NCBI RefSeq assembly: GCF_003752505.1 | Contig: NZ_RKHO01000001.1 | Span: forward strand, 248,001 to 312,000 | Source of the DNA: Nocardioides aurantiacus | GTDB taxonomy: Bacteria; Actinomycetota; Actinomycetes; Propionibacteriales; Nocardioidaceae | Length of the DNA stretch: 64,000 nucleotides | Direction: 5' to 3' | Made by a program: the position numbers and the translations under genes | In this document: positions 1 to 64,000 of the stretch, one piece after another | Position numbering within the stretch: the first letter of the stretch is position 1 | Layout of the letters: the number at the start of each line of letters is the position of its first letter | Notes under the pieces: model-generated | The model's input: only the letters and a program-made list of their open reading frames with translations | Told to the model about the DNA's origin: nothing | Databases searched by the model: none

Positions 1-1016
1 TCACCGCGACCCTGGCCGCGTGCGGCTCGTCGGGATCCTCCGACGCCGGCGCGACCGAGGATCGCACGACCCTCACCGTCGTCACCCACGACAGCTGGGC
101 CGTCCCCGACGACGTGCTCGCCGCGTTCACCGAGCAGAGCGGCATCACGGTGAAGGTCCAGCCGCAGGGTGACGCGGGCCAGCTGACCAACAAGCTGGTG
201 CTGACCAAGGACTCGCCGCTGGCCGACGGGGTCTACGGCATCGACAACACCTTCGGGTCCCGCGCCGTCGACGAGGGCGTGCTCGCGGCGTACGACGCGG
301 ACCTGCCCGCCTCGGCCGAGCAGCTCCGGCTCCCCGGCGGCGAGGACCGGCTGACCCCGGTCGACTACAGCGACGTGTGCGTCAACGTCGACGACAGCTG
401 GTTCGAGAAGGAGGGCAAGCAGCCGCCCACGGACCTCGACGACCTGACCGACCCGGCCTACGAGGGCCTGTTCGTGACCCCCGGCGCCACCACCTCCTCG
501 CCGGGCCTGGCCTTCCTGCTCGCCACCGTGGCCGCCAAGGGCGCCGACTGGCCCGACTACTGGCAGGCGCTGGTCGACAACGGCGCCAAGGTGACCTCCG
601 GCTGGTCCGACGCCTACGAGGTCGACTTCACCGCCGGCGGCGGCGGGGGCGACCGGCCGATCGTGCTGTCCTACTCCTCCTCGCCGCCGTTCACCGTGCC
701 CGAGGGCGGCACCGAGCCGACCACGAGCGCGCTGCTGGACACCTGCTTCCGACAGGTGGAGTACGCCGGGGTGCTGGCCGGCGCCGAGAACCCCGAGGGC
801 ATGCAGGAGTTCATCGACTTCATGCTCGGGCGGGAGTTCCAGCAGGCGCTGCCCGACACCATGTACGTCTACCCCGTCGACGCCGACGTGGCCCTGCCCG
901 AGGCCTGGGCGGAGTTCGCCCCGGCGGCCGAGGAGCCGCTCGCCGTCGAGCCGGCCGACCTCGACGCGAACCGCGAGAAGTGGCTGCGCGAGTGGCGCGA
1001 CATCGTCACGCAGTAG
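1..1016 (+). CDS. thiB: thiamine-type ABC transporter substrate-binding lipoprotein, 5' end cut off by window
   Basis: Periplasmic-type binding protein that would deliver thiamine or a thiamine phosphate to the ThiP permease. The frame is already open at the first base and reads through a lipobox-like LAAC (nt 9-20), then a Ser/Gly-rich linker and THDSWAVPDDVLAAF, the usual N-terminal strand and helix of ThiB. The start codon and most of the signal peptide lie outside the window. The remaining ~337 codons cover essentially the whole mature protein. It overlaps the permease gene by 25 bp and is followed by an ATPase, so the three form an operon. Substrate assignment rests on family resemblance and order; a 2-aminoethylphosphonate or iron(III) binding protein of the same superfamily is the alternative. 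Confidence 0.8.
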   Translation, partial: TATLAACGSSGSSDAGATEDRTTLTVVTHDSWAVPDDVLAAFTEQSGITVKVQPQGDAGQLTNKLVLTKDSPLADGVYGIDNTFGSRAVDEGVLAAYDADLPASAEQLRLPGGEDRLTPVDYSDVCVNVDDSWFEKEGKQPPTDLDDLTDPAYEGLFVTPGATTSSPGLAFLLATVAAKGADWPDYWQALVDNGAKVTSGWSDAYEVDFTAGGGGGDRPIVLSYSSSPPFTVPEGGTEPTTSALLDTCFRQVEYAGVLAGAENPEGMQEFIDFMLGREFQQALPDTMYVYPVDADVALPEAWAEFAPAAEEPLAVEPADLDANREKWLREWRDIVTQ

Positions 1017-2617
1017 CCACCGCGCTGCTGGCGGCGCTGCCGCTGGCGGCCCTCGCGCTGTTCTTCGTCTACCCGGTCGCCGGGATGGTGGGGCGCGGGT
1101 TCGTGCCCGACGGACGGTTCGAGCCGGGCGCGGTGCTCGAGGTGCTGACCCGACCGCGGGTGCACCGGGTGCTGTGGTTCACGCTCTGGTCGGCCACGGC
1201 GGGGACCCTGCTGTCGCTGGTGCTGGGGCTGCCCACGGCGTACGCCCTGCACCGGCTGCGGTTCCCCGGACGCGACCTGCTCCGGGCCGTGGTGGTGGTG
1301 CCGTTCGTGCTGCCGACCGTGGTCGTGGGCGTGGCCTTCCGCCAGCTGATCGCGTCCTCGGGCCCGCTGGGCGGGCTGGGGCTCGACGGCAGCGCGGTGG
1401 CGATCGTCGCGGCGCTGGCGTTCTTCAACGTCAGCGTCGTGGTGCGCACCGTCGGCACCTTCTGGGAGTCGATGGACCCGCGGCGCGAGGAGGCCGCCGC
1501 GGCGCTGGGCGCCACCCCGTGGCAGGTGCTGCGCACCGTGACGCTGCCGGCGCTGCGCCCGGGCGTCGTCTCGGCCGCCAGCGTGGTGTTCCTGTTCTGC
1601 TCGACCGCGTTCGGGGTGGTGCTGACCATGGGCGGGCTGCGCTACGCCAACGTCGAGACCGAGATCTACCTGCTCACCACCCAGGAGCTCGACCTGACCG
1701 CCGCGGCCGCCCTGTCGGTGCTGCAGCTGCTCGTGGTCACCGGCCTGCTCGTCCTGGCCGCGCGCGTACGCCGCTCCCCGCCGACCGCCCGCACCGCCCG
1801 GCCGCTGCCCCGGCCGCGCTGGACCCACGCCCCGGTGCTGCTGTGGACCGCGCTCACCCTGGTGCTGCTGCTCGCCCCGCTGGCCTCGCTCGTGGCCGCC
1901 TCGCTGCGCCGCGGCGAGGACTGGGGACTGCAGAACTACCGCGCGCTGGCGACGACCGGCGCCGACAACGCGCTGCTGGTGCCGGTGACCGAGGCGCTGG
2001 TCACCTCGCTCGAGATCGCCCTGGTCGCGGCCTCGCTGGCGCTGCTGCTCGGCACCGTCGTGGCCTACCTCGTCTCGCGACCGGGCGGCGGTCGGCCGCG
2101 GCAGCTGCTCGACGGCGTCTTCATGCTGCCGCTGGGCGTCTCCGCGGTCACGGTCGGCTTCGGGTTCCTGGTCACCCTGGACCGCCCGCCGCTCGACCTG
2201 CGCAGCTCCGCGCTGCTCGTGCCCGTCGCCCAGGCGATGGTGGCGCTGCCGCTGGTGGTGCGCACGGTCGCGCCGGTGCTGCGCTCGGTCGACGACCGGC
2301 AGCGGCAGGCGGCCGCCTCGCTGGGCGCCGGGCCGCTGCGGGTGCTGGCGACCGTGGACGTGCCGGCGGCCTGGCGGGCGCTGCTGGCCGCGGCGGGCTT
2401 CGGCTTCGCGGTCTCGCTGGGCGAGTTCGGCGCGACCAGCTTCCTCGCCCGCGACGACGACCCGACCCTGCCGGTGGTGATCTACCGGTTGATCGGCCGT
2501 CCGGGCGCGGAGAACTTCGGCATGGCGATGGCCGCCTCGGTCGTGCTCGCGGCCACCACGACCGCGGTGATGCTCGCGGTGCAGCGGCTGCGCGGCGGGT
2601 CGGTGGGGGTGCTGTGA
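992..2617 (+). CDS. thiP: thiamine-type ABC transporter permease, two fused permease halves
   Basis: Inner-membrane permease of about 541 aa, the length expected for ThiP, made of two homologous halves. Each half carries an EAA loop that contacts the ATPase: EEAAAALGATPWQVLRTV in the first and RQAAASLGAGPLRVLATV in the second. I chose GTG at 992, although the frame is open far upstream, because it gives MARHRHAVATALLAALPLAALALFF, a short basic stretch leading straight into the first membrane helix, and GAGAAG lies about 12 nt before it. The start lies inside the 3' end of thiB, and the stop overlaps the thiQ start as GTGA, so translation is probably coupled. Confidence 0.85.
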   Translation: MARHRHAVATALLAALPLAALALFFVYPVAGMVGRGFVPDGRFEPGAVLEVLTRPRVHRVLWFTLWSATAGTLLSLVLGLPTAYALHRLRFPGRDLLRAVVVVPFVLPTVVVGVAFRQLIASSGPLGGLGLDGSAVAIVAALAFFNVSVVVRTVGTFWESMDPRREEAAAALGATPWQVLRTVTLPALRPGVVSAASVVFLFCSTAFGVVLTMGGLRYANVETEIYLLTTQELDLTAAAALSVLQLLVVTGLLVLAARVRRSPPTARTARPLPRPRWTHAPVLLWTALTLVLLLAPLASLVAASLRRGEDWGLQNYRALATTGADNALLVPVTEALVTSLEIALVAASLALLLGTVVAYLVSRPGGGRPRQLLDGVFMLPLGVSAVTVGFGFLVTLDRPPLDLRSSALLVPVAQAMVALPLVVRTVAPVLRSVDDRQRQAAASLGAGPLRVLATVDVPAAWRALLAAAGFGFAVSLGEFGATSFLARDDDPTLPVVIYRLIGRPGAENFGMAMAASVVLAATTTAVMLAVQRLRGGSVGVL

Positions 2618-3624
2618 GCGCGGCGGGACTGCGCGTCGAGGGTCTCTCGGTCACCTTCGAGGGCACCGCGGTTGTCCAGGACGTCGACCTGACGCTCGCG
2701 CCGGGGTCGGTGCTGGCCGTCCTCGGGCCCTCGGGCTGCGGCAAGTCGACGCTGCTGCGCACGGTCGCCGGCCTCGAGCGCCCGGCCGCCGGGCGGGTGC
2801 TGCTCGAGGGCCGCGACCTCGCCCGGGTGCCCACGCACCGACGGGGCTTCGCGCTGATGTTCCAGGACGGGCAGCTGTTCGAGCACCTCGACGTCGCCGG
2901 CAACGTCGGCTACCCGCTCCGGCTGCGACGCACCGGACGGGCGGAGCGTCGTCGTCGCACCGCCGAGCTGCTCGACCTCGTCGGCCTGGGCGGGTACGCC
3001 GCCCGCTCGCCCGCCACCCTCAGCGGCGGCGAGCGGCAGCGGGTCGCGCTGGCCCGCGCGCTCGCCGTCGAGCCGCGGCTGCTGCTGCTCGACGAGCCGC
3101 TGAGCGCCCTGGACCGTGGGCTGCGCGAGCGGCTGGCCGCCGACCTGCACGACATCCTGCGGGCCGCCGGGGTGACCGCGGTGCTGGTGACCCACGACCA
3201 GGAGGAGGCGTTCGCCGTCGCCGACACGATGGCGGTGATGCGCGAGGGGCGGCTGGTCCAGCAGGGCAGCCTGGCCGAGGTGTGGGCGCACCCGGTCGAC
3301 GGCTGGACCGCCCGCTTCCTCGGGTACGCCGAGGTGCTGGACGGCGACCGGGCGCGGACCTTCCGCCGGCTGGTCGCCCCCGAGGCGTCCTGGGAGGCGG
3401 TCGCGCTCCGACGGTCGGCGCTGCGGCTGGACCCGGCCGGCTCGTTGGAGGCCACCGTCGAGGAGGCCCGGCTGACCCCCGAGCTGGTCCGGCTCCGCCT
3501 GGACGTCGACGGGCTGGGGGTGCTGCCCGGCGTGGCGTCCCCGGCGGCCGTCGTACGGGCGGGGGAGCGGGTGCGGGTCAGCCTGGATCCGGCCCGGACC
3601 GCGCCGCTGCCCGGGCCCGCCTAG
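2614..3624 (+). CDS. thiQ: thiamine-type ABC transporter ATPase
   Basis: ATP-hydrolysing subunit of the importer, 336 aa. Walker A GPSGCGKS lies at residues 38-45, the Q-loop is MFQD near 82-85, the signature LSGGERQR starts near 136, Walker B is LLLLDEP, and the switch His is in VLVTHDQ. About 110 residues after the nucleotide-binding domain form a small C-terminal regulatory extension, as in ThiQ, FbpC and PotA. GTG at 2614 overlaps the thiP stop. The TAG stop (3622-3624) doubles as the first half of the -10 hexamer of the next gene. An iron or polyamine importer ATPase cannot be excluded from this subunit alone. Confidence 0.83.
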   Translation: MSAAGLRVEGLSVTFEGTAVVQDVDLTLAPGSVLAVLGPSGCGKSTLLRTVAGLERPAAGRVLLEGRDLARVPTHRRGFALMFQDGQLFEHLDVAGNVGYPLRLRRTGRAERRRRTAELLDLVGLGGYAARSPATLSGGERQRVALARALAVEPRLLLLDEPLSALDRGLRERLAADLHDILRAAGVTAVLVTHDQEEAFAVADTMAVMREGRLVQQGSLAEVWAHPVDGWTARFLGYAEVLDGDRARTFRRLVAPEASWEAVALRRSALRLDPAGSLEATVEEARLTPELVRLRLDVDGLGVLPGVASPAAVVRAGERVRVSLDPARTAPLPGPA

Positions 3625-3627
3625 ACT
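3622..3627 (+). promoter_or_regulatory. -10 hexamer TAGACT for the PAP2 gene, leaderless
   Basis: TAGACT followed by 7 nt and the GTG start at 3635 fits a leaderless actinobacterial promoter. It reuses the TAG stop of thiQ. No clear ribosome binding site precedes the GTG. Confidence 0.6.
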
Positions 3628-3634
3628 GCCGCTC

Positions 3635-4687
3635 GTGAGGCGCGCGTACACGACCATGATCACCATCGCGGTGGTCATGGGGCTGTTGGCCTACTTCACC
3701 GGCCAGGCGCTCGGCCTGCCGATGCGCGACCCCGACGGCTTCCTCGGCCCCGCCTGGGTGCGGGCACCGATGCTGGTGCTCGGCGCGTTCGTCGCCGACA
3801 TCGTGCCGCGCACGCTGTGGCGGTCGCGGTTCCGGCCCACCGAGTTCCGCCGCGAGGCGCGGCTGCTGATCCGCGAGCACTGGACCCGCGAGCGGATCCA
3901 GGTCGTGGTGCTCGGGGTGATCTGCTTCTACGTCACCTACGTGAGCTACCGCAACCTGAAGAACTTCCTGCCGTTCGTGCGCGACGTCGGCGTGCAGCCG
4001 GGCGACTACGAGCTGCACAAGTTCGACCAGTGGCTGTTCTTCGGCAACGACCTGGCCGTGGTGCTGCACAACGCGCTCGGCACTGGCATCACCGCGCAGG
4101 TGCTGTCGTGGGTCTACCTGATCTTCCTGCCGACCGTGCCGATCTCGGTGACCATCTGGGTGGTCTGGTCGCGCAACGTCAGCTTCGGCTACTGGTACGT
4201 CACCTCCCAGTGCATCTGCTGGACGCTCGGCACCGCCAGCTACTACATGATCCCCACGCTCGGCCCGAACTTCGCCTTCCCGTGGCTCTACTTCGACCTC
4301 GACACCACCGGGGTGACGGCGCTCCAGGAAGCGCTCTACTACGGCCGTGGGGACGTGCTGTCCGGCGTCTCCGACGGGGTCCAGTCGATCGCCGGCTTCG
4401 CCTCGCTCCACGTCGGCGTCACCCTGCTGATGGCCCTGGTCGCGCAGTACACCGTGCGCCACCGCCCCATCCGGATCGTGCTCTGGGTCTACATGGGCAT
4501 CACGGTCCTCGCCACGACGTACTTCGGCTGGCACTACATCGCCGACGACATCTTCGGCGCCCTGATCGCCTTCACGTCCTTCTACCTCGGCGGCCTCGCC
4601 ACCGGCCAGAAGTTCGACGAGCACGGCCGCCACTCCCACCCCACGACCACCACCTCCAACGTGCCGGTGGAGTCCGAGGTCCGGTAG
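3635..4687 (+). CDS. PAP2-superfamily membrane phosphatase / inositolphosphotransferase-like protein
   Basis: Polytopic membrane protein of 350 aa with about six hydrophobic helices. Catalytic-type PAP2 motifs are visible in the C-terminal half: FASLHVG near residue 258 and FGWHYIADD near 298, giving the two histidines and the aspartate of the phosphatase/phosphotransferase site. The first half has KFDQWLFFGND, a pattern seen in the Aur1/IPC-synthase-like branch (PAP2_3), so a lipid phosphate phosphatase or phosphoinositol transferase acting at the outer membrane face is likely. The GTG at 3635 is preceded by a -10 at the leaderless distance; an in-frame ATG at 3656 is the alternative start. 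A perfect 34-bp palindrome follows the stop. Confidence 0.75.
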   Translation: MRRAYTTMITIAVVMGLLAYFTGQALGLPMRDPDGFLGPAWVRAPMLVLGAFVADIVPRTLWRSRFRPTEFRREARLLIREHWTRERIQVVVLGVICFYVTYVSYRNLKNFLPFVRDVGVQPGDYELHKFDQWLFFGNDLAVVLHNALGTGITAQVLSWVYLIFLPTVPISVTIWVVWSRNVSFGYWYVTSQCICWTLGTASYYMIPTLGPNFAFPWLYFDLDTTGVTALQEALYYGRGDVLSGVSDGVQSIAGFASLHVGVTLLMALVAQYTVRHRPIRIVLWVYMGITVLATTYFGWHYIADDIFGALIAFTSFYLGGLATGQKFDEHGRHSHPTTTTSNVPVESEVR

Positions 4688-4693
4688 GGGGTC

Positions 4694-4727
4694 GGGCAGT
4701 TTCACCGGCTAGCCGGTGAAACTGCCC
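4694..4727. terminator. 34-bp perfect palindrome, likely terminator or REP-like element
   Basis: Two 17-nt arms (GGGCAGTTTCACCGGCT and its exact complement) abut with no spacer, starting 6 nt after the PAP2 stop. A partial third copy, GGGCAGTTTCC, lies near 4755-4765. There is no U-tract, which is common for actinobacterial terminators. The perfect symmetry would also suit a protein-binding site. Confidence 0.6.
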
Positions 4728-4826
4728 CGCGAAGGGTGCAAACCGGGCGCTGGCGGGCAGTTTCCGCAGCTCCGACGCCCGATTCGTCCCTTCCTGGCGA
4801 ACGCCGGTCCGGGGCTCGCCCGCAAA

Positions 4827-4840
4827 TCACACGCGTGTGA
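4827..4840. promoter_or_regulatory. 14-bp palindrome TCACACGCGTGTGA, candidate operator
   Basis: Perfect inverted repeat about 35-60 bp upstream of the probable promoter of the P60 hydrolase gene. The half-sites are in the opposite order to a Crp site (TGTGA-N6-TCACA), so I do not assign a regulator. Confidence 0.3.
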
Positions 4841-4946
4841 CTCGGGGACGTGTGGGACCACGTTGTCAAGACGACACGCAAGTTACAGATCTGTTCTTCT
4901 GGGATTGATGTTCCCAATGTGACGCGTGGGACCTAGCCTCGGCGAC

Positions 4947-4976
4947 GTCCCGTGCCGTGGGGAAGCGGCGCGGGAC
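4947..4976 (+). other. stem-loop in the 5' leader of the P60 hydrolase gene
   Basis: GTCCCGTGCCG pairs with CGGCGCGGGAC (11 bp, one G-U type mismatch) around the loop TGGGGAAG, 19 nt before the GTG start and just before the AAAGG ribosome-binding site. It could tune translation or mRNA stability. No known riboswitch core was recognised. Confidence 0.35.
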
Positions 4977-4995
4977 CCCCGACGAAAGGCCTCGC

Positions 4996-6411
4996 GTGCT
5001 GTCCGCACGAGCCACCCGACGCTCCACCGCCGCCCTGGCGACCCGTGCTGCGACGTACGCCGCGGCGGGCGGGCTGGTGGGTGCCCTCGTGCTGGGCCTG
5101 GTCCCGCCGGCCGGTGCCGCACCCGTGCCGCAGCGGCCCGACGCCCCCGCGCCGGTGCCCAGCCGCGCCGAGGTCGACCGCGCCGAGGCCGCCGTGACCA
5201 CCGGTCGGGCGGCCGTGGCCGGCATCGAGGCCGCGATGCTCGCCGCGAGCGCGCGGCTGCAGCAGGCCGAGGTCGAGGCGCAGCAGGCCGCCGAGGCCTA
5301 CAACGGCGCCCGCTGGCAGCTCGAGCAGGCGCAGGACGAGGCCGAGCAGGCCGCCGCCCGCGAGCAGCGAGCCCGCCAGGCCGTCGCCGACCAGCGCGTC
5401 GGGATCGTCGCGCTCGTCACCGACAGCTACCAGAACGGCACCGAGCTCGGCACCGCCACGGCCCTGCTGGGCGACGAGGGGCCCGCCGGGCTGATGAACC
5501 GCGCCGCCGTCGTCCAGAGCGCGGGTGAGTCGATGGACGCGCGCTACCGCGACTTCCGGCGTACGTCGGCCCGCGCCGACCGCGCCACCGAGCGCGCCTC
5601 CGCCGCCGAGGAGCGCCAGCAGGAGCTCGCCGACTCCGCCGCGAGCGCCGCCGCCGGTGCCTCGTCGGCCGCGGCCGCCGCGGCCGGGGCAGCCACTGCC
5701 ACCGCCGCCGAGCAGCAGCGGCTGGTGCGCTCGCTGGCCCGGGCGCAGGGCGTCTCGGTCGCGCTCGCCAGCCAGCGCCGCGACGCGCTCGAGCAGCGCA
5801 GCCGCGCCCGCGCCGCCGCCGCCGCGCGCGCCGCCGCGGCGACGGCACCCGTCGCCACCCCCGCCCCGGCCACGCGGGCCGGCGAGCCCGCGGCCGCGCC
5901 CCGCGCCACCCCGCGACCCGCCCCGCGACCCACCCCGCGTCCGGACCCCGCTCCGGCCCCGGCCCCCCGGCCGAACCCGGCCCCCGCCCCGGCCCCCGCT
6001 CCGGCACCGGCGCCTGCCCCTGCCCCCGCTCCGGCCCCCGCGCCCAGCGGCTCCGCCGTCCAGCGCGCCATCGCCTACGCCGCGGCGCAGGTCGGCAAGC
6101 CCTACCTGTGGGGCGCCGACGGCCCGTCGTCCTTCGACTGCTCCGGCCTGACGATGCGGGCCTGGGAGCGCGGCGGGATCTCGCTGCCGCACTACTCCGT
6201 CGCGCAGTACTACGCCAGCACGCCGGTCCCGATCTCGCAGGCCCGCCCGGGCGACCTGCTGTTCTGGAGCAGCAACGGCAGCCCGAGCGGCATCCACCAC
6301 GTCGCGCTCTACCTGGGCGGCGGCCGCCTGATCGAGGCGCCGCGCACCGGCGTACCCGTGCGCTACAGCACGCTGTCGTACTGGTACCCCACCTTCGCCG
6401 CCCGCCCCTGA
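4996..6411 (+). CDS. secreted NlpC/P60 peptidoglycan endopeptidase with coiled-coil and Ala-Pro linker
   Basis: Exported D,L-endopeptidase of 471 aa that would cleave peptidoglycan stem peptides during division or growth. A basic N-terminus and hydrophobic stretch end in PPAGAA|PVP, a signal peptidase I site near residue 42. Residues ~55-280 form an Ala/Glu/Gln-rich coiled coil, as in RipA/CwlO proteins, followed by an Ala-Pro-Arg linker (~295-355) of near-perfect AP repeats. The C-terminal P60 domain has the catalytic Cys at 382 (FDCSGL) and a His at 435 (IHHVALY). I chose GTG 4996 because GAAAGG sits 6 nt upstream; the in-frame GTG at 4957 lies inside a stem-loop. Repeated GCCCC/GCTCC codons in the linker are a likely polymorphic tract. 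Confidence 0.87.
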   Translation: MLSARATRRSTAALATRAATYAAAGGLVGALVLGLVPPAGAAPVPQRPDAPAPVPSRAEVDRAEAAVTTGRAAVAGIEAAMLAASARLQQAEVEAQQAAEAYNGARWQLEQAQDEAEQAAAREQRARQAVADQRVGIVALVTDSYQNGTELGTATALLGDEGPAGLMNRAAVVQSAGESMDARYRDFRRTSARADRATERASAAEERQQELADSAASAAAGASSAAAAAAGAATATAAEQQRLVRSLARAQGVSVALASQRRDALEQRSRARAAAAARAAAATAPVATPAPATRAGEPAAAPRATPRPAPRPTPRPDPAPAPAPRPNPAPAPAPAPAPAPAPAPAPAPAPSGSAVQRAIAYAAAQVGKPYLWGADGPSSFDCSGLTMRAWERGGISLPHYSVAQYYASTPVPISQARPGDLLFWSSNGSPSGIHHVALYLGGGRLIEAPRTGVPVRYSTLSYWYPTFAARP

Positions 6412-6525
6412 CCCCGGGCTCGACGGGGGCTGCCGACGAAACCGCGCCGGGTGGGCCCGGGTCGAGTGCACGAGTGTGCTCGGTTCCACACCCGATCGGC
6501 GCGGGATTCGGGCACAGTGGAAGGC

Positions 6526-8469
6526 ATGGCCGACACCACGTCCCTCTCCGTCGACGTCCCCGCCCTGACCTCCCTGCTGGACGGTCGCTACGCCGAGGTC
6601 CGCAACCTCGTGCGCAAGAACCTCGCGGAGTACGCCGGCGTCATCCAGGACCAGGTCGAGATGACCGACACCGACTTCCGCGAGCGCGTCCGCGAGGTCA
6701 TCAAGCACATGGCCGACACCGGCGCGACCGGGCTCGGGTTCCCCACGGAGCACGGCGGCGGCGGTGACGTCGGCGCCTCGATCGCGGCCTTCGAGACCCT
6801 CGCCTTCGGCGACCTGTCCGTGCTGGTCAAGGCGGGCGTGCAGTTCGGGCTCTTCGGCGGGGCCGTGCTCCAGCTGGGCACGAAGCGACACCACGACGCC
6901 TACCTGCGCGACCTGATCAACGCCGACCTGCTCGGCTGCTTCGCGATGACCGAGTCCGGCCACGGGTCCAACGTGCAGCACCTCGGCACCGTCGCGACCT
7001 ACGACGTGGCCACCCGCGAGTTCGTGATCACCACCACGACCGAGTCGGCGCGCAAGGACTACATCGGCAACGCCGCCGCCCACGCCTCGCACGCCGCGGT
7101 GTTCGCGGTCCTGGAGATCGGCGGGGAGTCGCAGGGCGTGCACGCCTTCGTGGTGCCGATCCGCGACGAGCACGGCGAGGCGATGCCGGGCGTGCGGATC
7201 GGTGACGACGGCCCCAAGATGGGCCTCCGCGGGGTCGACAACGGCCGGCTGTGGTTCGACGAGGTCCGCGTCCCCCGCGAGAACCTGCTCAACCGCTACG
7301 CCGACGTCAACGAGGCCGGCGTCTACAGCTCCGACATCGAGAACCCCGACCGCCGCTTCTTCACGATGCTGGGCACCCTCGTGCAGGGGCGGGTGAGCGT
7401 GGGCGGCGCCGGCATCTCGGCCAGCAAGGTCGCCATCACCATCGCGGTGAAGTACGCGCTCAAGCGCCGCCAGTTCGGCGCCCCCGGCACCGACGAGGAG
7501 GAGCTGCTCCTCGACTACGGCCTGCACCAGCGCCGGCTGCTGCCGCGGCTGGCGCGCAGCTATGCGCTGCACTTCGCCCAGGAGGTGCTGGTCGAGCAGC
7601 TGCACACCGCGAGCAACGACCCCGACTACCCCGAGCGCGACCGACGGGCGCTGGAGTCCCGGGCCGCCGGCACCAAGGCGCTCGGCACCTGGCACGCCAC
7701 CGACACCATCCAGGAGGGCCGCGAGGCCTGCGGCGGCGCCGGCTACCTCGCCGTCAACCGGTTCGCGGCGCTCAAGGCCGACACCGACGTCTTCACCACC
7801 TTCGAGGGCGACAACCACGTCCTCCTCCAGCTCGTGGCCAAGGGCCTGCTCACCGACTACAGCACCAACTTCGAGGAGCTCGACCAGTTCGGGGTCGCGC
7901 GCTTCGTCGCCGACCTCGCCGTCGAGACCGTCATGGAGCGCACCGCGGTCCACAAGATCCTCGAGCGGCTGCGCGACGTGCTGCCGTCGTCCGACGACGG
8001 CCAGGACGAGTCGACGCTGCTCGACGCCGACTACCAGCTGGCGATGCTGCGCTGGCGCGAGGAGCACGTGCTCTCCGGCGTCGCCCGCCGCCTCAAGCGC
8101 GGCATCGACGGCGGCTCCGACCCGGTGCAGGTCTTCAGCCAGGTGCAGGACCACGTCATCCACGCCGCGCGCTCCCACATGGAGCGGCTGGTGCTCGAGG
8201 CCTTCACCGAGAAGCTCCAGGCGCACCCGGACGACCCCAACGCCGAGACGCTGGCGGCCGTGCGCGACCTGTTCGGGCTGAGCACGATCGAGGCCGACCG
8301 CGCCTGGTGGATGGAGCACGGCCGGCTCTCCAGCGCCCGCAGCAAGTCGATCACCCGCGAGGTCAACGCGCTGTGCCGCCGGCTGCGGCCGGTCGCCGAC
8401 GACCTCGTCGACGGCTTCGGCATCCCGGTCGAGATGCTGCAGGCGGAGATGCTCGAGCAGGGCTACTGA
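6526..8469 (+). CDS. acyl-CoA dehydrogenase/oxidase-family flavoprotein
   Basis: FAD enzyme of 647 aa for the first step of acyl-CoA beta-oxidation. It is longer than standard acyl-CoA dehydrogenases (~390 aa) and carries CFAMTESGHGSNV, a motif typical of the peroxisomal acyl-CoA oxidase branch, plus GPKMGLRGVDNGRLWFDEVRVP and a C-terminal ACOX-like helical half. If it works as an oxidase it would pass electrons to oxygen and make peroxide; if as a dehydrogenase, to ETF. The sequence alone does not settle this. ATG 6526 was chosen over upstream in-frame codons; GGAAGG lies immediately before it and CACAGT 7 nt upstream may be a weak leaderless -10. The stop overlaps the next gene by one base. 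Confidence 0.82.
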   Translation: MADTTSLSVDVPALTSLLDGRYAEVRNLVRKNLAEYAGVIQDQVEMTDTDFRERVREVIKHMADTGATGLGFPTEHGGGGDVGASIAAFETLAFGDLSVLVKAGVQFGLFGGAVLQLGTKRHHDAYLRDLINADLLGCFAMTESGHGSNVQHLGTVATYDVATREFVITTTTESARKDYIGNAAAHASHAAVFAVLEIGGESQGVHAFVVPIRDEHGEAMPGVRIGDDGPKMGLRGVDNGRLWFDEVRVPRENLLNRYADVNEAGVYSSDIENPDRRFFTMLGTLVQGRVSVGGAGISASKVAITIAVKYALKRRQFGAPGTDEEELLLDYGLHQRRLLPRLARSYALHFAQEVLVEQLHTASNDPDYPERDRRALESRAAGTKALGTWHATDTIQEGREACGGAGYLAVNRFAALKADTDVFTTFEGDNHVLLQLVAKGLLTDYSTNFEELDQFGVARFVADLAVETVMERTAVHKILERLRDVLPSSDDGQDESTLLDADYQLAMLRWREEHVLSGVARRLKRGIDGGSDPVQVFSQVQDHVIHAARSHMERLVLEAFTEKLQAHPDDPNAETLAAVRDLFGLSTIEADRAWWMEHGRLSSARSKSITREVNALCRRLRPVADDLVDGFGIPVEMLQAEMLEQGY

Positions 8470-9164
8470 TGTCGGCCCTGCGACGCCTCGTGGGCCAGGT
8501 GCCCGGTGTCGGAGGGTGGGACGAGGACCCGCTGTGGGGCTCGGTCTACGACTGGAGCGTCGAGCACCCGGTGACGGGCGGCGCGCTGTGGCGGCTCGGC
8601 ATCGGCAGCGACCTGCGCCTGCTGTACGCCGCGGCCGGCGAGACCGGTCGGCTCCCGGCCGGGTCGGTCGTGCTCGACGTCCCCAGCGGGGGCGGCGTGG
8701 CGCTGCGCGGGCTGCGGCCCGGCCAGGCAGTGCGCTACGTCGCGGTCGACATCTCCCAGCGGATGCTGGACCGCACCACCGCCTCGGCCCGCCGGCTCGG
8801 CGTCGAGGACCAGCTCGAGACGGTGCTGGCCGACGTCGTCGACCTGCCGTTCGCCGACGGGTCCGTGGACCACGTCGTCAGCCTGACCGGGCTGCACTGC
8901 TTCCCCGACCCGCGCGGAGCGGTCCGCGAGCTGGCGCGGGTGCTGCGTCCCGGTGGCGTGCTGACCGGAAGCGCGCTGCTCAACGACTCGGGCCTGCGCT
9001 TCGAGGGCGTACGCCGCGGCGGGCGCCTGGCCGGCCTGCTCGGTCCGGGCGCCACGCGGTCCGACGTACGCCGCTGGCTCGTCGCGGACGGCTTCGAGCA
9101 GGTGACGGTGCGGCTCTCCGGCGCGATCGGCTACTTCCGCGGCGTACGCGCGGACGGGGCCTGA
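8469..9164 (+). CDS. class I SAM-dependent methyltransferase
   Basis: Cytosolic methyltransferase of 231 aa. The SAM-binding motif I region is VVLDVPSGGGVALRGL (about residues 67-82), followed by YVAVDIS (acidic residue of motif II) and LPFADGSVDHVVS (motif IV). A C-terminal segment resembles UbiE/COQ5-type enzymes. ATG 8469 shares its A with the stop of the acyl-CoA oxidase-like gene (TGATG), so the two are translationally coupled and may act in one lipid-related pathway, though the substrate is unknown. Its TGA stop lies in the loop of a perfect hairpin. Confidence 0.75.
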   Translation: MSALRRLVGQVPGVGGWDEDPLWGSVYDWSVEHPVTGGALWRLGIGSDLRLLYAAAGETGRLPAGSVVLDVPSGGGVALRGLRPGQAVRYVAVDISQRMLDRTTASARRLGVEDQLETVLADVVDLPFADGSVDHVVSLTGLHCFPDPRGAVRELARVLRPGGVLTGSALLNDSGLRFEGVRRGGRLAGLLGPGATRSDVRRWLVADGFEQVTVRLSGAIGYFRGVRADGA

Positions 9165-9171
9165 GGCCCCG
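9155..9171. terminator. hairpin with the stop codon in its loop, between convergent genes
   Basis: CGGGGCC and GGCCCCG form a perfect 7-bp stem, and the 3-nt loop is exactly the TGA stop of the methyltransferase gene. The element lies between two convergent genes only 13 bp apart and would serve as a compact bidirectional terminator. Confidence 0.5.
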
Positions 9172-9177
9172 ACCGGG

Positions 9178-9720
9178 TCAGTTGTCGGTGTCGCGACCCA
9201 CGGAGGGAGCGGCGTCGCCCTTGACGCCGGACTCGTGCGGGTCCTCCTTGAAGCGCTCGAACGAGGCGTTGACCTCGGCCTCGGCCTCGCGACGGCCGGT
9301 CCACTCGGCGCCCTCGACGGACTTGCCGGGCTCGAGGTCCTTGTAGACCTCGAAGAAGTGCTGGATCTCGAGCCGGTCGAACTTCGAGACGTGGTTGATG
9401 TCGCGCAGGTGCTCCAGGCGCGGGTCCGTCGCGGGGACGCAGAGGACCTTGTCGTCGCCGCCGGCCTCGTCGGTCATCCGGAACATGCCGATCGCGCGGC
9501 ACTTGATCAGGCAGCCGGGGAAGGTGGGCTCCTGCAGGATCACCAGGGCGTCCAGCGGGTCGCCGTCCAGGCCCAGGGTGTTCTCGATGTAGCCGTAGTC
9601 GGCGGGGTACTGCGTCGACGTGAACAGCGTCCGGTCCAACCGGATCCGCCCGCTCTCGTGGTCCACCTCGTACTTGTTGCGCTGACCCTTGGGGATCTCC
9701 ACGAGCACGTCGAACTCCAC
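9178..9720 (-). CDS. ppa: inorganic pyrophosphatase
   Basis: Soluble family I pyrophosphatase of 180 aa that hydrolyses PPi to phosphate and pulls biosynthetic reactions forward. Typical features are [13 protein letters not shown] near the N-terminus, [23 protein letters not shown] with the metal-binding aspartates of the DxDPxD signature, and [14 protein letters not shown] start at 9720 follows AAGGAAG on the minus strand. Homologues sit beside dacB in mycobacteria in the same divergent arrangement, so this gene opens the conserved block. The acidic C-terminal tail after residue 160 is variable in the family. Confidence 0.95.
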
Positions 9721-9772
9721 GGCACTTCCTTCTCTGCAGGACGTCGCGGCCCCTGGGCGGGCGCGCCGGGGC

Positions 9773-9778
9773 TAGTGT
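9773..9778 (+). promoter_or_regulatory. -10 hexamer TAGTGT upstream of dacB
   Basis: TAGTGT lies 45 nt before the dacB ATG, in the divergent ppa-dacB spacer. A leader with the ribosome-binding site GAGGAGG follows. Confidence 0.4.
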
Positions 9779-9822
9779 CGCGCACATCCTGCCGGTCCGC
9801 ACATCGAGGAGGCACCCCGCCC

Positions 9823-11295
9823 ATGGGGCGTGAGCCACGCCACAGCCGCATCCACCCCGTGCTGCGCCACCTCGCCGAGCTGCTCGTGCTGGTGATGCTG
9901 GCCGCGGCGGTGGTCAGCTACCGCTTCGACCTGGGGGAGCGGTGGTTCGGGTGGGGACCCGTCGACCCGGCCACCGAGCCCGCCGCGGTGCTGCCGCCCG
10001 AGGGCCTGCGGCTGCCGGCCTCCCGCGTGGCCCAGCGCGTGGCGGTGGCCGGCGAGCACGTCGACGTCGACCCGGCCGCGGTCTCGGCGGCGGTCGCGCC
10101 GCTGCTCCAGCGCCGTGTCCTCGGCCCCCACTACGCGGTGCTGGTCACCGACCTCGGGACCGGCGAGGAGGTCTACCGCGCCGGCGCCCGCAGCGTGGTG
10201 CCCGCCTCCACGACCAAGCTGCTCACCTCGGTGGCGGCCCTGGAGTCCCTCGGCGGCACCAGCCGCTTCACCACCTCCACCCGCTGGCAGCCGCAGGCCG
10301 GCCGGCTGGTGCTGGTCGGGGGCGGCGACCCGTTGCTGGCCTCGGGCCCGAGCGAGGACGCCGGCACCTACCCCCGCCGGGCCGACCTCCGGACGCTGGC
10401 GAAGCGGTCCGCGCAGGCGCTGCGCGCCGAGGGCGTACGCCGGGTCCGGCTCGGCTACGACGACAGCCTGTTCACCGGGCCGGCCGTCAACCCCACCTGG
10501 GAGCCCGGCTACCTCGACGACATCACCTCCCCGATCAGCGCGCTGTGGGTCGACCACGCCGAGGACCCCGACGGCTTCGGCTTCGTCGCCGACCCGGCCG
10601 CCGACGCGGCGCGGGTCTTCGCGGCGGCGCTGCGCCAGGCCGGCGTCCAGGTGCGCGGCCCGGTCGCGCGCACGCCCGCCCCCGTCGACGCGACCACGAC
10701 CGACCCGCCGCCCACGCTGGCCTCGGTCCGCAGCGCCACCGTCGGCGAGATCGTCGAGCGCCTCCTGGCGGTCAGCGACAACCAGGCCGCCGACGTGCTC
10801 GCCCACCACGTCGGGCTGGCCGAGTCGGGGCAGGGCTCGTTCGAGGGCGGCGCGGCCGGCGTCCTCGGGGTCGTCCAGCGCCTCGGCGTACCCGTGGACG
10901 GGGACCGGCTGTTCGACGGCAGCGGCCTCTCCCGCGACAACCGGCTCAGCCCCGACACCCTCGCCGGGGTGCTGCGGCTGGTGGAGGAGCAGGACCGGCC
11001 CGAGCTGCGTCAGGTGCTGACCGGCCTCCCGGTCTCGGGCTTCACCGGCTCGCTCGCGCTGCGCTTCGACGAGGGCCCGCCGGCCGCACGCGGCCGCGTC
11101 CGGGCCAAGACCGGCACCCTCACCGGCGTCCACGGGCTGGCCGGCGTGGCCGACGACCCGAGCGGTGGCCGGATGGCCTTCGTCGTCGTCGCCGACCGCG
11201 TCCGGCCCGAGAAGGAGCTCGAGGCGCGGGACCGCGTCGACCGGATCGCGGCCGCCCTGGGGGCGTGCAGGTGCGGCGTAGGGTCGCCGTCATGA
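9823..11295 (+). CDS. dacB: D-alanyl-D-alanine carboxypeptidase/endopeptidase (PBP4 type)
   Basis: Penicillin-binding protein of 490 aa that trims or cleaves peptidoglycan peptides outside the membrane. One N-terminal hydrophobic anchor (residues ~18-33) is followed by the three serine-peptidase motifs: SxxK at S129-TTK132, SxN at S318-D-N320 and KTG at 429-431. Between them is the inserted domain typical of class C PBP4 proteins (SGPSEDAGTYPRRADLRTLA). GAGGAGG lies 10 nt before ATG 9823. The stop overlaps the next start as ATGA. Orthologues of this gene and its two downstream neighbours occur in this order in mycobacteria. Confidence 0.9.
   Translation: MGREPRHSRIHPVLRHLAELLVLVMLAAAVVSYRFDLGERWFGWGPVDPATEPAAVLPPEGLRLPASRVAQRVAVAGEHVDVDPAAVSAAVAPLLQRRVLGPHYAVLVTDLGTGEEVYRAGARSVVPASTTKLLTSVAALESLGGTSRFTTSTRWQPQAGRLVLVGGGDPLLASGPSEDAGTYPRRADLRTLAKRSAQALRAEGVRRVRLGYDDSLFTGPAVNPTWEPGYLDDITSPISALWVDHAEDPDGFGFVADPAADAARVFAAALRQAGVQVRGPVARTPAPVDATTTDPPPTLASVRSATVGEIVERLLAVSDNQAADVLAHHVGLAESGQGSFEGGAAGVLGVVQRLGVPVDGDRLFDGSGLSRDNRLSPDTLAGVLRLVEEQDRPELRQVLTGLPVSGFTGSLALRFDEGPPAARGRVRAKTGTLTGVHGLAGVADDPSGGRMAFVVVADRVRPEKELEARDRVDRIAAALGACRCGVGSPS
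11279..11284 (+). promoter_or_regulatory. -10 hexamer TAGGGT inside the dacB 3' end
   Basis: TAGGGT followed by 7 nt and ATG 11292 fits a leaderless internal promoter that would let the metalloprotease and tilS be made apart from dacB. Confidence 0.45.
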
Positions 11296-12356
11296 GCGAG
11301 GGAGCACCAGGCAGCGCCCGGATGGTCGACTGGGACCTGGCGGTGCGCGTGGGCTCCCGGCTCGTCGGCGAGGGCCCCCAGGTCTCCCGGCGGGAGGCCG
11401 CCGACGCCGTCGCCGAGCTGCGGGCCGGGGCCGACCGCTCGACCCAGCTGGTCCGTGACTTCACCGGCCTGGTCGCCACCGAGCGCACCGCGCCGGTCCT
11501 CGTCGTCGACCGCCCTGGCTGGATCCAGGCCAACGCCGACGGGTTCGCGACCATCATGGGCCCGCTGCTCGACAAGCTGACCGAGAAAAAGGGACCGCCC
11601 GGCGGTCTCACCCAGGCCATCGGCTCGCGGATCACCGGCGTCGAGCTCGGCACCATGCTGGGGTTCCTCGGGTCCAAGGTGCTCGGCCAGTTCGACCCGT
11701 TCCACGACCAGCCCGGCGAGCAGGGGCGGCTGCTGCTGGTCGCCCCCAACATCGTCCACGTCGAGCGCGAGCTCGGCGCCGACCCGCACGACTTCCGGCT
11801 CTGGGTGTGCCTGCACGAGGAGACCCACCGGGTGCAGTTCACGGCCGTGCCGTGGATGACCGAGCACCTCCGGTCGCTGATGGGCGAGATCCTGTCCTCG
11901 GTGCAGACCGACCCGGCCGAGCTCGTGGGCGACCTCGTCCGCAAGCTGGGCGACGTGCGCGGCGGCCGGTCCGACGGCAGCCTGCTCGACCTGTTCGCCA
12001 GCCCCGAGCAGAAGGCCGTGATCGACCGGGTGACCGGTGTGATGAGCCTGCTCGAGGGCCACGCCGACGTCGTCATGGACGGCGTCGGTCCCGAGGTGAT
12101 CCCCTCGGTCGCGCAGATCCGCCGCACGTTCACCGAGCGCCGCAAGGGCGTCGGTGCGCTCGACCGGCTGCTGCGCCGGCTGCTCGGCCTCGACCAGAAG
12201 ATGGCGCAGTACCGCGACGGCGCGATCTTCGTCCGGGCCGCCGTCGACAAGGTCGGCATGGACGGCTTCAACGCCGTGTGGGCGGGGCCGGAGAACCTGC
12301 CCGGCAAGGCCGAGATCCTCGACCCCGCGCTGTGGGTCGCCCGCGTCCACGGCTGA
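11292..12356 (+). CDS. zinc-dependent metalloprotease of the actinobacterial DUF2342 type
   Basis: Protein of 354 aa with HEETH at residues 175-179, a zincin HExxH motif in the context FRLWVCLHEETHRVQF, and EGHADVVMD further on, which may supply the third ligand. It matches the conserved actinobacterial family often annotated as zinc-dependent metalloprotease or 'coenzyme F420 biosynthesis associated'. No signal peptide is visible, so it appears cytosolic. Its substrate is unknown. The gene overlaps dacB by 4 bp and precedes tilS by 9 bp, the same neighbours as in mycobacteria. Confidence 0.78.
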   Translation: MSEGAPGSARMVDWDLAVRVGSRLVGEGPQVSRREAADAVAELRAGADRSTQLVRDFTGLVATERTAPVLVVDRPGWIQANADGFATIMGPLLDKLTEKKGPPGGLTQAIGSRITGVELGTMLGFLGSKVLGQFDPFHDQPGEQGRLLLVAPNIVHVERELGADPHDFRLWVCLHEETHRVQFTAVPWMTEHLRSLMGEILSSVQTDPAELVGDLVRKLGDVRGGRSDGSLLDLFASPEQKAVIDRVTGVMSLLEGHADVVMDGVGPEVIPSVAQIRRTFTERRKGVGALDRLLRRLLGLDQKMAQYRDGAIFVRAAVDKVGMDGFNAVWAGPENLPGKAEILDPALWVARVHG

Positions 12357-12365
12357 CCCGCACGC

Positions 12366-13343
12366 GTGGCACCCCAGCACCCCGCGGTCGCCGCGGTGCG
12401 CCTCGGCGTACGACGCGCGCTGACCGACCTCGACCCCGGCGCCACCGTCCTGGTCGCCTGCAGCGGCGGCGCCGACTCGCTCGCCCTGGCGGCGGCCACC
12501 GTCGCCGAGGCCGCCCCGGGGTCGCTGCGGGTCGTCGGGGCGACCGTCGACCACGGCCTCCAGGACGGCTCGGACGCGCAGGCCGCGCGGGTGGTGCAGC
12601 AGCTCGCCGACCTCGGCGTCGACGAGACGGTGGGCGCCCGGGTGGTGGTGTCCGCCGACGGGTCCGGGCCCGAGGCGGCGGCCCGGGAGGCGAGGTACGC
12701 CGTGCTCGGCGAGATGGCGCGCCACTTCTCCGCGGCCGCCGTGCTGCTGGGCCACACCCTCGACGACCAGGCCGAGACCGTCCTGCTCGGCCTGACCCGC
12801 GGTGCCGGCGCGCGCTCGCTGGCGGGGATGCGGCGCTCCTTCGAGGTGTTCCGTCGGCCGCTGCTCGACGTCACCCGCGCGCAGACCGAGACGGCGTGCC
12901 TGGTGCTGGGCCTCGAGCCGTGGTCCGACCCCCACAACGACGACGACCGCTTCACCCGGGTGCGGGTGCGCACGCGGGTGCTGCCGGTGCTGGAGGACGA
13001 GCTGGGCCCCGGCGTCGCCGCCACCCTGGCCCGCACCGCCGACCAGCTGCGCCGCGACACGGCGTACCTCGACGAGGTGACCGCCGCCGCCCTCGCCGCC
13101 GCCACCGGCCCCGACGGCCTGTCGGTGGTGGTGCTCGCCGACCTCCACGAGGCCGTCCGCCTCCGCGTCCTGCGCTCCGCGGCGCTGGCCGCCGGCGCCC
13201 TGCCCGCCGAGCTCGCCACCGTCCACCTCGACGACCTCGACCGCCTCGTCACCGCCTGGCACGGCCAGAAGTGGGTCGACCTCCCCGGCCACCTCCGTGC
13301 CTCCCGCTCCGGTGGTCTGCTGGTGTTCAGGTCGGTGGGGTGA
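12366..13343 (+). CDS. tilS: tRNA(Ile)-lysidine synthetase
   Basis: Modifies C34 of the tRNA(Ile) CAU anticodon to lysidine so that it reads AUA; essential in most bacteria. The N-type ATP-pyrophosphatase P-loop SGGADS lies at residues 33-38, followed by VVGATVDHGLQ, LGHTLDDQAETVLL and a C-terminal substrate-binding region. At 325 aa it is the short form typical of Actinobacteria. Start GTG 12366 has only a weak upstream site. In this lineage hpt normally follows directly; here a DUF559 gene and an oxidoreductase intervene. A palindromic repeat begins 10 nt after the stop. Confidence 0.92.
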   Translation: MAPQHPAVAAVRLGVRRALTDLDPGATVLVACSGGADSLALAAATVAEAAPGSLRVVGATVDHGLQDGSDAQAARVVQQLADLGVDETVGARVVVSADGSGPEAAAREARYAVLGEMARHFSAAAVLLGHTLDDQAETVLLGLTRGAGARSLAGMRRSFEVFRRPLLDVTRAQTETACLVLGLEPWSDPHNDDDRFTRVRVRTRVLPVLEDELGPGVAATLARTADQLRRDTAYLDEVTAAALAAATGPDGLSVVVLADLHEAVRLRVLRSAALAAGALPAELATVHLDDLDRLVTAWHGQKWVDLPGHLRASRSGGLLVFRSVG

Positions 13344-13353
13344 GCGGTTGCTG

Positions 13354-13413
13354 ATTACCCGGACGTCCGGGTAATCCGGGACTTGTCCGCTGTCGTGACG
13401 GCTGACAAGTCCC
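13354..13413 (+). repeat. left inverted repeat of the DUF559 unit
   Basis: 60 bp that match the reverse complement of 14495-14554 at 50 of 60 positions without gaps. The outer part is a 22-24 bp perfect palindrome with half-site ATTACCCGGAC (13353-13376). The inner part is a 10-bp stem, GGGACTTGTC / GACAAGTCCC (13378-13387 and 13404-13413). It could also act as the tilS terminator. Confidence 0.7.
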
Positions 13414-13497
13414 AGAGAAGGCGGACGGGTCGGTCTGGTCGATGGCGCTTGTCCACAGGTCCTGATTCTCCAGGTGCGCCCACGGTGGCCGGTGTCG

Positions 13498-13503
13498 CAG
13501 GGT
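13498..13503 (+). promoter_or_regulatory. -10-like hexamer CAGGGT for the DUF559 gene
   Basis: CAGGGT followed by 6 nt and ATG 13510 resembles the leaderless TAGGGT starts elsewhere in the window with one change at the first base. Confidence 0.35.
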
Positions 13504-13509
13504 CGGGCC

Positions 13510-14478
13510 ATGCATCCGGCTCTGCGCGCGGCAACCAGCCCTCACGGCGTACTCATGCGGTCGGCGGCCCTGGAGCGGGGCTGCGATGACGACGACATCC
13601 GTGCCGCTCTGAGGAGCGGCGAGCTGTGGAGGATCCGCGCCGGAACCTATGCGTGGACCCGGCACTGGGACTCGCTCGACCAACGAGGTCGTCACCTGAT
13701 GGGGGTGCGCGGCGTGGTGCTCAAGGCCGAGACCGATGTCGTGGTGTCGCACATCAGCGCGGTGGTCCTTCACCGAGGACCCCTGTGGGAGCTGCCCATC
13801 GACTTGGTGCACGTGACCCGGCCGGACCGTCGCGGGGGACGGCGGGCCGCGGGGGTGGTCCAGCATCGTGGCGTGCTCGCAGAGTCCGACGTGGTGGTGG
13901 TCGACGGGCTCGAGGTGACGAGTACGACGCGTACGGCGCTGGACGTGCTCGCCCTCCACGACCTCGAGCACGCGCTGCCGGTGCTGGACGACTTCCTCCG
14001 TCGTGGTCTGACGAGCACCGCGGCGCTCGAGGAGTGCCGGCGCCGCATGGACTCCTGGCCGGGCACCCTGTCCGCCGACCTCGCGATCCGTCTCAGCGAC
14101 GGGCGACGGGAGTCGGTGGGTGAGTCGCGGACGGCGTACTGCTTGTACCTGGGCGGGGTCCCCAGGCCCACGCCGCAGTGGCGCGTCCTCGATGCGCGCG
14201 GAGTGGAGATCGCACGACTGGACTTCGCCTGGCCGGACGCGGGCGTGTGGGTCGAGTTCGACGGCAAGGAGAAGTACCTCAAGCACCGGCGGCCGGGTGA
14301 GAGCGTGGTCGATGCGGTGCTCCGGGAGAAGCGGCGCGAGGAGCGCATCGCCCGCCTCACCGGATGGCGGTGCATCCGCATCGTCTGGGCCGACCTGTTC
14401 CACCCCGAGGCCCTCGCGGCGTACGTCGTCAGCGTGCTGCGCGGTGGACCCGTGCACGCCGGCCGCAAGAGCGCCTGA
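13510..14478 (+). CDS. AbiEi-like antitoxin domain + DUF559 endonuclease-fold protein
   Basis: Protein of 322 aa. The N-terminal part (LMRSAALERGCDDDDIRAALRSGELWRIRAGTYA) looks like the winged-helix 'AbiEi antitoxin' domain. The C-terminal part has VWVEFDGKEKY, then LREKRREERIARLTGWRCIRIVWADL, the PD-(D/E)xK-type pattern of DUF559/Vsr-like proteins. No AbiEii toxin lies beside it, so an ordinary toxin-antitoxin role is not supported. Codons ending in A or T (tat, cat, cgt) are commoner than in neighbouring genes, which suggests transfer. It sits inside 60-bp inverted repeats between tilS and hpt. ATG 13510 was preferred to 13474 for its spacing from a promoter-like hexamer. Confidence 0.75.
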   Translation: MHPALRAATSPHGVLMRSAALERGCDDDDIRAALRSGELWRIRAGTYAWTRHWDSLDQRGRHLMGVRGVVLKAETDVVVSHISAVVLHRGPLWELPIDLVHVTRPDRRGGRRAAGVVQHRGVLAESDVVVVDGLEVTSTTRTALDVLALHDLEHALPVLDDFLRRGLTSTAALEECRRRMDSWPGTLSADLAIRLSDGRRESVGESRTAYCLYLGGVPRPTPQWRVLDARGVEIARLDFAWPDAGVWVEFDGKEKYLKHRRPGESVVDAVLREKRREERIARLTGWRCIRIVWADLFHPEALAAYVVSVLRGGPVHAGRKSA

Positions 14479-14554
14479 CGTGTCAGCCGTTCTGGGCACT
14501 CGTCAGCCGTCGGGACGACTGACACGTCCCCAATTACCCGGACGTCCGGGTAAT
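14477..14554 (-). repeat. right inverted repeat of the DUF559 unit
   Basis: Contains a 10-bp stem GACGTGTCAG / CTGACACGTC (14477-14486, 14519-14528), two direct copies of GTCAGCCGT (14482-14490, 14502-14510), and a 22-bp perfect palindrome at 14533-14554 identical to the core of the left repeat. Positions 14495-14554 are the inverted counterpart of 13354-13413. It separates the DUF559 gene from the convergent oxidoreductase gene and may terminate both. Confidence 0.7.
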
Positions 14555-14563
14555 CCAGCAGCC

Positions 14564-15601
14564 TCAGACCGCCTCGGCAAGGAGGCGCAGGGTGGCCTCC
14601 CGGGTGGGGGCGGAGGTGGGGTCGGTGCCGGTGAGGGCGCCGGCGACGGGGTGGACCATCACCTCGTCGACGTCGAAGGTGTCGGCGAGCTCGCGGACCT
14701 GCTTGGCGGCGTCGGCGGGCGTGCCGACGACCCAGCGGGTCAGCATCGACTCCGCCAGTGCGCGGTGGGCGTCGGGCAGCGGGTCGGCCTCGGCCTGCTC
14801 GACGGTGCGCTGGGGGGCGAGCTGGCCGCCGGTGCGCAGCGCGACCATGGCGTGCAGGTTGGGCAGCACCAGGCGCTGCGCCTCCTCGGTCGTGTCGGCG
14901 ACGACGGCGTTGACGGTGAGGAACGTGCGGGGGCGGTCGAGCTGCTCGGAGGGGCGGAACTGCGAGCGGTAGAGGTCCAGCGCCTCGGCGGTGCCGTGGC
15001 CGGAGAAGTGGTGGGCGAAGACGTACGGCAGGCCCTTCTCGGCCGCCAGCCGTGCCGAGTAGTCCGACGAGCCCAGCAGCCACACCGGGGCCACCGAGGT
15101 GGCGACGGGGGTGGCGCTGAGCGGGTGGGAGCGTCCCTGCACCTGCAGGCCGACCCCGCCGGGGCTCATCATCGCGATGACGTTGTCGACGTACGACGGG
15201 AAGCGGGAGACGGCGTCCTCCTCGACCCCACCGGCGCCGTGGCGCAGCGCCCACGAGGTGACGGGGTCCGAGCCGGGGGCCCGGCCGATGCCGAGGTCGA
15301 TCCGCCCGGGGAAGGCGGCCTCGAGCAGCGCGAACTGCTCGGCCACCACCAGCGGGGCGTGGTTGGGCAGCATCACGCCGCCGGAGCCGACCCGGATCCG
15401 CGACGTGGCGGCGGCCAGCATCGCGATCACCACGGGCGGGTTCGTGGCCGCGACGGCGGGCATGTTGTGGTGCTCGGCCACCCAGTAGCGGGTGTAGCCG
15501 GCCTCGTCGGCCACCTGCGCGAGGCGGCGGGCGGCGGCGAGCGCGTCACCGGTGGTCTGGTCGGAACGCACGGGCACGAGGTCGAGGACGGAGAGCTGCA
15601 T
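14564..15601 (-). CDS. LLM-class flavin-dependent oxidoreductase
   Basis: Luciferase-like monooxygenase family protein of 345 aa with a TIM-barrel fold that uses FMNH2 or F420. It begins LSVLDLVPVRSDQT and has YTRYWVAEHHNMPAVA, RIRVGSGGVMLPNHAPLVVAEQF and DLGIGRAPGSDP, the standard signatures of the 'MsnO8-like' group near bacterial luciferase. ATG 15601 on the minus strand. The gene is convergent with the DUF559 gene and divergent from hpt, interrupting the usual tilS-hpt adjacency. The substrate cannot be inferred. Confidence 0.85.
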   Translation of the reverse strand: MQLSVLDLVPVRSDQTTGDALAAARRLAQVADEAGYTRYWVAEHHNMPAVAATNPPVVIAMLAAATSRIRVGSGGVMLPNHAPLVVAEQFALLEAAFPGRIDLGIGRAPGSDPVTSWALRHGAGGVEEDAVSRFPSYVDNVIAMMSPGGVGLQVQGRSHPLSATPVATSVAPVWLLGSSDYSARLAAEKGLPYVFAHHFSGHGTAEALDLYRSQFRPSEQLDRPRTFLTVNAVVADTTEEAQRLVLPNLHAMVALRTGGQLAPQRTVEQAEADPLPDAHRALAESMLTRWVVGTPADAAKQVRELADTFDVDEVMVHPVAGALTGTDPTSAPTREATLRLLAEAV

Positions 15602-15678
15602 ACCGGCCCAACGAACCGGCGGCGACCGGCATTCCGACCGGTATGTCGGACAGCGCCCCGCCGTGGGAGGGTGGCTCC

Positions 15679-16230
15679 ATGGACGCAGCCGACCTCGAGG
15701 GCGATCTGGTCAACATCCTGTTCACCGAGGAGGACATCCAGCGTCGCCTCGCCGAGATGGCCCGGCAGATCGAGCAGGACTACGAGGGCGAGGACCTCCT
15801 CATCGTCGGCGTGCTGCGCGGCGCGGTGATGGTCATGGCCGACATGGCGCGGTCGTTCAACCGCCACCTCGAGATGGACTGGATGGCGGTGTCGTCCTAC
15901 GGCTCGGGCACCAAGAGCTCGGGCGTCGTACGCATCCTCAAGGACCTCGACACCGACATCAGCGGCCGCCACGTGCTGATCGTCGACGAGATCATCGACA
16001 CCGGCCTCACGCTGAGCTGGCTGACCGCCAACCTGGCCTCGCGCAACGCCGCCTCGGTGGAGATCTGCACGCTGCTGCGCAAGCCCGAGGCGCTGACGAT
16101 GCAGGTCGACGTGAAGTACGTCGGCTGGGACATCCCCAACGAGTTCGTCGTCGGCTACGGCCTCGACTACAACGAGCGCTACCGCAACCTGCGCGACATC
16201 GGCACGCTCGCCCCGCACGTCTACAGCTGA
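15679..16230 (+). CDS. hpt: hypoxanthine(-guanine) phosphoribosyltransferase
   Basis: Purine-salvage enzyme of 183 aa that joins hypoxanthine or guanine to PRPP. The PRPP-binding signature VLIVDEIIDTGLTL lies near residues 98-111, VGVLRGAVMVMADM near 43-56, and the C-terminal VGYGLDYNERYRNL is typical. I chose ATG 15679 because GGGAGGG lies 7-8 nt upstream; the in-frame ATG at 15643 has no such site. In Actinobacteria and Firmicutes the hpt-ftsH pair is conserved and is kept here with 54 bp between them. Confidence 0.93.
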   Translation: MDAADLEGDLVNILFTEEDIQRRLAEMARQIEQDYEGEDLLIVGVLRGAVMVMADMARSFNRHLEMDWMAVSSYGSGTKSSGVVRILKDLDTDISGRHVLIVDEIIDTGLTLSWLTANLASRNAASVEICTLLRKPEALTMQVDVKYVGWDIPNEFVVGYGLDYNERYRNLRDIGTLAPHVYS

Positions 16231-16284
16231 GCCCGTTCCCACGTCCCGTCGCCGCCGGTTGGCTGACCTGAGAGGATTGCGCGC

Positions 16285-18330
16285 GTGAAGCGATACGTGC
16301 GCAGCCCATGGCTCTGGATCCCCATCGCGGTGGTCGGAGTCCTGCTGGCCCTCCAGTACCTCGTGCCCAACGGCGGATACACGGAGATCAAGACCTCCAC
16401 GATGGTCTCGCGGATCACCGACGGCGACGTCAAGGAGATCACCTTCGTCGACGGCGGCGACCAGCAGCTGCGCGCCACGATGGACAACGGCGACAAGGAG
16501 ATGGCCACCTGGGTGGCCGGCCAGCAGCAGCGCCTCGTGCGCCTGGTGCAGGAGGAGGTCTCCGAGGGCACCATCGAGGACTACAACGTCGAGAACCCGC
16601 AGCCGAGCATCCTCGGCTCGCTGTTCTCCCTGCTGCTGCCGTTCGCGCTGATCATCCTGCTGTTCCTGTTCCTGATGAACCAGGTCCAGGGCGGCGGCGG
16701 TCGCGGCGTGATGCAGTTCGCCAAGTCCAAGGCCAAGCTGATCAGCAAGGACATGCCCAAGACGACGTTCGCCGACGTCGCGGGCTGCCAGGAGGCCATC
16801 GAGGAGCTCGGCGAGATCAAGGAGTTCCTCCAGGAGCCGGCCAAGTTCCAGGCCGTGGGCGCCAAGATCCCCAAGGGCGTGCTGCTCTACGGCCAGCCCG
16901 GCACCGGCAAGACCCTGCTGGCCCGCGCGGTCGCGGGCGAGGCGGGCGTCCCGTTCTACTCGATCTCGGGCTCCGACTTCGTGGAGATGTTCGTCGGTGT
17001 GGGCGCCTCCCGGGTGCGCGACCTGTTCGAGCAGGCCAAGGAGAACGCCCCGGCCATCGTCTTCATCGACGAGATCGACGCCGTGGGCCGTCACCGCGGC
17101 GCCGGCATGGGCGGTGGCCACGACGAGCGCGAGCAGACCCTCAACCAGCTCCTCGTCGAGATGGACGGGTTCGACGTGCGCGCGTCGGTCATCCTCATCG
17201 CCGCCACGAACCGTCCCGACATCCTCGACCCCGCGCTGCTGCGCCCGGGCCGCTTCGACCGCCAGATCGCCGTGGACGCCCCCGACCTCGCCGGTCGCGA
17301 GCAGATCCTCAAGGTGCACGCCCGTGGCAAGCCGATGGCGACCGACGTCGACCTGCGCTCGGTGGCCCGTCGTACGCCGGGCTTCTCCGGCGCCGACCTG
17401 GCCAACGTCCTCAACGAGGCGGCGCTGCTGACCGCCCGCGAGGGCAAGGTGCAGATCTTCAAGGAGGCGCTGGACGAGGCCATCGACCGCGTCATCGCCG
17501 GCCCTCAGAAGCGCACCCGCCTGATGAGCGAGAAGGAGAAGCTCATCACGGCCTACCACGAGGGCGGACACGCGCTCGTCGCCGCGGCGCTGCCCGGCAC
17601 CGACCCGGTGCACAAGATCACGATCCTGCCGCGTGGTCGCGCGCTGGGCTACACGATGGTGCTGCCCGACGAGGACAAGTACTCCCAGACCCGCTCGGAG
17701 ATGCTCGACAAGCTCGCCTACATGCTGGGCGGCCGGGCGGCCGAGGAGATGGTCTTCCACGACCCCACCACCGGTGCCGGCAACGACATCGAGAAGGCCA
17801 CCTCGCTGGCCCGCGCGATGGTCACGCAGTACGGCATGACCGAGCGGCTCGGCGCGATCAAGCTGGGTGACAGCCAGGGCGAGCCGTTCCTGGGCCGCGA
17901 CATGGGCCACAGCCGCAACTACTCCGAGGACGTCGCCGCCGTCGTCGACGAGGAGACCAAGCGGCTGCTCGCCACCGCCCACCAGGAGGCCTTCGACATC
18001 CTCGAGGAGAACCGCGACGTCCTGGACTCGCTGGTGCTCGCGCTGATGGAGAAGGAGACGCTCGACAAGGAGCAGGTCGCCGAGGTCTTCGTGCCGCTGC
18101 GTCGCCGTCCGGTCCGTCCTGCCTGGACCGGCTCGGCCACCCGCAACCCCTCGGAGATCCCGCCCGTGGAGATCCCCGAGCGGATCCGTCGGGCCGCGGC
18201 CGAGGGCGCGATCGCCCCGGAGGAGGAGGGTGCCGTCGTGCTGACGCCCCCCGGCGCCGAGGGCGACACCCACGGCGACGCGACGCCGGGCCCCGCCGCC
18301 CCCACCCCGCCCGGACCCGGAACGGCCTGA
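16285..18330 (+). CDS. ftsH: ATP-dependent zinc metalloprotease FtsH
   Basis: Membrane-anchored AAA protease of 681 aa that degrades misfolded membrane proteins and short-lived regulators. Two membrane helices (residues ~9-25 and ~112-131) flank a small extracytoplasmic domain. The AAA module has Walker A GQPGTGKT at 203-210, Walker [13 protein letters not shown] and the second-region-of-homology arginines (RPGRFDRQI). The peptidase site HEGGH is at 425-429. A Pro/Ala-rich, acidic tail of ~60 residues follows the protease domain, as in other actinobacterial FtsH. Start GTG 16285; GAGGAT ends 7 nt before it and may be a degenerate leaderless -10. It is the first gene of the folate operon, and the folE start lies 4 bp after its stop. 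Confidence 0.95.
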
Positions 18331-18334
18331 GCGG

Positions 18335-18943
18335 GTGGGGATCGACCCGGTCGGGGCGGGCCAGGGCGCCGTCGCGCCGTTCGACCACGAGCGTGCCGCC
18401 GCGGCGGTCCGCGAGCTGCTGATCGCGGTGGGGGAGGACCCCGACCGCGAGGGGCTGCAGGACACCCCGGCCCGCGTGGCCCGGGCCTACGCCGAGCTCA
18501 CCGTCGGACTGCACCAGCAGCCCGAGGACGTGCTCACCACGACCTTCGACATCGGCCACGACGAGATGGTCCTGGTGCGCGACATCGAGCTGTGGTCGAT
18601 GTGCGAGCACCACCTCGTGCCGTTCACCGGGGTGGCGCACGTCGGCTACATCCCCAACGCCAACGGCAAGATCACCGGGCTGTCCAAGCTGGCCCGGCTG
18701 GTCGACGTCTACGCCAAGCGGCCGCAGGTGCAGGAGCGGCTGACCACGCAGGTCGCCGACGCGCTGGTGCGGATCCTGGAGCCGCGCGGCGTGATCGTGG
18801 TGATCGAGGCCGAGCACCTGTGCATGACGATGCGCGGGGTCCGCAAGGCCGGGGCGCGCACGCTCACCTCGGCGGTGCGCGGCCAGATGCACCAGCCGGC
18901 CACCCGCGCCGAGGCCATGTCGCTGATCCTGGCCGCCCGCTAG
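18335..18943 (+). CDS. folE: GTP cyclohydrolase I
   Basis: Converts GTP to 7,8-dihydroneopterin triphosphate, the first step of tetrahydrofolate synthesis. The 202-aa protein retains the zinc ligands Cys90 and His93 ([10 protein letters not shown]) and Cys163 (HLCMTMRG), so it is the zinc-dependent type IA enzyme. GTG start directly after ftsH. Followed by folP, folB and folK in the same direction, so the pterin branch of folate synthesis is co-transcribed with ftsH. Confidence 0.95.
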
Positions 18944-18956
18944 CCAGGCGGCCGCT

Positions 18957-19841
18957 GTGAGCGTCGTACGCCCGGACCGCGGCTCGTGGGAGCACGGTCT
19001 GCCCCGGCTCCCGCGTCCGCTGGTGATGGGGATCGTCAACGTCACCCCCGACTCCTTCTCCGACGGCGGCGAGCACGCCACCACCGAGGCGGCGGTGCGG
19101 CACGGGTTGCAGCTGCACGCCGACGGCGCCGACCTGCTCGACGTCGGCGGCGAGTCGACCCGGCCCGGCGCGACCCGCCCGCTGGTGGCCGAGGAGCTCG
19201 ACCGCGTCGTCCCCGTCATCGCGGCGCTGGCCGAGCGTGGCGTGGCGGTCTCGGTCGACACGATGCGCCACGAGGTCGCCCGCGCAGCCCTGGACGCCGG
19301 GGCGGTCCTGGTCAACGACGTGTCCGGCGGGCTCGCCGACCCGGAGGTGCTGCAGGTGGTGGCCGAGCGCGGGGCGGCGTACGTCGCGATGCACTGGCGC
19401 GCCCACGCCACCGAGATGCAGCGCCACGCCCGCTACGACGACGTCGTGGCCGAGGTCGTCGCCGAGCTGCGTGACCGCCTCGACGCCGCGGTCGCCGCCG
19501 GGGTGGACCCCGACCGGCTGGTGCTCGACCCCGGCCTGGGGTTCGCCAAGACCGCCGAGCACAACTGGGAGCTGCTGGCCCGGCTGCCCGAGCTGGGCGC
19601 CCTGGGGGCGCCGCTGCTGGTGGGCTCCTCGCGGAAGTCCTTCCTCGGCACCCTCCTGGCGGCGCCCGACGGCACGCCCCGGGCGGTGGACGACCGCGAG
19701 GACGCCAACGTGGCGCTCACCACGATCGCGGCCACCCAGCGCGTGTGGGGGGTCCGGGTGCACCAGGTGCGGGGCAGCCTGGACGCCATCCGGGTGGTCG
19801 AGAGGTGGTCGGAGGCCGCCGGTAGGGTCGGCGCACCATGA
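18957..19841 (+). CDS. folP: dihydropteroate synthase
   Basis: Condenses 6-hydroxymethyl-dihydropterin pyrophosphate with p-aminobenzoate; target of sulfonamides. The 294-aa TIM barrel shows both signatures, MGIVNVTPDSFSDGG near the N-terminus and LLDVGGESTRPGA, plus VLDPGLGFAKTAEHN and the VGSSRKSFLG phosphate-binding loop. GTG 18957. Its last bases overlap the folB start (ATGA). Confidence 0.95.
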   Translation: MSVVRPDRGSWEHGLPRLPRPLVMGIVNVTPDSFSDGGEHATTEAAVRHGLQLHADGADLLDVGGESTRPGATRPLVAEELDRVVPVIAALAERGVAVSVDTMRHEVARAALDAGAVLVNDVSGGLADPEVLQVVAERGAAYVAMHWRAHATEMQRHARYDDVVAEVVAELRDRLDAAVAAGVDPDRLVLDPGLGFAKTAEHNWELLARLPELGALGAPLLVGSSRKSFLGTLLAAPDGTPRAVDDREDANVALTTIAATQRVWGVRVHQVRGSLDAIRVVERWSEAAGRVGAP

Positions 19842-20257
19842 GCAGCCCCTCCAGCAGCCCGCTGACCAGCCCCGTCGGGACCACCCGGCGTCCTGTCGCC
19901 GACCGGCTCGCGGTGCGCGGGCTGCGGTTCCGGGGCCACCACGGCGTGCTCGACCACGAGAAGCGCGACGGCCAGGACTTCCTGGTCGACCTCGTGCTCC
20001 TGCTCGACACCCGGCCGGCGGCGCAGACCGACGACTTGCAGGACACGGTCGACTACGGGAGTCTCGTGGAGCAGGTGCGCGCCGTGGTGGAGGGTGATCC
20101 CGTCGACCTCATCGAGACCCTCGCGCAGCGCATCGCCGACGTCTGCTTGACCAAGCCGGCGGTCGTCGAGGTCGAAGTCACCGTGCACAAGCCCCACGCC
20201 CCGATCCAGGCGACGTTCGAGGACGTCGCCCTGACCATCAACCGGAGCCTTGAGTGA
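19838..20257 (+). CDS. folB: dihydroneopterin aldolase
   Basis: Cleaves dihydroneopterin to hydroxymethyl-dihydropterin and glycolaldehyde. 139 aa, with a 20-residue Ser/Pro-rich N-terminal extension before the core LAVRGLRFRGHHGVLDHEK. The catalytic Lys equivalent is in TVHKPHAPI, and VDYGSLVE is the usual pterin-binding segment. TAGGGT at 19823-19828, 9 nt before ATG 19838 inside folP, may be an internal promoter. Overlaps folP and folK by 4 bp each. Confidence 0.93.
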   Translation: MSSPSSSPLTSPVGTTRRPVADRLAVRGLRFRGHHGVLDHEKRDGQDFLVDLVLLLDTRPAAQTDDLQDTVDYGSLVEQVRAVVEGDPVDLIETLAQRIADVCLTKPAVVEVEVTVHKPHAPIQATFEDVALTINRSLE

Positions 20258-20823
20258 GCGAGTCCCCCAACCCGAACATCATCGACACCGACAGCATCAC
20301 CGGTGAGATGCACCCGATCCGCCGCGGCGTGATCTCCATCGGGTCCAACCTCGGCGAGCGTCGCTCCCACCTGCAGGGCGCCGTCGACGCGCTGGCCGAC
20401 ACCCCCGAGGTGTGGGTCACCGAGGTCTCCGGCGTCTACGAGACCGACCCGGTCGACGCCCCCGAGGGCTCGCGCGAGTTCCTCAACGCCGTGGTCCTGT
20501 TCGACACCACGCTGCCCGCCCGCACCCTGCTGGAGCGTGCGCTGGCCGTCGAGTCGGCCTTCGGCCGGGAGCGCTCCGGCGTCGCGAACGAGCCCCGCAC
20601 CCTCGACGTCGACCTCGTCGTCCTCGGTGACCGCCGGGCCGACGAGCCCGACCTGCAGCTGCCCCACCCGCGCGCCGCCGAGCGCGCCTTCGTGCTGGTG
20701 CCCTGGCTCGACCTCGAGCCCGACGCCGAGATCCCCGGGGTCGGCCCCGTGGCCGGCCTGGTCGAGAAGACCGGCCGTGACGGGGTGCGCCTGCGCGAGG
20801 ACATCGAGCTCGAGGTCCACTGA
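20254..20823 (+). CDS. folK: 2-amino-4-hydroxy-6-hydroxymethyldihydropteridine pyrophosphokinase
   Basis: Activates hydroxymethyl-dihydropterin with ATP for FolP. The 189-aa protein shows SIGSNLGERRSHLQGAVDAL at the start of the core, EVSGVYETDPV, FLNAVV and the metal-binding RTLDVDLVVLGD followed by LPHPRAAERAFVLVP, all family hallmarks. About 25 extra N-terminal residues precede the core. GTG 20254 overlaps the folB stop. Confidence 0.94.
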   Translation: MSESPNPNIIDTDSITGEMHPIRRGVISIGSNLGERRSHLQGAVDALADTPEVWVTEVSGVYETDPVDAPEGSREFLNAVVLFDTTLPARTLLERALAVESAFGRERSGVANEPRTLDVDLVVLGDRRADEPDLQLPHPRAAERAFVLVPWLDLEPDAEIPGVGPVAGLVEKTGRDGVRLREDIELEVH

Positions 20824-20826
20824 GCC

Positions 20827-21360
20827 GTGCCGTCACGCGGCGGACCGGGCGACCCCGCGCGGCCCGACCGGCGTCCCGACCGGGCGCCCGACGGGGGTCC
20901 CGAGCGGGACCCCGGCACCGTCGGCACGACGGGTCCGGCGCCGCTGGTGCTGCTGGGCGTGGTCGGCCTGGTGGTCGGCTGGTCGCTGCGGCTCGCCGCG
21001 CTGCGCCTGGGGTACGCCGAGCCCGACGTCACCTCCACCTCGCTGGCGCTGCTCGCCTTCGTGGCGGCGATCCTGGGTGGGTCGGCCTGGCTGACCCGGC
21101 GCGCCGTACGCCGTGACCGCACTGCGCTGGCGCACCACGCGGCCGTCAACCGGCTGGTGCTGGGCAAGGCCTGCGCCCTGGTCGGGGCGCTGCTGCTCGG
21201 GGGGTACGCCGGCTACGGGCTGGCCCAGCTCGGGGTCGGTGACCCGGCCGCCTTCACCCGGTTGTGGCGCTCGGGGCTGGGCGTGCTGGCCGCGGGGGCC
21301 GTGCTCGTGACGGCGCTGCTCCTGGAGCACGCGTGTCGTGTGCCGGGGGACCCCGACTAG
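20827..21360 (+). CDS. DUF3180 family membrane protein
   Basis: Small membrane protein of 177 aa. A Pro/Arg/Asp-rich N-terminal tail of about 35 residues precedes four predicted membrane helices (VLLGVVGLVVGWSLRLAAL; LALLAFVAAILGGSAWL; LGKACALVGALLLGGYAGYGL; LGVLAAGAVLVTALLLE). The family is known from Actinobacteria and regularly follows folK, as it does here 3 bp after the folK stop. No biochemical function is established, and its constant place in the folate operon is the only clue. Confidence 0.75.
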   Translation: MPSRGGPGDPARPDRRPDRAPDGGPERDPGTVGTTGPAPLVLLGVVGLVVGWSLRLAALRLGYAEPDVTSTSLALLAFVAAILGGSAWLTRRAVRRDRTALAHHAAVNRLVLGKACALVGALLLGGYAGYGLAQLGVGDPAAFTRLWRSGLGVLAAGAVLVTALLLEHACRVPGDPD

Positions 21361-21365
21361 TTCCC

Positions 21366-21371
21366 TACGCT
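21366..21371 (+). promoter_or_regulatory. -10 hexamer TACGCT, leaderless
   Basis: TACGCT followed by 6 nt and ATG 21378; marks the end of the folate operon and a new transcription unit. Confidence 0.5.
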
Positions 21372-21377
21372 GCCGAC

Positions 21378-22052
21378 ATGGCTCCCCGCCGCCCGCGCAG
21401 GCACGTCCCGACCGGCCCCCGATCGGCCCCTCGCCGTCGCCAGCGCAGCGTCCGGGTGAGCGTCGCGGTCGCGCTGCTCGGCACCGCCACCGCGCTGGTG
21501 CTGCTGAGCCTGCCGACCCGGTCGGTGCTGTGGCTCAGCCTCGCCTCGGTGAGCAGCCTGGTGCTGTCGTGGGCGGCGCTGCGGATGGTGTGGACCGAGG
21601 TGCTGCAGTCGCGGCGCGAGAACGCCGCCGACCGGGCCGCCGCGGCCCGGGCCTACCGCGAGCTGTTCACCGTCCGTGCCGCCGAGCACGCCGAGTTCAC
21701 CACCGCGATGACCGAGCGCCTCGCCGAGGCGCGGCTCTCGCAGCGCGAGCTCGAGGGGCTGCTCGCCCAGCAGCAGGGACGCACCGCCGCCGCCGAGTCG
21801 GTCGCGGCCGAGCGCCAGGCCGAGCAGGAGGAGCGCCTGCAGCAGCTCCGGGTCCGGGTCGCCGAGCTGGAGGCGGCCGCCGCCGCGGAGGCGGCCGAGG
21901 AGGTCGCCCGGGCGGCTGCCCGTCCGGTCGACGAGGAGGCGCTCCGCGCCTGGGAGACCCGCAGCGCCGACTCCGTGGTGGAGCTCGCCGCGTGGGAGGA
22001 GAACCTGCGCGACACGATGCGGGCCGCGGGACGCTCCCGCCGCCAGGCCTGA
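21378..22052 (+). CDS. hypothetical membrane protein with cytoplasmic coiled coil
   Basis: 224 aa, family not recognised. A basic N-terminus (RRPRRHVPTGPRSAPRRRQR) leads into two hydrophobic helices (VAVALLGTATALVLLSLP and SVLWLSLASVSSLVLSWAALRMV). These are followed by about 150 residues of Ala/Glu/Arg-rich heptad-like sequence, a long coiled coil expected in the cytoplasm. Leaderless-type promoter directly upstream, so it is probably not part of the folate operon. A structural or scaffold role near the membrane is possible but not shown. Confidence 0.6.
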   Translation: MAPRRPRRHVPTGPRSAPRRRQRSVRVSVAVALLGTATALVLLSLPTRSVLWLSLASVSSLVLSWAALRMVWTEVLQSRRENAADRAAAARAYRELFTVRAAEHAEFTTAMTERLAEARLSQRELEGLLAQQQGRTAAAESVAAERQAEQEERLQQLRVRVAELEAAAAAEAAEEVARAAARPVDEEALRAWETRSADSVVELAAWEENLRDTMRAAGRSRRQA

Positions 22053-22079
22053 GCCCCGACCGCCCGCCCCGACCCGCGC

Positions 22080-22085
22080 TAGGGT
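22080..22085 (+). promoter_or_regulatory. -10 hexamer TAGGGT, leaderless
   Basis: TAGGGT followed by 7 nt and ATG 22093 of the first binding-protein gene. Confidence 0.5.
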
Positions 22086-22092
22086 CGCCGCG

Positions 22093-23076
22093 ATGCCGGC
22101 CCCGCGACGCTCCCCGCACCACCCTGCCCGCCGTCCCGGGCTGCCGGTCGTGGTGCTGCTCGTGGTCGCCCTGCTGGCCGGCTGCGGGGGCGGGACCGAG
22201 GACGCCGCGCCCGTCGAGCGGCGCACGGTCACGCTGGTGGCGCAGAGCACCACCGAGGGCGACGTGCTGACCGCGCTCTACGGGCTGCTCCTCGAGCAGG
22301 CGGGCTACCGGGTCGAGGTGGCCGGTCCCGCGCCGCGCGAGGACTACCTGGAGGCGCTGCGGGAGGGGCGGGCGCAGCTGGCCCCCGACTACGTCTCCGC
22401 CCTGGCCGAGACGCTGCGGGGCGAAGGCACGGCCGGCACCGCCCCGGGAGCCGGTCCGGCGGCCGCCGTGCCCGCTCCGGCGCCCGACGTCGCCCTGGCG
22501 GAGCTCGAGGAGCTGGCGCGCGCGGTCGGCCTGGCGCCCCTGCAGCCGGCCCGCGCCGAGGACGTGCGCTCGTTCGCGGTCACCCGCGCCTTCGCCGAGA
22601 AGCACCGGCTGCGGACGCTGAGCGACCTGGCCCGGTCGGGGCAGCGGGTCGCGCTCGCCGCGGACACCGAGTGCGCCACCCGCGCCGACTGCGCCCGCGG
22701 GCTGCGCGAGGTCTACGGCGTCCGGCTGCGCCGCACCGTGCCGGTGGGCATCGACGGCGGCGACACCCTGGGGCAGCTGCGCGGGGGCGCCGTGCAGCTC
22801 GCGCAGGTCGCCTCGACCGACGGCCGGCTGGCCGGTCCGGACGCCGACGTCGTGGTGCTGGCCGACGACCGCGACCTGCAGCCCTCGCAGCAGGTGGTGC
22901 CGGTCGCGAACGCCGCCTGGGTCGCCGAGCAGCCGGTCGTGCGCACCGTGATGGCCGACCTGGCGCCGGTGCTGACCACCGGGGCGCTGCGCGGACTCGC
23001 CGCCCGGGTCGACGGCGACGCGACGTCGGCCCGCGAGGCCGCCCAGGTCTGGCTCCGCGAGCAGGGCCTGCTCTAG
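22093..23076 (+). CDS. osmoprotectant-type ABC substrate-binding lipoprotein, divergent copy
   Basis: 327-aa lipoprotein. A signal peptide ends in LLAGC (Cys near residue 34). The mature part begins VTLVAQSTTEGDVLTALYGLLLEQAGY, the usual order of the OpuC/OsmX family (normally VGSxNFTE...). The conserved NFTE is degenerate here, and the PEYTGT motif is replaced by APDYVSAL, so ligand contacts probably differ. A Gly/Ala/Pro-rich insert lies at residues ~115-135. It has its own leaderless promoter and no permease directly downstream; it may share the ATPase and permeases encoded at 24770-27356. Convergent with the lyase gene. Confidence 0.7.
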   Translation: MPAPRRSPHHPARRPGLPVVVLLVVALLAGCGGGTEDAAPVERRTVTLVAQSTTEGDVLTALYGLLLEQAGYRVEVAGPAPREDYLEALREGRAQLAPDYVSALAETLRGEGTAGTAPGAGPAAAVPAPAPDVALAELEELARAVGLAPLQPARAEDVRSFAVTRAFAEKHRLRTLSDLARSGQRVALAADTECATRADCARGLREVYGVRLRRTVPVGIDGGDTLGQLRGGAVQLAQVASTDGRLAGPDADVVVLADDRDLQPSQQVVPVANAAWVAEQPVVRTVMADLAPVLTTGALRGLAARVDGDATSAREAAQVWLREQGLL

Positions 23077-23091
23077 CGGGTCGGACGGGCC

Positions 23092-24534
23092 TCAGACCGG
23101 CAGCCGGGCGGCGGGCACCATCGCGGCCAGCCCGCCGACCAGCTCCTCGGCAAGCAGCAGGTCGGAGGTCAGGTCGCGGTCGGCGGTGTCGGCCACGCCA
23201 CCGTCCTGCTCGTCGAGCCACGCCATCGCCCGGGCCAGGGCCGGCGGGTGGGAGTCCTGCATCCGCAGGCACCGCAGCGACGCGACCAGCTCGGCGGCGA
23301 TGACCGCGCGGAAGCGCGACACGGCGTCCAGGGCCTGCCGGGCCGCCAGCGTGGCGAAGCTGGCGTCCTCCTCGACGCCGCGCGAGAGCGTCACGACCTG
23401 GGTGCCGGCGGGGGTGGCGAGCGCCCGGAGCTCGGCCAGCGCCGAGGCCGCGGAGTACTCCACGATCATCACCCCCGAGGCGGCCGGGGTGCCGTCGCCG
23501 AGGAACGGGTGCAGGCCGGTGTACGCCGGCTCGGCCAGCATCGTCAGCCGGGCCAGGCTCAGCTGCGCCGCCTGGGCGAGCGCGAGCACCAGCGCGTCGA
23601 GCGACTGCACGAGGTACGCCGCGTGGAAGCCGCCGTGGTGGGCCACCCCGTGCGACGCGGACACGATCGGGTTCTCCGAGGGGGCGTTGGCCATCGCGGT
23701 CACCACGGTCTCGGCGAACGCCAGCCGGTCCATCAGCGCCCCGTGCACCTGCGGCAGCGTGCGCAGCCCGAAGGGGTCCTGGATCCGGCTCGGCGCGACC
23801 CCGGTGTCGACCAGCTCGCGCACCGTCCGGCAGACCCAGCGCGCGCCGGGGAAGGGCGTGGCGACCTCGACGGCCGGGCTGAACGCCTCGGGGTTGCCGC
23901 GCACCGCCGCGAGGTCCATGGCCGCGACGACGAGCGAGGAGCGGGCCAGCCGGTCCAGGTCGGCGACCGCGAGCGCCGCGTCGGCGAGGACGGCGGCGTT
24001 GCTCGACATGAAGGTGAGCGCGTCGCCGGGCCCGAAGGTGGCGGTGCGGGGCGGCACCGGGACGCTGCGGACCTCGCCCGCGATCACCAGCGCCGTGGTG
24101 GCCAGGGCCGCGAGGTCGGCGGTGCCGACGCTGCCGCCCTCGCGCACGGGCGGCAGCGCGTCGGCGGCGATCATCTCCGCGAGGGCGTCGACCACCTCGG
24201 GCCGGATGCCGTTGCCGTCGGCGGCGAGCTGGTTGAGCCGGATCGTCAGCATCGCCCGGACCCGGGAGGCCGATCGGCGCTCGCCGGAGCTGGTGGCGTG
24301 GGAGCGCAGCAGCCGCAGCGACTGGGCGTCGGGGTCCGGCACCACGACGTCGCGGTTGGCCCCGACCCCCGTCGAGCGGCCGTAGACGGGCCGGGTGGCG
24401 GCCACCTCCTCGGCGTACGCGTGGGAGCGGGCGACCCGGTCGCGGGCGGCCGGGTCCAGCCGCACCGGGTCCGTGCGCCGCGCCGCCGCGACGACGTCCG
24501 CCAGGCTCAGGTGCTCCCCGTCGACGACCGGCAC
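23092..24534 (-). CDS. aromatic amino acid lyase homologue lacking the MIO motif (possible trimethylammonium lyase)
   Basis: 480-aa member of the histidine/phenylalanine ammonia-lyase fold. Family landmarks are PVYGRSTGVGANRD (catalytic Tyr51), RSHATSSGE, RLNQLAADGNGIRP, QDPFGLRTLPQVHGA and NAPSENPIV. Where working ammonia-lyases read GSVGASGDLAPLA, this protein reads GSVGTADLAALA (residues 134-145). The Ala-Ser-Gly that cyclises to the MIO electrophile is gone and one residue is deleted. It is therefore unlikely to release ammonia by the normal route. I recall that ergothionase, which eliminates trimethylamine, is an MIO-free member of this fold. The gene is divergent from a quaternary-amine transporter, which fits such a role. 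GTG 24534 follows GGGAGGGA; the upstream ATG at 24621 lacks a site. Confidence 0.72.
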   Translation of the reverse strand: MPVVDGEHLSLADVVAAARRTDPVRLDPAARDRVARSHAYAEEVAATRPVYGRSTGVGANRDVVVPDPDAQSLRLLRSHATSSGERRSASRVRAMLTIRLNQLAADGNGIRPEVVDALAEMIAADALPPVREGGSVGTADLAALATTALVIAGEVRSVPVPPRTATFGPGDALTFMSSNAAVLADAALAVADLDRLARSSLVVAAMDLAAVRGNPEAFSPAVEVATPFPGARWVCRTVRELVDTGVAPSRIQDPFGLRTLPQVHGALMDRLAFAETVVTAMANAPSENPIVSASHGVAHHGGFHAAYLVQSLDALVLALAQAAQLSLARLTMLAEPAYTGLHPFLGDGTPAASGVMIVEYSAASALAELRALATPAGTQVVTLSRGVEEDASFATLAARQALDAVSRFRAVIAAELVASLRCLRMQDSHPPALARAMAWLDEQDGGVADTADRDLTSDLLLAEELVGGLAAMVPAARLPV

Positions 24535-24670
24535 GACCGACTCCCTCCCGCGCCGGGCACGACCGCCCGGCGCCGCTCCGGGCCCGGCGCGGCTCGCCGT
24601 CGGCCCCCCGCCATCGTCCACCCGATGTCCGCCCCGCGGTCGCCGCCCACCCCGGCTGGGCGGCGTGTCC

Positions 24671-24676
24671 TAGCGT
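24671..24676 (+). promoter_or_regulatory. -10 hexamer TAGCGT for the transporter operon
   Basis: TAGCGT in the divergent lyase-transporter spacer. It would give a leader of roughly 85-90 nt before ATG 24770. Confidence 0.4.
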
Positions 24677-24723
24677 GGAGGGGCGAATCTGCACAACCGG
24701 TGTGTGGAATGCTCGACAGCAAC

Positions 24724-24742
24724 GCCCGGCCGCCGGCCGGGC
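24724..24742 (+). other. stem-loop in the leader of the osmoprotectant transporter operon
   Basis: GCCCGGCC, loop GCC, GGCCGGGC: a perfect 8-bp hairpin about 28 nt upstream of ATG 24770 and 12 nt before the ribosome-binding site ACGGAGG (24754-24760). A post-transcriptional role is conceivable but nothing more can be said. Confidence 0.3.
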
Positions 24743-24769
24743 CCGGACCGTCCACGGAGGACTCCAGAG

Positions 24770-25845
<1,076 letters not shown>

Positions 25846-25849
<4 letters not shown>

Positions 25850-26580
25850 GCACCGCCGCGGCGTACGCCGTGCCGGACCTGGCCGCCCACGTGGTGCAGG
25901 CGGCGAGCTCCTCGCCGTGGGCGTTCTTCTCCTACTTCCTCGACAACCGCGCCCGGACGCTGGACTGGCTGTGGGCCCACACCTGGCTCTCGGTCGTCCC
26001 GGTGCTCGTCGGGCTGGTGCTCGCGCTGCCGCTGGGGTGGCTGGCGCGCCGCTACTCCTTCGTCTACCCGCCGATGATGTCGATCACCGGCGTGCTCTAC
26101 ACCGTGCCCTCGATCGCGCTGTTCGTGCTGATCCCGCCGCTGCTCGGCCTCGACCCGCTCTCGCCGCTGCAGGTGCCGATCGCGCTGAGCCTCTACTCCA
26201 CCGCGCTGCTCGTGCGCGTCGTCGCCGACGGCCTCGCCGCCGTGCCGCAGGAGACCATTCAGGCAGCCACCGCGATCGGGTTCCGGCCGGTCAACCGGTT
26301 CTTCAAGGTCGAGCTGCCGATCGCCGTGCCCGTCATCACCGCCGGGCTGCGCGTGGCCATCGTGGCCAACGTGAGCATCGTGGCGGTCGCGGGCACCATC
26401 GGCATGACCAACCTCGGACTGCTCTTCGACGAGGGCTTCAAGCTCTCGGTCGACACGCCGTACTACCCGCCGATCGTGCTCGGCATCGTGCTCTGCGTGC
26501 TGCTGGCCCTGTTGCTGGACGCGTTCGTGGTGGCCCTCGACCGGGCGCTCACCCCCTGGCGACGGGCGGTCGGACGATGA
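25846..26580 (+). CDS. glycine betaine/quaternary-amine ABC transporter permease, subunit 1
   Basis: 244-aa inner-membrane permease of the ProW/OpuCB type with five to six helices and the EAA-loop segment TIQAATAIGFRPVNRFFKVELPIAVPVI that docks on the ATPase. GTG start in an overlap with the ATPase gene; its own stop overlaps the second permease (ATGA). Two separate permease genes are the usual layout for OpuC-type importers with free lipoprotein receptors. Confidence 0.9.
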
Positions 26581-27356
26581 TCGGCGACACCTTCGGCTGG
26601 CTGACCGACGCCGCCCACTGGCGCAGCACCAACTTCGACACCGGCATCTGGGACCAGCTGCTCGCCCACATCGGCTTCTGCGCGATCGCGCTGGTCGTCG
26701 CGGTCGCGATCGGGCTGCCGCTGGGGCTGTGGATCGGCCACAGCGGCAAGGCCACCTGGCTGGTCACGGTCGTCAACGCGGTGCGGGCGCTGCCCACCGT
26801 CGGCGTGCTCGTGCTGCTGGTCGTGGTGATCGCGCCCAACTTCTACGGCCGCACCAACGCGGGCTACCTCATCCCCACCGAGATCGTGCTGGTGCTGCTC
26901 GCGGTGCCGCCGATCCTGTCCAACGCCTACGCCGGGGTGCAGAACGTCCCGCCGGCCGTGCGTGACGCCGCCTTCGGGATGGGCATGACCGGCCGCCAGG
27001 TGCTGGCCCGGGTCGAGCTGCCCAACGCGCTGCCGCTGATCTTCTCCGGCTTCCGCTCGGCCACGCTGCAGGTGATCGCCACCGCGACCATCGCCTCCTA
27101 CGTCACCCTCGGCGGGCTCGGCCGCTTCATCTACGACGGGCTCGCCCAGCAGGACTACCCCCAGATGATCAGCGGCGGCCTGCTCGTCGCGGCGCTGGCG
27201 CTGACCACCGACCTGCTGCTCGCCCTGGTGCAGCGCTACACCGTCTCCCGCGGCCTGACCGGGCGGCTTCCGCGCGCGGGCCGCGTCCGCACCGAGGGCG
27301 CCGACTCCCGCTCGGCGGTCCTGACCGAGGAGCTCGCCTCCGAGGGCGCGCGCTGA
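26577..27356 (+). CDS. glycine betaine/quaternary-amine ABC transporter permease, subunit 2
   Basis: 259-aa permease paralogous to the preceding gene, with the EAA-loop segment AVRDAAFGMGMTGRQVLARVELPNALPLI. Residues ~220-259 form a charged cytoplasmic tail. ATG 26577 overlaps the upstream stop. A 73-bp gap with a short tandem repeat separates it from the binding-protein gene. Confidence 0.9.
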   Translation: MIGDTFGWLTDAAHWRSTNFDTGIWDQLLAHIGFCAIALVVAVAIGLPLGLWIGHSGKATWLVTVVNAVRALPTVGVLVLLVVVIAPNFYGRTNAGYLIPTEIVLVLLAVPPILSNAYAGVQNVPPAVRDAAFGMGMTGRQVLARVELPNALPLIFSGFRSATLQVIATATIASYVTLGGLGRFIYDGLAQQDYPQMISGGLLVAALALTTDLLLALVQRYTVSRGLTGRLPRAGRVRTEGADSRSAVLTEELASEGAR

Positions 27357-27373
27357 GCGGCGTACGCCCCTCC

Positions 27374-27401
27374 CACGACCCACCACGACCCACCACGACA
27401 C
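27374..27401. repeat. 10-bp tandem repeat (CACGACCCAC, about 2.7 copies)
   Basis: Two perfect copies plus a partial CACGACAC between permease and binding-protein genes; may vary in copy number and alter spacing or stability. Confidence 0.5.
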
Positions 27402-27429
27402 CCGTCACCCGACACAACGGAGAAACCCC

Positions 27430-28380
27430 ATGAAGAACACGCTCGTCGCCATCGCCACGGCGGCCACGCTCAGCCTCGTCGTCGCCGGCTGCGGCTCGGA
27501 CTCCGGCTCCGGCAGCTCCGGCTCCGGCTCGTCCGGCGGCGGCACCATCGCCGAGAACATGGTCTTCGGCGGCCCGCCGGAGTTCAAGACCCGCGCCGAC
27601 GGCATCCCCGGCCTGGAGGAGAACTACGGGGTGAAGTTCGGCAAGTACACCGTCACCGACGTCGGCGGCCCCGTGACCGTCAACGCGCTCAAGCGCGGCC
27701 AGGTCGACGCGGTCGACCTGTTCACCACCGACCCCGCCATCGAGGCCAACGACTTCGTCATCCTCGAGGACCCCAAGAGCAACTTCGCGGCGCAGAACAT
27801 CGTGCCGATCATCAACAAGGACAAGGCCTCCGACGGCGTCACGGAGGTGCTCGACCAGATCTCCGAGGAGCTGAGCACCGACACCCTCGGCGACCTCATC
27901 GGCCAGGTCGCCAACGACAAGGAGAAGCCCGAGGACGTCGCCAAGGCGTGGCTCGCCGACGAGGACCTCGACGCCACCGGCGACTCGGCCTCCGGCGAGA
28001 GCCTGACCGTCGGCTCGGCCAACTTCACCGAGAACGTCATCCTGGCCGAGATCTACGCCCAGGCCCTCGAGGCGCAGGGTGCCGACGTCACGACCAAGCT
28101 CAACATCGGCAGCCGCGAGAAGTACTACCCGGCGCTCGAGCAGGGCTCGCTCGACCTGTTCCCGGAGTACACCGGCACGATCCTCACGTTCATCGACAAG
28201 GAGGCCACGGCCACCAGCCCCGAGGACGTCGCCAAGGCCCTCACCGAGGCGCTGCCCGAGAACCTCGTCGCGCTCGACTACTCCGAGGCCCAGGACAGCG
28301 ACGCCGTCGTGGTGACCGCGGAGACGGCCGAGAAGTTCGACCTCGAGACGATCGCCGACCTGGCCAAGAGCGCCGGCTGA
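27430..28380 (+). CDS. osmoprotectant/quaternary-amine substrate-binding lipoprotein, circularly permuted
   Basis: 316-aa lipoprotein (lipobox VVAGC, Cys21, then a Ser/Gly linker). The family's two halves are in reversed order. Residues 40-176 contain the usually C-terminal half: MVFGGPPEFKTRADGIPGLE, VTVNALKRGQVDAVDLFTTD, and the terminal QVANDKEKPEDVAKAWLAD. Residues 190-316 contain the usually N-terminal half: LTVGSANFTENVILAEIYAQ, KLNIGSREKYYPALEQG, LFPEYTGT, and the end EKFDLETIADLAK. The old termini are joined by an acidic linker (residues 177-190), and the new termini fall where DLAK normally runs into VFG. All motifs are intact, so it should fold and bind. AACGGAG precedes ATG 27430. 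The last gene of the operon. Confidence 0.88.
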   Translation: MKNTLVAIATAATLSLVVAGCGSDSGSGSSGSGSSGGGTIAENMVFGGPPEFKTRADGIPGLEENYGVKFGKYTVTDVGGPVTVNALKRGQVDAVDLFTTDPAIEANDFVILEDPKSNFAAQNIVPIINKDKASDGVTEVLDQISEELSTDTLGDLIGQVANDKEKPEDVAKAWLADEDLDATGDSASGESLTVGSANFTENVILAEIYAQALEAQGADVTTKLNIGSREKYYPALEQGSLDLFPEYTGTILTFIDKEATATSPEDVAKALTEALPENLVALDYSEAQDSDAVVVTAETAEKFDLETIADLAKSAG

Positions 28381-28423
28381 TCACCCACGTCGCCGCCGTC
28401 GGCGGTGCGGCAGGATGCGGGAC

Positions 28424-31069
28424 ATGAGCCCCGAGTCCACCCTGCCGCGCCGCTGGCGCGGCAAGGTCGCTCGCCGCGTCCTCGCCGCCCGTCGCACCGT
28501 GCGGGCGGCCCACCCCGACGTCACCGTCGTGGTGGTCCTCGACGGTGGGGTCCGTGCGGCCCGGCGCGCCCTCGAGGCCGCCCGGGCGCAGACCCACGCC
28601 CGTGTCGAGGTGCTCGCCGTGGCGGCCGACGAGCGGCTGCTCGCCCTGGCGCGGGCGGCCGCGTCCGACGACGGGCGGGTGCACGTCGTCGAGGCGCCCG
28701 GCTGCGACCGGGCCCGCGCCCGGGCCTTCGGCGCCGTCGCGGCCAACGGCGCCTGGCTCCTCTTCGTCGCCCCCGGCCAGGTCCTGCACCGCGAGGCCGT
28801 CGCCCGGCTGCTCGCGGGCCGCGAGCAGGGCCCCCACGACGCCGGCGTGGTGCTCGGCGGCCTCGCCGGGGCCGACCCGGCCGCCTCCTGGGCGCGTACG
28901 CCGCTGCTCGCCCGCCTGCTCGTCGAGCAGGAGCGCTGGGCCCGCGCCCTCGACGACGCCGAGCCGGCCGGCCTGACCGCGGCCACCGGGCTCCTCGCGC
29001 TGGGCCACGTGGTCGCCGACGGCGTCGTCGTCGACGACGTCCGCGACCAGCCCGACTGGTGGAGCAGCAGCCGCGACCCCGCCGCCGAGCTGTCGGCGAG
29101 GGTGGCGCAGGACCGCGCCTCGCTGGCGCTGCTCGAGCGCGACGACCAGCTCCGTCACCGTCGCGAGCGCGCCTCCGGGGCGCTGACCGACGACCTGCCC
29201 CCGGTGCTCGCCGCCGCCGAGCTGCTCGACGAGGCGGGCTGGCGGCTGCTGTGCTCCCACGCCGCCGAGCTGTTCGCGGTGGCCGACCTGGCGACCGTCC
29301 CGGTCACGCCGCGGGCCGCGGCCTGGCTGGCGGCCCAGGACCGGCGCGAGGACCTCGTCGCCCTGGTGGCGGCCCGTCGGGCGGCCTCGGGCCACCTGGC
29401 CACCGAGGTCGTCGACGGTCGGGTGCTGGCGCTGCTCCCCGGGGCGGGCGACCTGCCCGACGACGTCCGCGAGCTGACGGTCGCCGAGTCCGGCGTCGCC
29501 GCCCGGGTCGTGGGCCACCGCGTCGAGGGCGAGGAGCTGGTGGTCGACCTGCAGGCCGGGCTGCGGCGGGTCGACGAGCACGCGCCCGTCGTACGGCTGG
29601 AGGCGGTGGGGGCCGGCTCCGTCGTCCTCGGCGACCTGCCGGTCGAGCTCACCGCCGACCCCGCGGTGACGGCCTGGCTCGGCGAGGCCCACCAGCGCCA
29701 CGACACCGGCGCCGTGCGGACCCGGCTCCCGCTCGCGGCGCTGGGGGAGGGGACCTGGGAGCTGCGGGTCGAGGTCACCGACCGGGGCGTCACCCGCACC
29801 GGCCTGGCCCACGGTCCGGTCTCGGCGGCCGCGCCCGCGACCTCGGCTCCGTCGGCGCCGGGCCCGGGCCCCGACCCGGACCTGTCCGCCCACGAGCAGC
29901 GACGGCTGCAGGACGGCTTCGCGGCGGCCTCCGGGCCGCTCGACCCCCGCCTGCTGCTCGCCGTCCCGGTCGCCTCGGGCCTCACCTCCGACGCAGCGGC
30001 CCTGGCCGCCCGGTGGGCCGAGCACGCCGGTCCGGGCGCGCGGGTCCTGGTCGCGGTCGACGACCTCGCGGCCCCCGTCGTGCCCGGGGCGGAGGCGGTG
30101 CTGCGGCGCAGTCCGGGGTGGTACGCCGCCCTGGCCGAGGCCGGGTGGGTGGTCACCGACCACGACGACGTCCTCGGCACGCTCGACACGCAGGCGGGGG
30201 CGACGGGCGAGGGCTGGTACGCCCCGCGCGCCGGCCAGCGCGTCGTACGCACCACGACCGGAGGTCCCGGTCCCGCCCGCGGGCTGGCGCGCTGGCGGCG
30301 GCTCGGCCTGGTGCCCTCGCACGTCGAGCAGCTGCTCGACCGCACCTCGCGGCGCTGGACCGACGCGCTGGCGCCGGTGCCGGACCTCGCGCGCCTGGTC
30401 GTCGAGGACTGGGCCCACGACGGCCCGGTGCTCGCCCTCGGCCAGCCCCGCACCGACGCCCTGGTCGGCCCGTCAGCGGACGACCGTCGCGCCGCGGTCC
30501 GCGCCGCGCTGGGCCTGTCGGACGGCGACACGGCCGTGCTCTGGGCCACCACCTGCCGCGACGACGTCACCGGCGCGTGCCTCGCCGCTGCCGGCGGGCC
30601 TGGCCCCGACGCCGCCCGGGTGGCCGGCCTGCTCGGTGCGGGCCACGTGCTGCTGCGGCTGCACGACCACTGCGGCCGTCACGACCCGCCGCGCGGCGGC
30701 GCCCGCCTGCTCGACGTGCCCGACCACCCGGTGGCCGACCTCGTGCTCGCGGCCGACGCCGCCGTCGTGGACTTCTCCCCGCTGCGCCACGACCTCGCGG
30801 TCGCCGGCCGCCCGGTCGTGGTCTGGGCCCCCGACCTGGCCGACCACGTCGACCGGCAGGGCGAGCTGTTCGACCTCCCCGCCTCGACCGCCGGTCCCAC
30901 CGTGGGGTCGACGGAGGAGGTCGTCGACGCCCTGGCCGACGTACCCGCACTCCGGGCCGCGTGGACCCCCCGCCGCGACGCCCTCGTCGCCCACCTGGCC
31001 GGTCTCGACGACGGCCACGCCACCGACCGCGTCCTCACCTCGCTCGACCCCTCGGCCGCCCGCGTGTGA
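28424..31069 (+). CDS. degenerate GT2 + TagF-like (CDP-glycerol glycerophosphotransferase family) protein
   Basis: 881-aa protein with the same domain plan as the one encoded at 37009-40212: an N-terminal GT2-like fold, a middle region with beta-rich repeats, and a C-terminal GT-B domain of the TagB/TagF family. Key residues look lost. The GT2 nucleotide-binding DDGS and DADD are replaced (LDGGVRAARR, FVAPGQV). The WHGT histidine of the TagF site is absent (RTTTGG at the equivalent place), although PVADLVLAADAAVVDFSP and LALGQPRTD keep the scaffold. It may be a non-catalytic partner or regulator in wall-polymer synthesis. ATG 28424 with CAGGAT 7 nt upstream was preferred to ATG 28415. Confidence 0.6.
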   Translation: MSPESTLPRRWRGKVARRVLAARRTVRAAHPDVTVVVVLDGGVRAARRALEAARAQTHARVEVLAVAADERLLALARAAASDDGRVHVVEAPGCDRARARAFGAVAANGAWLLFVAPGQVLHREAVARLLAGREQGPHDAGVVLGGLAGADPAASWARTPLLARLLVEQERWARALDDAEPAGLTAATGLLALGHVVADGVVVDDVRDQPDWWSSSRDPAAELSARVAQDRASLALLERDDQLRHRRERASGALTDDLPPVLAAAELLDEAGWRLLCSHAAELFAVADLATVPVTPRAAAWLAAQDRREDLVALVAARRAASGHLATEVVDGRVLALLPGAGDLPDDVRELTVAESGVAARVVGHRVEGEELVVDLQAGLRRVDEHAPVVRLEAVGAGSVVLGDLPVELTADPAVTAWLGEAHQRHDTGAVRTRLPLAALGEGTWELRVEVTDRGVTRTGLAHGPVSAAAPATSAPSAPGPGPDPDLSAHEQRRLQDGFAAASGPLDPRLLLAVPVASGLTSDAAALAARWAEHAGPGARVLVAVDDLAAPVVPGAEAVLRRSPGWYAALAEAGWVVTDHDDVLGTLDTQAGATGEGWYAPRAGQRVVRTTTGGPGPARGLARWRRLGLVPSHVEQLLDRTSRRWTDALAPVPDLARLVVEDWAHDGPVLALGQPRTDALVGPSADDRRAAVRAALGLSDGDTAVLWATTCRDDVTGACLAAAGGPGPDAARVAGLLGAGHVLLRLHDHCGRHDPPRGGARLLDVPDHPVADLVLAADAAVVDFSPLRHDLAVAGRPVVVWAPDLADHVDRQGELFDLPASTAGPTVGSTEEVVDALADVPALRAAWTPRRDALVAHLAGLDDGHATDRVLTSLDPSAARV

Positions 31070-31094
31070 GGAACCTCACGGCCGCGCCGCGGTC

Positions 31095-31100
31095 TAGGGT
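31095..31100 (+). promoter_or_regulatory. -10 hexamer TAGGGT with a short leader
   Basis: TAGGGT lies 30 nt before ATG 31131, giving a ~24-nt leader with GGAGG at 31121-31125. It contrasts with the leaderless genes. Confidence 0.45.
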
Positions 31101-31130
31101 CGGGCGACAAGCGAGCCAGCGGAGGCAGCC

Positions 31131-32030
31131 ATGGGACTCAACGCCCTCTCACGTCAACGAGCACGCCAGGCCCGGAGCGCGGTCACGCGGTGGTGGGGCC
31201 AGGCCCGGCACGACACCGCCGAGGACCCCGAGCTGGTCGCGCAGCTGCGTCGCCGGCTGCGCCGGGCCCGTGCCGCCGCGGAGCGGGAGAAGGCGGAGAA
31301 GGAACGGCTGCGGCGGGAGCTGCGCACCACCCGCGTCTCGCTGCGCAACCCGTTCCCGGAGATCGAGCTGCCGGCGACCGTCCTCGCCGTGGCCGACACG
31401 GTGGTGGCGGAGCAGCTGTCCTACCTGCGGCGGGAGAACCTCCTCGCCCTGGCCGCGGTGGTCCGCGAGGCCGACCTCGCAGGTCGTGAAGGGCTGGTGA
31501 TCGAGGCCGGGACCGCGCTGGGCGGGTCGGGGATCGTGATGGCCAGCGCCAAGGCGCCCACCCGGACGATGCGGGTCTACGACGTGTTCGGACAGATCCC
31601 GAGCCCCAGCGACCGCGACGGGGAGGACGTGCAGCAGCGCTACGAGGTGATCGCGGCGGGAGCCGCCAGGGGCGTCGGGGACGACCTCTACTACGGCTAC
31701 CGCGACGACCTGCTCGGCGAGGTCACCGCGTCCTACGAGCGGCTGGGTGTCCCGCTGGACGACCACCGGGTCGAGCTCGTCCGCGGTCTGTTCCAGGACA
31801 CGCTGGAGGTCGACGAGCCGGTGGCCGTGGCCCACCTGGACGGCGACTGGTACGACTCCACGATGACCTGCCTGGAGCGCATCGCCCCGCGCCTGGTGCC
31901 GGGTGGTCGTCTGGTCCTCGACGACTACTACCACTGGTCGGGCTGTCGCACCGCCGTCGACGACTACTTCGCGGGACGCACCGGGTTCCAGCTCGAGCAC
32001 CGCGCCCGGTTGCACGTCGTACGCCGCTGA
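31131..32030 (+). CDS. TylF/MycF-family SAM-dependent methyltransferase
   Basis: 299 aa. An N-terminal basic coiled-coil segment (~residues 25-70) precedes a methyltransferase core. Features are VIEAGTALGGSGIVMA for SAM binding, HLDGDWYDSTMTCLERIAPRLVPGGRLVLDDYYHWSGC with the metal-coordinating aspartates of the macrocin O-methyltransferase group, and CRTAVDDYF. Such enzymes methylate sugar hydroxyls; in this locus a wall-polymer or glycolipid sugar is plausible. GGAGG precedes the ATG by 5 nt. Confidence 0.72.
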   Translation: MGLNALSRQRARQARSAVTRWWGQARHDTAEDPELVAQLRRRLRRARAAAEREKAEKERLRRELRTTRVSLRNPFPEIELPATVLAVADTVVAEQLSYLRRENLLALAAVVREADLAGREGLVIEAGTALGGSGIVMASAKAPTRTMRVYDVFGQIPSPSDRDGEDVQQRYEVIAAGAARGVGDDLYYGYRDDLLGEVTASYERLGVPLDDHRVELVRGLFQDTLEVDEPVAVAHLDGDWYDSTMTCLERIAPRLVPGGRLVLDDYYHWSGCRTAVDDYFAGRTGFQLEHRARLHVVRR

Positions 32031-32052
32031 CCGCCCGCGGCCCGTCGGTCTG

Positions 32053-33141
32053 CTAGGGCTCCGACGCCCGGGTCTCGAGGGAGGCCAGGACCTGCCGACG
32101 CAGGCGCGGGGCGACCGGCTTCTCCGCGACGAGGTGCACCAGGTAGGCGAGCAGCAGGCTCGCCGACGTGGCGATCGCGAGCACGGCGTAGCTGCCCGTC
32201 CGGGTCTGCAGCGTGTCGATGAGGAAGAACCCGAGCTGGCCGTGGACCAGGTAGAGCGGGTAGGTCAGCGAGCCCGCGAAGGTCAGCCATCCCCAGGAGA
32301 TCCTCGACACGGCGCCGCGGGAGCAGGCCAGGATGGCGAGCAGGCCGCCGGAGACCACCAGTGCCGCGACCACGGGCGAGACGGGCGCGCCGACGAGGTC
32401 GGTGGCGCGTTCGGCGTACGCCATGGTCTGCCGCAGGCACAGCACCCAGTTCAGGAGCAGCGCCAACCAGGTGGTGACGTCGTGGCGCTCGCGGAAGACC
32501 AGGAAGAGGAGCATGCCGGCCGCGAAGTAGGGCGCGTAGGTGGGGATGAGCAGCGACCGCAGGAAGCCGCTGTCGGTGGCGGCGGCGACCTGTCCCAGGA
32601 GCGGCCACAGGACGCAGAAGGCCAGCACCCGGCGCCGGGTCATGCCGACCAGGATGAACACGCCGATCAGCAGGTAGAACTTCAGCTCGATCCACAGGGT
32701 CCAGAAGGCTCCCTGGACGTTCACCACGTCGTAGGCCTCCTGCGTCATGGTGAGGTTGACCAGGACGTCGCTCAGCGTGGGGTTGCGCCCCCCGGTCCAG
32801 AACTGCTGCAGCACGGCGGTGAGCAGCACCACCGCCCAGTAGGCGGGGAAGAGCCGCGCGACCCGCGAGGCCGCGAACGACTCGATGCTCCGGTCGTAGG
32901 CCGTCATCAGGATCACGAAGCCGCTGATCGCGAAGAAGACGTTCACGCCGAGGTAGCCGTAACGGGCCACCTCGTTCAACCCGGGGAACTCGACGTAGGA
33001 GGGGACGCCCCAGTACGGCAGCTCGATCCCGACGTAGTGGAAGGCGAGCACGGCGAGCGCTGCGACGAGGCGCAGGCCGTCCAGGGCGGCCAACCGGGGC
33101 CGCGACGGGGAAGTCGACACCGCGGGACGGTACCAACCCAC
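32053..33141 (-). CDS. acyltransferase 3 family membrane protein (OafA/YrhL type)
   Basis: 362-aa membrane protein with about ten helices. Hallmarks are RLAALDGLRLVAALAVLAFHYVG near the N-terminus (catalytic-type His in AFHY), LGVNVFFAISGFVI, and FWTLWIELKFYLL. The family transfers acetyl or other acyl groups to surface polysaccharides or glycolipids. GTG 33141; a second GTG 21 nt downstream is possible. It is convergent with the TylF-like gene and divergent from the secreted EEP gene, inside the surface-polymer locus. Confidence 0.85.
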   Translation of the reverse strand: MGWYRPAVSTSPSRPRLAALDGLRLVAALAVLAFHYVGIELPYWGVPSYVEFPGLNEVARYGYLGVNVFFAISGFVILMTAYDRSIESFAASRVARLFPAYWAVVLLTAVLQQFWTGGRNPTLSDVLVNLTMTQEAYDVVNVQGAFWTLWIELKFYLLIGVFILVGMTRRRVLAFCVLWPLLGQVAAATDSGFLRSLLIPTYAPYFAAGMLLFLVFRERHDVTTWLALLLNWVLCLRQTMAYAERATDLVGAPVSPVVAALVVSGGLLAILACSRGAVSRISWGWLTFAGSLTYPLYLVHGQLGFFLIDTLQTRTGSYAVLAIATSASLLLAYLVHLVAEKPVAPRLRRQVLASLETRASEP

Positions 33142-33159
33142 GCAGCGGACGTTTCGGGC

Positions 33160-33165
33160 AGTCTA
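33160..33165 (-). promoter_or_regulatory. -10 hexamer TAGACT for the acyltransferase gene
   Basis: On the minus strand, 18 nt before GTG 33141, in an unusually AT-rich divergent spacer (33150-33210). Confidence 0.4.
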
Positions 33166-33210
33166 GGGACCGAAAATGAGCAATCAAGACCGAAAAGTCC
33201 GTTTTGTGGC

Positions 33211-33216
33211 TACGGT
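33211..33216 (+). promoter_or_regulatory. -10 hexamer TACGGT for the secreted EEP gene
   Basis: TACGGT lies 30 nt before ATG 33247, and AGAGGA serves as the ribosome-binding site. Runs of A and T just upstream make the divergent spacer a possible Lsr2 target. Confidence 0.4.
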
Positions 33217-33246
33217 CGTCCTGTTCACACCTGAGAGGACCCAGTC

Positions 33247-34299
33247 ATGAAGTTGCGGATGTGCAGGTCGGCCGTCGCCCTCGCGGTGGCGGGAGCGATC
33301 ACCGCCACGCTGGCCGCCACGGGCCCCGGGAGCGCCGTCGCGGCGGTGTCCCCGGACCTGCGCGTGGGCAGCTTCAACATCTCCGGCGTCAGCTTCGACT
33401 CCTCGGTCTCCGGTGAGGAGCAGGTGTGGAAGGTGCGCCGGCCCAAGGTCGTGTCCCAGGTCCTCGGGCAGAAGCTCGACGTCCTCGGGGTCCAGGAGGC
33501 CAACGTCAGCGCGATCTACCAGGACCGGCTGACCTACGGCGAGACGCAGTACGCCGACCTGCTGGGTGCCCTCAAGGCCAAGGGCGGCACCTACGCCCTG
33601 ACGAACACCTCGTCCTACAACTGCGTCAACCCGCGCAGCACCTACAAGTGCGTCTACCAGGACCGCGGTGCGGCGGGCTCCGACCGGATCCTCTACAACA
33701 CCTCCACGACCGACCTCGTGCGTCAGGGAGGCGTCACCTACGCCGCCCGCACCCCGGGTCGTCCGGAGCGGTTCCTCGCCTGGGCCGTGCTGCGGCAGAA
33801 GTCGACCGGGAAGCAGTACCTCTTCGCCAACACCCACCTCGACCCCTACGACGTGAACGTCCGGCAGCGCCAGTGGGACGAGCTGATCTCGAACGTCAAC
33901 CGGCTCAAGGGGGGACTTCCCGTGGTGGCCGTCGGTGACTTCAACACCTCGAAGTTCAGCGTGTACGCCGGGACCTACCTGCCCCGCATGCGCAGCAACG
34001 GCTACGGCGACGTGCTCAACCAGCAGGCCCGCCAGGCCAAGGTCACCCAGCCCCGCGCCGAGGCGCTGCGCCGGGGGTGGGTCAACTCCTTCGGCAACTT
34101 CAACCGCGACGTCACCCAGTGGGGGTACGCCGCGGACCGGACCAAGGTCGGCAACAACATCGACTGGGTCTTCGCCAGCAACAACATCCGGGTGAAGGCG
34201 TGGGAGACCGTCGTCGACGTCGACCCGACCACCCTCCGCCTGCGCGGCGTGATCCCCTCCGACCACGCCCTGGTGCGCAGCACGCTCGTGCTCCCCTGA
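33247..34299 (+). CDS. secreted endonuclease/exonuclease/phosphatase (EEP) family protein
   Basis: 350 aa with a signal peptide (cleavage near GSAVAA|VSP, residue ~33). The EEP metal-dependent phosphodiesterase fold is clear: LRVGSFNIS (catalytic Asn), DVLGVQEANV (metal Glu), ANTHLDPY, VVAVGDFNTSKF (Asp/Asn pair) and the terminal SDHALV (catalytic His). Substrates in this fold range from DNA and RNA to sphingomyelin, inositol phosphates and other phosphodiesters. Located among polyol-phosphate wall-polymer genes, it could act on a surface phosphodiester, but extracellular nuclease is equally possible. Confidence 0.8.
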   Translation: MKLRMCRSAVALAVAGAITATLAATGPGSAVAAVSPDLRVGSFNISGVSFDSSVSGEEQVWKVRRPKVVSQVLGQKLDVLGVQEANVSAIYQDRLTYGETQYADLLGALKAKGGTYALTNTSSYNCVNPRSTYKCVYQDRGAAGSDRILYNTSTTDLVRQGGVTYAARTPGRPERFLAWAVLRQKSTGKQYLFANTHLDPYDVNVRQRQWDELISNVNRLKGGLPVVAVGDFNTSKFSVYAGTYLPRMRSNGYGDVLNQQARQAKVTQPRAEALRRGWVNSFGNFNRDVTQWGYAADRTKVGNNIDWVFASNNIRVKAWETVVDVDPTTLRLRGVIPSDHALVRSTLVLP

Positions 34300-34396
34300 C
34301 CCGGAGGCACGCGCGAGCGCCCCTCTGGACCGCCTCCGACGCCGTCGACACGCGCGACGGCCCGGCGCGGTGGGCGGACCGGGCTGCGCTCCGCAG

Positions 34397-34402
34397 TAGG
34401 AT
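34397..34402 (+). promoter_or_regulatory. -10 hexamer TAGGAT upstream of the surface-polymer gene pair
   Basis: TAGGAT lies 43 nt before GTG 34445; the leader carries GGGGAG at 34429-34434. Confidence 0.4.
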
Positions 34403-34444
34403 CGCTCGTCGGTCGGACCGCAGAGCGTTGGGGAGAACACACAG

Positions 34445-37012
34445 GTGAGTGCCACTCGTCGGACGGTGCGGCGTTACGTGCCCGAGGTCGCCGTCCGGGC
34501 GCTGCGTGCCGCACGCGCCCGGGTGAGCGAGCCCCTCGCGGTCTCCGGACCCGGGGCGGCGTCGCCGCGAGGTCGCGAGCCCGTGGTGGAGGCACTCCGC
34601 AAGGGCCGCTCCCTCTCGGAGGGACTGGTCGCCGAGGTCCGCTCCCTGCTGAAGCGGGACGACGTGGCGGGGGCGACCGCCGTCGCGGCCACCCTGCGCG
34701 ACGACCCGAGCACGCGTGAGCTCGGGCTGGTGTGCTCCGGGCTCGTGGCCTTCCACCGGGACTACACCCGGTTGGCCTGGGCCGAGCTGTCGCAGACCTC
34801 GCCGGACACCTGGTCGCGCTACGCGGCGGCGGAGTACGCCCGGGCCGGCGTCGCCCACGGCCTCGACGAGGCCCTCCGCGCGATCGAGGCGTTGCTCCAG
34901 GCCCCGCCCGCGCACATGAACGCCAAGCGGTGGATGGACGTCCTGGAGCCGGTCTACGGCGCGGGCTCGCTCGACCTGGCCGGCCGCCTGAGCGACGCCC
35001 TCGACGCGCAGCTGGCCGACCAGGACGACGTGAGCGAGCGCGTCACGCTCCGGCGTGACTGGATCCGACGCTGGATCGACCGTGCCCCCACGGCCCCGAC
35101 CGCGCCCGCGCCCGACGCCGACGTGTCGTTCGCGGTGATGGACTACGACCACCCCGGTCGCTCGCGGGCCTCGGCCAACATCGGCGACCACGTCCAGACC
35201 ATCGCCTCGCTGGGCCACCTGGTCCGCCACTCCGACGTCACCCTGCACGGGCCGCAGGAGCTGGTGGACCTGCTCACGCAGCTGCGTGCGCGCGTCCGCC
35301 CCGAGATGCGGCGGCACGGGCAGCCGGCCACGGTGCAGGTGCTCACCGTCGACCGCGACGCCAGCGCCTTCAACGAGATCCCCGAGAACACCTGGACCCT
35401 GGCGTTCGGCTGGTACATGCACGCCCTGTTCGGCGACCGCTTCGGCTTCCCCTTCCATCCCCACCTGCAGCCCCTGTTCGTCTCCTTCCACTGCAACAAG
35501 CGGGGCCTGCTGACGCCGGAGGCCATCGCCTACCTGCGGGAGCACGGGCCCATCGGTTGCCGCGACTGGACCACGGTGGACATCCTGCTGAGCGTGGACG
35601 TCCCGGCGTTCTTCTCGGGGTGCCTGACCACCACGATCAACACCGTCTTCCCCGACGCCCCGGACAGCTTCCCCGCGCAGGCCCCCGTCGCGTACGTCGA
35701 CGTCAAGGAGCCGCCCGCGGGTGCGCCGACCTACCGCCACAGCGACGACGCCGTGCGGTTCCGCAGCTTCGAGGGCAACGTCTACGAGGCGATCGACCTG
35801 CTCGAGACCTACCGCCGCGACCACAGTGCGGTCGTCACCTCGCGCCTGCACTGCTACCTGCCCGTCCGGTCCATCGGCGGACAGGTGGACTTCCAGCCCC
35901 ACAACCGTTCCGACATCCGCTTCGCCGGCCTCATCGACATCGACGACGACGCCTTCGACGCCATCCAGGGCGGCATCAACCGCCGGCTGGAGCAGGTCTT
36001 CGAGCTGATCCTCGCGGGCGCTTCCCGCGAGGAGGTCTACGCACGGTGGCGCGAGCTCTGCGCCCCCGACGTACGCCGCGCCGAGCAGCGCCGGGCCGAG
36101 GCGCAGGTCGTCCCCGACACGAGCACCCACCCGGGCTCGCAGTCGGCCGTCGAGCGCGCCGTCGCCGGCACCCGGTCGCTGGGCCAGCCCCGGGACGGGG
36201 CCCTCGACGTGGTGGTGCGGGTGGACGAGCGCCGCCCGCAGGTGCTCAACGTCCTGGTCGACTCGCTCGTCACGACCGCCTCGCGGCCGTTGCGGCTGTG
36301 GCTGCTCAACGGCTCGGGGGAGCGCCTCGACCTCGGCGAGGTGGCCCGCCGTGCGCCTGGCACCGAGCTCCACGAGGTCGCGACGCACGACCTCGGGTCC
36401 GACCTGCGGGGGCTCGCCCGCCGCGACCGCGGGCTCGAGCTGGTGATGCTCCCCGAGCTGCTTCCCTACGTCGACCGCGCCGTGGTGCTGCCGATGGCCG
36501 CCGTGGTGGACGCCGACGTGGCGGAGCTGGCCGCGACGGACCTCGCCGGGCACGCCCTGGCCGCTCCGGACGTCGCCGGGCGCCCCGGCGCCAGCGGGTT
36601 CGGCGTGATCCACCTCGCCGGCAACCGCCTGGGGACGCGGACGGCGGTGGCCGTGGAGCTGCGCCGCCGCACCCACGCCATGCACACCTTCGACTTCAGC
36701 GCGTTCGACACCGACGTGCTCGTGATGGACCTCGAGCGGTTGCGCCGCGAGGGAGCGGTGGCAGCGGGCGCGCGGCTGGTCGAGGAGTTCGGGCTGACCG
36801 CCCACGAGGCACTCCACGTCCGCACCGGCCCGCACCGTGCCGTGGTCCCGGCCCGGTGGCACGTCGTGCCGACGCGTGACGAGGACGACGACGCGGCCCT
36901 GGTGCACTGGCTCGACGAGCCCCGTCCGTGGGGTCCTGAGTACGCCCCGGCGCAGCAGCGCTGGGTGCTGGCGCGTCGGGCCATGCGCCAGCGCGTCGCC
37001 GGGCAGTCGTGA
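34445..37012 (+). CDS. polysaccharide pyruvyl transferase-like + GT8-like fusion protein
   Basis: 855 aa in three parts. Residues ~45-220 are helical, TPR-like. Residues ~228-520 resemble polysaccharide pyruvyl transferases, with SANIGDHVQTIASLGHL, PIGCRDWTTVDILLS and VVTSRLHCYLPVRSIG. Residues ~588-790 resemble family 8 glycosyltransferases (VVVRVDERRPQVLNVLVDSL ... FSAFDTDVLVMDLERLR), though the DxD motif is not clear (AAVVDADVAEL may be its remnant). Together this suggests addition of pyruvate ketals and/or hexoses to a surface polymer. GTG start; the stop overlaps the next gene as GTGA, so the two giant enzymes are made together. Confidence 0.65.
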   Translation: MSATRRTVRRYVPEVAVRALRAARARVSEPLAVSGPGAASPRGREPVVEALRKGRSLSEGLVAEVRSLLKRDDVAGATAVAATLRDDPSTRELGLVCSGLVAFHRDYTRLAWAELSQTSPDTWSRYAAAEYARAGVAHGLDEALRAIEALLQAPPAHMNAKRWMDVLEPVYGAGSLDLAGRLSDALDAQLADQDDVSERVTLRRDWIRRWIDRAPTAPTAPAPDADVSFAVMDYDHPGRSRASANIGDHVQTIASLGHLVRHSDVTLHGPQELVDLLTQLRARVRPEMRRHGQPATVQVLTVDRDASAFNEIPENTWTLAFGWYMHALFGDRFGFPFHPHLQPLFVSFHCNKRGLLTPEAIAYLREHGPIGCRDWTTVDILLSVDVPAFFSGCLTTTINTVFPDAPDSFPAQAPVAYVDVKEPPAGAPTYRHSDDAVRFRSFEGNVYEAIDLLETYRRDHSAVVTSRLHCYLPVRSIGGQVDFQPHNRSDIRFAGLIDIDDDAFDAIQGGINRRLEQVFELILAGASREEVYARWRELCAPDVRRAEQRRAEAQVVPDTSTHPGSQSAVERAVAGTRSLGQPRDGALDVVVRVDERRPQVLNVLVDSLVTTASRPLRLWLLNGSGERLDLGEVARRAPGTELHEVATHDLGSDLRGLARRDRGLELVMLPELLPYVDRAVVLPMAAVVDADVAELAATDLAGHALAAPDVAGRPGASGFGVIHLAGNRLGTRTAVAVELRRRTHAMHTFDFSAFDTDVLVMDLERLRREGAVAAGARLVEEFGLTAHEALHVRTGPHRAVVPARWHVVPTRDEDDDAALVHWLDEPRPWGPEYAPAQQRWVLARRAMRQRVAGQS

Positions 37013-40000
37013 GCCGGGCCCGTCGGGCGCTCGTCAGGCTGGCCCAGCAGCCGTGGGCCGCGCCCGCGCGGCGGGTCCGCCGCCGCGTGCTGGAGCGCCG
37101 GATGCCCCTCCTGTCCGTGGTGGTGCCGGTGCACGACGCCGAGCCGTTCCTGGAGCGGTGCGTGGACAGCCTGGTCGCGCAGGCAGCGAGGCTCGAGCTG
37201 GTGATCGTCGACGACGGATCGCGCGACGCGAGCCTGGAGCTCGCCCGGTCCCTGGCGCGTCGCCACCCCCGCGTCGTCGTGGTCGCGCAGGAGCACCAGG
37301 GGGTCGGGGCGGCACGCAACGCCGGGGTGGCCCGCGCCACCGGCGACTACCTCGCGTTCTGCGACGCCGACGACACCGTGACCCCCGGCGGCTACGACCG
37401 CCTGGTCGCCGCCCTCGAGCGCAGCGGCTCCGACCTGGCGGTCGGTGGGGCGCTGCTGCAGTTCCGCGGCCAGTTCAGCCAGCCCGACTTCGTGCGCCGC
37501 TCGAACGCCCAGCGACGCCTCGGGGTCAGCGTCGAGGAGGTGCCCGAGCTGCTCGGCAACACCGTGGTGGGGGCGCGGGTGTTCCGCCGTTCCGCGTGGG
37601 ACCGCGACGGTCTGCGCTTCACCTCCGACGACGAGCGCTCCGACGTCGCGCTCGTGGTCGCCTCGCTGCTCGGCAGCGCCTCGGTCGACGTCCTGCCGGC
37701 GCCGGTCTACCGCTGGCACGCGCGGGAGGACAACCGCTCCCTCCACCAGCGCGACCTCGCCGACCCGGAGCGGGTCGCGGAGCGGGTCGCCTCCCTGCGG
37801 ACCGCCGGGTTGCTCCTGGCCGAGCGACCCCCGTCGATGGGCGAGACCTACTTCTCCGAGCTCCTCCACAGCACGGTCCCCGACCTGGTGCGGGCGGCGG
37901 TGTGCCGCGACACCGACTACTGGAGCGCGCTGTCCTCGGAGCTCGCCCGACTGCTGGACTCCATCCCCCCGTCGGCGCTGCGACGCGTGCCCGTCGCCGA
38001 CCGCATCACGGCGTGGCTGTGCGCCCACGACGAGCTCGCGACCACCGAGGCCTACCTCGAGTACGTCGTGGACAACCAGCGGGGCCTGCCCTTCTCCGTG
38101 GTCTCCGGCCACCCCAGCATCGCCCTGCCCTTCCTCGACGACCTGGCCGACGCACCGCCCGGGCTGACCGAGGTCGCCGAGGTCGACCTGGCCTTCCGGA
38201 CGCGCCTGGTGCGACTGGCGTGGGCCGGTGACGGACTGCTGCGCGTGGGCGGCGTGGCGTTCCGCGAGTACCTCGACGACCGCTTCGGTCCTCGGACCAT
38301 CGAGCTGCACCTGGTGGACGACGCCGGCCGCGTCGTGCGCGTCCCCACCACCTCCTCGGAGGAGGTGCGGGCCAACCAGTGGGCGGCCCGTCCCAACGAG
38401 GACCACACGTCGGCCGGGTTCACCGCTGACATCGAGCTCGACCGGCTGTCGCCGGGCACCTGGCGGGTCGAGGTGCACCTGGAGGTGGCCGGGCGAGCGA
38501 GCAGCAAGGGCTTCGACTCGCGCACCGGGATCGGCTCCGCCGGCCTGCTCGAGCCGCAGACCGGTCCGACCGGGACCTCGGTCCCCGTCTGGCGGGAGCA
38601 CGAGGGGCTGCGCCTCCGGGTGGGGACCGTGCAGCCGCCCCCTGCCCGGGGCGACCGCCGCGACGAGGGTCCGCTCGTGGAGTCGGTCGACGTCCATGAC
38701 GGCCGGCTGTGGCTGCGGGGGACCGCGGACCGCTCGTTCGAGGTCCGGCTGGCCGGCCCCCGTGCCGTCACCGAGGACGCGTCGGCGGTCGTCACGGACG
38801 GCCGCTTCGAGGTCGGCATCGACCTGCTGGTGGACGAGTGGGGGGTCGGGGCGACGGCGTCGCTCCCGGCCAACGTCTACAAGGTGATGGTGTCCTCACC
38901 CGGCTCGCCGCGGCCGCTGCAGGTCGCCCGCTCGCTGTGGCGCGAGCTCCCCTCACCGGTGGACGCCGAGCACTGGACGGTGGCACCGCAGGTCTCCGGC
39001 GACGGTGACCTGTCCGTGCGCATCGTCCCGGTCGAGTACCTCGAGAGCCGCACGGCCTACGTGCGACGCGCCCTGCGCGACGAGCTCTACCAGGAGTCGC
39101 GCACGCGCCCCCTGCTCGACGTGGTGCTGTTCGAGACGTTCGCGGGCAAGGGCACCGGCGACAACCCGGGCGCCCTGTGCGCCGAGCTCGCACGGCGCGA
39201 CCTCGGCCTGGACCTGGTGTTCGCCGCCGTCGACCACTCCACGGTGCCCCCGGACGGCGCCCGGACCGTGATCCGCTACTCCGCGGAGTGGTTCGAGCTC
39301 CTGGGGCGGGCGCGCTACCTCGTCGTGAACGCGTCGCTGCCCTACTTCTTCCGCAAGCGTGAGGGCCAGCTCTACTTCCAGACCTGGCACGGGACGCCGC
39401 TCAAGCGGATCGCTCACGACCGGCCCCACCTCGACTTCTTCAACTGGCACCACCGTCGTCAGCTCCTGCTGGCCCGCGACGGCTGGGACTTCCTGCTCAG
39501 CCAGAGCGAGGCGTGCGGCCGCTTCCTGTCCAGCGCGTTCCGCTACTCCGGCCCCCTGATGGAGCTGGGGTACCCGCGCAACGACATCCTGGCGCTGCCG
39601 GAGGGCGACGCGGTGCGTCGGCGGGTGCGCGCGCACTTCGGCATCCCGGACGACGCCCGGGTGGTCCTCTACGCCCCCACGTGGCGGGACAACAACCGCG
39701 TCGGCCGGGTGTTCAACAAGGTGCTCTACCTCGATCCCCTCGAGGTCGTCGCCAGGGTGCCGAACGCGTTCGTCCTGGTGCGCGGCCACTACAACTCGGT
39801 GGGTGCGGCCGAGGACCGCTCGGTCTCCGACCGGGTGGTCGACGTGACGCGGTACCCCGACATCGCGGACCTCTACCTCGCCGCGGACGTGCTCGTGACC
39901 GACTACTCGTCGGTGTTCTTCGACTTCGCCATCACCGACAAGCCGATGGTCTTCCTCGCGCCCGACCTGCGGGAGTACCGCGACGACAACCGAGGCTTCT

Positions 40001-40212
40001 ACCTCGACTACCACGACACGGTGCCGGGCCCGGTCTGCCTGACGACCGCCGAGGTGGTCGAGGCCGTCCTGGCCCCCGACACCTACGGCGAGACGCGCGA
40101 GGCGTTCCGGCGACGCTTCACCCCCCACGACGACGGGGGTGCTGCGGCGCGGGTGGTGGACGCCATCCTCGCCTCCCACCCGCTCCCGGGGGGCCGGGCT
40201 AGCGCCGGGTGA
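37009..40212 (+). CDS. GT2 glycosyltransferase fused to TagF-like polyol-phosphate polymerase
   Basis: 1067 aa. The N-terminal GT2 domain has VIVDDGS (Asp68-Asp69) and CDADD (118-122). The C-terminal GT-B domain matches CDP-glycerol glycerophosphotransferases (TagB/TagF). It carries QTWHGTPLKRI with His794, LGYPRNDIL, FVLVRGHYN with His927, and VTDYSSVFFDF, all expected for transfer of glycerol- or ribitol-phosphate from a CDP-polyol. The middle ~500 residues have beta-sandwich-like segments. Likely membrane-peripheral enzyme building a teichoic-acid-like wall polymer. The 3' end overlaps the convergent TagE-like gene by 14 bp. Confidence 0.78.
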   Translation: MSRARRALVRLAQQPWAAPARRVRRRVLERRMPLLSVVVPVHDAEPFLERCVDSLVAQAARLELVIVDDGSRDASLELARSLARRHPRVVVVAQEHQGVGAARNAGVARATGDYLAFCDADDTVTPGGYDRLVAALERSGSDLAVGGALLQFRGQFSQPDFVRRSNAQRRLGVSVEEVPELLGNTVVGARVFRRSAWDRDGLRFTSDDERSDVALVVASLLGSASVDVLPAPVYRWHAREDNRSLHQRDLADPERVAERVASLRTAGLLLAERPPSMGETYFSELLHSTVPDLVRAAVCRDTDYWSALSSELARLLDSIPPSALRRVPVADRITAWLCAHDELATTEAYLEYVVDNQRGLPFSVVSGHPSIALPFLDDLADAPPGLTEVAEVDLAFRTRLVRLAWAGDGLLRVGGVAFREYLDDRFGPRTIELHLVDDAGRVVRVPTTSSEEVRANQWAARPNEDHTSAGFTADIELDRLSPGTWRVEVHLEVAGRASSKGFDSRTGIGSAGLLEPQTGPTGTSVPVWREHEGLRLRVGTVQPPPARGDRRDEGPLVESVDVHDGRLWLRGTADRSFEVRLAGPRAVTEDASAVVTDGRFEVGIDLLVDEWGVGATASLPANVYKVMVSSPGSPRPLQVARSLWRELPSPVDAEHWTVAPQVSGDGDLSVRIVPVEYLESRTAYVRRALRDELYQESRTRPLLDVVLFETFAGKGTGDNPGALCAELARRDLGLDLVFAAVDHSTVPPDGARTVIRYSAEWFELLGRARYLVVNASLPYFFRKREGQLYFQTWHGTPLKRIAHDRPHLDFFNWHHRRQLLLARDGWDFLLSQSEACGRFLSSAFRYSGPLMELGYPRNDILALPEGDAVRRRVRAHFGIPDDARVVLYAPTWRDNNRVGRVFNKVLYLDPLEVVARVPNAFVLVRGHYNSVGAAEDRSVSDRVVDVTRYPDIADLYLAADVLVTDYSSVFFDFAITDKPMVFLAPDLREYRDDNRGFYLDYHDTVPGPVCLTTAEVVEAVLAPDTYGETREAFRRRFTPHDDGGAAARVVDAILASHPLPGGRASAG

Positions 40213-42040
40213 GCGTCAGCTCGTCGGTCGCTCCGTAGCCGACCTCGAGGCCCGCGTGGCTCCGGTCGGCGCGGTCCACCCACGTCTCCCAGGCCGTGTT
40301 GCGCCAGGTGAGGCGCAGCCGCAGCCGGCAGCGGTCACGTGCGGACGCCTCGGCCGGGAACAGCTGCTGGAGCCGGACAGCCGTCCGGAGGGTGAACCCA
40401 CGCCCCCGGCGGCGTACGTCGAGGGGCAGCTCGACCACCAGCCCGCTGTCCTCGTGCACCGCGGCCAGCTCCACGACCGCGTCGTCGAGCTCGCCGTGCC
40501 CCTCGACCTCGAGCCGGCCCGCCAGGTGCAGCCGACGCCGGGCCCCGAAGATGCCGGGACCACCGGAGCGCCGGCCGATCCCCAGCCGGTCGACGCGCAG
40601 GGTGACCTTCTCGACGCGGGTGCGGTGGGGCTGCTGGGCCACCACGCCGTCGAGCACGCGGCGCCAGTCGGCCCGGAACCGGTCGTACCCGTGCTGGGTG
40701 GCCTTCTCGCGAGCGGCGACGCTCATCCGGCCCACCAGCGCGGGGTCGCGCAGCAGCCGCACGATCCGCTCGGCCATGGCGTCCATGTCGCCGGCCGGCA
40801 CCAGGAAGCCGTCCTGGCCGTCGGTGATCTGCTCACGGGGGCCGTACTTGATGTCGTAGCTGACCACCGGGCAGCCGTGGCTCATGCTCTCCAGGGTCGA
40901 GAGGGGATATCCCTCGTAGGCGCTGGTCATCATGAACGCGCTCGAGGTCCACAGTGCCTCGCGCGCCTTGGGGTGGTGGCCCATCATGGTCACCGAGTCG
41001 CCCAGGCCGAGCCGGCCGATGACCTTGCTCACGGCGTCGCTGCGGCTGCCGCGCCCGTAGATCTCCAGCCGGGCGTCCGGGACCTCGGCCACCACGCGCT
41101 GGAACACCTTGACCGCGTCGCCCAGCCGCTTCTGGGCCTCGATGCGGGCCACGACCGCGACCAGCCTCGGGTCGCGGTCGAGGTCCGGCGCCTCGGCGGG
41201 GAAGTCGACGGGGTTCGGCACGGTGAAGAGGTTGTCGGTGCGCCCGTGGCGCTGGGCGATGTCGTCGGCCTGGCGCTCGGTCAGGGTCACCATCGCGTCG
41301 AGGTCGCCGAGTCCCTCGACCACCCGGGTGTAGGCCTGGCCCATGTCGGAGTCCCAGCGGCGCTCGCCGTACACGTGGATGTTGTGCAGCACGTAGATCA
41401 GCAGGAGGTTGCGGGACCGCGTGGGAGCGACGAGCGGCACCATGAAACGGGAGTCGAGGAAGACGAACGCCCGTTCGTCCCCGGCGAGGTCCCGCAGCCA
41501 GCGGCGGTACCACGCCGACGGCGAGCGGTAGGTGCCGACGACCTGTCCGTCGCGCCCCACCTTGGTGATGGTGGTCGGCCACGTCGTCGGGTCCTTGAAC
41601 ACGAAGGACGGGAGTCGGACGAACGGCGTGCCGTCCGGCCTCAGGTAGTCGTAGACCGTCTGGTTGCCCCCGAACTTGTAGGTGCGTCGCCAGGGGGTGC
41701 CGTCGGCCAGCGCCGTCTCGGCCGAGAGGTGGGCGTCGAAGTCCTGGAGCGCCACCTGGGTGGGCTCGTCGCCCGGCCAGTCGGTGTCGCGGTAGTGCTC
41801 GAAGATGTTCAGCAGCCCGATCTCGGGGGTCAGCAGGCCCTGCTCGCGCAGCGTGTCCCGGCGCCAGTCCATGTCGTGGTGCCCGGCGACCGTCAGCACG
41901 TCGCACGAGGCTCCCTCGGCGGCGAGGATGCGGTTGCGCATCAGCATCGCGCGGGTCTGGCCGCCGTAGCTGGGGTGCACGTCGATCGTCATGGACAGGT
42001 AGCGACCGCTCGGCAGGGTGGTCGACGGGGACGGCGGCAC
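40199..42040 (-). CDS. TagE-like family 4 glycosyltransferase
   Basis: 613 aa. N-terminal GYGGQTRAMLMRNRIL-like segment (YGGQTRAMLMRN), long central region, and a C-terminal GT4 core (VAVVARIEAQKRLGDAVKVF; SAYEGYPLSTLESMSHGCPVVSYD, the E-x7-E motif; YGPREQITDG). The arrangement matches poly(glycerol-phosphate) alpha-glucosyltransferase TagE, which decorates wall teichoic acid. The last ~140 residues are a beta-rich extension. ATG 42040. It is transcribed towards the GT2-TagF gene and fits one polymer pathway with it. Confidence 0.75.
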   Translation of the reverse strand: MPPSPSTTLPSGRYLSMTIDVHPSYGGQTRAMLMRNRILAAEGASCDVLTVAGHHDMDWRRDTLREQGLLTPEIGLLNIFEHYRDTDWPGDEPTQVALQDFDAHLSAETALADGTPWRRTYKFGGNQTVYDYLRPDGTPFVRLPSFVFKDPTTWPTTITKVGRDGQVVGTYRSPSAWYRRWLRDLAGDERAFVFLDSRFMVPLVAPTRSRNLLLIYVLHNIHVYGERRWDSDMGQAYTRVVEGLGDLDAMVTLTERQADDIAQRHGRTDNLFTVPNPVDFPAEAPDLDRDPRLVAVVARIEAQKRLGDAVKVFQRVVAEVPDARLEIYGRGSRSDAVSKVIGRLGLGDSVTMMGHHPKAREALWTSSAFMMTSAYEGYPLSTLESMSHGCPVVSYDIKYGPREQITDGQDGFLVPAGDMDAMAERIVRLLRDPALVGRMSVAAREKATQHGYDRFRADWRRVLDGVVAQQPHRTRVEKVTLRVDRLGIGRRSGGPGIFGARRRLHLAGRLEVEGHGELDDAVVELAAVHEDSGLVVELPLDVRRRGRGFTLRTAVRLQQLFPAEASARDRCRLRLRLTWRNTAWETWVDRADRSHAGLEVGYGATDELTLTRR

Positions 42041-42247
42041 GCCTCACCTCTCGTGGGTCGCTGACACTGCGGCATCGGGGCTCTCGAGCCAGGGACGGCA
42101 CTGTAGCGTCCCCCGCCGGTGTGAGCCGCGTCATGTTGCGTTGCCGTATCGGGCGCCGCGGGTGCGGCGTACATTCAGAAGTGCTCCTGCGACATCCGAA
42201 GTAGTCCGGTACCCCTGGTGGACTGGAACGAAAGGCGATGATCACCG

Positions 42248-43150
42248 ATGGCCCGAATCGGGGTTGTCGGCGCCGGCCGTGTCGGCGCCGTCCTGTCCGC
42301 TGCGCTGCGCGCCGCCGGCCACGAGGTCGTGGCGGCCGCGGGCCAGTCGCCCGCCACGCTGCAGCGCGCCGCCGAGCTGCTGCCCGGCGTCCCGGTGGCC
42401 AAGCCCACCGACGTCGCCCGCGCCTGCGACCTGCTGCTGCTCACCGTGCCCGACGACATGCTGGAGAACGTCGCGACCACGTTGGTGGGCGCCGGCGCGA
42501 TTCGCGAGGGCCAGCTCGTCGTGCACACCTCGGGCCGTCACGGCCTTGCGGTGCTGCACGCCGTGACCGCCGTCGGCGCCCGGCCGGTGGCGCTCCACCC
42601 CGCGATGACCTTCACCGGCACCGCCGTCGACCTCGACCGGCTCGAGGGGTGCGTGTTCGGCGTGACCGCCGGCGACGCGGAGCGCGACGTGGTCGAGGGC
42701 CTCGTCGCCGACCTGCGCGGCGTGGCGATGTGGGTGCCCGAGGACAAGCGGACGCTCTACCACGCCGGTCTCGCCCACGGCGCCAACCACCTCGTCACCC
42801 TGGTCAGCCAGGCCATGGACCTCCTGGCCGCCTCGGGCGCGGAGGACCCCGCCGCGACGCTGCGGCCGTTGCTCACCGCCGCGCTCGACAACGCCCTGGC
42901 CTCGGGCGACGCCGCGCTGACCGGGCCGATCGTGCGCGGCGACGTCCGCACCGTCCGCGACCACCTGGTCGAGATCACGCGGACCGCGCCGGCCACCGTC
43001 CCGTCGTACGTCGCGATGGCCCGGGCCACCGTCGAGCGCGCCATGCGCGACGGCCGGCTGCTGCCCATCCGCGCCCACGCCGTCGTCCGTGTGCTCGACG
43101 CCGCGCTCGCCCGGGTCGAGGGCACGCCGCAGCGCCAGCCGGTCCGGTGA
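42248..43150 (+). CDS. Rossmann-fold DUF2520 protein, candidate ketopantoate reductase
   Basis: 300 aa. The N-terminal NAD(P)-binding motif is [21 protein letters not shown]. The DUF2520 C-terminal helical domain contains HPAMTFTG and [18 protein letters not shown]. Homologues sit directly upstream of panC in mycobacteria and many Actinobacteria, and here the stop overlaps panC as GTGA. As no panE is visible and the fold is that of 6-phosphogluconate/ketopantoate reductases, supplying pantoate to PanC is a reasonable inference. ATG 42248; the ~200-bp spacer upstream contains GAAAGG 11 nt before it and TACATT at 42170-42175 as a possible -10. Confidence 0.75.
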
Positions 43151-44061
43151 CCGCGGCCGCACCCGCCGGCACCCGACCCGCCTCGCCGCGCCTGGTCGGG
43201 TCGCGCGCCGAGCTCGCGGGGGCGCTGCGCGGGACCCACGGCCGCGTGGCGCTGGTGCCCACCATGGGCGCGCTGCACCCCGGCCACGCCGCGCTGATGG
43301 CGCACGCCCGCGCGGTCGTCGGTCCGGACGCGCCGCTGGTGGTCTCGGTCTTCGTCAACCCGCTCCAGTTCGCGCCGGGTGAGGACCTCGACCGCTACCC
43401 CCGCACGCTCGACGCCGACCTCGAGGTGTGCGCCCGCGCGGGGGTCGACCTGGTGTTCGCGCCCTCGGCGGACGAGGTCTACCCGGGGGGCGAGCCCGAG
43501 GTCACGGTGGCGCCGGGGCCGCTGGGCGCCGAGCTCGAGGGCGCCTCGCGGCCCACCCACTTCCGCGGCGTCCTGACCGTCGTGGCCAAGCTCTTCGGCC
43601 TGGTGCGGCCCGACGTCGCGGTCTTCGGCGAGAAGGACTACCAGCAGCTCGCGCTGGTGCGTCGGATGGCGGCCGACCTGTGCCTGGGCGTGGAGGTGAT
43701 CGGCGCGCCGACCGTCCGCGAGGACGACGGGCTGGCCCTCTCCAGCCGCAACCGCTTCCTGGACGCCACGCAGCGGCAGCAGGCAGGGGCGCTCTCACGG
43801 GCGCTGCGGGCAGCGGCCGCGGCGGGCGACGGGGGGCCGGAGGCCGCGCTGGCGGCGGCCCACGACGTCCTCGACACCGCCCCGGGCGTGGACCTCGACT
43901 ACCTCGCGCTGCGGGCGCCGGACCTCGGCCCCGCGCCGGCGACCGGCCCCGCCCGGCTGCTGGTGGCGGCCCGGCTGGGCACCACCCGGCTCATCGACAA
44001 CGCCGGCCTCGAGCTGGGTGCCGGCCCGACCGCGACCACGGCGACGCCCGGGAGCACCTGA
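43147..44061 (+). CDS. panC: pantothenate synthetase
   Basis: ATP-dependent ligase joining pantoate and beta-alanine, 304 aa. [16 protein letters not shown] has the HIGH-like nucleotide motif, followed by [48 protein letters not shown] (KMSKS-equivalent region follows) and [13 protein letters not shown] 43147 is coupled to the DUF2520 stop, and its TGA overlaps panD. The substrates come from the upstream candidate reductase (pantoate) and the downstream decarboxylase (beta-alanine). Confidence 0.95.
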
Positions 44062-44480
44062 TGCTGCGGACCATGATGACCAGCAAGATCCACCGAGCGA
44101 CGGTGACCCAGGCCGACCTGCACTACGTCGGCTCGGTCACCGTCGACGAGGACCTCCTCGACGCCGCCGACCTGCTGCCCGGCGAGCTGGTGCACGTCGT
44201 CGACATCACCAACGGCGCCCGGCTCCAGACCTACACGATCGCGGGCGAGCGCGGCTCCGGAGTGCTCGGCATCAACGGCGCCGCCGCCCACCTCGTCCAC
44301 CCGGGCGACCTCGTCATCCTCATCGCCTACGGCCAGATGGACACCGCCGAGGCACGCACCCATCGGCCGCACGTCGTGTTCGTCGACGAGCACAACCGGG
44401 TGGTCGACCTCGGGGACGACCCGGCGCGGGTGCCCGACCCGGCCGACGGCCTCGTGCGCGGCGACCTGGTGGACCGGTAG
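44061..44480 (+). CDS. panD: aspartate 1-decarboxylase, pyruvoyl-dependent
   Basis: Makes beta-alanine for pantothenate. 139 aa. The self-cleavage site Gly24-Ser25 is intact in [10 protein letters not shown], so the serine can become the pyruvoyl cofactor. Lys9 (TSKIHRA), the [12 protein letters not shown] segment and [17 protein letters not shown] are conserved. ATG 44061 shares a base with the panC stop. Confidence 0.95.
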
Positions 44481-44484
44481 CCCC

Positions 44485-45276
44485 GTGCTGCTCTGCGCCG
44501 ACATCGGCAACTCCCACACCGTCCTCGGGCTGCTCGAGGCGGGCCCCGGGGGGACGGAGGTGCTCGAGCACTGGCGCGTGGCCACCGACGAGCGGCGCAC
44601 CGCCGACGAGTGGGCGGTGCTGCTCGGCGGGCTGCTCCGCGACAGCACGGTCGGCGACCGGGTGACCGGCGTCGCCGTCTGCGCCACGGTCCCCGCCGTG
44701 CTGCACGAGTGGCGCGAGATGCTCACCCGTCACTGGGGCACGGTCCCGTCGGTGATCGTCGAGGCGGGGGTGCGCACCGGCGTGCCCGTGCTGATGGACA
44801 ACCCGCGCGAGGTCGGCGCCGACCGGGTCGTCAATGCCCTCGCGGCCGCCCGGCTGTACGACGGGCCGGCGGTGGTCGTCGACTTCGGCACCGCCACCAC
44901 CTTCGACGTCGTCACCGCCCGGGGGGAGTACGTCGGCGGCGCCATCGCCCCCGGCATCGACATCTCGCTGGAGGCACTCGGCCGCCGCGGCGCCCAGCTG
45001 CGCAAGGTCGAGCTGCTCCGGCCCCGGTCGGTGATCGCCAAGAACACCGTCGAGGCGCTGCAGTCGGGGATGGTGCACGGCTTCGCCGGCCTCGTCGACG
45101 GCATCGTCACCGCGATGGTCGCCGAGCTCGGCGTACCCCCGGAGGACGTGCACGTCGTCGCCACCGGCGGCCTGGCCCCGGTGGTGGTGGCCGAGTGCCG
45201 CACCCTCACCGACCACCAGCCCTGGCTGACCCTCCTCGGCCTCGCCCTGGTCTTCGAGCGCAACCGCCCCGCCTGA
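44485..45276 (+). CDS. coaX: type III pantothenate kinase
   Basis: Phosphorylates pantothenate, the committed step to CoA; 263 aa. ASKHA fold: phosphate-1 motif CADIGNSHTVLGL at the N-terminus, GADRVVNALAA and VVVDFGTATTFDVV (phosphate-2) and AIAPGIDIS. Type III enzymes are not feedback-inhibited by CoA. The last gene of a DUF2520-panC-panD-coaX operon spanning pantoate to 4'-phosphopantothenate. Followed by a long imperfect hairpin. Confidence 0.93.
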   Translation: MLLCADIGNSHTVLGLLEAGPGGTEVLEHWRVATDERRTADEWAVLLGGLLRDSTVGDRVTGVAVCATVPAVLHEWREMLTRHWGTVPSVIVEAGVRTGVPVLMDNPREVGADRVVNALAAARLYDGPAVVVDFGTATTFDVVTARGEYVGGAIAPGIDISLEALGRRGAQLRKVELLRPRSVIAKNTVEALQSGMVHGFAGLVDGIVTAMVAELGVPPEDVHVVATGGLAPVVVAECRTLTDHQPWLTLLGLALVFERNRPA

Positions 45277-45284
45277 CGACCCCG

Positions 45285-45356
45285 TCCGGGTACTCCGAGA
45301 CGTTCGGCACCCTCGTCGGGCCTCAGCGGGGTGCCAAACGTCTCGGACTACCCGGA
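45285..45356. terminator. 27-bp imperfect hairpin between convergent genes
   Basis: Arms 45285-45311 and 45330-45356 pair at 25 of 27 positions around an 18-nt loop. It lies between coaX (+) and the DUF808 gene (-), so it would end both transcripts. The outer arms read GTCCGGGTACTCC and GGACTACCCGGAC, almost the same as the half-sites of the palindromes around the DUF559 gene. Confidence 0.65.
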
Positions 45357-45370
45357 CCGGGGGGCGGAGC

Positions 45371-46327
<957 letters not shown>

Positions 46328-46422
46328 CGGCGGGTCCGAGGGGCGGGAGCGGCGCAGGAGGGGCGGGTCATGGGCGCAAGCCTAGGGGCTCGCCCGCCCG
46401 TGGGAGGGGCCTCGCGGTCTTC

Positions 46423-46428
46423 TACGCT
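46423..46428 (+). promoter_or_regulatory. -10 hexamer TACGCT for lysS, leaderless
   Basis: TACGCT followed by 7 nt and ATG 46436. Confidence 0.5.
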
Positions 46429-46435
46429 TGCGCGC

Positions 46436-47962
46436 ATGAGCGACGCCGCCGCCCCCTCACCGGGCGCCACCCCCGACGACCTGCCCGAGCAGCTGCAGGT
46501 ACGCCGGGAGAAGCGGCAGCGGCTCCTGGACTCCGGTCGGCAGCCCTACCCGACGACCGTCGAGCGTACCCACACCATCCGCCGGCTGCGCGAGACCCAC
46601 GACCCCCGCCTGGAGGCCGGTGAGCTCGAGCCGGACACCCGCACCGGCGAGCAGGTCGCGATCGCCGGGCGCGTGATCTTCCAGCGCAACACCGGCAAGC
46701 TCTGCTTCGCCCGGCTGCGCGAGGGCGACGGCGCGGAGATCCAGGTGATGCTGAGCCTGGCCGAAGTCGGTGAGGAGTCGCTGGGCGAGTTCAAGCAGCT
46801 CGTCGACATCGGCGACCTGCTCGCGGTGCGCGGCGAGGTGATCACGAGCCGGCGCGGCGAGCTGAGCGTCGCCGCCACCTCCTGGCAGCTGGCGGCCAAG
46901 ACGCTGCGCCCGCTCCCCAACGAGCACCGGCCGCTGTCCGAGGAGGCCCGGATCCGGCTGCGCTACGTCGACATGATGATCCGGCCCGAGGCCCGCGAGA
47001 TGGTCCGGACCAAGGCGACGGTGCTCAAGAGCCTGCGTCGGACCCTCGACGAGCGCGGCTACACCGAGGTCGAGACCCCGATCCTGCAGCTGACCAACGG
47101 CGGCGCCGCGGCCCGGCCGTTCCGCACCCACCTCAACGCCCTCGACCAGGACATGCTGCTGCGGATCGCGCTCGAGCTGGACCTCAAGCGGGCCATGATC
47201 GGCGGCGTCGACCGCGTCTACGAGATCGGCCGCACCTTCCGCAACGAGGGTCTCGACTCCACCCACGCGGCCGAGTTCTCGATGCTGGAGGCCTACGAGG
47301 CCTACGGCGACCAGTTCACGATGATGGAGCTCACCCGCGCCCTGGTCATCGACGCCGCGCGCGCCGTCGGTCGCACCGTGGTGCCCGGGCGCGACGGCTC
47401 CGAGATCGACCTCGAGGGTGAGTGGCGACAGGCCTCGATCCTCGATCTCGTCTCCGAGGCGCTAAACGAGGAAGTCACCGTCGACACCCCCGTGGAATTG
47501 CTGCGCCGGCACGCCGCCGCGCACGACGTCGAGCTGCAGCCGAATTGGGGTCACGCCGAGATCGTGGTCGAGCTCTACGAGCAGCTCGTCGAGGACCACC
47601 TGATCAACCCGACGTTCGTCATGGATTACCCGTCGGCGGTGAAGCCGCTCGCGAAGGCGCACCGCAGCGAGGCCGGGATCAACGAGGCGTGGGACCTCAT
47701 CATCAACGGCGTCGAGCTCGCCCCGGCGTACACCGAGCTCAACGACCCCGTGGTGCAGCGCGAGCGGTTGGAGGCGCAGTCGCTGCTGGCGGCGGCCGGC
47801 GACCCCGAGGCGATGGAGCTCGACGAGGTGTTCCTCAAGGCCATGGAGTACGGCATGCCGCCCGCCGGAGGCATGGGAATGGGCGTCGACCGGCTCGTCA
47901 TGCTGCTCACCGGCGCCGGAATTCGGGAGACAATTCTTTTTCCGTTGCTGCGACCCGAGTAG
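46436..47962 (+). CDS. lysS: lysyl-tRNA synthetase, class II
   Basis: 508 aa. OB-fold anticodon-binding domain (VAIAGRVIFQRNTGKLCFARLREGDG, residues ~75-180), then the class II core: motif 1 around RSLRRTLDERGYTEVETPIL, motif 2 YEIGRTFRNEGLDSTHAAEFSMLEAYEAY, motif 3 GMGMGVDRLVMLL. It charges tRNA(Lys). The last third (47455-47660 and 47920-47960) has unusual A/T-ending codons such as cta, aat, gga, att and ttt, rare elsewhere in the window. The lysS-lsr2 order is as in mycobacteria. Confidence 0.95.
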   Translation: MSDAAAPSPGATPDDLPEQLQVRREKRQRLLDSGRQPYPTTVERTHTIRRLRETHDPRLEAGELEPDTRTGEQVAIAGRVIFQRNTGKLCFARLREGDGAEIQVMLSLAEVGEESLGEFKQLVDIGDLLAVRGEVITSRRGELSVAATSWQLAAKTLRPLPNEHRPLSEEARIRLRYVDMMIRPEAREMVRTKATVLKSLRRTLDERGYTEVETPILQLTNGGAAARPFRTHLNALDQDMLLRIALELDLKRAMIGGVDRVYEIGRTFRNEGLDSTHAAEFSMLEAYEAYGDQFTMMELTRALVIDAARAVGRTVVPGRDGSEIDLEGEWRQASILDLVSEALNEEVTVDTPVELLRRHAAAHDVELQPNWGHAEIVVELYEQLVEDHLINPTFVMDYPSAVKPLAKAHRSEAGINEAWDLIINGVELAPAYTELNDPVVQRERLEAQSLLAAAGDPEAMELDEVFLKAMEYGMPPAGGMGMGVDRLVMLLTGAGIRETILFPLLRPE

Positions 47963-48047
47963 GCCGCACTTTCTCGCCATGTGGTCTGTTAGTGTCCGGG
48001 TTTGGAAATGGCCGGGAAATACCACGGCCCTGGATAGGTGGAACACC

Positions 48048-48389
48048 ATGGCGCAAAAGGTCAACATCGTGCTCGTCGACGACATCGACGAGACCGAGGC
48101 GGACGAGACCGTCTCCTTCGGGCTCGACGGCAAGGAGTACGCCATCGACCTGAACACCGACAACGCGACCAAGCTCCGCGAGGCCCTCGCGCCGTACGTC
48201 GCCCACGCCCGCCCGGTCAGCGGCCGCGGCGGTCGGCGCAGCAGCGGCGGCTCCTCGCGCGCCGCCTCGACCTCGAGCGGCCCCGCGCCCGCCGAGATCC
48301 GGGCCTGGGCCCGCGAGAACGGCTTCGACGTGCCCGAGCGCGGTCGCGTCTCGGCCGAGGTCCGCGACGCGTACGCCGCGGCGCACTGA
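48048..48389 (+). CDS. lsr2: nucleoid-associated xenogeneic silencer Lsr2
   Basis: 113-aa H-NS-like protein that bridges DNA and silences AT-rich genes. N-terminal dimerisation region (VLVDDIDETEADETVSFGLDGKEYAIDL), a basic Ser/Gly linker (SGRGGRRSSGGSS), and a C-terminal DNA-binding helix pair AWARENGFDVPERGRVSAEV with the minor-groove RGR at residues 98-100. ATG 48048 follows AGGTGG. The ~85-bp spacer and the end of lysS are the AT-richest part of the neighbourhood, consistent with autoregulation by Lsr2. Confidence 0.95.
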   Translation: MAQKVNIVLVDDIDETEADETVSFGLDGKEYAIDLNTDNATKLREALAPYVAHARPVSGRGGRRSSGGSSRAASTSSGPAPAEIRAWARENGFDVPERGRVSAEVRDAYAAAH

Positions 48390-48418
48390 CCCCCCAGCAC
48401 GGACCAGCACCACCCGCA

Positions 48419-48450
48419 CGAGCCGGGCCCGGACCACCGGGCCCGGCTCG
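48419..48450 (+). terminator. lsr2 terminator hairpin
   Basis: Perfect 14-bp stem (CGAGCCGGGCCCGG and complement) with an ACCA loop, 30 bp after the lsr2 stop. Confidence 0.75.
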
Positions 48451-48493
48451 CGCTGCGTCCGCGTCCGTCCGCCGGGCGCGAGGTCGGCGCCCC

Positions 48494-48499
48494 TACCCT
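48494..48499 (+). promoter_or_regulatory. -10 hexamer TACCCT, leaderless
   Basis: TACCCT followed by 6 nt and ATG 48506 of the flavin reductase gene. Confidence 0.5.
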
Positions 48500-48505
48500 G
48501 TGGCC

Positions 48506-49117
48506 ATGAGCGCCGAGCGGACCGTCTTCGACCCGACCGACGGCGACGTCAACGCCTACAAGCTGCTCAACTCGCTGGTGGTCCCGCGCGCCATCGCCTG
48601 GGTCTCGACCCTCGACGCGCAGGGCCGCGGCAACCTGGCGCCGCACTCGTTCTTCACCGTCGCCAGCGGCCGGCCCCCGGTCGTGCTGTTCAGCGCGCTG
48701 GGGCACAAGGACACCGTCACCAACATCGAGCAGACCGGCGAGTTCGTGGTCAGCCTGACCTCGGAGGAGCTCGCCGACCAGGTCAACGCCAGCAGCGCGC
48801 CGTTCGAGCACGGCGAGGACGAGGCCCGGGCGCTCGGCATCCTCACCGAGCCCTCGCAGACGGTGGCCCCGGAGCGGGTCGCCGCCTCCCCGGCCTCGAT
48901 CGAGTGCCGGCTCGAGCGGATCGTCGAGGTCGGGCACGCCTACGTCGTCTTCGGCCTGGTCACGGCCATCACGGTGCGCACCGACGCGCTGGAGGACGGC
49001 GTCCACCCCGCCATCGAGCACCTCCGTCCGGTCTCCCGGCTGGGGCGCGACGAGTGGGGCCGGCCGCCGGAGGTCTTCCGGCTCACCCGGCCGGAGAAGC
49101 CCGAGGACGTGCTCTGA
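48506..49117 (+). CDS. flavin reductase-like, FMN-binding split-barrel protein
   Basis: 203 aa, similar to the flavoredoxin/'flavin reductase like' family: LLNSLVVPRAIAWVSTLDAQGRGNLAPHSFFTVASGRPPVVLFSALGHKDTVTNIEQTGEFVVSL covers the FMN-binding segment. The family reduces free flavins or acts on small metabolites; the true substrate is not evident. The next gene starts at or just after its stop, so the two are probably co-transcribed. Confidence 0.8.
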   Translation: MSAERTVFDPTDGDVNAYKLLNSLVVPRAIAWVSTLDAQGRGNLAPHSFFTVASGRPPVVLFSALGHKDTVTNIEQTGEFVVSLTSEELADQVNASSAPFEHGEDEARALGILTEPSQTVAPERVAASPASIECRLERIVEVGHAYVVFGLVTAITVRTDALEDGVHPAIEHLRPVSRLGRDEWGRPPEVFRLTRPEKPEDVL

Positions 49118-49161
49118 GCGCGCCGACCGACCGCGCACCGGCCCTGCCGGGGCGGCCGGTG

Positions 49162-49842
49162 ATGGACCAGATCTGGGGCGACCTGCTCTTCCTCCACTGG
49201 CGGGTCGACCCCGCGTCGGTGGAGCGCTGGATGCCGCCCGGCGCCCGCCCGGACGTCCACGACGGCTCGACCTGGGTGGGCCTGATCGGCTTCGAGATGC
49301 GACGCGCGGGTTTCGGCTCGGGCCACCCGTTGCCCTACCTGGGCGACTTCGCCGAGATCAACGTGCGGCTCTACTCCACCGACGACCAGGGGCGCCGCGG
49401 CGTGGTGTTCCGGTCCTTGGAGACCGAGCGGCTGGCGCTCGTGGCCGCGACCAACCCGGTGGGGGTGAACTACCGCTGGGCGCGGATCCGGATGGAGCGC
49501 TCGGCCGAGGGCACCGGGCGGATCGGCTACACCTCGCGCCGGCGTACGCCGCCCGGTGTCGGCGCCGCCACGGACTTCGCCGTCCGGACCACCGAGGAGG
49601 TGGTGCGCGACCCGCTGTCGGTGTTCCTCACCGCGCGGTTCGGCATGCACCACCGGCTCGGCCGGCGGCCGCTGTGGGTGCCCAACACCCACGAGCCGTG
49701 GCCGCTGCGACGCGCCGAGCTGCTCCACTGCCGCGACGGGCTGGTGGCCGCCGCCGGGCTCCCCGGCGTGACCGACGACCCTCCCGAGTCGGTGCTCTGG
49801 TCGCCGGGCGTGCGCACCCAGTTCGGCCGGCCCCGGCTGTGA
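49162..49842 (+). CDS. DUF2071 (YqjF-like) family protein
   Basis: About 226 aa, family of unknown function with an acetoacetate-decarboxylase-like fold. Begins MDQIWGDLLFLHWRVDPASVERWMPPG, the usual family opening, and has STWVGLIGFEMRRAG, FAEINVRLYS, and the C-terminal LLHCRDGLVAAAGL. The start is uncertain. ATG 49162 and GTG 49159 both fit, and the frame is open upstream to CTG 49114, which overlaps the flavin reductase stop. No promoter or terminator separates the two genes. Confidence 0.72.
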   Translation: MDQIWGDLLFLHWRVDPASVERWMPPGARPDVHDGSTWVGLIGFEMRRAGFGSGHPLPYLGDFAEINVRLYSTDDQGRRGVVFRSLETERLALVAATNPVGVNYRWARIRMERSAEGTGRIGYTSRRRTPPGVGAATDFAVRTTEEVVRDPLSVFLTARFGMHHRLGRRPLWVPNTHEPWPLRRAELLHCRDGLVAAAGLPGVTDDPPESVLWSPGVRTQFGRPRL

Positions 49843-49863
49843 GCCGTGGGGCTCCATGCCGGT

Positions 49864-49882
49864 GTTCGCTGACAGCGATAAC
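49864..49882 (+). promoter_or_regulatory. ClgR operator upstream of clpC
   Basis: CGCTGACAGCG at 49867-49877 fits the actinobacterial ClgR consensus CGCYNANRGCG at every defined position, with GTT and AAC flanks. Its centre is about 42 nt upstream of the transcription start predicted from the -10 at 49902, a position suited to activation. Confidence 0.75.
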
Positions 49883-49901
49883 CGGCTCACCCCGGAACAC
49901 G

Positions 49902-49907
49902 TAGGCT
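49902..49907 (+). promoter_or_regulatory. -10 hexamer TAGGCT of the clpC promoter
   Basis: TAGGCT lies 20 nt downstream of the ClgR box and 68 nt before ATG 49975; no strong -35 is visible, as expected for an activated promoter. Confidence 0.55.
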
Positions 49908-49974
49908 GAGCCAAGGGTTGAACCGGCCGTGCGGGTCGCACTGGCCGACCCCGCAGAGTCCCGAGGAGATACGC

Positions 49975-52521
<2,547 letters not shown>

Positions 52522-52546
52522 CCCACCCGGCTCCCGCTCCACCCGG

Positions 52547-52573
52547 CACCCCGCAGGCCCCGCCTGCGGGGTG
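52547..52573. terminator. hairpin between convergent clpC and mutY
   Basis: CACCCCGCAGGC pairs perfectly with GCCTGCGGGGTG around a CCC loop, 26 bp after the clpC stop and 59 bp after (on its strand) the mutY stop. Confidence 0.75.
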
Positions 52574-52631
52574 TCGTGCGTCCGGGGGACACCCGGGGCG
52601 GCCGCTCCGACGGGCCGTCGTGGTCAGGCGG

Positions 52632-53495
52632 CTAGCCCGGCAGGGCGTACCGCCCCTCCTGCCGTACGACGAGCCCGTCGGCGAGCAGGCTGGCGAGCGC
52701 ACGCTCGCGCTGGACCGGCTCGGGCCAGGCCTCGGCCAGGCGGTCGGGTGAGACCGAGCCGGGGGCGTCGCGCAGCACCGCCATCAGCCGGCCGCGGACC
52801 TGGCGGTCGGTGCCGGCCCAGGCCTGGCCGCGCCGCGCGGGTCCGTCGTACGCCGGCCGGCCGGCCGCCAGCCACGCGCACTGCGTGGCGACCGGGCAGT
52901 CGCCGCACCGCGGGGAGGCGGCCGTGCAGACCAGGGCGCCGAGCTCCATCACGGCGATCGCCCAGGTGGGGGCGTCGTCCTCGCCGGGGACCAGCGCCTC
53001 GGCGCGGTCGCGCTCGGCGCGGGTGACCGAGGGGCCGGGGTGCTCGACGCCGCCGACCGCGCGGGCCAGCACCCGCCGGACGTTGGTGTCGAGCACGGCG
53101 TGCCGGCCACCGAAGCCGAAGGAGGCGATCGCGCTGGCGGTGTAGTCGCCGACCCCCGGCAGCGCGATCAGGTCGTCGTAGGAGCCGGGCACCTCGCCCC
53201 CGTGGTGCTCGACCACGGCGACTGCCGCAGCGTGCAGCCGGAGCGCGCGCCGCGGGTAGCCCAGCCGGCCCCAGGCCCGCACCGCCTCGCCGACCGGCGC
53301 CGCGGCCAGGTCCGCCGGGGTGGGCCAGCGCTCGACCCACGCCTCGAAGACCGGCAGCACGCGGGCGACCGGGGTCTGCTGGAGCATCAGCTCGCTGACC
53401 ATCACGCGCCACGGGGTCGCGCCGGGGCCGCGCCACGGCAGCTCCCGGGCGTGCGCGGCGTACCACTCCAGCAGGGGCTCGTGCAGCTCGCTCAT
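52632..53495 (-). CDS. mutY: adenine DNA glycosylase
   Basis: Removes adenine mispaired with 8-oxoguanine. 287 aa with Glu35 in SELMLQQT, the helix-hairpin-helix LPGVGDYTASAI (112-123), catalytic Asp136 in VLDTNVRRV, and the 4Fe-4S ligands Cys190, Cys197, Cys200 and Cys206 (C-x6-C-x2-C-x5-C). The C-terminus is a short winged-helix-like segment rather than the NUDIX-like 8-oxoG domain of E. coli MutY. ATG 53495. Neighbouring disA and radA give a DNA-integrity cluster. Confidence 0.93.
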   Translation of the reverse strand: MSELHEPLLEWYAAHARELPWRGPGATPWRVMVSELMLQQTPVARVLPVFEAWVERWPTPADLAAAPVGEAVRAWGRLGYPRRALRLHAAAVAVVEHHGGEVPGSYDDLIALPGVGDYTASAIASFGFGGRHAVLDTNVRRVLARAVGGVEHPGPSVTRAERDRAEALVPGEDDAPTWAIAVMELGALVCTAASPRCGDCPVATQCAWLAAGRPAYDGPARRGQAWAGTDRQVRGRLMAVLRDAPGSVSPDRLAEAWPEPVQRERALASLLADGLVVRQEGRYALPG

Positions 53496-53592
53496 CGCCG
53501 CCGATCCTCGCCCGCGGCCGCCTGGTCGCACCACCCGGGGGTCGCTCCCGGCGTGCCCGGCGTTGCTCCCCCGACGCGGGCCCGCCGCTCGG

Positions 53593-53598
53593 TACGGT
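53593..53598 (+). promoter_or_regulatory. -10 hexamer TACGGT, leaderless
   Basis: TACGGT followed by 7 nt and ATG 53606. Confidence 0.5.
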
Positions 53599-53605
53599 GC
53601 TCGGC

Positions 53606-54379
53606 ATGGCTGCCGCTCCTCGACCTCGCGGACGGCTGCCCCGGCGGGTCTACTGGACGCGCCGCCTGCTCGTCCTCGCCGTCGCCCTGGCCGTCGTGCT
53701 GGGCCTGGTCCAGCTGGTCCGCGGCTTCGCGCCCGACGACGCCCCCGCCGAGCGGGCGGCCACCAGCAGCGGCACCACCCGCCCCACCCCGCGGGCGATG
53801 CCGACCTACGGCCCCGTCGCCGTGCGGGGCCTGACCCCCAAGCAGCGCAAGCAGGCCGTCCAGGCCGCACCGACCGGCGAGTGCCGTGCCGACGAGATCA
53901 GCGTGCTGCCCGTCGTCGACACGGCCGAGGCGGGCGGCCGGATCCCGATCCGCCTCGACCTGCAGGGCACCCAGCCGGCCTGCACCTTCGAGGTCTCCGC
54001 CGCGTCGCTGGTGGTCAAGGTCGTCACCGACGACGGCACCCGCTTCTGGTCGACCCAGGACTGCGGCCGGGGCGTGCCGAAGAGCGACGTCGTGGTCCGC
54101 AGCGCCCAGCCCACCTCGGTCACGGTCACCTGGAGCGGCCGGGCGTCGGACCCCGACTGCACCGACCAGCCCGCGTGGGCCCTCCCTGGCTTCTACGAGG
54201 TGTACGCCGCCGCCGCCGGCTCCTCGCCCACGGACGTGCCGTTCGAGGTCACCCGGCCCTCGGTGCGCTACGTGACCGAGACGCCCAGCCCCACCGCGAC
54301 CCCCAGCGCGACGTCCTCGGGCACCGCGAAGCCGCGCCGCACGCCGTCGCCCTCGCCGTCGGCCAGCCCCACCCGCTAA
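53606..54379 (+). CDS. hypothetical membrane-anchored extracytoplasmic protein
   Basis: 257 aa, family not recognised with certainty (DUF4232-like at best). A basic start (RPRGRLPRRVYWTRR) and one hydrophobic helix (LLVLAVALAVVLGLVQLV) anchor it or form an uncleaved signal. An immunoglobulin-like beta domain follows, with four cysteines (ECRADE, ACTFEV, DCGRGV, DCTDQ) that could form two disulfides. The last 45 residues are a Thr/Ser/Pro-rich tail typical of wall-spanning or glycosylated segments. Confidence 0.55.
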   Translation: MAAAPRPRGRLPRRVYWTRRLLVLAVALAVVLGLVQLVRGFAPDDAPAERAATSSGTTRPTPRAMPTYGPVAVRGLTPKQRKQAVQAAPTGECRADEISVLPVVDTAEAGGRIPIRLDLQGTQPACTFEVSAASLVVKVVTDDGTRFWSTQDCGRGVPKSDVVVRSAQPTSVTVTWSGRASDPDCTDQPAWALPGFYEVYAAAAGSSPTDVPFEVTRPSVRYVTETPSPTATPSATSSGTAKPRRTPSPSPSASPTR

Positions 54380-54421
54380 CCCCACCCGCGCGACGGGCCA
54401 GGGCGGCTGCTCGCGAGCGGC

Positions 54422-55516
54422 TCAGACGTAGCGCTCGAGGATGCTGGACTCGGCCAGCCGCGACAGCCCCTCGCGGACGCTGCGGGCCCGCAGCTCGCCG
54501 ACGCCGTCGACGGCCTGGAGGTCCTCGACCCCGGCCGAGAGCAGCTTCTGGAGCGTGCCGAAGTGCTCGACCAGCCGGTCGACCACGGTGGCGGGCAGCC
54601 GCGGCACCTTGGCCAGCAGCCGGTGCCCGCGCGGGGTGACGGCGCCGTCGAGGTGCTCGCCCTGGCCCAGGCCGAGGGCCCGGGCGACGCAGGAGATGTC
54701 GACGAGGTCGGCGGGGGAGAGGCCCTCGAGCTCGGCGAGGACCTCCTCGACGGTGTAGGTGCGGCGGCCGCCGGCCTGGTAGTCGCGGACCACCAGGGCA
54801 CGCTCGGCGTCGACGCCGGTGACGAGCTCCTCGAGCTGCAGCGAGAGCAGTCGCCCGTCGGTGCCGAGCTCGTTGACGTAGTCGTCGATCTCGCGGGCGA
54901 TCCGGCTGACCATCTCGAGCCGCTGGGCGACCACGGCGACGTCGCGGACGGTGACGAGGTCCTCGATCTCCAGCGCCGAGAGGGTGGAGGAGACCTCGTC
55001 GAGCCGGGTCTTGTAGCGCTCCAGGGTGGCCAGCGCCTGGTTGGCGCGCGCCAGGATCGAGCCGGAGTCCTCGAGGACGTAGCGGATGTGCCCGACGTAG
55101 ATCGCGATGATCTGCATCGACTGCGACACCGAGATGACCGGCGCGCCGGTCTGCTTGGCCACCCGGTCGGCGGTGCGGTGCCGGGTGCCGGTCTCCTCCG
55201 AGGGGATGGTGTGGTCGGGCATCAGGTGCACGTTGCAGCGGTGGATCCGGCTGATGTCGCCGTCGACGACGATCGCGCCGTCCATCTTGGCCAGCTCGCG
55301 CAGCGCGGTCGGCGAGAACGGCACGTCGAGGGTGAACCCGCCGGTGAGGATGCCCTCGACCTCCTTGTCGTGGCCGAGCACGATCAGGGCGCCGGTGCGA
55401 CCGCGCAGGATGCGCTCGAGGCCGTCGCGCAGCGAGGTGCCGGGGGCGATCACGGCGAGGGTGGCGCGCAGCCGCGCGGCGTCGTCCGGGCGCTCGGGAC
55501 GGTCGGAGGCAGCCAC
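54422..55516 (-). CDS. disA: DNA integrity scanning diadenylate cyclase
   Basis: Synthesises cyclic di-AMP from two ATP and scans DNA; branched DNA lowers its activity. 364 aa. The N-terminal DAC domain carries DGA at 79-81 (MDGAIVVDGD) and GTRHR at 110-114. A helical spine and a C-terminal helix-hairpin-helix domain (LQAVDGVGELRARSVREGL) bind DNA. GTG 55516 gives VAASDRPERPDDA and sits 7 nt after TAGACT, which incorporates the radA stop. The radA-disA pair is widely conserved. Confidence 0.95.
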   Translation of the reverse strand: MAASDRPERPDDAARLRATLAVIAPGTSLRDGLERILRGRTGALIVLGHDKEVEGILTGGFTLDVPFSPTALRELAKMDGAIVVDGDISRIHRCNVHLMPDHTIPSEETGTRHRTADRVAKQTGAPVISVSQSMQIIAIYVGHIRYVLEDSGSILARANQALATLERYKTRLDEVSSTLSALEIEDLVTVRDVAVVAQRLEMVSRIAREIDDYVNELGTDGRLLSLQLEELVTGVDAERALVVRDYQAGGRRTYTVEEVLAELEGLSPADLVDISCVARALGLGQGEHLDGAVTPRGHRLLAKVPRLPATVVDRLVEHFGTLQKLLSAGVEDLQAVDGVGELRARSVREGLSRLAESSILERYV

Positions 55517-55523
55517 GGCCGGG

Positions 55524-55529
55524 AGTCTA
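55524..55529 (-). promoter_or_regulatory. -10 hexamer TAGACT for disA, leaderless, contains the radA stop
   Basis: The first three bases of this hexamer are the radA stop TAG; 7 nt separate it from the disA GTG. Confidence 0.5.
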
Positions 55530-56996
55530 GTGCAGCGTGAAGGGCCGGCCCGTGTCACCGCGGGACGACGGGTCCTCGCGCTGCAGGCCGAGCAGGTCCA
55601 GCGCCCGGCGGACGTGGTCGACCTCCACCACCCGCAGGCCGTCGAGCACCTTGCTCTGCCCGGCGCTGCGCGGGGTCTCGGCGGGCATGAAGGCCTGGCG
55701 GAACCCCATCCGGCCGGCCTCGGCCAGCCGGGCGCCGAGGTCGCGGACCCGTCGCAGCTCACCGGACAGGCCGAGCTCGCCGATGGCGACGATGTCGCGC
55801 CCCAGCGGGCGGCCGAGGTAGGCCGAGACGATCGCGAGGGCGATCGCCGCGTCGTTGCTCGGCTCGGTCAGGCGGGCGCCGCCGACGCTGGAGACGAAGA
55901 CGTCGTGGGCGTGCAGCCGGATGCCGGCGTGCTGCTGGAGCACGGCCAGGATCAGCGCCACCCGGGCGTGGTCGACACCGGAGCAGGTGCGGCGGGGGCG
56001 CTCGTTGGGGCTGTGGGTGACCAGCGCCTGCACCTCGCTGAGCAGCGGCCGGCGGCCCTCCATGCTGACCGCGACGCAGGTGCCGGGCACGGGGCCGTGG
56101 CGGGCGTCGAGGAACAGCCCGGTCGGGTCGGTGATCGCGACGATGCCGGTCGCGGACAGGTCGAAGCAGCCGACCTCGTCGACGGGGCCGTAGCGGTTCT
56201 TCACCGCCCGCACCATCCGCAGCCGGCTGGTGCGCTCGCCCTCGAACTGCAGCACGACGTCGACGAGGTGCTCCAGTACCCGGGGGCCGGCGATGCTGCC
56301 GTCCTTGGTGACGTGGCCGATGATCACCAGCGTGATGTTGCGCAGCTTGGCCATCCGGATCAGCGCGGCCGAGACCTCCTTGACCTGCGTCACGCCGCCC
56401 GGGACGCCGTCGACGTCGCCGGCGCTGATGGTCTGCACCGAGTCGATGACCAGCAGGGTCGGCTTGACCTCCTCGACGTGGCCGAGCACCGCACCGAGGT
56501 CGGTCTCGGCGGCGAGGTAGAGCTCGGGGAAGATGCCGCCGGTGCGGTCGGCCCGCATCCGCACCTGGGCCGCGGACTCCTCGCCGGTGACGTAGAGGAC
56601 GCGGTGGCGCAGCCGGGCGGTCTGCGCGGCCACCTCGAGCAGCAGCGTCGACTTGCCGACGCCGGGCTCGCCGGCGAGCAGGATGGCGGCGCCGGGCACC
56701 AGGCCCCCGCCGAGCACCCGGTCGAGCTCGGGCACGCCGCTGCTGCGGGCCTGGGAGTCCTCGATCGGCACCTCGCCGATGGGGCGGGCCGGGGCGGTCA
56801 CCGGGCCGGCCTGCACCCGGCTGCGCGGGGCGGAGCGCTCCACCACCGTGCCCCACGCCTGGCACTCGCCGCAGCGGCCCACCCACTTGCCGGTCTCCCA
56901 GCCGCAGTCGCTGCACTGGTAGGCCACCTTGGGGGCGCGGCCCGCGGCCTTGGAGGACGGCTTGGCGGGGGTCCGGTCGGAGCTGGAGAAGGCCAT
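55527..56996 (-). CDS. radA: DNA repair protein RadA
   Basis: Branch-migration ATPase for recombination intermediates, 489 aa. Zinc finger Cys28-x2-Cys-x10-Cys-x2-Cys45, Walker A GEPGVGKS (109-116), the RadA motif KNRYG at 266-270 (KNRFG is usual), and a Lon-protease-like C-terminal domain ending in a Ser/Gly-rich tail. ATG 56996 is preceded by TAGCGT at the leaderless distance. Confidence 0.95.
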   Translation of the reverse strand: MAFSSSDRTPAKPSSKAAGRAPKVAYQCSDCGWETGKWVGRCGECQAWGTVVERSAPRSRVQAGPVTAPARPIGEVPIEDSQARSSGVPELDRVLGGGLVPGAAILLAGEPGVGKSTLLLEVAAQTARLRHRVLYVTGEESAAQVRMRADRTGGIFPELYLAAETDLGAVLGHVEEVKPTLLVIDSVQTISAGDVDGVPGGVTQVKEVSAALIRMAKLRNITLVIIGHVTKDGSIAGPRVLEHLVDVVLQFEGERTSRLRMVRAVKNRYGPVDEVGCFDLSATGIVAITDPTGLFLDARHGPVPGTCVAVSMEGRRPLLSEVQALVTHSPNERPRRTCSGVDHARVALILAVLQQHAGIRLHAHDVFVSSVGGARLTEPSNDAAIALAIVSAYLGRPLGRDIVAIGELGLSGELRRVRDLGARLAEAGRMGFRQAFMPAETPRSAGQSKVLDGLRVVEVDHVRRALDLLGLQREDPSSRGDTGRPFTLH

Positions 56997-57002
56997 GGCG
57001 GC

Positions 57003-57008
57003 ACGCTA
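57003..57008 (-). promoter_or_regulatory. -10 hexamer TAGCGT for radA, leaderless
   Basis: Six nucleotides separate TAGCGT from the radA ATG on the minus strand. Confidence 0.5.
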
Positions 57009-57069
57009 GGCCACGGCACCGACAGTCCGCGGGAGCCACCGACGGGCTCGCTGCCGCAGGCGGGTGTCG

Positions 57070-57087
57070 TACGGTTGGATCGTTCCA
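57070..57087 (+). promoter_or_regulatory. -10 TACGGT abutting a LacI-type operator
   Basis: TACGGT (57070-57075) is directly followed by TGGATCGTTCCA (57076-57087), a near-perfect 12-bp palindrome with central CG as bound by many LacI-family proteins. The operator covers the expected transcription start of the regulator's own gene, which suggests autorepression. Confidence 0.55.
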
Positions 57088-57105
57088 GACCCGCCCAGGA
57101 GACCC

Positions 57106-58182
57106 ATGAGCCAGCCCATCGACCGGCGTCTGCCCCGCGCCGAGGTGCGCACGCGTCCCGCGGGCCCGCCGACGCTGGCCACGGTGGCCGACGAGGCGGG
57201 CGTGTCGCGCCAGACCGTCTCCAACGCGCTCAACAACCCCGACCTGCTGCGCCCCGAGACCCTCGAGCGGGTCCAGGAGGTCATCGAGCGGCTGGGGTAC
57301 TCGCCCAACCGCGCCGCCCGCCAGCTGCGCACCCGGTCCTCCCACCTCGTCGGGCTGCGCTTCGAGCCCGCGCAGGAGGGCACCAGCAACGCGCTGATGG
57401 ACCGCTTCCTGCACAGCCTGGTCGCCGCGGCCTCGCGCACCGGCCACCACGTGCTGCTCTTCTCCGGCGACCCCGACGACCCGCTCGACGGCTACGACGA
57501 CCTGCTGCGCTCCACCGCCGTCGACGCGTTCGTGGTCACCGACACCTACGCCGGCACCCCGCAGGCGGGCTTCCTGAAGGACCGCGACGCCCCGTTCGTC
57601 ACCTTCGGCCGCCCCTGGGAGGACCCCCACGCCGACCACGCGTGGGTCGACGTCGACGGGGCCGCCGGCGCCCGCGCCGCCACCCGCCACCTGCTCGAGC
57701 AGGGCCACCGGCGGATCGCCTGGCTCGGCTGGGAGCGCTCCTCGCGCATCGGCCAGGACCGCCGCAGCGGCTGGGAGGAGGCGCTGCGCGCCGAGGGGCT
57801 GGACCCCACCGGCCTCGGGGTCCGGGTCACTGACAACGTCGACGCCGCCCGGATGGCCACCCACCACGTGCTCGACGACCCGACCGTGACCGGGTTCGTG
57901 TGCGCCAGCGACACCCTCGGGCTCGGGGTGCTCCACGCCCTCGCCGAGCGCCGGCTCCAGCCCGGGGCCGACGTCGGCGTGGTCGGCTTCGACGACTCCG
58001 CCGCCGCGCAGGTCGCCTGGCCCGGTCTCACCTCCGTGCGCCAGCCGCTCGAGGACGTCGCCGTCGCGCTCGTCCACACGCTGCACGACGTGCTGGCGCA
58101 CCGGCCGGTCGCCGAGCAGGGCCGGATGCTCGAGCCCTCCCTCGTCGTACGCCGCTCCAGCCTGCGGGGCTGGACGCCGTAG
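57106..58182 (+). CDS. LacI-family transcriptional regulator
   Basis: 358 aa. The N-terminal helix-turn-helix PTLATVADEAGVSRQTVSNALNN with hinge YSPNRAARQLRTRSS is standard, and the effector domain is of the periplasmic-binding-protein type (VGLRFEPAQEG ... GFVCASDTLGLGVLHAL ... VGVVGFDDSAAAQVAWPGLTSVRQP). Such regulators usually answer sugars. No transporter or sugar enzyme lies next to it, so the target is unknown apart from likely self-control. ATG 57106 has CAGGAGA upstream. Confidence 0.9.
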   Translation: MSQPIDRRLPRAEVRTRPAGPPTLATVADEAGVSRQTVSNALNNPDLLRPETLERVQEVIERLGYSPNRAARQLRTRSSHLVGLRFEPAQEGTSNALMDRFLHSLVAAASRTGHHVLLFSGDPDDPLDGYDDLLRSTAVDAFVVTDTYAGTPQAGFLKDRDAPFVTFGRPWEDPHADHAWVDVDGAAGARAATRHLLEQGHRRIAWLGWERSSRIGQDRRSGWEEALRAEGLDPTGLGVRVTDNVDAARMATHHVLDDPTVTGFVCASDTLGLGVLHALAERRLQPGADVGVVGFDDSAAAQVAWPGLTSVRQPLEDVAVALVHTLHDVLAHRPVAEQGRMLEPSLVVRRSSLRGWTP

Positions 58183-58185
58183 CGC

Positions 58186-58890
58186 TCAGAAGCGCCGGCT
58201 CCACACGTTGACGGCGTAGTCGACGGTCGTGCCCTCGTGGCCGGCCAGCACCTCGTCGGCGACCTCGGGGGAGAGCTCGATGCGCACCACGGCCTCGAGG
58301 TCCTCCCGCGAGTCGAAGGTCCACGCCATGTCGACCGGGTGCCGCGTCCACCCCTGGGCGTGCCAGAAGTCCTCGACCGCGCGGGGGTCGACCATCGGGT
58401 AGCCCCGGCGGAACCACGCGCCGAAGGTCGACCGGGTGGCGTCGTTGTCGATCACGAACGCCCGTCCGCCGGGACGCACGACGCGGTCGAGCTCGCGCAG
58501 GCCAGGCTCGCAGCCGGGGCCGAAGAAGTAGGCCCAGCGGGCGTGGACGACGTCCACGGAGGCGGCCGCGAGCGGCAGGTCGGTGACCGAGCCGTGGAGC
58601 ACGGTGACGCCGGGCAGCCGGCGGGTGCGCCGTCGCGCCACGGCCACCAGCGCGGAGTGGGGCTCGATGCCGACGACCGAGCGGGCGGAGCCGGCGAGCA
58701 GGGGCAGGTGGTAGCCGGTGCCGCAGCCGACGTCGAGCACGTCGCGGCCGGCCCAGCCGCCGAGGCGCCGCATCGTCGCGACGAGCGCACCGGCCCGGTC
58801 GACGGCGCGGTTCTCGATCTCGTAGACGTCCGCGTGGTGCCAGATGTTCGGGCTCGGGATCGCCCCGGGAGCCAGGTCGGGCTCGGTCAC
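58186..58890 (-). CDS. class I SAM-dependent methyltransferase
   Basis: 234 aa. VLDVGCGTGYHLPLLA (motif I), VVGIEPHSALVAVA, VLHGSVTDLPLAAASVDVVHARWAYFFGPGCEPGLRELDRVVRPGG. An N-terminal segment PNIWHHADVYEIENRAVD precedes the core, a pattern I have seen in actinobacterial proteins of unknown substrate. GTG 58890. Convergent with the LacI gene, 3 bp apart, and 15 bp from the VOC gene upstream on the same strand. Confidence 0.75.
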   Translation of the reverse strand: MTEPDLAPGAIPSPNIWHHADVYEIENRAVDRAGALVATMRRLGGWAGRDVLDVGCGTGYHLPLLAGSARSVVGIEPHSALVAVARRRTRRLPGVTVLHGSVTDLPLAAASVDVVHARWAYFFGPGCEPGLRELDRVVRPGGRAFVIDNDATRSTFGAWFRRGYPMVDPRAVEDFWHAQGWTRHPVDMAWTFDSREDLEAVVRIELSPEVADEVLAGHEGTTVDYAVNVWSRRF

Positions 58891-58905
58891 CGGACGGCCG
58901 CGGAC

Positions 58906-59544
58906 CTAGAGGCGGACGAGGCCGTTCGGGGTCTGGAACTTGGCGGCGGTGATGCCGGGCGTGCCGTTGGGGGCGACCCACTCGACCTTCACGGCCTCCA
59001 GCGGCTGGTCGACGGACTGGCCGAGCCACTCCGAGACGCGCGCCGGGTCGCCGGCGATCTCCAGGCACTCCAGCGAGACCGCGCCCGAGGCGCCGCCGCT
59101 GGGGTGGTCGGCCGAGGCGATGTCCCACTCGATGAAGAAGGGCAGCTGCGGGTCGGCCTGCAGGCCCTTGACGCCCAGCTGCTTCCAGAGCAGCTCGGTG
59201 CCGTCGGGCCGGTGCCGGTTGCCCTTGACGGCCTCGCGGCCCAGGCGCTGCTCGTGGGGCGCGATGTCGTCGACCGCGACGACCCAGCCGAGCCACCCGC
59301 CGCCGAGCTCGGAGCGCGCCCGGACGGCCTGGCCGAACGGAGCCTTGTCCGAGGCGGGGTGGTCCAGGACCTCGACGACCTCGAGGTAGGTGTCCTGGGT
59401 CAGGGGCAGGATCGCGTTGCGGGTGCCGAATCGGGGGTGGATGCCACCGGAGCGGAACTCCTCGCCCAACAGCTCCCCGAGGCGTTCGGTGGTGCCCGTG
59501 AGTCCACCCGGGCCGGCTGCGAAGACGATGTGGTCGAGACGCAT
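58906..59544 (-). CDS. VOC/glyoxalase-like domain protein
   Basis: 212 aa, begins MRLDHIVFAAGPGGLTGTTERLGELLG, the opening strand of the Glyoxalase_3-like family, and has FGTRNAILPLTQDTYLEVVEVLDHP. A metal site is plausible (His5, Glu56/Glu59), but the reaction is not known. Co-directional with the methyltransferase. Two hairpins lie in the spacer upstream. Confidence 0.7.
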   Translation of the reverse strand: MRLDHIVFAAGPGGLTGTTERLGELLGEEFRSGGIHPRFGTRNAILPLTQDTYLEVVEVLDHPASDKAPFGQAVRARSELGGGWLGWVVAVDDIAPHEQRLGREAVKGNRHRPDGTELLWKQLGVKGLQADPQLPFFIEWDIASADHPSGGASGAVSLECLEIAGDPARVSEWLGQSVDQPLEAVKVEWVAPNGTPGITAAKFQTPNGLVRL

Positions 59545-59610
59545 GCCTGATTCTGACCCGGGTAACGAAACGCGACGACACCGGGGGTCTCGGTGTCCTG
59601 CCCCTCGTCC

Positions 59611-59636
59611 CGGCCTGGCGGGAGCCCGCCAGGCCG
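59611..59636 (-). terminator. 12-bp perfect hairpin, terminator of the Cys-rich gene
   Basis: CGGCCTGGCGGG and its exact complement flank a 2-nt spacer, 33 bp beyond the stop of the gene encoded at 59669-60436. A second, weaker hairpin (GACACCG / CGGTGTC) lies at 59577-59597. Confidence 0.7.
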
Positions 59637-59668
59637 CGGTGGCGCGGTCCGACCGGTGGCCGGAGCCG

Positions 59669-60436
59669 TCAGTGACGCGGGTCGGCGGGGTGCAGCGCGA
59701 GCGCCGAGCGGGAGCGCAGGTGGCGCTCGCAGGCGGCCGCCAGCACGTCGTACGCCGGCTGCCCCATCAGCGTGACCAGCTCGACCGCGTTGGAGAGGTA
59801 GACCGGCTCGGCGCCGACGTGCGCCTCGGTGTTGCCCGAGCAGTACCAGTCGAGGTCGTGGCCCCCGGCGCCCCAGCCGCGGCGGTCGTACTCCTCGATG
59901 CCGACCTCGAGGTAGGTGGTGCCGTCCGGCCGCTCGACGTCGCGGTAGGTGCGCCGGATCGGCAGCTGCCAGCACACGTCGGGCTTGGTCTCCACGAAGT
60001 GCACGTCACGGTCCAGCGCGAGCCCGTGGAGCGCGCAGCCGTAGCCGGCGGCCGACCCGCGCGGGTTGTGGAAGATGCAGGCGCCGTCGACGACGCGGGT
60101 CTTGCGCGCCCCGTCGGCGTCGGTCTCGACCCAGCCCTTGCGAGTCAGCCGGCCGCGCCCGTCCAGCGCCTGGTCACGGTGGTGCCAGTGCGCGTCGTCG
60201 AGCCGGTCGACCCAGACCTTGACGCGGTCCTCGTCGTCGCGGTCGGAGAAGTGCGCACCGAGCGTGCAGCAGCCGGAGTCGGGCGCGGTGTCGTAGATGC
60301 CCTGGCAGCCCTCGCCGAAGATGCAGGTCCAGCCCGACGTGAGCCAGGTGAGGTCGCAGCGGAACACCTGGTCGGGGTCGGCGGGGTCCTCGAACTCGAT
60401 CCAGGCACGGGGGAAGACCAGGTCGACCTCGGGCAC
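59669..60436 (-). CDS. conserved Cys-rich protein of unknown function
   Basis: 255 aa, cytosolic by appearance. Ten or so cysteines, most in clusters: CDLTW (27), [11 protein letters not shown] (38, 44), GCCTLGAHF (56-57), ACIFHNP (120), GCALH (134), VCWQLPIRR (155), WYCSG (199). The spacing suggests an Fe-S or zinc cluster, as in YkgJ/DUF3109-like proteins, but I do not assign a family firmly. It is divergent from the ppx gene with two back-to-back leaderless promoters. GTG 60436. Confidence 0.6.
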
Positions 60437-60442
60437 CGGGTC

Positions 60443-60448
60443 AGCCTA
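60443..60448 (-). promoter_or_regulatory. -10 hexamer TAGGCT, leaderless, minus strand
   Basis: TAGGCT followed by 6 nt and GTG 60436. Confidence 0.5.
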
Positions 60449-60490
60449 GGCCAGCCCGGGTGACCCGCCGCCGGCGCGCCGCGCCCCCGG

Positions 60491-60496
60491 TAGCCT
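60491..60496 (+). promoter_or_regulatory. -10 hexamer TAGCCT for ppx, leaderless
   Basis: TAGCCT followed by 6 nt and ATG 60503; pairs with the divergent promoter 43 bp away. Confidence 0.5.
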
Positions 60497-60502
60497 CGGG
60501 GC

Positions 60503-61438
60503 ATGCGCCTCGGTGTGCTCGACATCGGCTCCAACACGGGGCACCTCCTCGTGGTCGACGCCTACCGCGGGGCGGCGCCGCTCCCGGCCTCCTCGGCCAA
60601 GGAGCCGCTGCGCCTGGCCGAGCACCTCGCCGACGACGGCACCATCACCACCGCCGGCGTCGACGCGCTGACCGCGTTCGTGGGTCGCGCGCTCGAGCTG
60701 GCCGAGGACAAGGGCTGCCAGCAGGTCTTCTCCTTCGCCACCTCCGCCATCCGCGAGGCCGGCAACGGCGAGGAGGTGCTCGCCCACGTGCAGGAGCGCA
60801 CCGGCCTCGAGGTCGTGGTGCTGCCCGGCGAGGACGAGGCCCGGCTGACGTTCCTCGCCGTGCGCCGGTGGTTCGGCTGGTCCTCGGGCCGGCTCGCCGT
60901 CTTCGACATCGGCGGCGGCTCGCTCGAGGTCGCCGGCGGCGACAGCGAGGTGCCCGACGTCGCCTGGAGCCTGCCGCTCGGAGCCGGGCGGCTCGCCCGG
61001 CGGCACTTCGCGTCGGGCCGGCCCGACGAGGCCGCGCTGCGACAGCTGCGCCGCCGGATCCGGGCCCAGGTCGCCGAGGACGCCGGCTCGCTGCTGCGCG
61101 GCGGCGCGCCCGACCACGCGGTCGCGACGTCGAAGACCTTCCGCTCGCTGGCCCGCATCTGCGGCGCGGCGCCGTCCAGCGAGGGCCTGTTCGTACGCCG
61201 GGTCCTGCCGGCCGACGAGCTGCGCGACTGGGTCCCGAAGCTGATCGCGATGGACGTCCAGGAGACCGCCGAGCTGCCGGGCGTCTCGGCGAGCCGGGCC
61301 CACCAGGTGGTGGCGGGGGCGCTGGTCGCCGAGGCCGTGATGGACGTCTTCGACCTGCGCGAGCTGGAGATCTGCCCCTGGGCGCTGCGCGAGGGCGTCA
61401 TCCTCGACCGGCTGGACACGCTCGGCTCGGCGGGCTGA
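60503..61438 (+). CDS. ppx: Ppx/GppA family phosphatase (exopolyphosphatase-like)
   Basis: 311 aa, the short two-domain form. ASKHA signatures are [15 protein letters not shown] at the N-terminus and [13 protein letters not shown] (second phosphate loop), with [14 protein letters not shown] and [11 protein letters not shown] between. It removes phosphate from polyphosphate or from pppGpp; mycobacterial Ppx1 of similar length is a polyphosphatase. The next gene starts 6 bp downstream and encodes a TIM-barrel isomerase; I believe the same pair occurs in mycobacteria. Confidence 0.85.
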
Positions 61439-61444
61439 GCGCGC

Positions 61445-62248
61445 GTGCCCCTCTTCGGTCTCTCCACCGCCTCGGTCTACCCCGAGCCCACGGCGCACGC
61501 CTTCGACTACGCCGAGCGGCTCGGCTACGACGCCGTCGAGGTGATGGTCAGCATCGACGTCGTCAGCCAGGAGACCGACCGGATCCTGGCGCTGCGCGAC
61601 CAGCACGGCGTCCCCGTCTGCGCGGTGCACGCGCCCTGCCTGCTCATCACCCAGCGGGTCTGGGGCACCGACCCGTGGGTCAAGCTCGAGCGCAGCGCGG
61701 AGATGGCCGCGGCGCTGGACGCCGACGTCGTGGTCGTCCACCCGCCGTTCCGCTGGCAGCGCGACTACGCGGCCGGGTTCGTGGCGGGGATCGCCGAGCT
61801 GGAGCGGCGTACGGGCATCGCCTTCGCGGTCGAGAACATGTATCCCTGGCGGGCCACCTCCAAGCGCGAGCTCAAGGTCTACCAACCCGGCTGGGACCCC
61901 TCGGAGGAGTCCTATGCGAACACCACGCTCGACCTCTCCCACGCGGCGACGGCGCAGTCCGACCCGCTGGCGATGGCGCAGCGGCTCGGCGACCGGCTGC
62001 GGCACGTGCACATGACCGACGGGAGCGGGTCGCCCAAGGACGAGCACCTCGTGCCCGGCCGCGGGGCGATGCCGACCGGTCCGCTGCTGGAGCACCTCGC
62101 CGGGCGCGGGTTCGAGGGCCACGTCGTGGCCGAGATCAACACCCGCAGGGCCGACGACCCCGAGGAGCGCGAGTCCGACCTGCTCGAGACGCTCGCCTAC
62201 ACCCGGCTGCACTTCGCGGCGCCCGACGCCGCACCACGCCGTGACTAG
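61445..62248 (+). CDS. sugar phosphate isomerase/epimerase-like TIM-barrel protein
   Basis: 267 aa, AP-endonuclease-2/xylose-isomerase-like fold: [60 protein letters not shown] (metal Glu), LDLSHAAT and LRHVHMTDG with [11 protein letters not shown] supply the metal ligands. The reaction is unknown. GTG 61445, co-transcribed with ppx. Its TAG stop forms part of the -10 of the kinase gene. Confidence 0.75.
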
Positions 62249-62251
62249 GGT
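62246..62251 (+). promoter_or_regulatory. -10 hexamer TAGGGT for the dihydroxyacetone kinase gene, contains the upstream stop
   Basis: The TAG stop of the isomerase gene is the first half of TAGGGT; 6 nt separate it from ATG 62258. Confidence 0.5.
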
Positions 62252-62257
62252 CACCCC

Positions 62258-63964
62258 ATGAAGAAGCTGATCAACGAGGTCGGGGACGTCGTCCCGGAGA
62301 TGCTCGAGGGCCTGGTCGCCGCGAACCCCGGACTGGTGCTGCTCGACGGCCAGACCGTGGTGGTCCGGCGCGACCACGCGGACCTCGCCCGCGACGGCGT
62401 CGTGGCGATCGTGTCCGGCGGCGGGGCCGGCCACGAGCCCGCGCACGGCGGGTACGTCGGCCCGGGGATGCTCACCGGTGCCGTGGTCGGCGACGTGTTC
62501 ACCTCGCCCTCCACCGACGCCGTGCTCGCCACGCTGCGCACCGTGGGTTCCGGGCCGGGCGCGCTGCTCGTGGTGAAGAACTACACCGGCGACCGGCTCA
62601 ACTTCGGCCTCGCCGCCGAGATCGCCCGCACCGAGGGCCTCGACGTCGAGATGGTCGTGGTCGGCGACGACGTGGCCCTCGCGGCGGAGGGCGACCACGC
62701 CGGTCGGCGTGGCATCGCCGGCACCGTGCTGGTCCACAAGGCCGCCGGGGCCGCGGCGGCCCGCGGCGACGACCTCGCCGGCGTCCGCGACGTGGCGCAG
62801 CGGGTCGCCGAGGGCGTCCGCTCGATGGGCGTCGCGCTCGGCGCCTGCACCGTGCCCGCCGTCGGTCGGCCGGGCTTCGAGCTGGACGAGGACGAGGTGG
62901 AGTGGGGCCTGGGCATCCACGGCGAGGCCGGCGTCGAGCGGGGTGCGCTGGTGGGCGCCGACGCCGTCGCCGAGCGGCTGGTGGGGGCGGTGGCCGACGA
63001 CGCCGACCTGGCCGACGGCGACCGCGTCGTGCTGCTGGTCAACGACCTCGGCACCACCCCGCCCAGCGAGCTCGACGTCGTGGCCCGTGGCGCGGTGCGC
63101 GTGCTGCGCGGGCGCGGCGTACGCGTGGAGCGGCTGTGGGTCGGGGCCTTCCTCACCGCCCTGGACATGCCCGGCTGCTCGGTCTCGGTGCTGCCCGTCG
63201 ACGACGACCTGCTCGCGCTGCTCGACGCGCCGTCGGAGACCTCCGCCTGGCCGGCCGCCCACCGCGGCCGCGTGACCGCGGAGGGCGAGGAGCGGCTGCC
63301 GGCCCCGGAGGACGCCGCCGCGGCGGCCGACCCGGTCCCGGGAGGCGCCCCGGACGGGCCCGTGCGCCGTGCGCTGGAGGCGGCCTGCGCCGCGCTGCGC
63401 GAGGCCGAGCCCGAGCTGACCCGGATGGACGGCGAGGTCGGCGACGGCGACCTCGGCACGGGCCTGGCCCGCGGCGCGACCGCGGTGGAGCAGGAGCTCG
63501 ACGGCTACGCGGGCGACGCGGCGGGCACGCTGCGCGGTGCCTCGGCGACGCTCCGGCGGGCGATCGGCGGCACCTCGGGACCGCTCTACGCCATCCTGCT
63601 GCTGCGCGCGGCCGCCGAGCTCGACGAGCGCGGCGAGGACCCCCGGTCCTGGGCCCACGCGCTGCGCGCCGGCGCGGACGGCATCCGTGAGGTGGGCGGC
63701 GCCGAGGTGGGCGACCGCACCATGCTCGACGCCCTGGTGCCACTCGCCGACACCCTGGCCGCCGCCCTCGACGAGGGCGCCGACCCGGGCGAGGCGCTGG
63801 CCCGTGCGGTCGAGGCCGCCCGCGAGGGCACCGCCGGCACGGCCGACCGGGTCGCCCGGGTCGGTCGCTCGAGCTATCTCGGCGAGCGCGTCCGTGGCAC
63901 GCCCGACCCGGGCGCCCACGCCGTCGTGGTCTGGGCCGAGGCGGTGCAGCGCACCCTGGCCTGA
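62258..63964 (+). CDS. dihydroxyacetone kinase, DhaK-DhaL fusion
   Basis: 568-aa ATP-dependent kinase. Residues 1-330 are the DhaK domain (VAIVSGGGAGHEPAHGGYVGPGMLTGAVVGDVFTSPS, with the substrate-binding His in GLGIHGEAGVE). After an Ala/Pro linker, residues ~370-568 are DhaL with the Mg-ATP motif MDGEVGDGDLGTGLARG. The one-chain form uses ATP rather than the PTS. It phosphorylates dihydroxyacetone, or in some actinobacteria a related triose or erythrulose. A hairpin closes the unit at the window end. Confidence 0.88.
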   Translation: MKKLINEVGDVVPEMLEGLVAANPGLVLLDGQTVVVRRDHADLARDGVVAIVSGGGAGHEPAHGGYVGPGMLTGAVVGDVFTSPSTDAVLATLRTVGSGPGALLVVKNYTGDRLNFGLAAEIARTEGLDVEMVVVGDDVALAAEGDHAGRRGIAGTVLVHKAAGAAAARGDDLAGVRDVAQRVAEGVRSMGVALGACTVPAVGRPGFELDEDEVEWGLGIHGEAGVERGALVGADAVAERLVGAVADDADLADGDRVVLLVNDLGTTPPSELDVVARGAVRVLRGRGVRVERLWVGAFLTALDMPGCSVSVLPVDDDLLALLDAPSETSAWPAAHRGRVTAEGEERLPAPEDAAAAADPVPGGAPDGPVRRALEAACAALREAEPELTRMDGEVGDGDLGTGLARGATAVEQELDGYAGDAAGTLRGASATLRRAIGGTSGPLYAILLLRAAAELDERGEDPRSWAHALRAGADGIREVGGAEVGDRTMLDALVPLADTLAAALDEGADPGEALARAVEAAREGTAGTADRVARVGRSSYLGERVRGTPDPGAHAVVVWAEAVQRTLA

Positions 63965-63997
63965 CCGACCGACCGACCGGTCGGCGGCCGGGTCAGG
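63960..63997 (+). terminator. hairpin after the dihydroxyacetone kinase gene
   Basis: CCTGACC (overlapping the TGA stop) pairs with GGTCAGG, and inside it CCGACCGGTCGG is a perfect 12-bp palindrome within a GACC tandem run. Confidence 0.6.
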
Positions 63998-64000
63998 TCC

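What the first reader, a model, noticed from the sequence alone, without database searches (positions are those of the whole stretch)
22093..28380. Candidate system for uptake and breakdown of a trimethylated amino acid (ergothioneine/hercynine type)
A quaternary-amine ABC importer (ATPase, two permeases, two receptors) lies back to back with an MIO-free ammonia-lyase homologue across a shared 235-bp promoter region. Trimethylhistidine compounds are both ligands for OpuC-like receptors (EgtU importers bind ergothioneine) and substrates for an MIO-free lyase (ergothionase, releasing trimethylamine). The pairing predicts import followed by 1,2-elimination to an acrylate and trimethylamine. The permuted receptor and a second, divergent receptor could broaden or tune ligand range. 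I have not seen this gene set described.
Basis: inference. Interest (0 to 1): 0.85.

Follow-up and report, generated by a model that had tools for sequence, protein, structure and literature searches.

The report
Importer and lyase for trimethylated histidine
An actinobacterium carries a gene set that looks built to take up a trimethylated form of histidine and split off trimethylamine so that the rest can enter ordinary histidine breakdown; relatives keep these genes beside those for making and degrading the antioxidant ergothioneine.

Summary
The genes are real and placed as described. A histidase-like PF00221 gene without the MIO tripeptide lies back to back with an OpuC-type importer (ATPase, two permeases, circularly permuted receptor) across 235 bp; a second receptor gene faces the lyase tail to tail. 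The linkage is conserved: 35 of 55 MIO-free lyase loci have the importer ATPase in the fetched flanks, 15 of 15 in the window's clade, against 0 of 8 MIO-type loci. HutU lies in 16 of 55, an amidohydrolase in 12, a homologue of ergothioneine dioxygenase in 13, EgtA and EgtD in 2. The lyase keeps histidase's substrate-binding residues and lost the cofactor machinery. Best reading: import, then elimination of trimethylamine from hercynine (trimethylhistidine), giving urocanate for the Hut pathway. Nothing was tested biochemically. Against it: 12 of 55 loci show none of these neighbours; Hut and ergothioneine genes are absent from the flanks in the window's nearest relatives; and the receptor family is common without any lyase, so the importer's ligand stays open.

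The parts
22093..23076 (+). receptor 1 (OpuAC fold, usual order, divergent), convergent with the lyase; accessory at most
   Evidence: Pfam OpuAC 116 bits; best solved match EgtUC 66.6 bits; separate gene in 4 of 55 loci
23092..24534 (-). MIO-free histidase-like lyase; predicted hercynine trimethylamine-lyase
   Evidence: PF00221 333 bits; residue map to HAL; linkage
24115..24126 (-). codons of Gly137-Thr138-Ala139-Asp140 where the Ala-Ser-Gly of MIO enzymes has lost one residue
   Evidence: alignment; coordinates computed from the GTG start at 24534
24535..24769 (.). shared divergent upstream region, 235 bp; in many relatives it is longer and holds an IclR-type regulator gene
   Evidence: sequence; IclR-type gene in 11 of 55 loci
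24770..25849 (+). importer ATPase (OpuC/ProV type)
   Evidence: Pfam ABC_tran; proV 309.5 bits, cut-off 326.6
25846..26580 (+). importer permease 1
   Evidence: BPD_transp_1 63.6 bits
26577..27356 (+). importer permease 2
   Evidence: BPD_transp_1 77.4 bits
27430..28380 (+). receptor 2, circularly permuted OpuAC protein
   Evidence: two swapped stretches against ProX; OpuAC 184 bits; same order in 12 loci, usual order in 19

Best explanation
An uptake and breakdown module for trimethylated histidine. The OpuC-type importer brings a betaine into the cell. The MIO-free lyase removes trimethylamine from hercynine (N-alpha-trimethylhistidine) by 1,2-elimination, giving urocanate, which HutU and HutI of the same genome can process. 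Histidase uses MIO to turn a primary amine into a leaving group; a trimethylammonium group already is one, so the cofactor could be lost while the pocket for imidazole and carboxylate stayed. Hercynine would come from outside, or from ergothioneine through the dioxygenase and amidohydrolase homologues encoded elsewhere in this genome. Shown: gene content, loss of MIO residues, retention of pocket residues, conserved linkage, co-occurrence. Inferred: substrate, product, direction of flux, ligand of the importer.
For: In 11 of 11 aligned lyases HAL residues Y53, H83, Q277, R283, N313 and E414 are kept, one residue of the Ala-Ser-Gly tripeptide is deleted and N195 is Ser (roles of the HAL residues recalled). 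Importer ATPase in 35 of 55 loci, HutU in 16, MIO-type HutH in 7; the window's clade 15 of 15 for the ATPase. L087: HutH, importer, lyase, HutU, HutF and HutI all on one strand. L060: a Hut cluster directly beside lyase and importer. L064: EgtA and EgtD over their cut-offs beside dioxygenase, amidohydrolase, lyase, importer, HutH and HutU. The dioxygenase of L064 matches PDB 8qfl-8qfr at 275 bits, entries titled ergothioneine dioxygenase. Own genome: dioxygenase and amidohydrolase homologues side by side, EgtD (59), HutH (2), HutU (60), HutI (84). Amidohydrolase present in 16 of 29 lyase genomes and 11 of 365 others.
Against: No activity or binding was tested. 12 of 55 loci have none of importer, HutU or amidohydrolase. 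Neither HutU nor the amidohydrolase was found in the fetched flanks of the window or of its eight nearest family relatives L040-L047 (0 of 9). The receptor family is in 271 of 394 genomes, and the receptors, 14 of 18 loci without a PF00221 match in the fetched flanks, share the pocket. The lyase model scores nearly the same TM against HAL (0.81) and ergothionase (0.78). Co-occurrence was not corrected for relatedness. Tyr280 varies (F 7, Y 3, A 1 of 11), so its change is not a rule of the family.
Confidence: 0.6

Rival explanations
1. The lyase is an ergothionase: it acts on ergothioneine itself, giving thiourocanate and trimethylamine, and the importer takes up ergothioneine.
For: Same fold and also MIO-free (MIO absence in ergothionase: passage in PMC13405746); EgtA and EgtD beside the lyase in 2 of 55 loci.
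Against: Histidase is the nearer solved relative; the dioxygenase and amidohydrolase neighbours point to removal of sulphur before the elimination; the HutU of L060 fits urocanate hydratase (895 bits, cut-off 375) and stays below the cut-off of thiourocanate hydratase (650 against 930); receptor 2 lacks the EgtU residues.
Confidence: 0.17
2. The lyase acts on a betaine of another amino acid (for example of tyrosine or tryptophan), or on another imidazole compound with a good leaving group.
For: Substrate was not tested; the receptor pocket is shared widely; 12 of 55 loci lack the telling neighbours.
Against: H83 and E414, which I recall as the imidazole-holding residues of histidase, are kept in 11 of 11; Hut genes stand nearby in 16 of 55.
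Confidence: 0.13
3. The importer is an ordinary osmoprotectant importer and the lyase a neighbour with an unrelated or lost activity.
For: ProX/OpuC-type receptors of this family are common in Actinomycetota (271 of 394 genomes), most listed ones in genomes without a lyase match.
Against: Pocket residues kept across deep branches; linkage in 35 of 55 loci with more than one gene order; 0 of 8 MIO-type loci linked.
Confidence: 0.1

Closest known systems
Ergothionase (Treponema denticola, PDB 6s7j)
   Same: PF00221 fold, no MIO, predicted release of trimethylamine from a histidine betaine
   Different: 21% identity at Foldseek rank 14, behind histidases; predicted substrate without the thione; found beside Hut genes and an OpuC-type importer
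Histidine ammonia-lyase HutH
   Same: Y53, H83, Q277, R283, E414 kept; nearest solved relatives
   Different: MIO tripeptide and N195 lost; below the NCBIfam hutH cut-off, 258 against 539 bits
EgtU ergothioneine importer
   Same: OpuC-type importer with an OpuAC-fold receptor
   Different: receptor 2 differs from EgtUC at K242, G244, F293, N339, Y341, Y419 and Y443, is encoded by its own gene and is permuted
Oxidative ergothioneine degradation (ergothioneine dioxygenase, PDB 8qfl, plus a hydrolase)
   Same: homologous dioxygenase and an amidohydrolase stand beside the lyase in relatives
   Different: the lyase step after hercynine is, as far as I could search, not described there; pathway recalled, paper not held

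Membership tests
Ergothionase | PF00221 fold without the MIO tripeptide | tested here: met
Ergothionase | closer to ergothionase than to histidase | tested here: not met
   phmmer 99.5 bits for 6s7j against 143 and 127 for HALs; profile; Foldseek rank 14, TM 0.78 against 0.81 for HAL
Ergothionase | catalytic residues of the T. denticola enzyme | not tested
   6s7j alignment never printed and its paper is not held
Ergothionase | turnover of ergothioneine | not testable with these tools
   needs an assay
Histidine ammonia-lyase (HutH) | Ala-Ser-Gly tripeptide that forms MIO | tested here: not met
Histidine ammonia-lyase (HutH) | score above the curated hutH cut-off | tested here: not met
   258 against 539 bits
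Histidine ammonia-lyase (HutH) | substrate-binding residues | tested here: met
   Y53, H83, Q277, R283, E414 in 11 of 11; roles recalled
EgtU importer | EgtUC pocket signature (K242, G244, F293, N339, Y341, E375, R379, Y419, Y443) | tested here: not met
   receptor 2 keeps only E375 and R379 of these nine (residues from passages of PMC9732360)
OpuC/ProX-type quaternary-amine importer | OpuAC receptor with ProV-like ATPase and two BPD permeases | tested here: met
   (proV just below its cut-off)
OpuC/ProX-type quaternary-amine importer | aromatic cage for the quaternary amine | tested here: inconclusive
   two aromatic positions kept (Tyr at 293, Phe at 419), others Asp, Asp, Gln
Oxidative ergothioneine degradation | ergothioneine dioxygenase homologue with the partner amidohydrolase in the same genome | tested here: met
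   58% and 52% to the L039 and L037 probes, side by side at 3.74 Mb; not in the window; role of the hydrolase recalled

The most novel reading that the evidence does not exclude
A hercynine trimethylamine-lyase, derived from histidase by loss of its MIO cofactor, joins ergothioneine breakdown to the histidine (Hut) pathway in Actinomycetota, so that cells can take up, desulphurise and fully use ergothioneine or hercynine; in one clade the linked importer's receptor has become circularly permuted.
Probability: 0.5. Interest if true: 0.75.

Novelty: new variant of a known kind. Interest (0 to 1): 0.62.

Why it matters
It offers a candidate enzyme for the fate of hercynine after oxidative ergothioneine degradation, links ergothioneine turnover to carbon and nitrogen supply through urocanate, and points to a further possible source of trimethylamine in soil bacteria. 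It gives directly testable substrates for a group of genes that NCBIfam matches only to histidase-related models below their cut-offs.

Tried and rejected
Rejected: that the receptor identifies the ligand. The Asp-x-Asp pocket first looked specific to lyase-linked importers, but of 19 further receptor sequences aligned (18 loci) 12 have Asp-Asp and 5 Asn-Asp at positions 339 and 341; the other two are L127 (Asp-Asn) and a distant second hit in L122. 14 of these 18 loci show no PF00221 match in the fetched flanks. The family is in 271 of 394 genomes.

Rejected: calling the lyase an ergothionase on MIO loss alone; histidase is the nearer relative, though by TM-score the difference is small.

Led nowhere: three attempts to get the 6s7j alignment printed. 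The dioxygenase model was poor (mean pLDDT 41.9; TM 0.32 to its hits) and served only to read entry titles, the sequence match being. The lyase model (mean pLDDT 73.9) is weak at 48-83, 134-140, 163-177, 297-303 and 378-389, which hold many mapped active-site positions, so no geometry was read. The amidohydrolase has no solved match at E 0.001.

Counting rules. Dropped before the 55-locus count: L085, L090-L092, L094-L097 (MIO-type motif; used as the 8 controls, which are weak because most come from other families); L024 (contig end); L025 (same gene as L099); partial or unfetched matches such as G062. L126 shows a split MIO-free lyase found only after the count. L066 and L067 are from one genome; whether the MAG loci L037-L039 repeat a G genome was not checked. 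Several loci end close to the lyase (for example L037-L039, L043, L055, L059, L089), so counts are lower bounds. Placement of L093 and other long branches in the tree is unsure.
Full report
Setting. The window is G000 C1:248001-312000 of a 4.06 Mb single-contig genome. The nearest named relative found is Marmoricola sp. Leaf446, with a lyase 99% identical.

Observation. All genes are present at the stated place. The lyase starts with GTG at 24534 behind a purine-rich stretch (my reading) and ends at 23092; the ATPase starts at 24770. Receptor 2 matches solved OpuAC receptors in two swapped stretches, so it is circularly permuted. Receptor 1 is a normal but divergent OpuAC protein, tail to tail with the lyase.

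The lyase. Pfam PF00221, 333 bits; NCBIfam histidase models match well below their cut-offs. Aligned with P. putida HAL, the Ala-Ser-Gly tripeptide has lost one residue and reads Thr-Ala here and Thr-Gly in most relatives aligned; Asn195 is Ser in 11 of 11; Tyr280 is Phe here (F 7, Y 3, A 1 of 11). Y53, H83, Q277, R283, N313 and E414 are kept in 11 of 11, F329 in 10 of 11. I recall from work on HAL that H83 and E414 hold the imidazole, R283 the carboxylate, Y53 is the base and MIO activates the amine. So the protein keeps a histidine-shaped pocket and lacks the amine-activating part. Foldseek ranks HAL mutant Y280F first (TM 0.81) and ergothionase 6s7j at 14 (TM 0.78, 21% identity).

Linkage. 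Searches of family, class and phylum and of GTDB contigs gave 55 MIO-free loci with fetched flanks (dropped rows under Tried and rejected). In the flanks, at most about 10 kb a side except L099, the importer ATPase (48% identity or more) lies in 35 of 55 loci, HutU in 16, MIO-type HutH in 7, the amidohydrolase in 12, the dioxygenase in 13 (one, in L088, at only 37%), an IclR-type gene in 11, EgtA and EgtD in 2; 12 of 55 have none of importer, HutU or amidohydrolase. In the 15-row clade that holds the window (support 100/99) all 15 have the ATPase. Eight MIO-type lyases from the same searches have no importer match (0 of 8), and neither has the window genome's own HutH locus L098. My estimate, not a call: with one HutU per genome of at least 2.5 Mb and a 20 kb stretch, under 0.5 of 55 would be expected by chance.

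Results against. Neither HutU nor the amidohydrolase was found in the flanks of the window or of L040-L047, its nearest family relatives (0 of 9). A group of stand-alone lyases in the same family (L051, L054-L059) shows no telling neighbour.

Tree. Six HutH sequences form one side of a fully supported branch, with L093 as a doubtful long branch beside them. Hut linkage appears in seven separate places on the tree: L060/L061, L064/L073, L052/L099, L053, family f20 (L065, L066, L068-L071, L081), L087 and L088; these may be one old association or several. Gene orders differ: L060 has HutH, HutU, HutF, HutI, then the convergent lyase and the importer; L087 has HutH, ATPase, two permeases, receptor, lyase, an amidohydrolase of the allantoate type, HutU, HutF and HutI on one strand.

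Ergothioneine context. In L064 EgtA (430 bits, cut-off 371) and EgtD (378, cut-off 291) stand beside the dioxygenase, amidohydrolase, LacI-type regulator, lyase, importer, HutH and HutU. The L064 dioxygenase matches PDB 8qfl-8qfr at 275 bits, which one search lists under the title ergothioneine dioxygenase from Thermocatellispora tengchongensis. I recall, without a held paper, that this enzyme makes ergothioneine sulphinic acid and that a metal-dependent hydrolase then gives hercynine and sulphite; the PF04909 amidohydrolase next to it would fit that role. Amidohydrolase and lyase co-occur: 16 of 29 lyase genomes against 11 of 365 others in 394 (odds ratio 40, Fisher p 5e-14; G229 dropped from the 30 hits as MIO-type); relatedness is not corrected for.

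Own genome. Dioxygenase and amidohydrolase homologues are adjacent at 3.74 Mb; EgtD at 2.31 Mb, HutH and HutU at 3.66 Mb, HutI at 3.65 Mb. So the whole route could run in this cell, though its genes are scattered.

The importer. Mapped on EgtUC (residues from passages of PMC9732360), receptor 2 has Ala, Phe, Tyr, Asp, Asp, Phe, Gln at 242, 244, 293, 339, 341, 419, 443; this is neither the EgtU nor the A. fulgidus ProX cage. The genome's paralogue L100 keeps the more usual residues. But receptors of the same family away from any lyase look much the same, and the family is in 271 of 394 genomes. The importer is thus a common actinobacterial type that stands next to this lyase again and again; sequence does not tell its ligand. 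The permuted order was seen in 12 loci, all in the window's clade, the usual order in 19, which fits one permutation in that clade; L037-L039 could not be read.

Mechanism. Hercynine to urocanate and trimethylamine, then Hut enzymes. Direct action on ergothioneine stays possible. A five-step ergothioneine catabolism is known (Beliaeva 2021, seen only as a reference line), and NCBIfam holds thiourocanate hydratase models; the HutU of L060 fits urocanate hydratase instead (895 bits, cut-off 375; thiourocanate hydratase 650, cut-off 930).

Literature. Ten library searches were made; those bearing on hercynine breakdown list no hercynine lyase. Passages of PMC13405746 and PMC7653990 name ergothionase acting on ergothioneine. 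Most subscription papers are not held, so an earlier description cannot be excluded.

Verdict. Observation confirmed; interpretation supported in its core (import of a trimethylhistidine-type betaine, then elimination of trimethylamine) and corrected in detail (hercynine preferred, receptor uninformative). Confidence 0.6.

Noticed in passing
L052:13476-14942, L099:9283-10764, L088:12388-13827, L116:13089-14537, L120:5248-6723, L110:11128-12414: A second kind of PF00221 lyase that also lacks the MIO serine (Ala at 143) and has Arg for His83 and Val for Tyr280; in L052, L099, L110 and L120 an ornithine-cyclodeaminase-like gene is adjacent, and in L110, L116 and L120 the same OpuC-type importer family. 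Substrate unknown.
   Followed up: partly
window 27430-28380; L040-L047, L060-L062: Circularly permuted OpuAC receptor in 12 loci of one clade; the same importer has the usual order in 19 other loci.
   Followed up: partly
L051, L054-L059: Stand-alone MIO-free lyases with GTGDLVPL motifs and no importer, HutU or amidohydrolase in the fetched flanks.
   Followed up: no
L050:10601-13056: MIO-free lyase followed by two flavin-dependent monooxygenase genes of the NtaA/DmoA and alkanesulfonate types, which hints at sulphur scavenging.
   Followed up: no
L048:10683-13432: Divergent MIO-free lyase beside a polar-amino-acid type importer (SBP_bac_3 receptor, ATPase, permease) instead of the OpuC type.
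   Followed up: no
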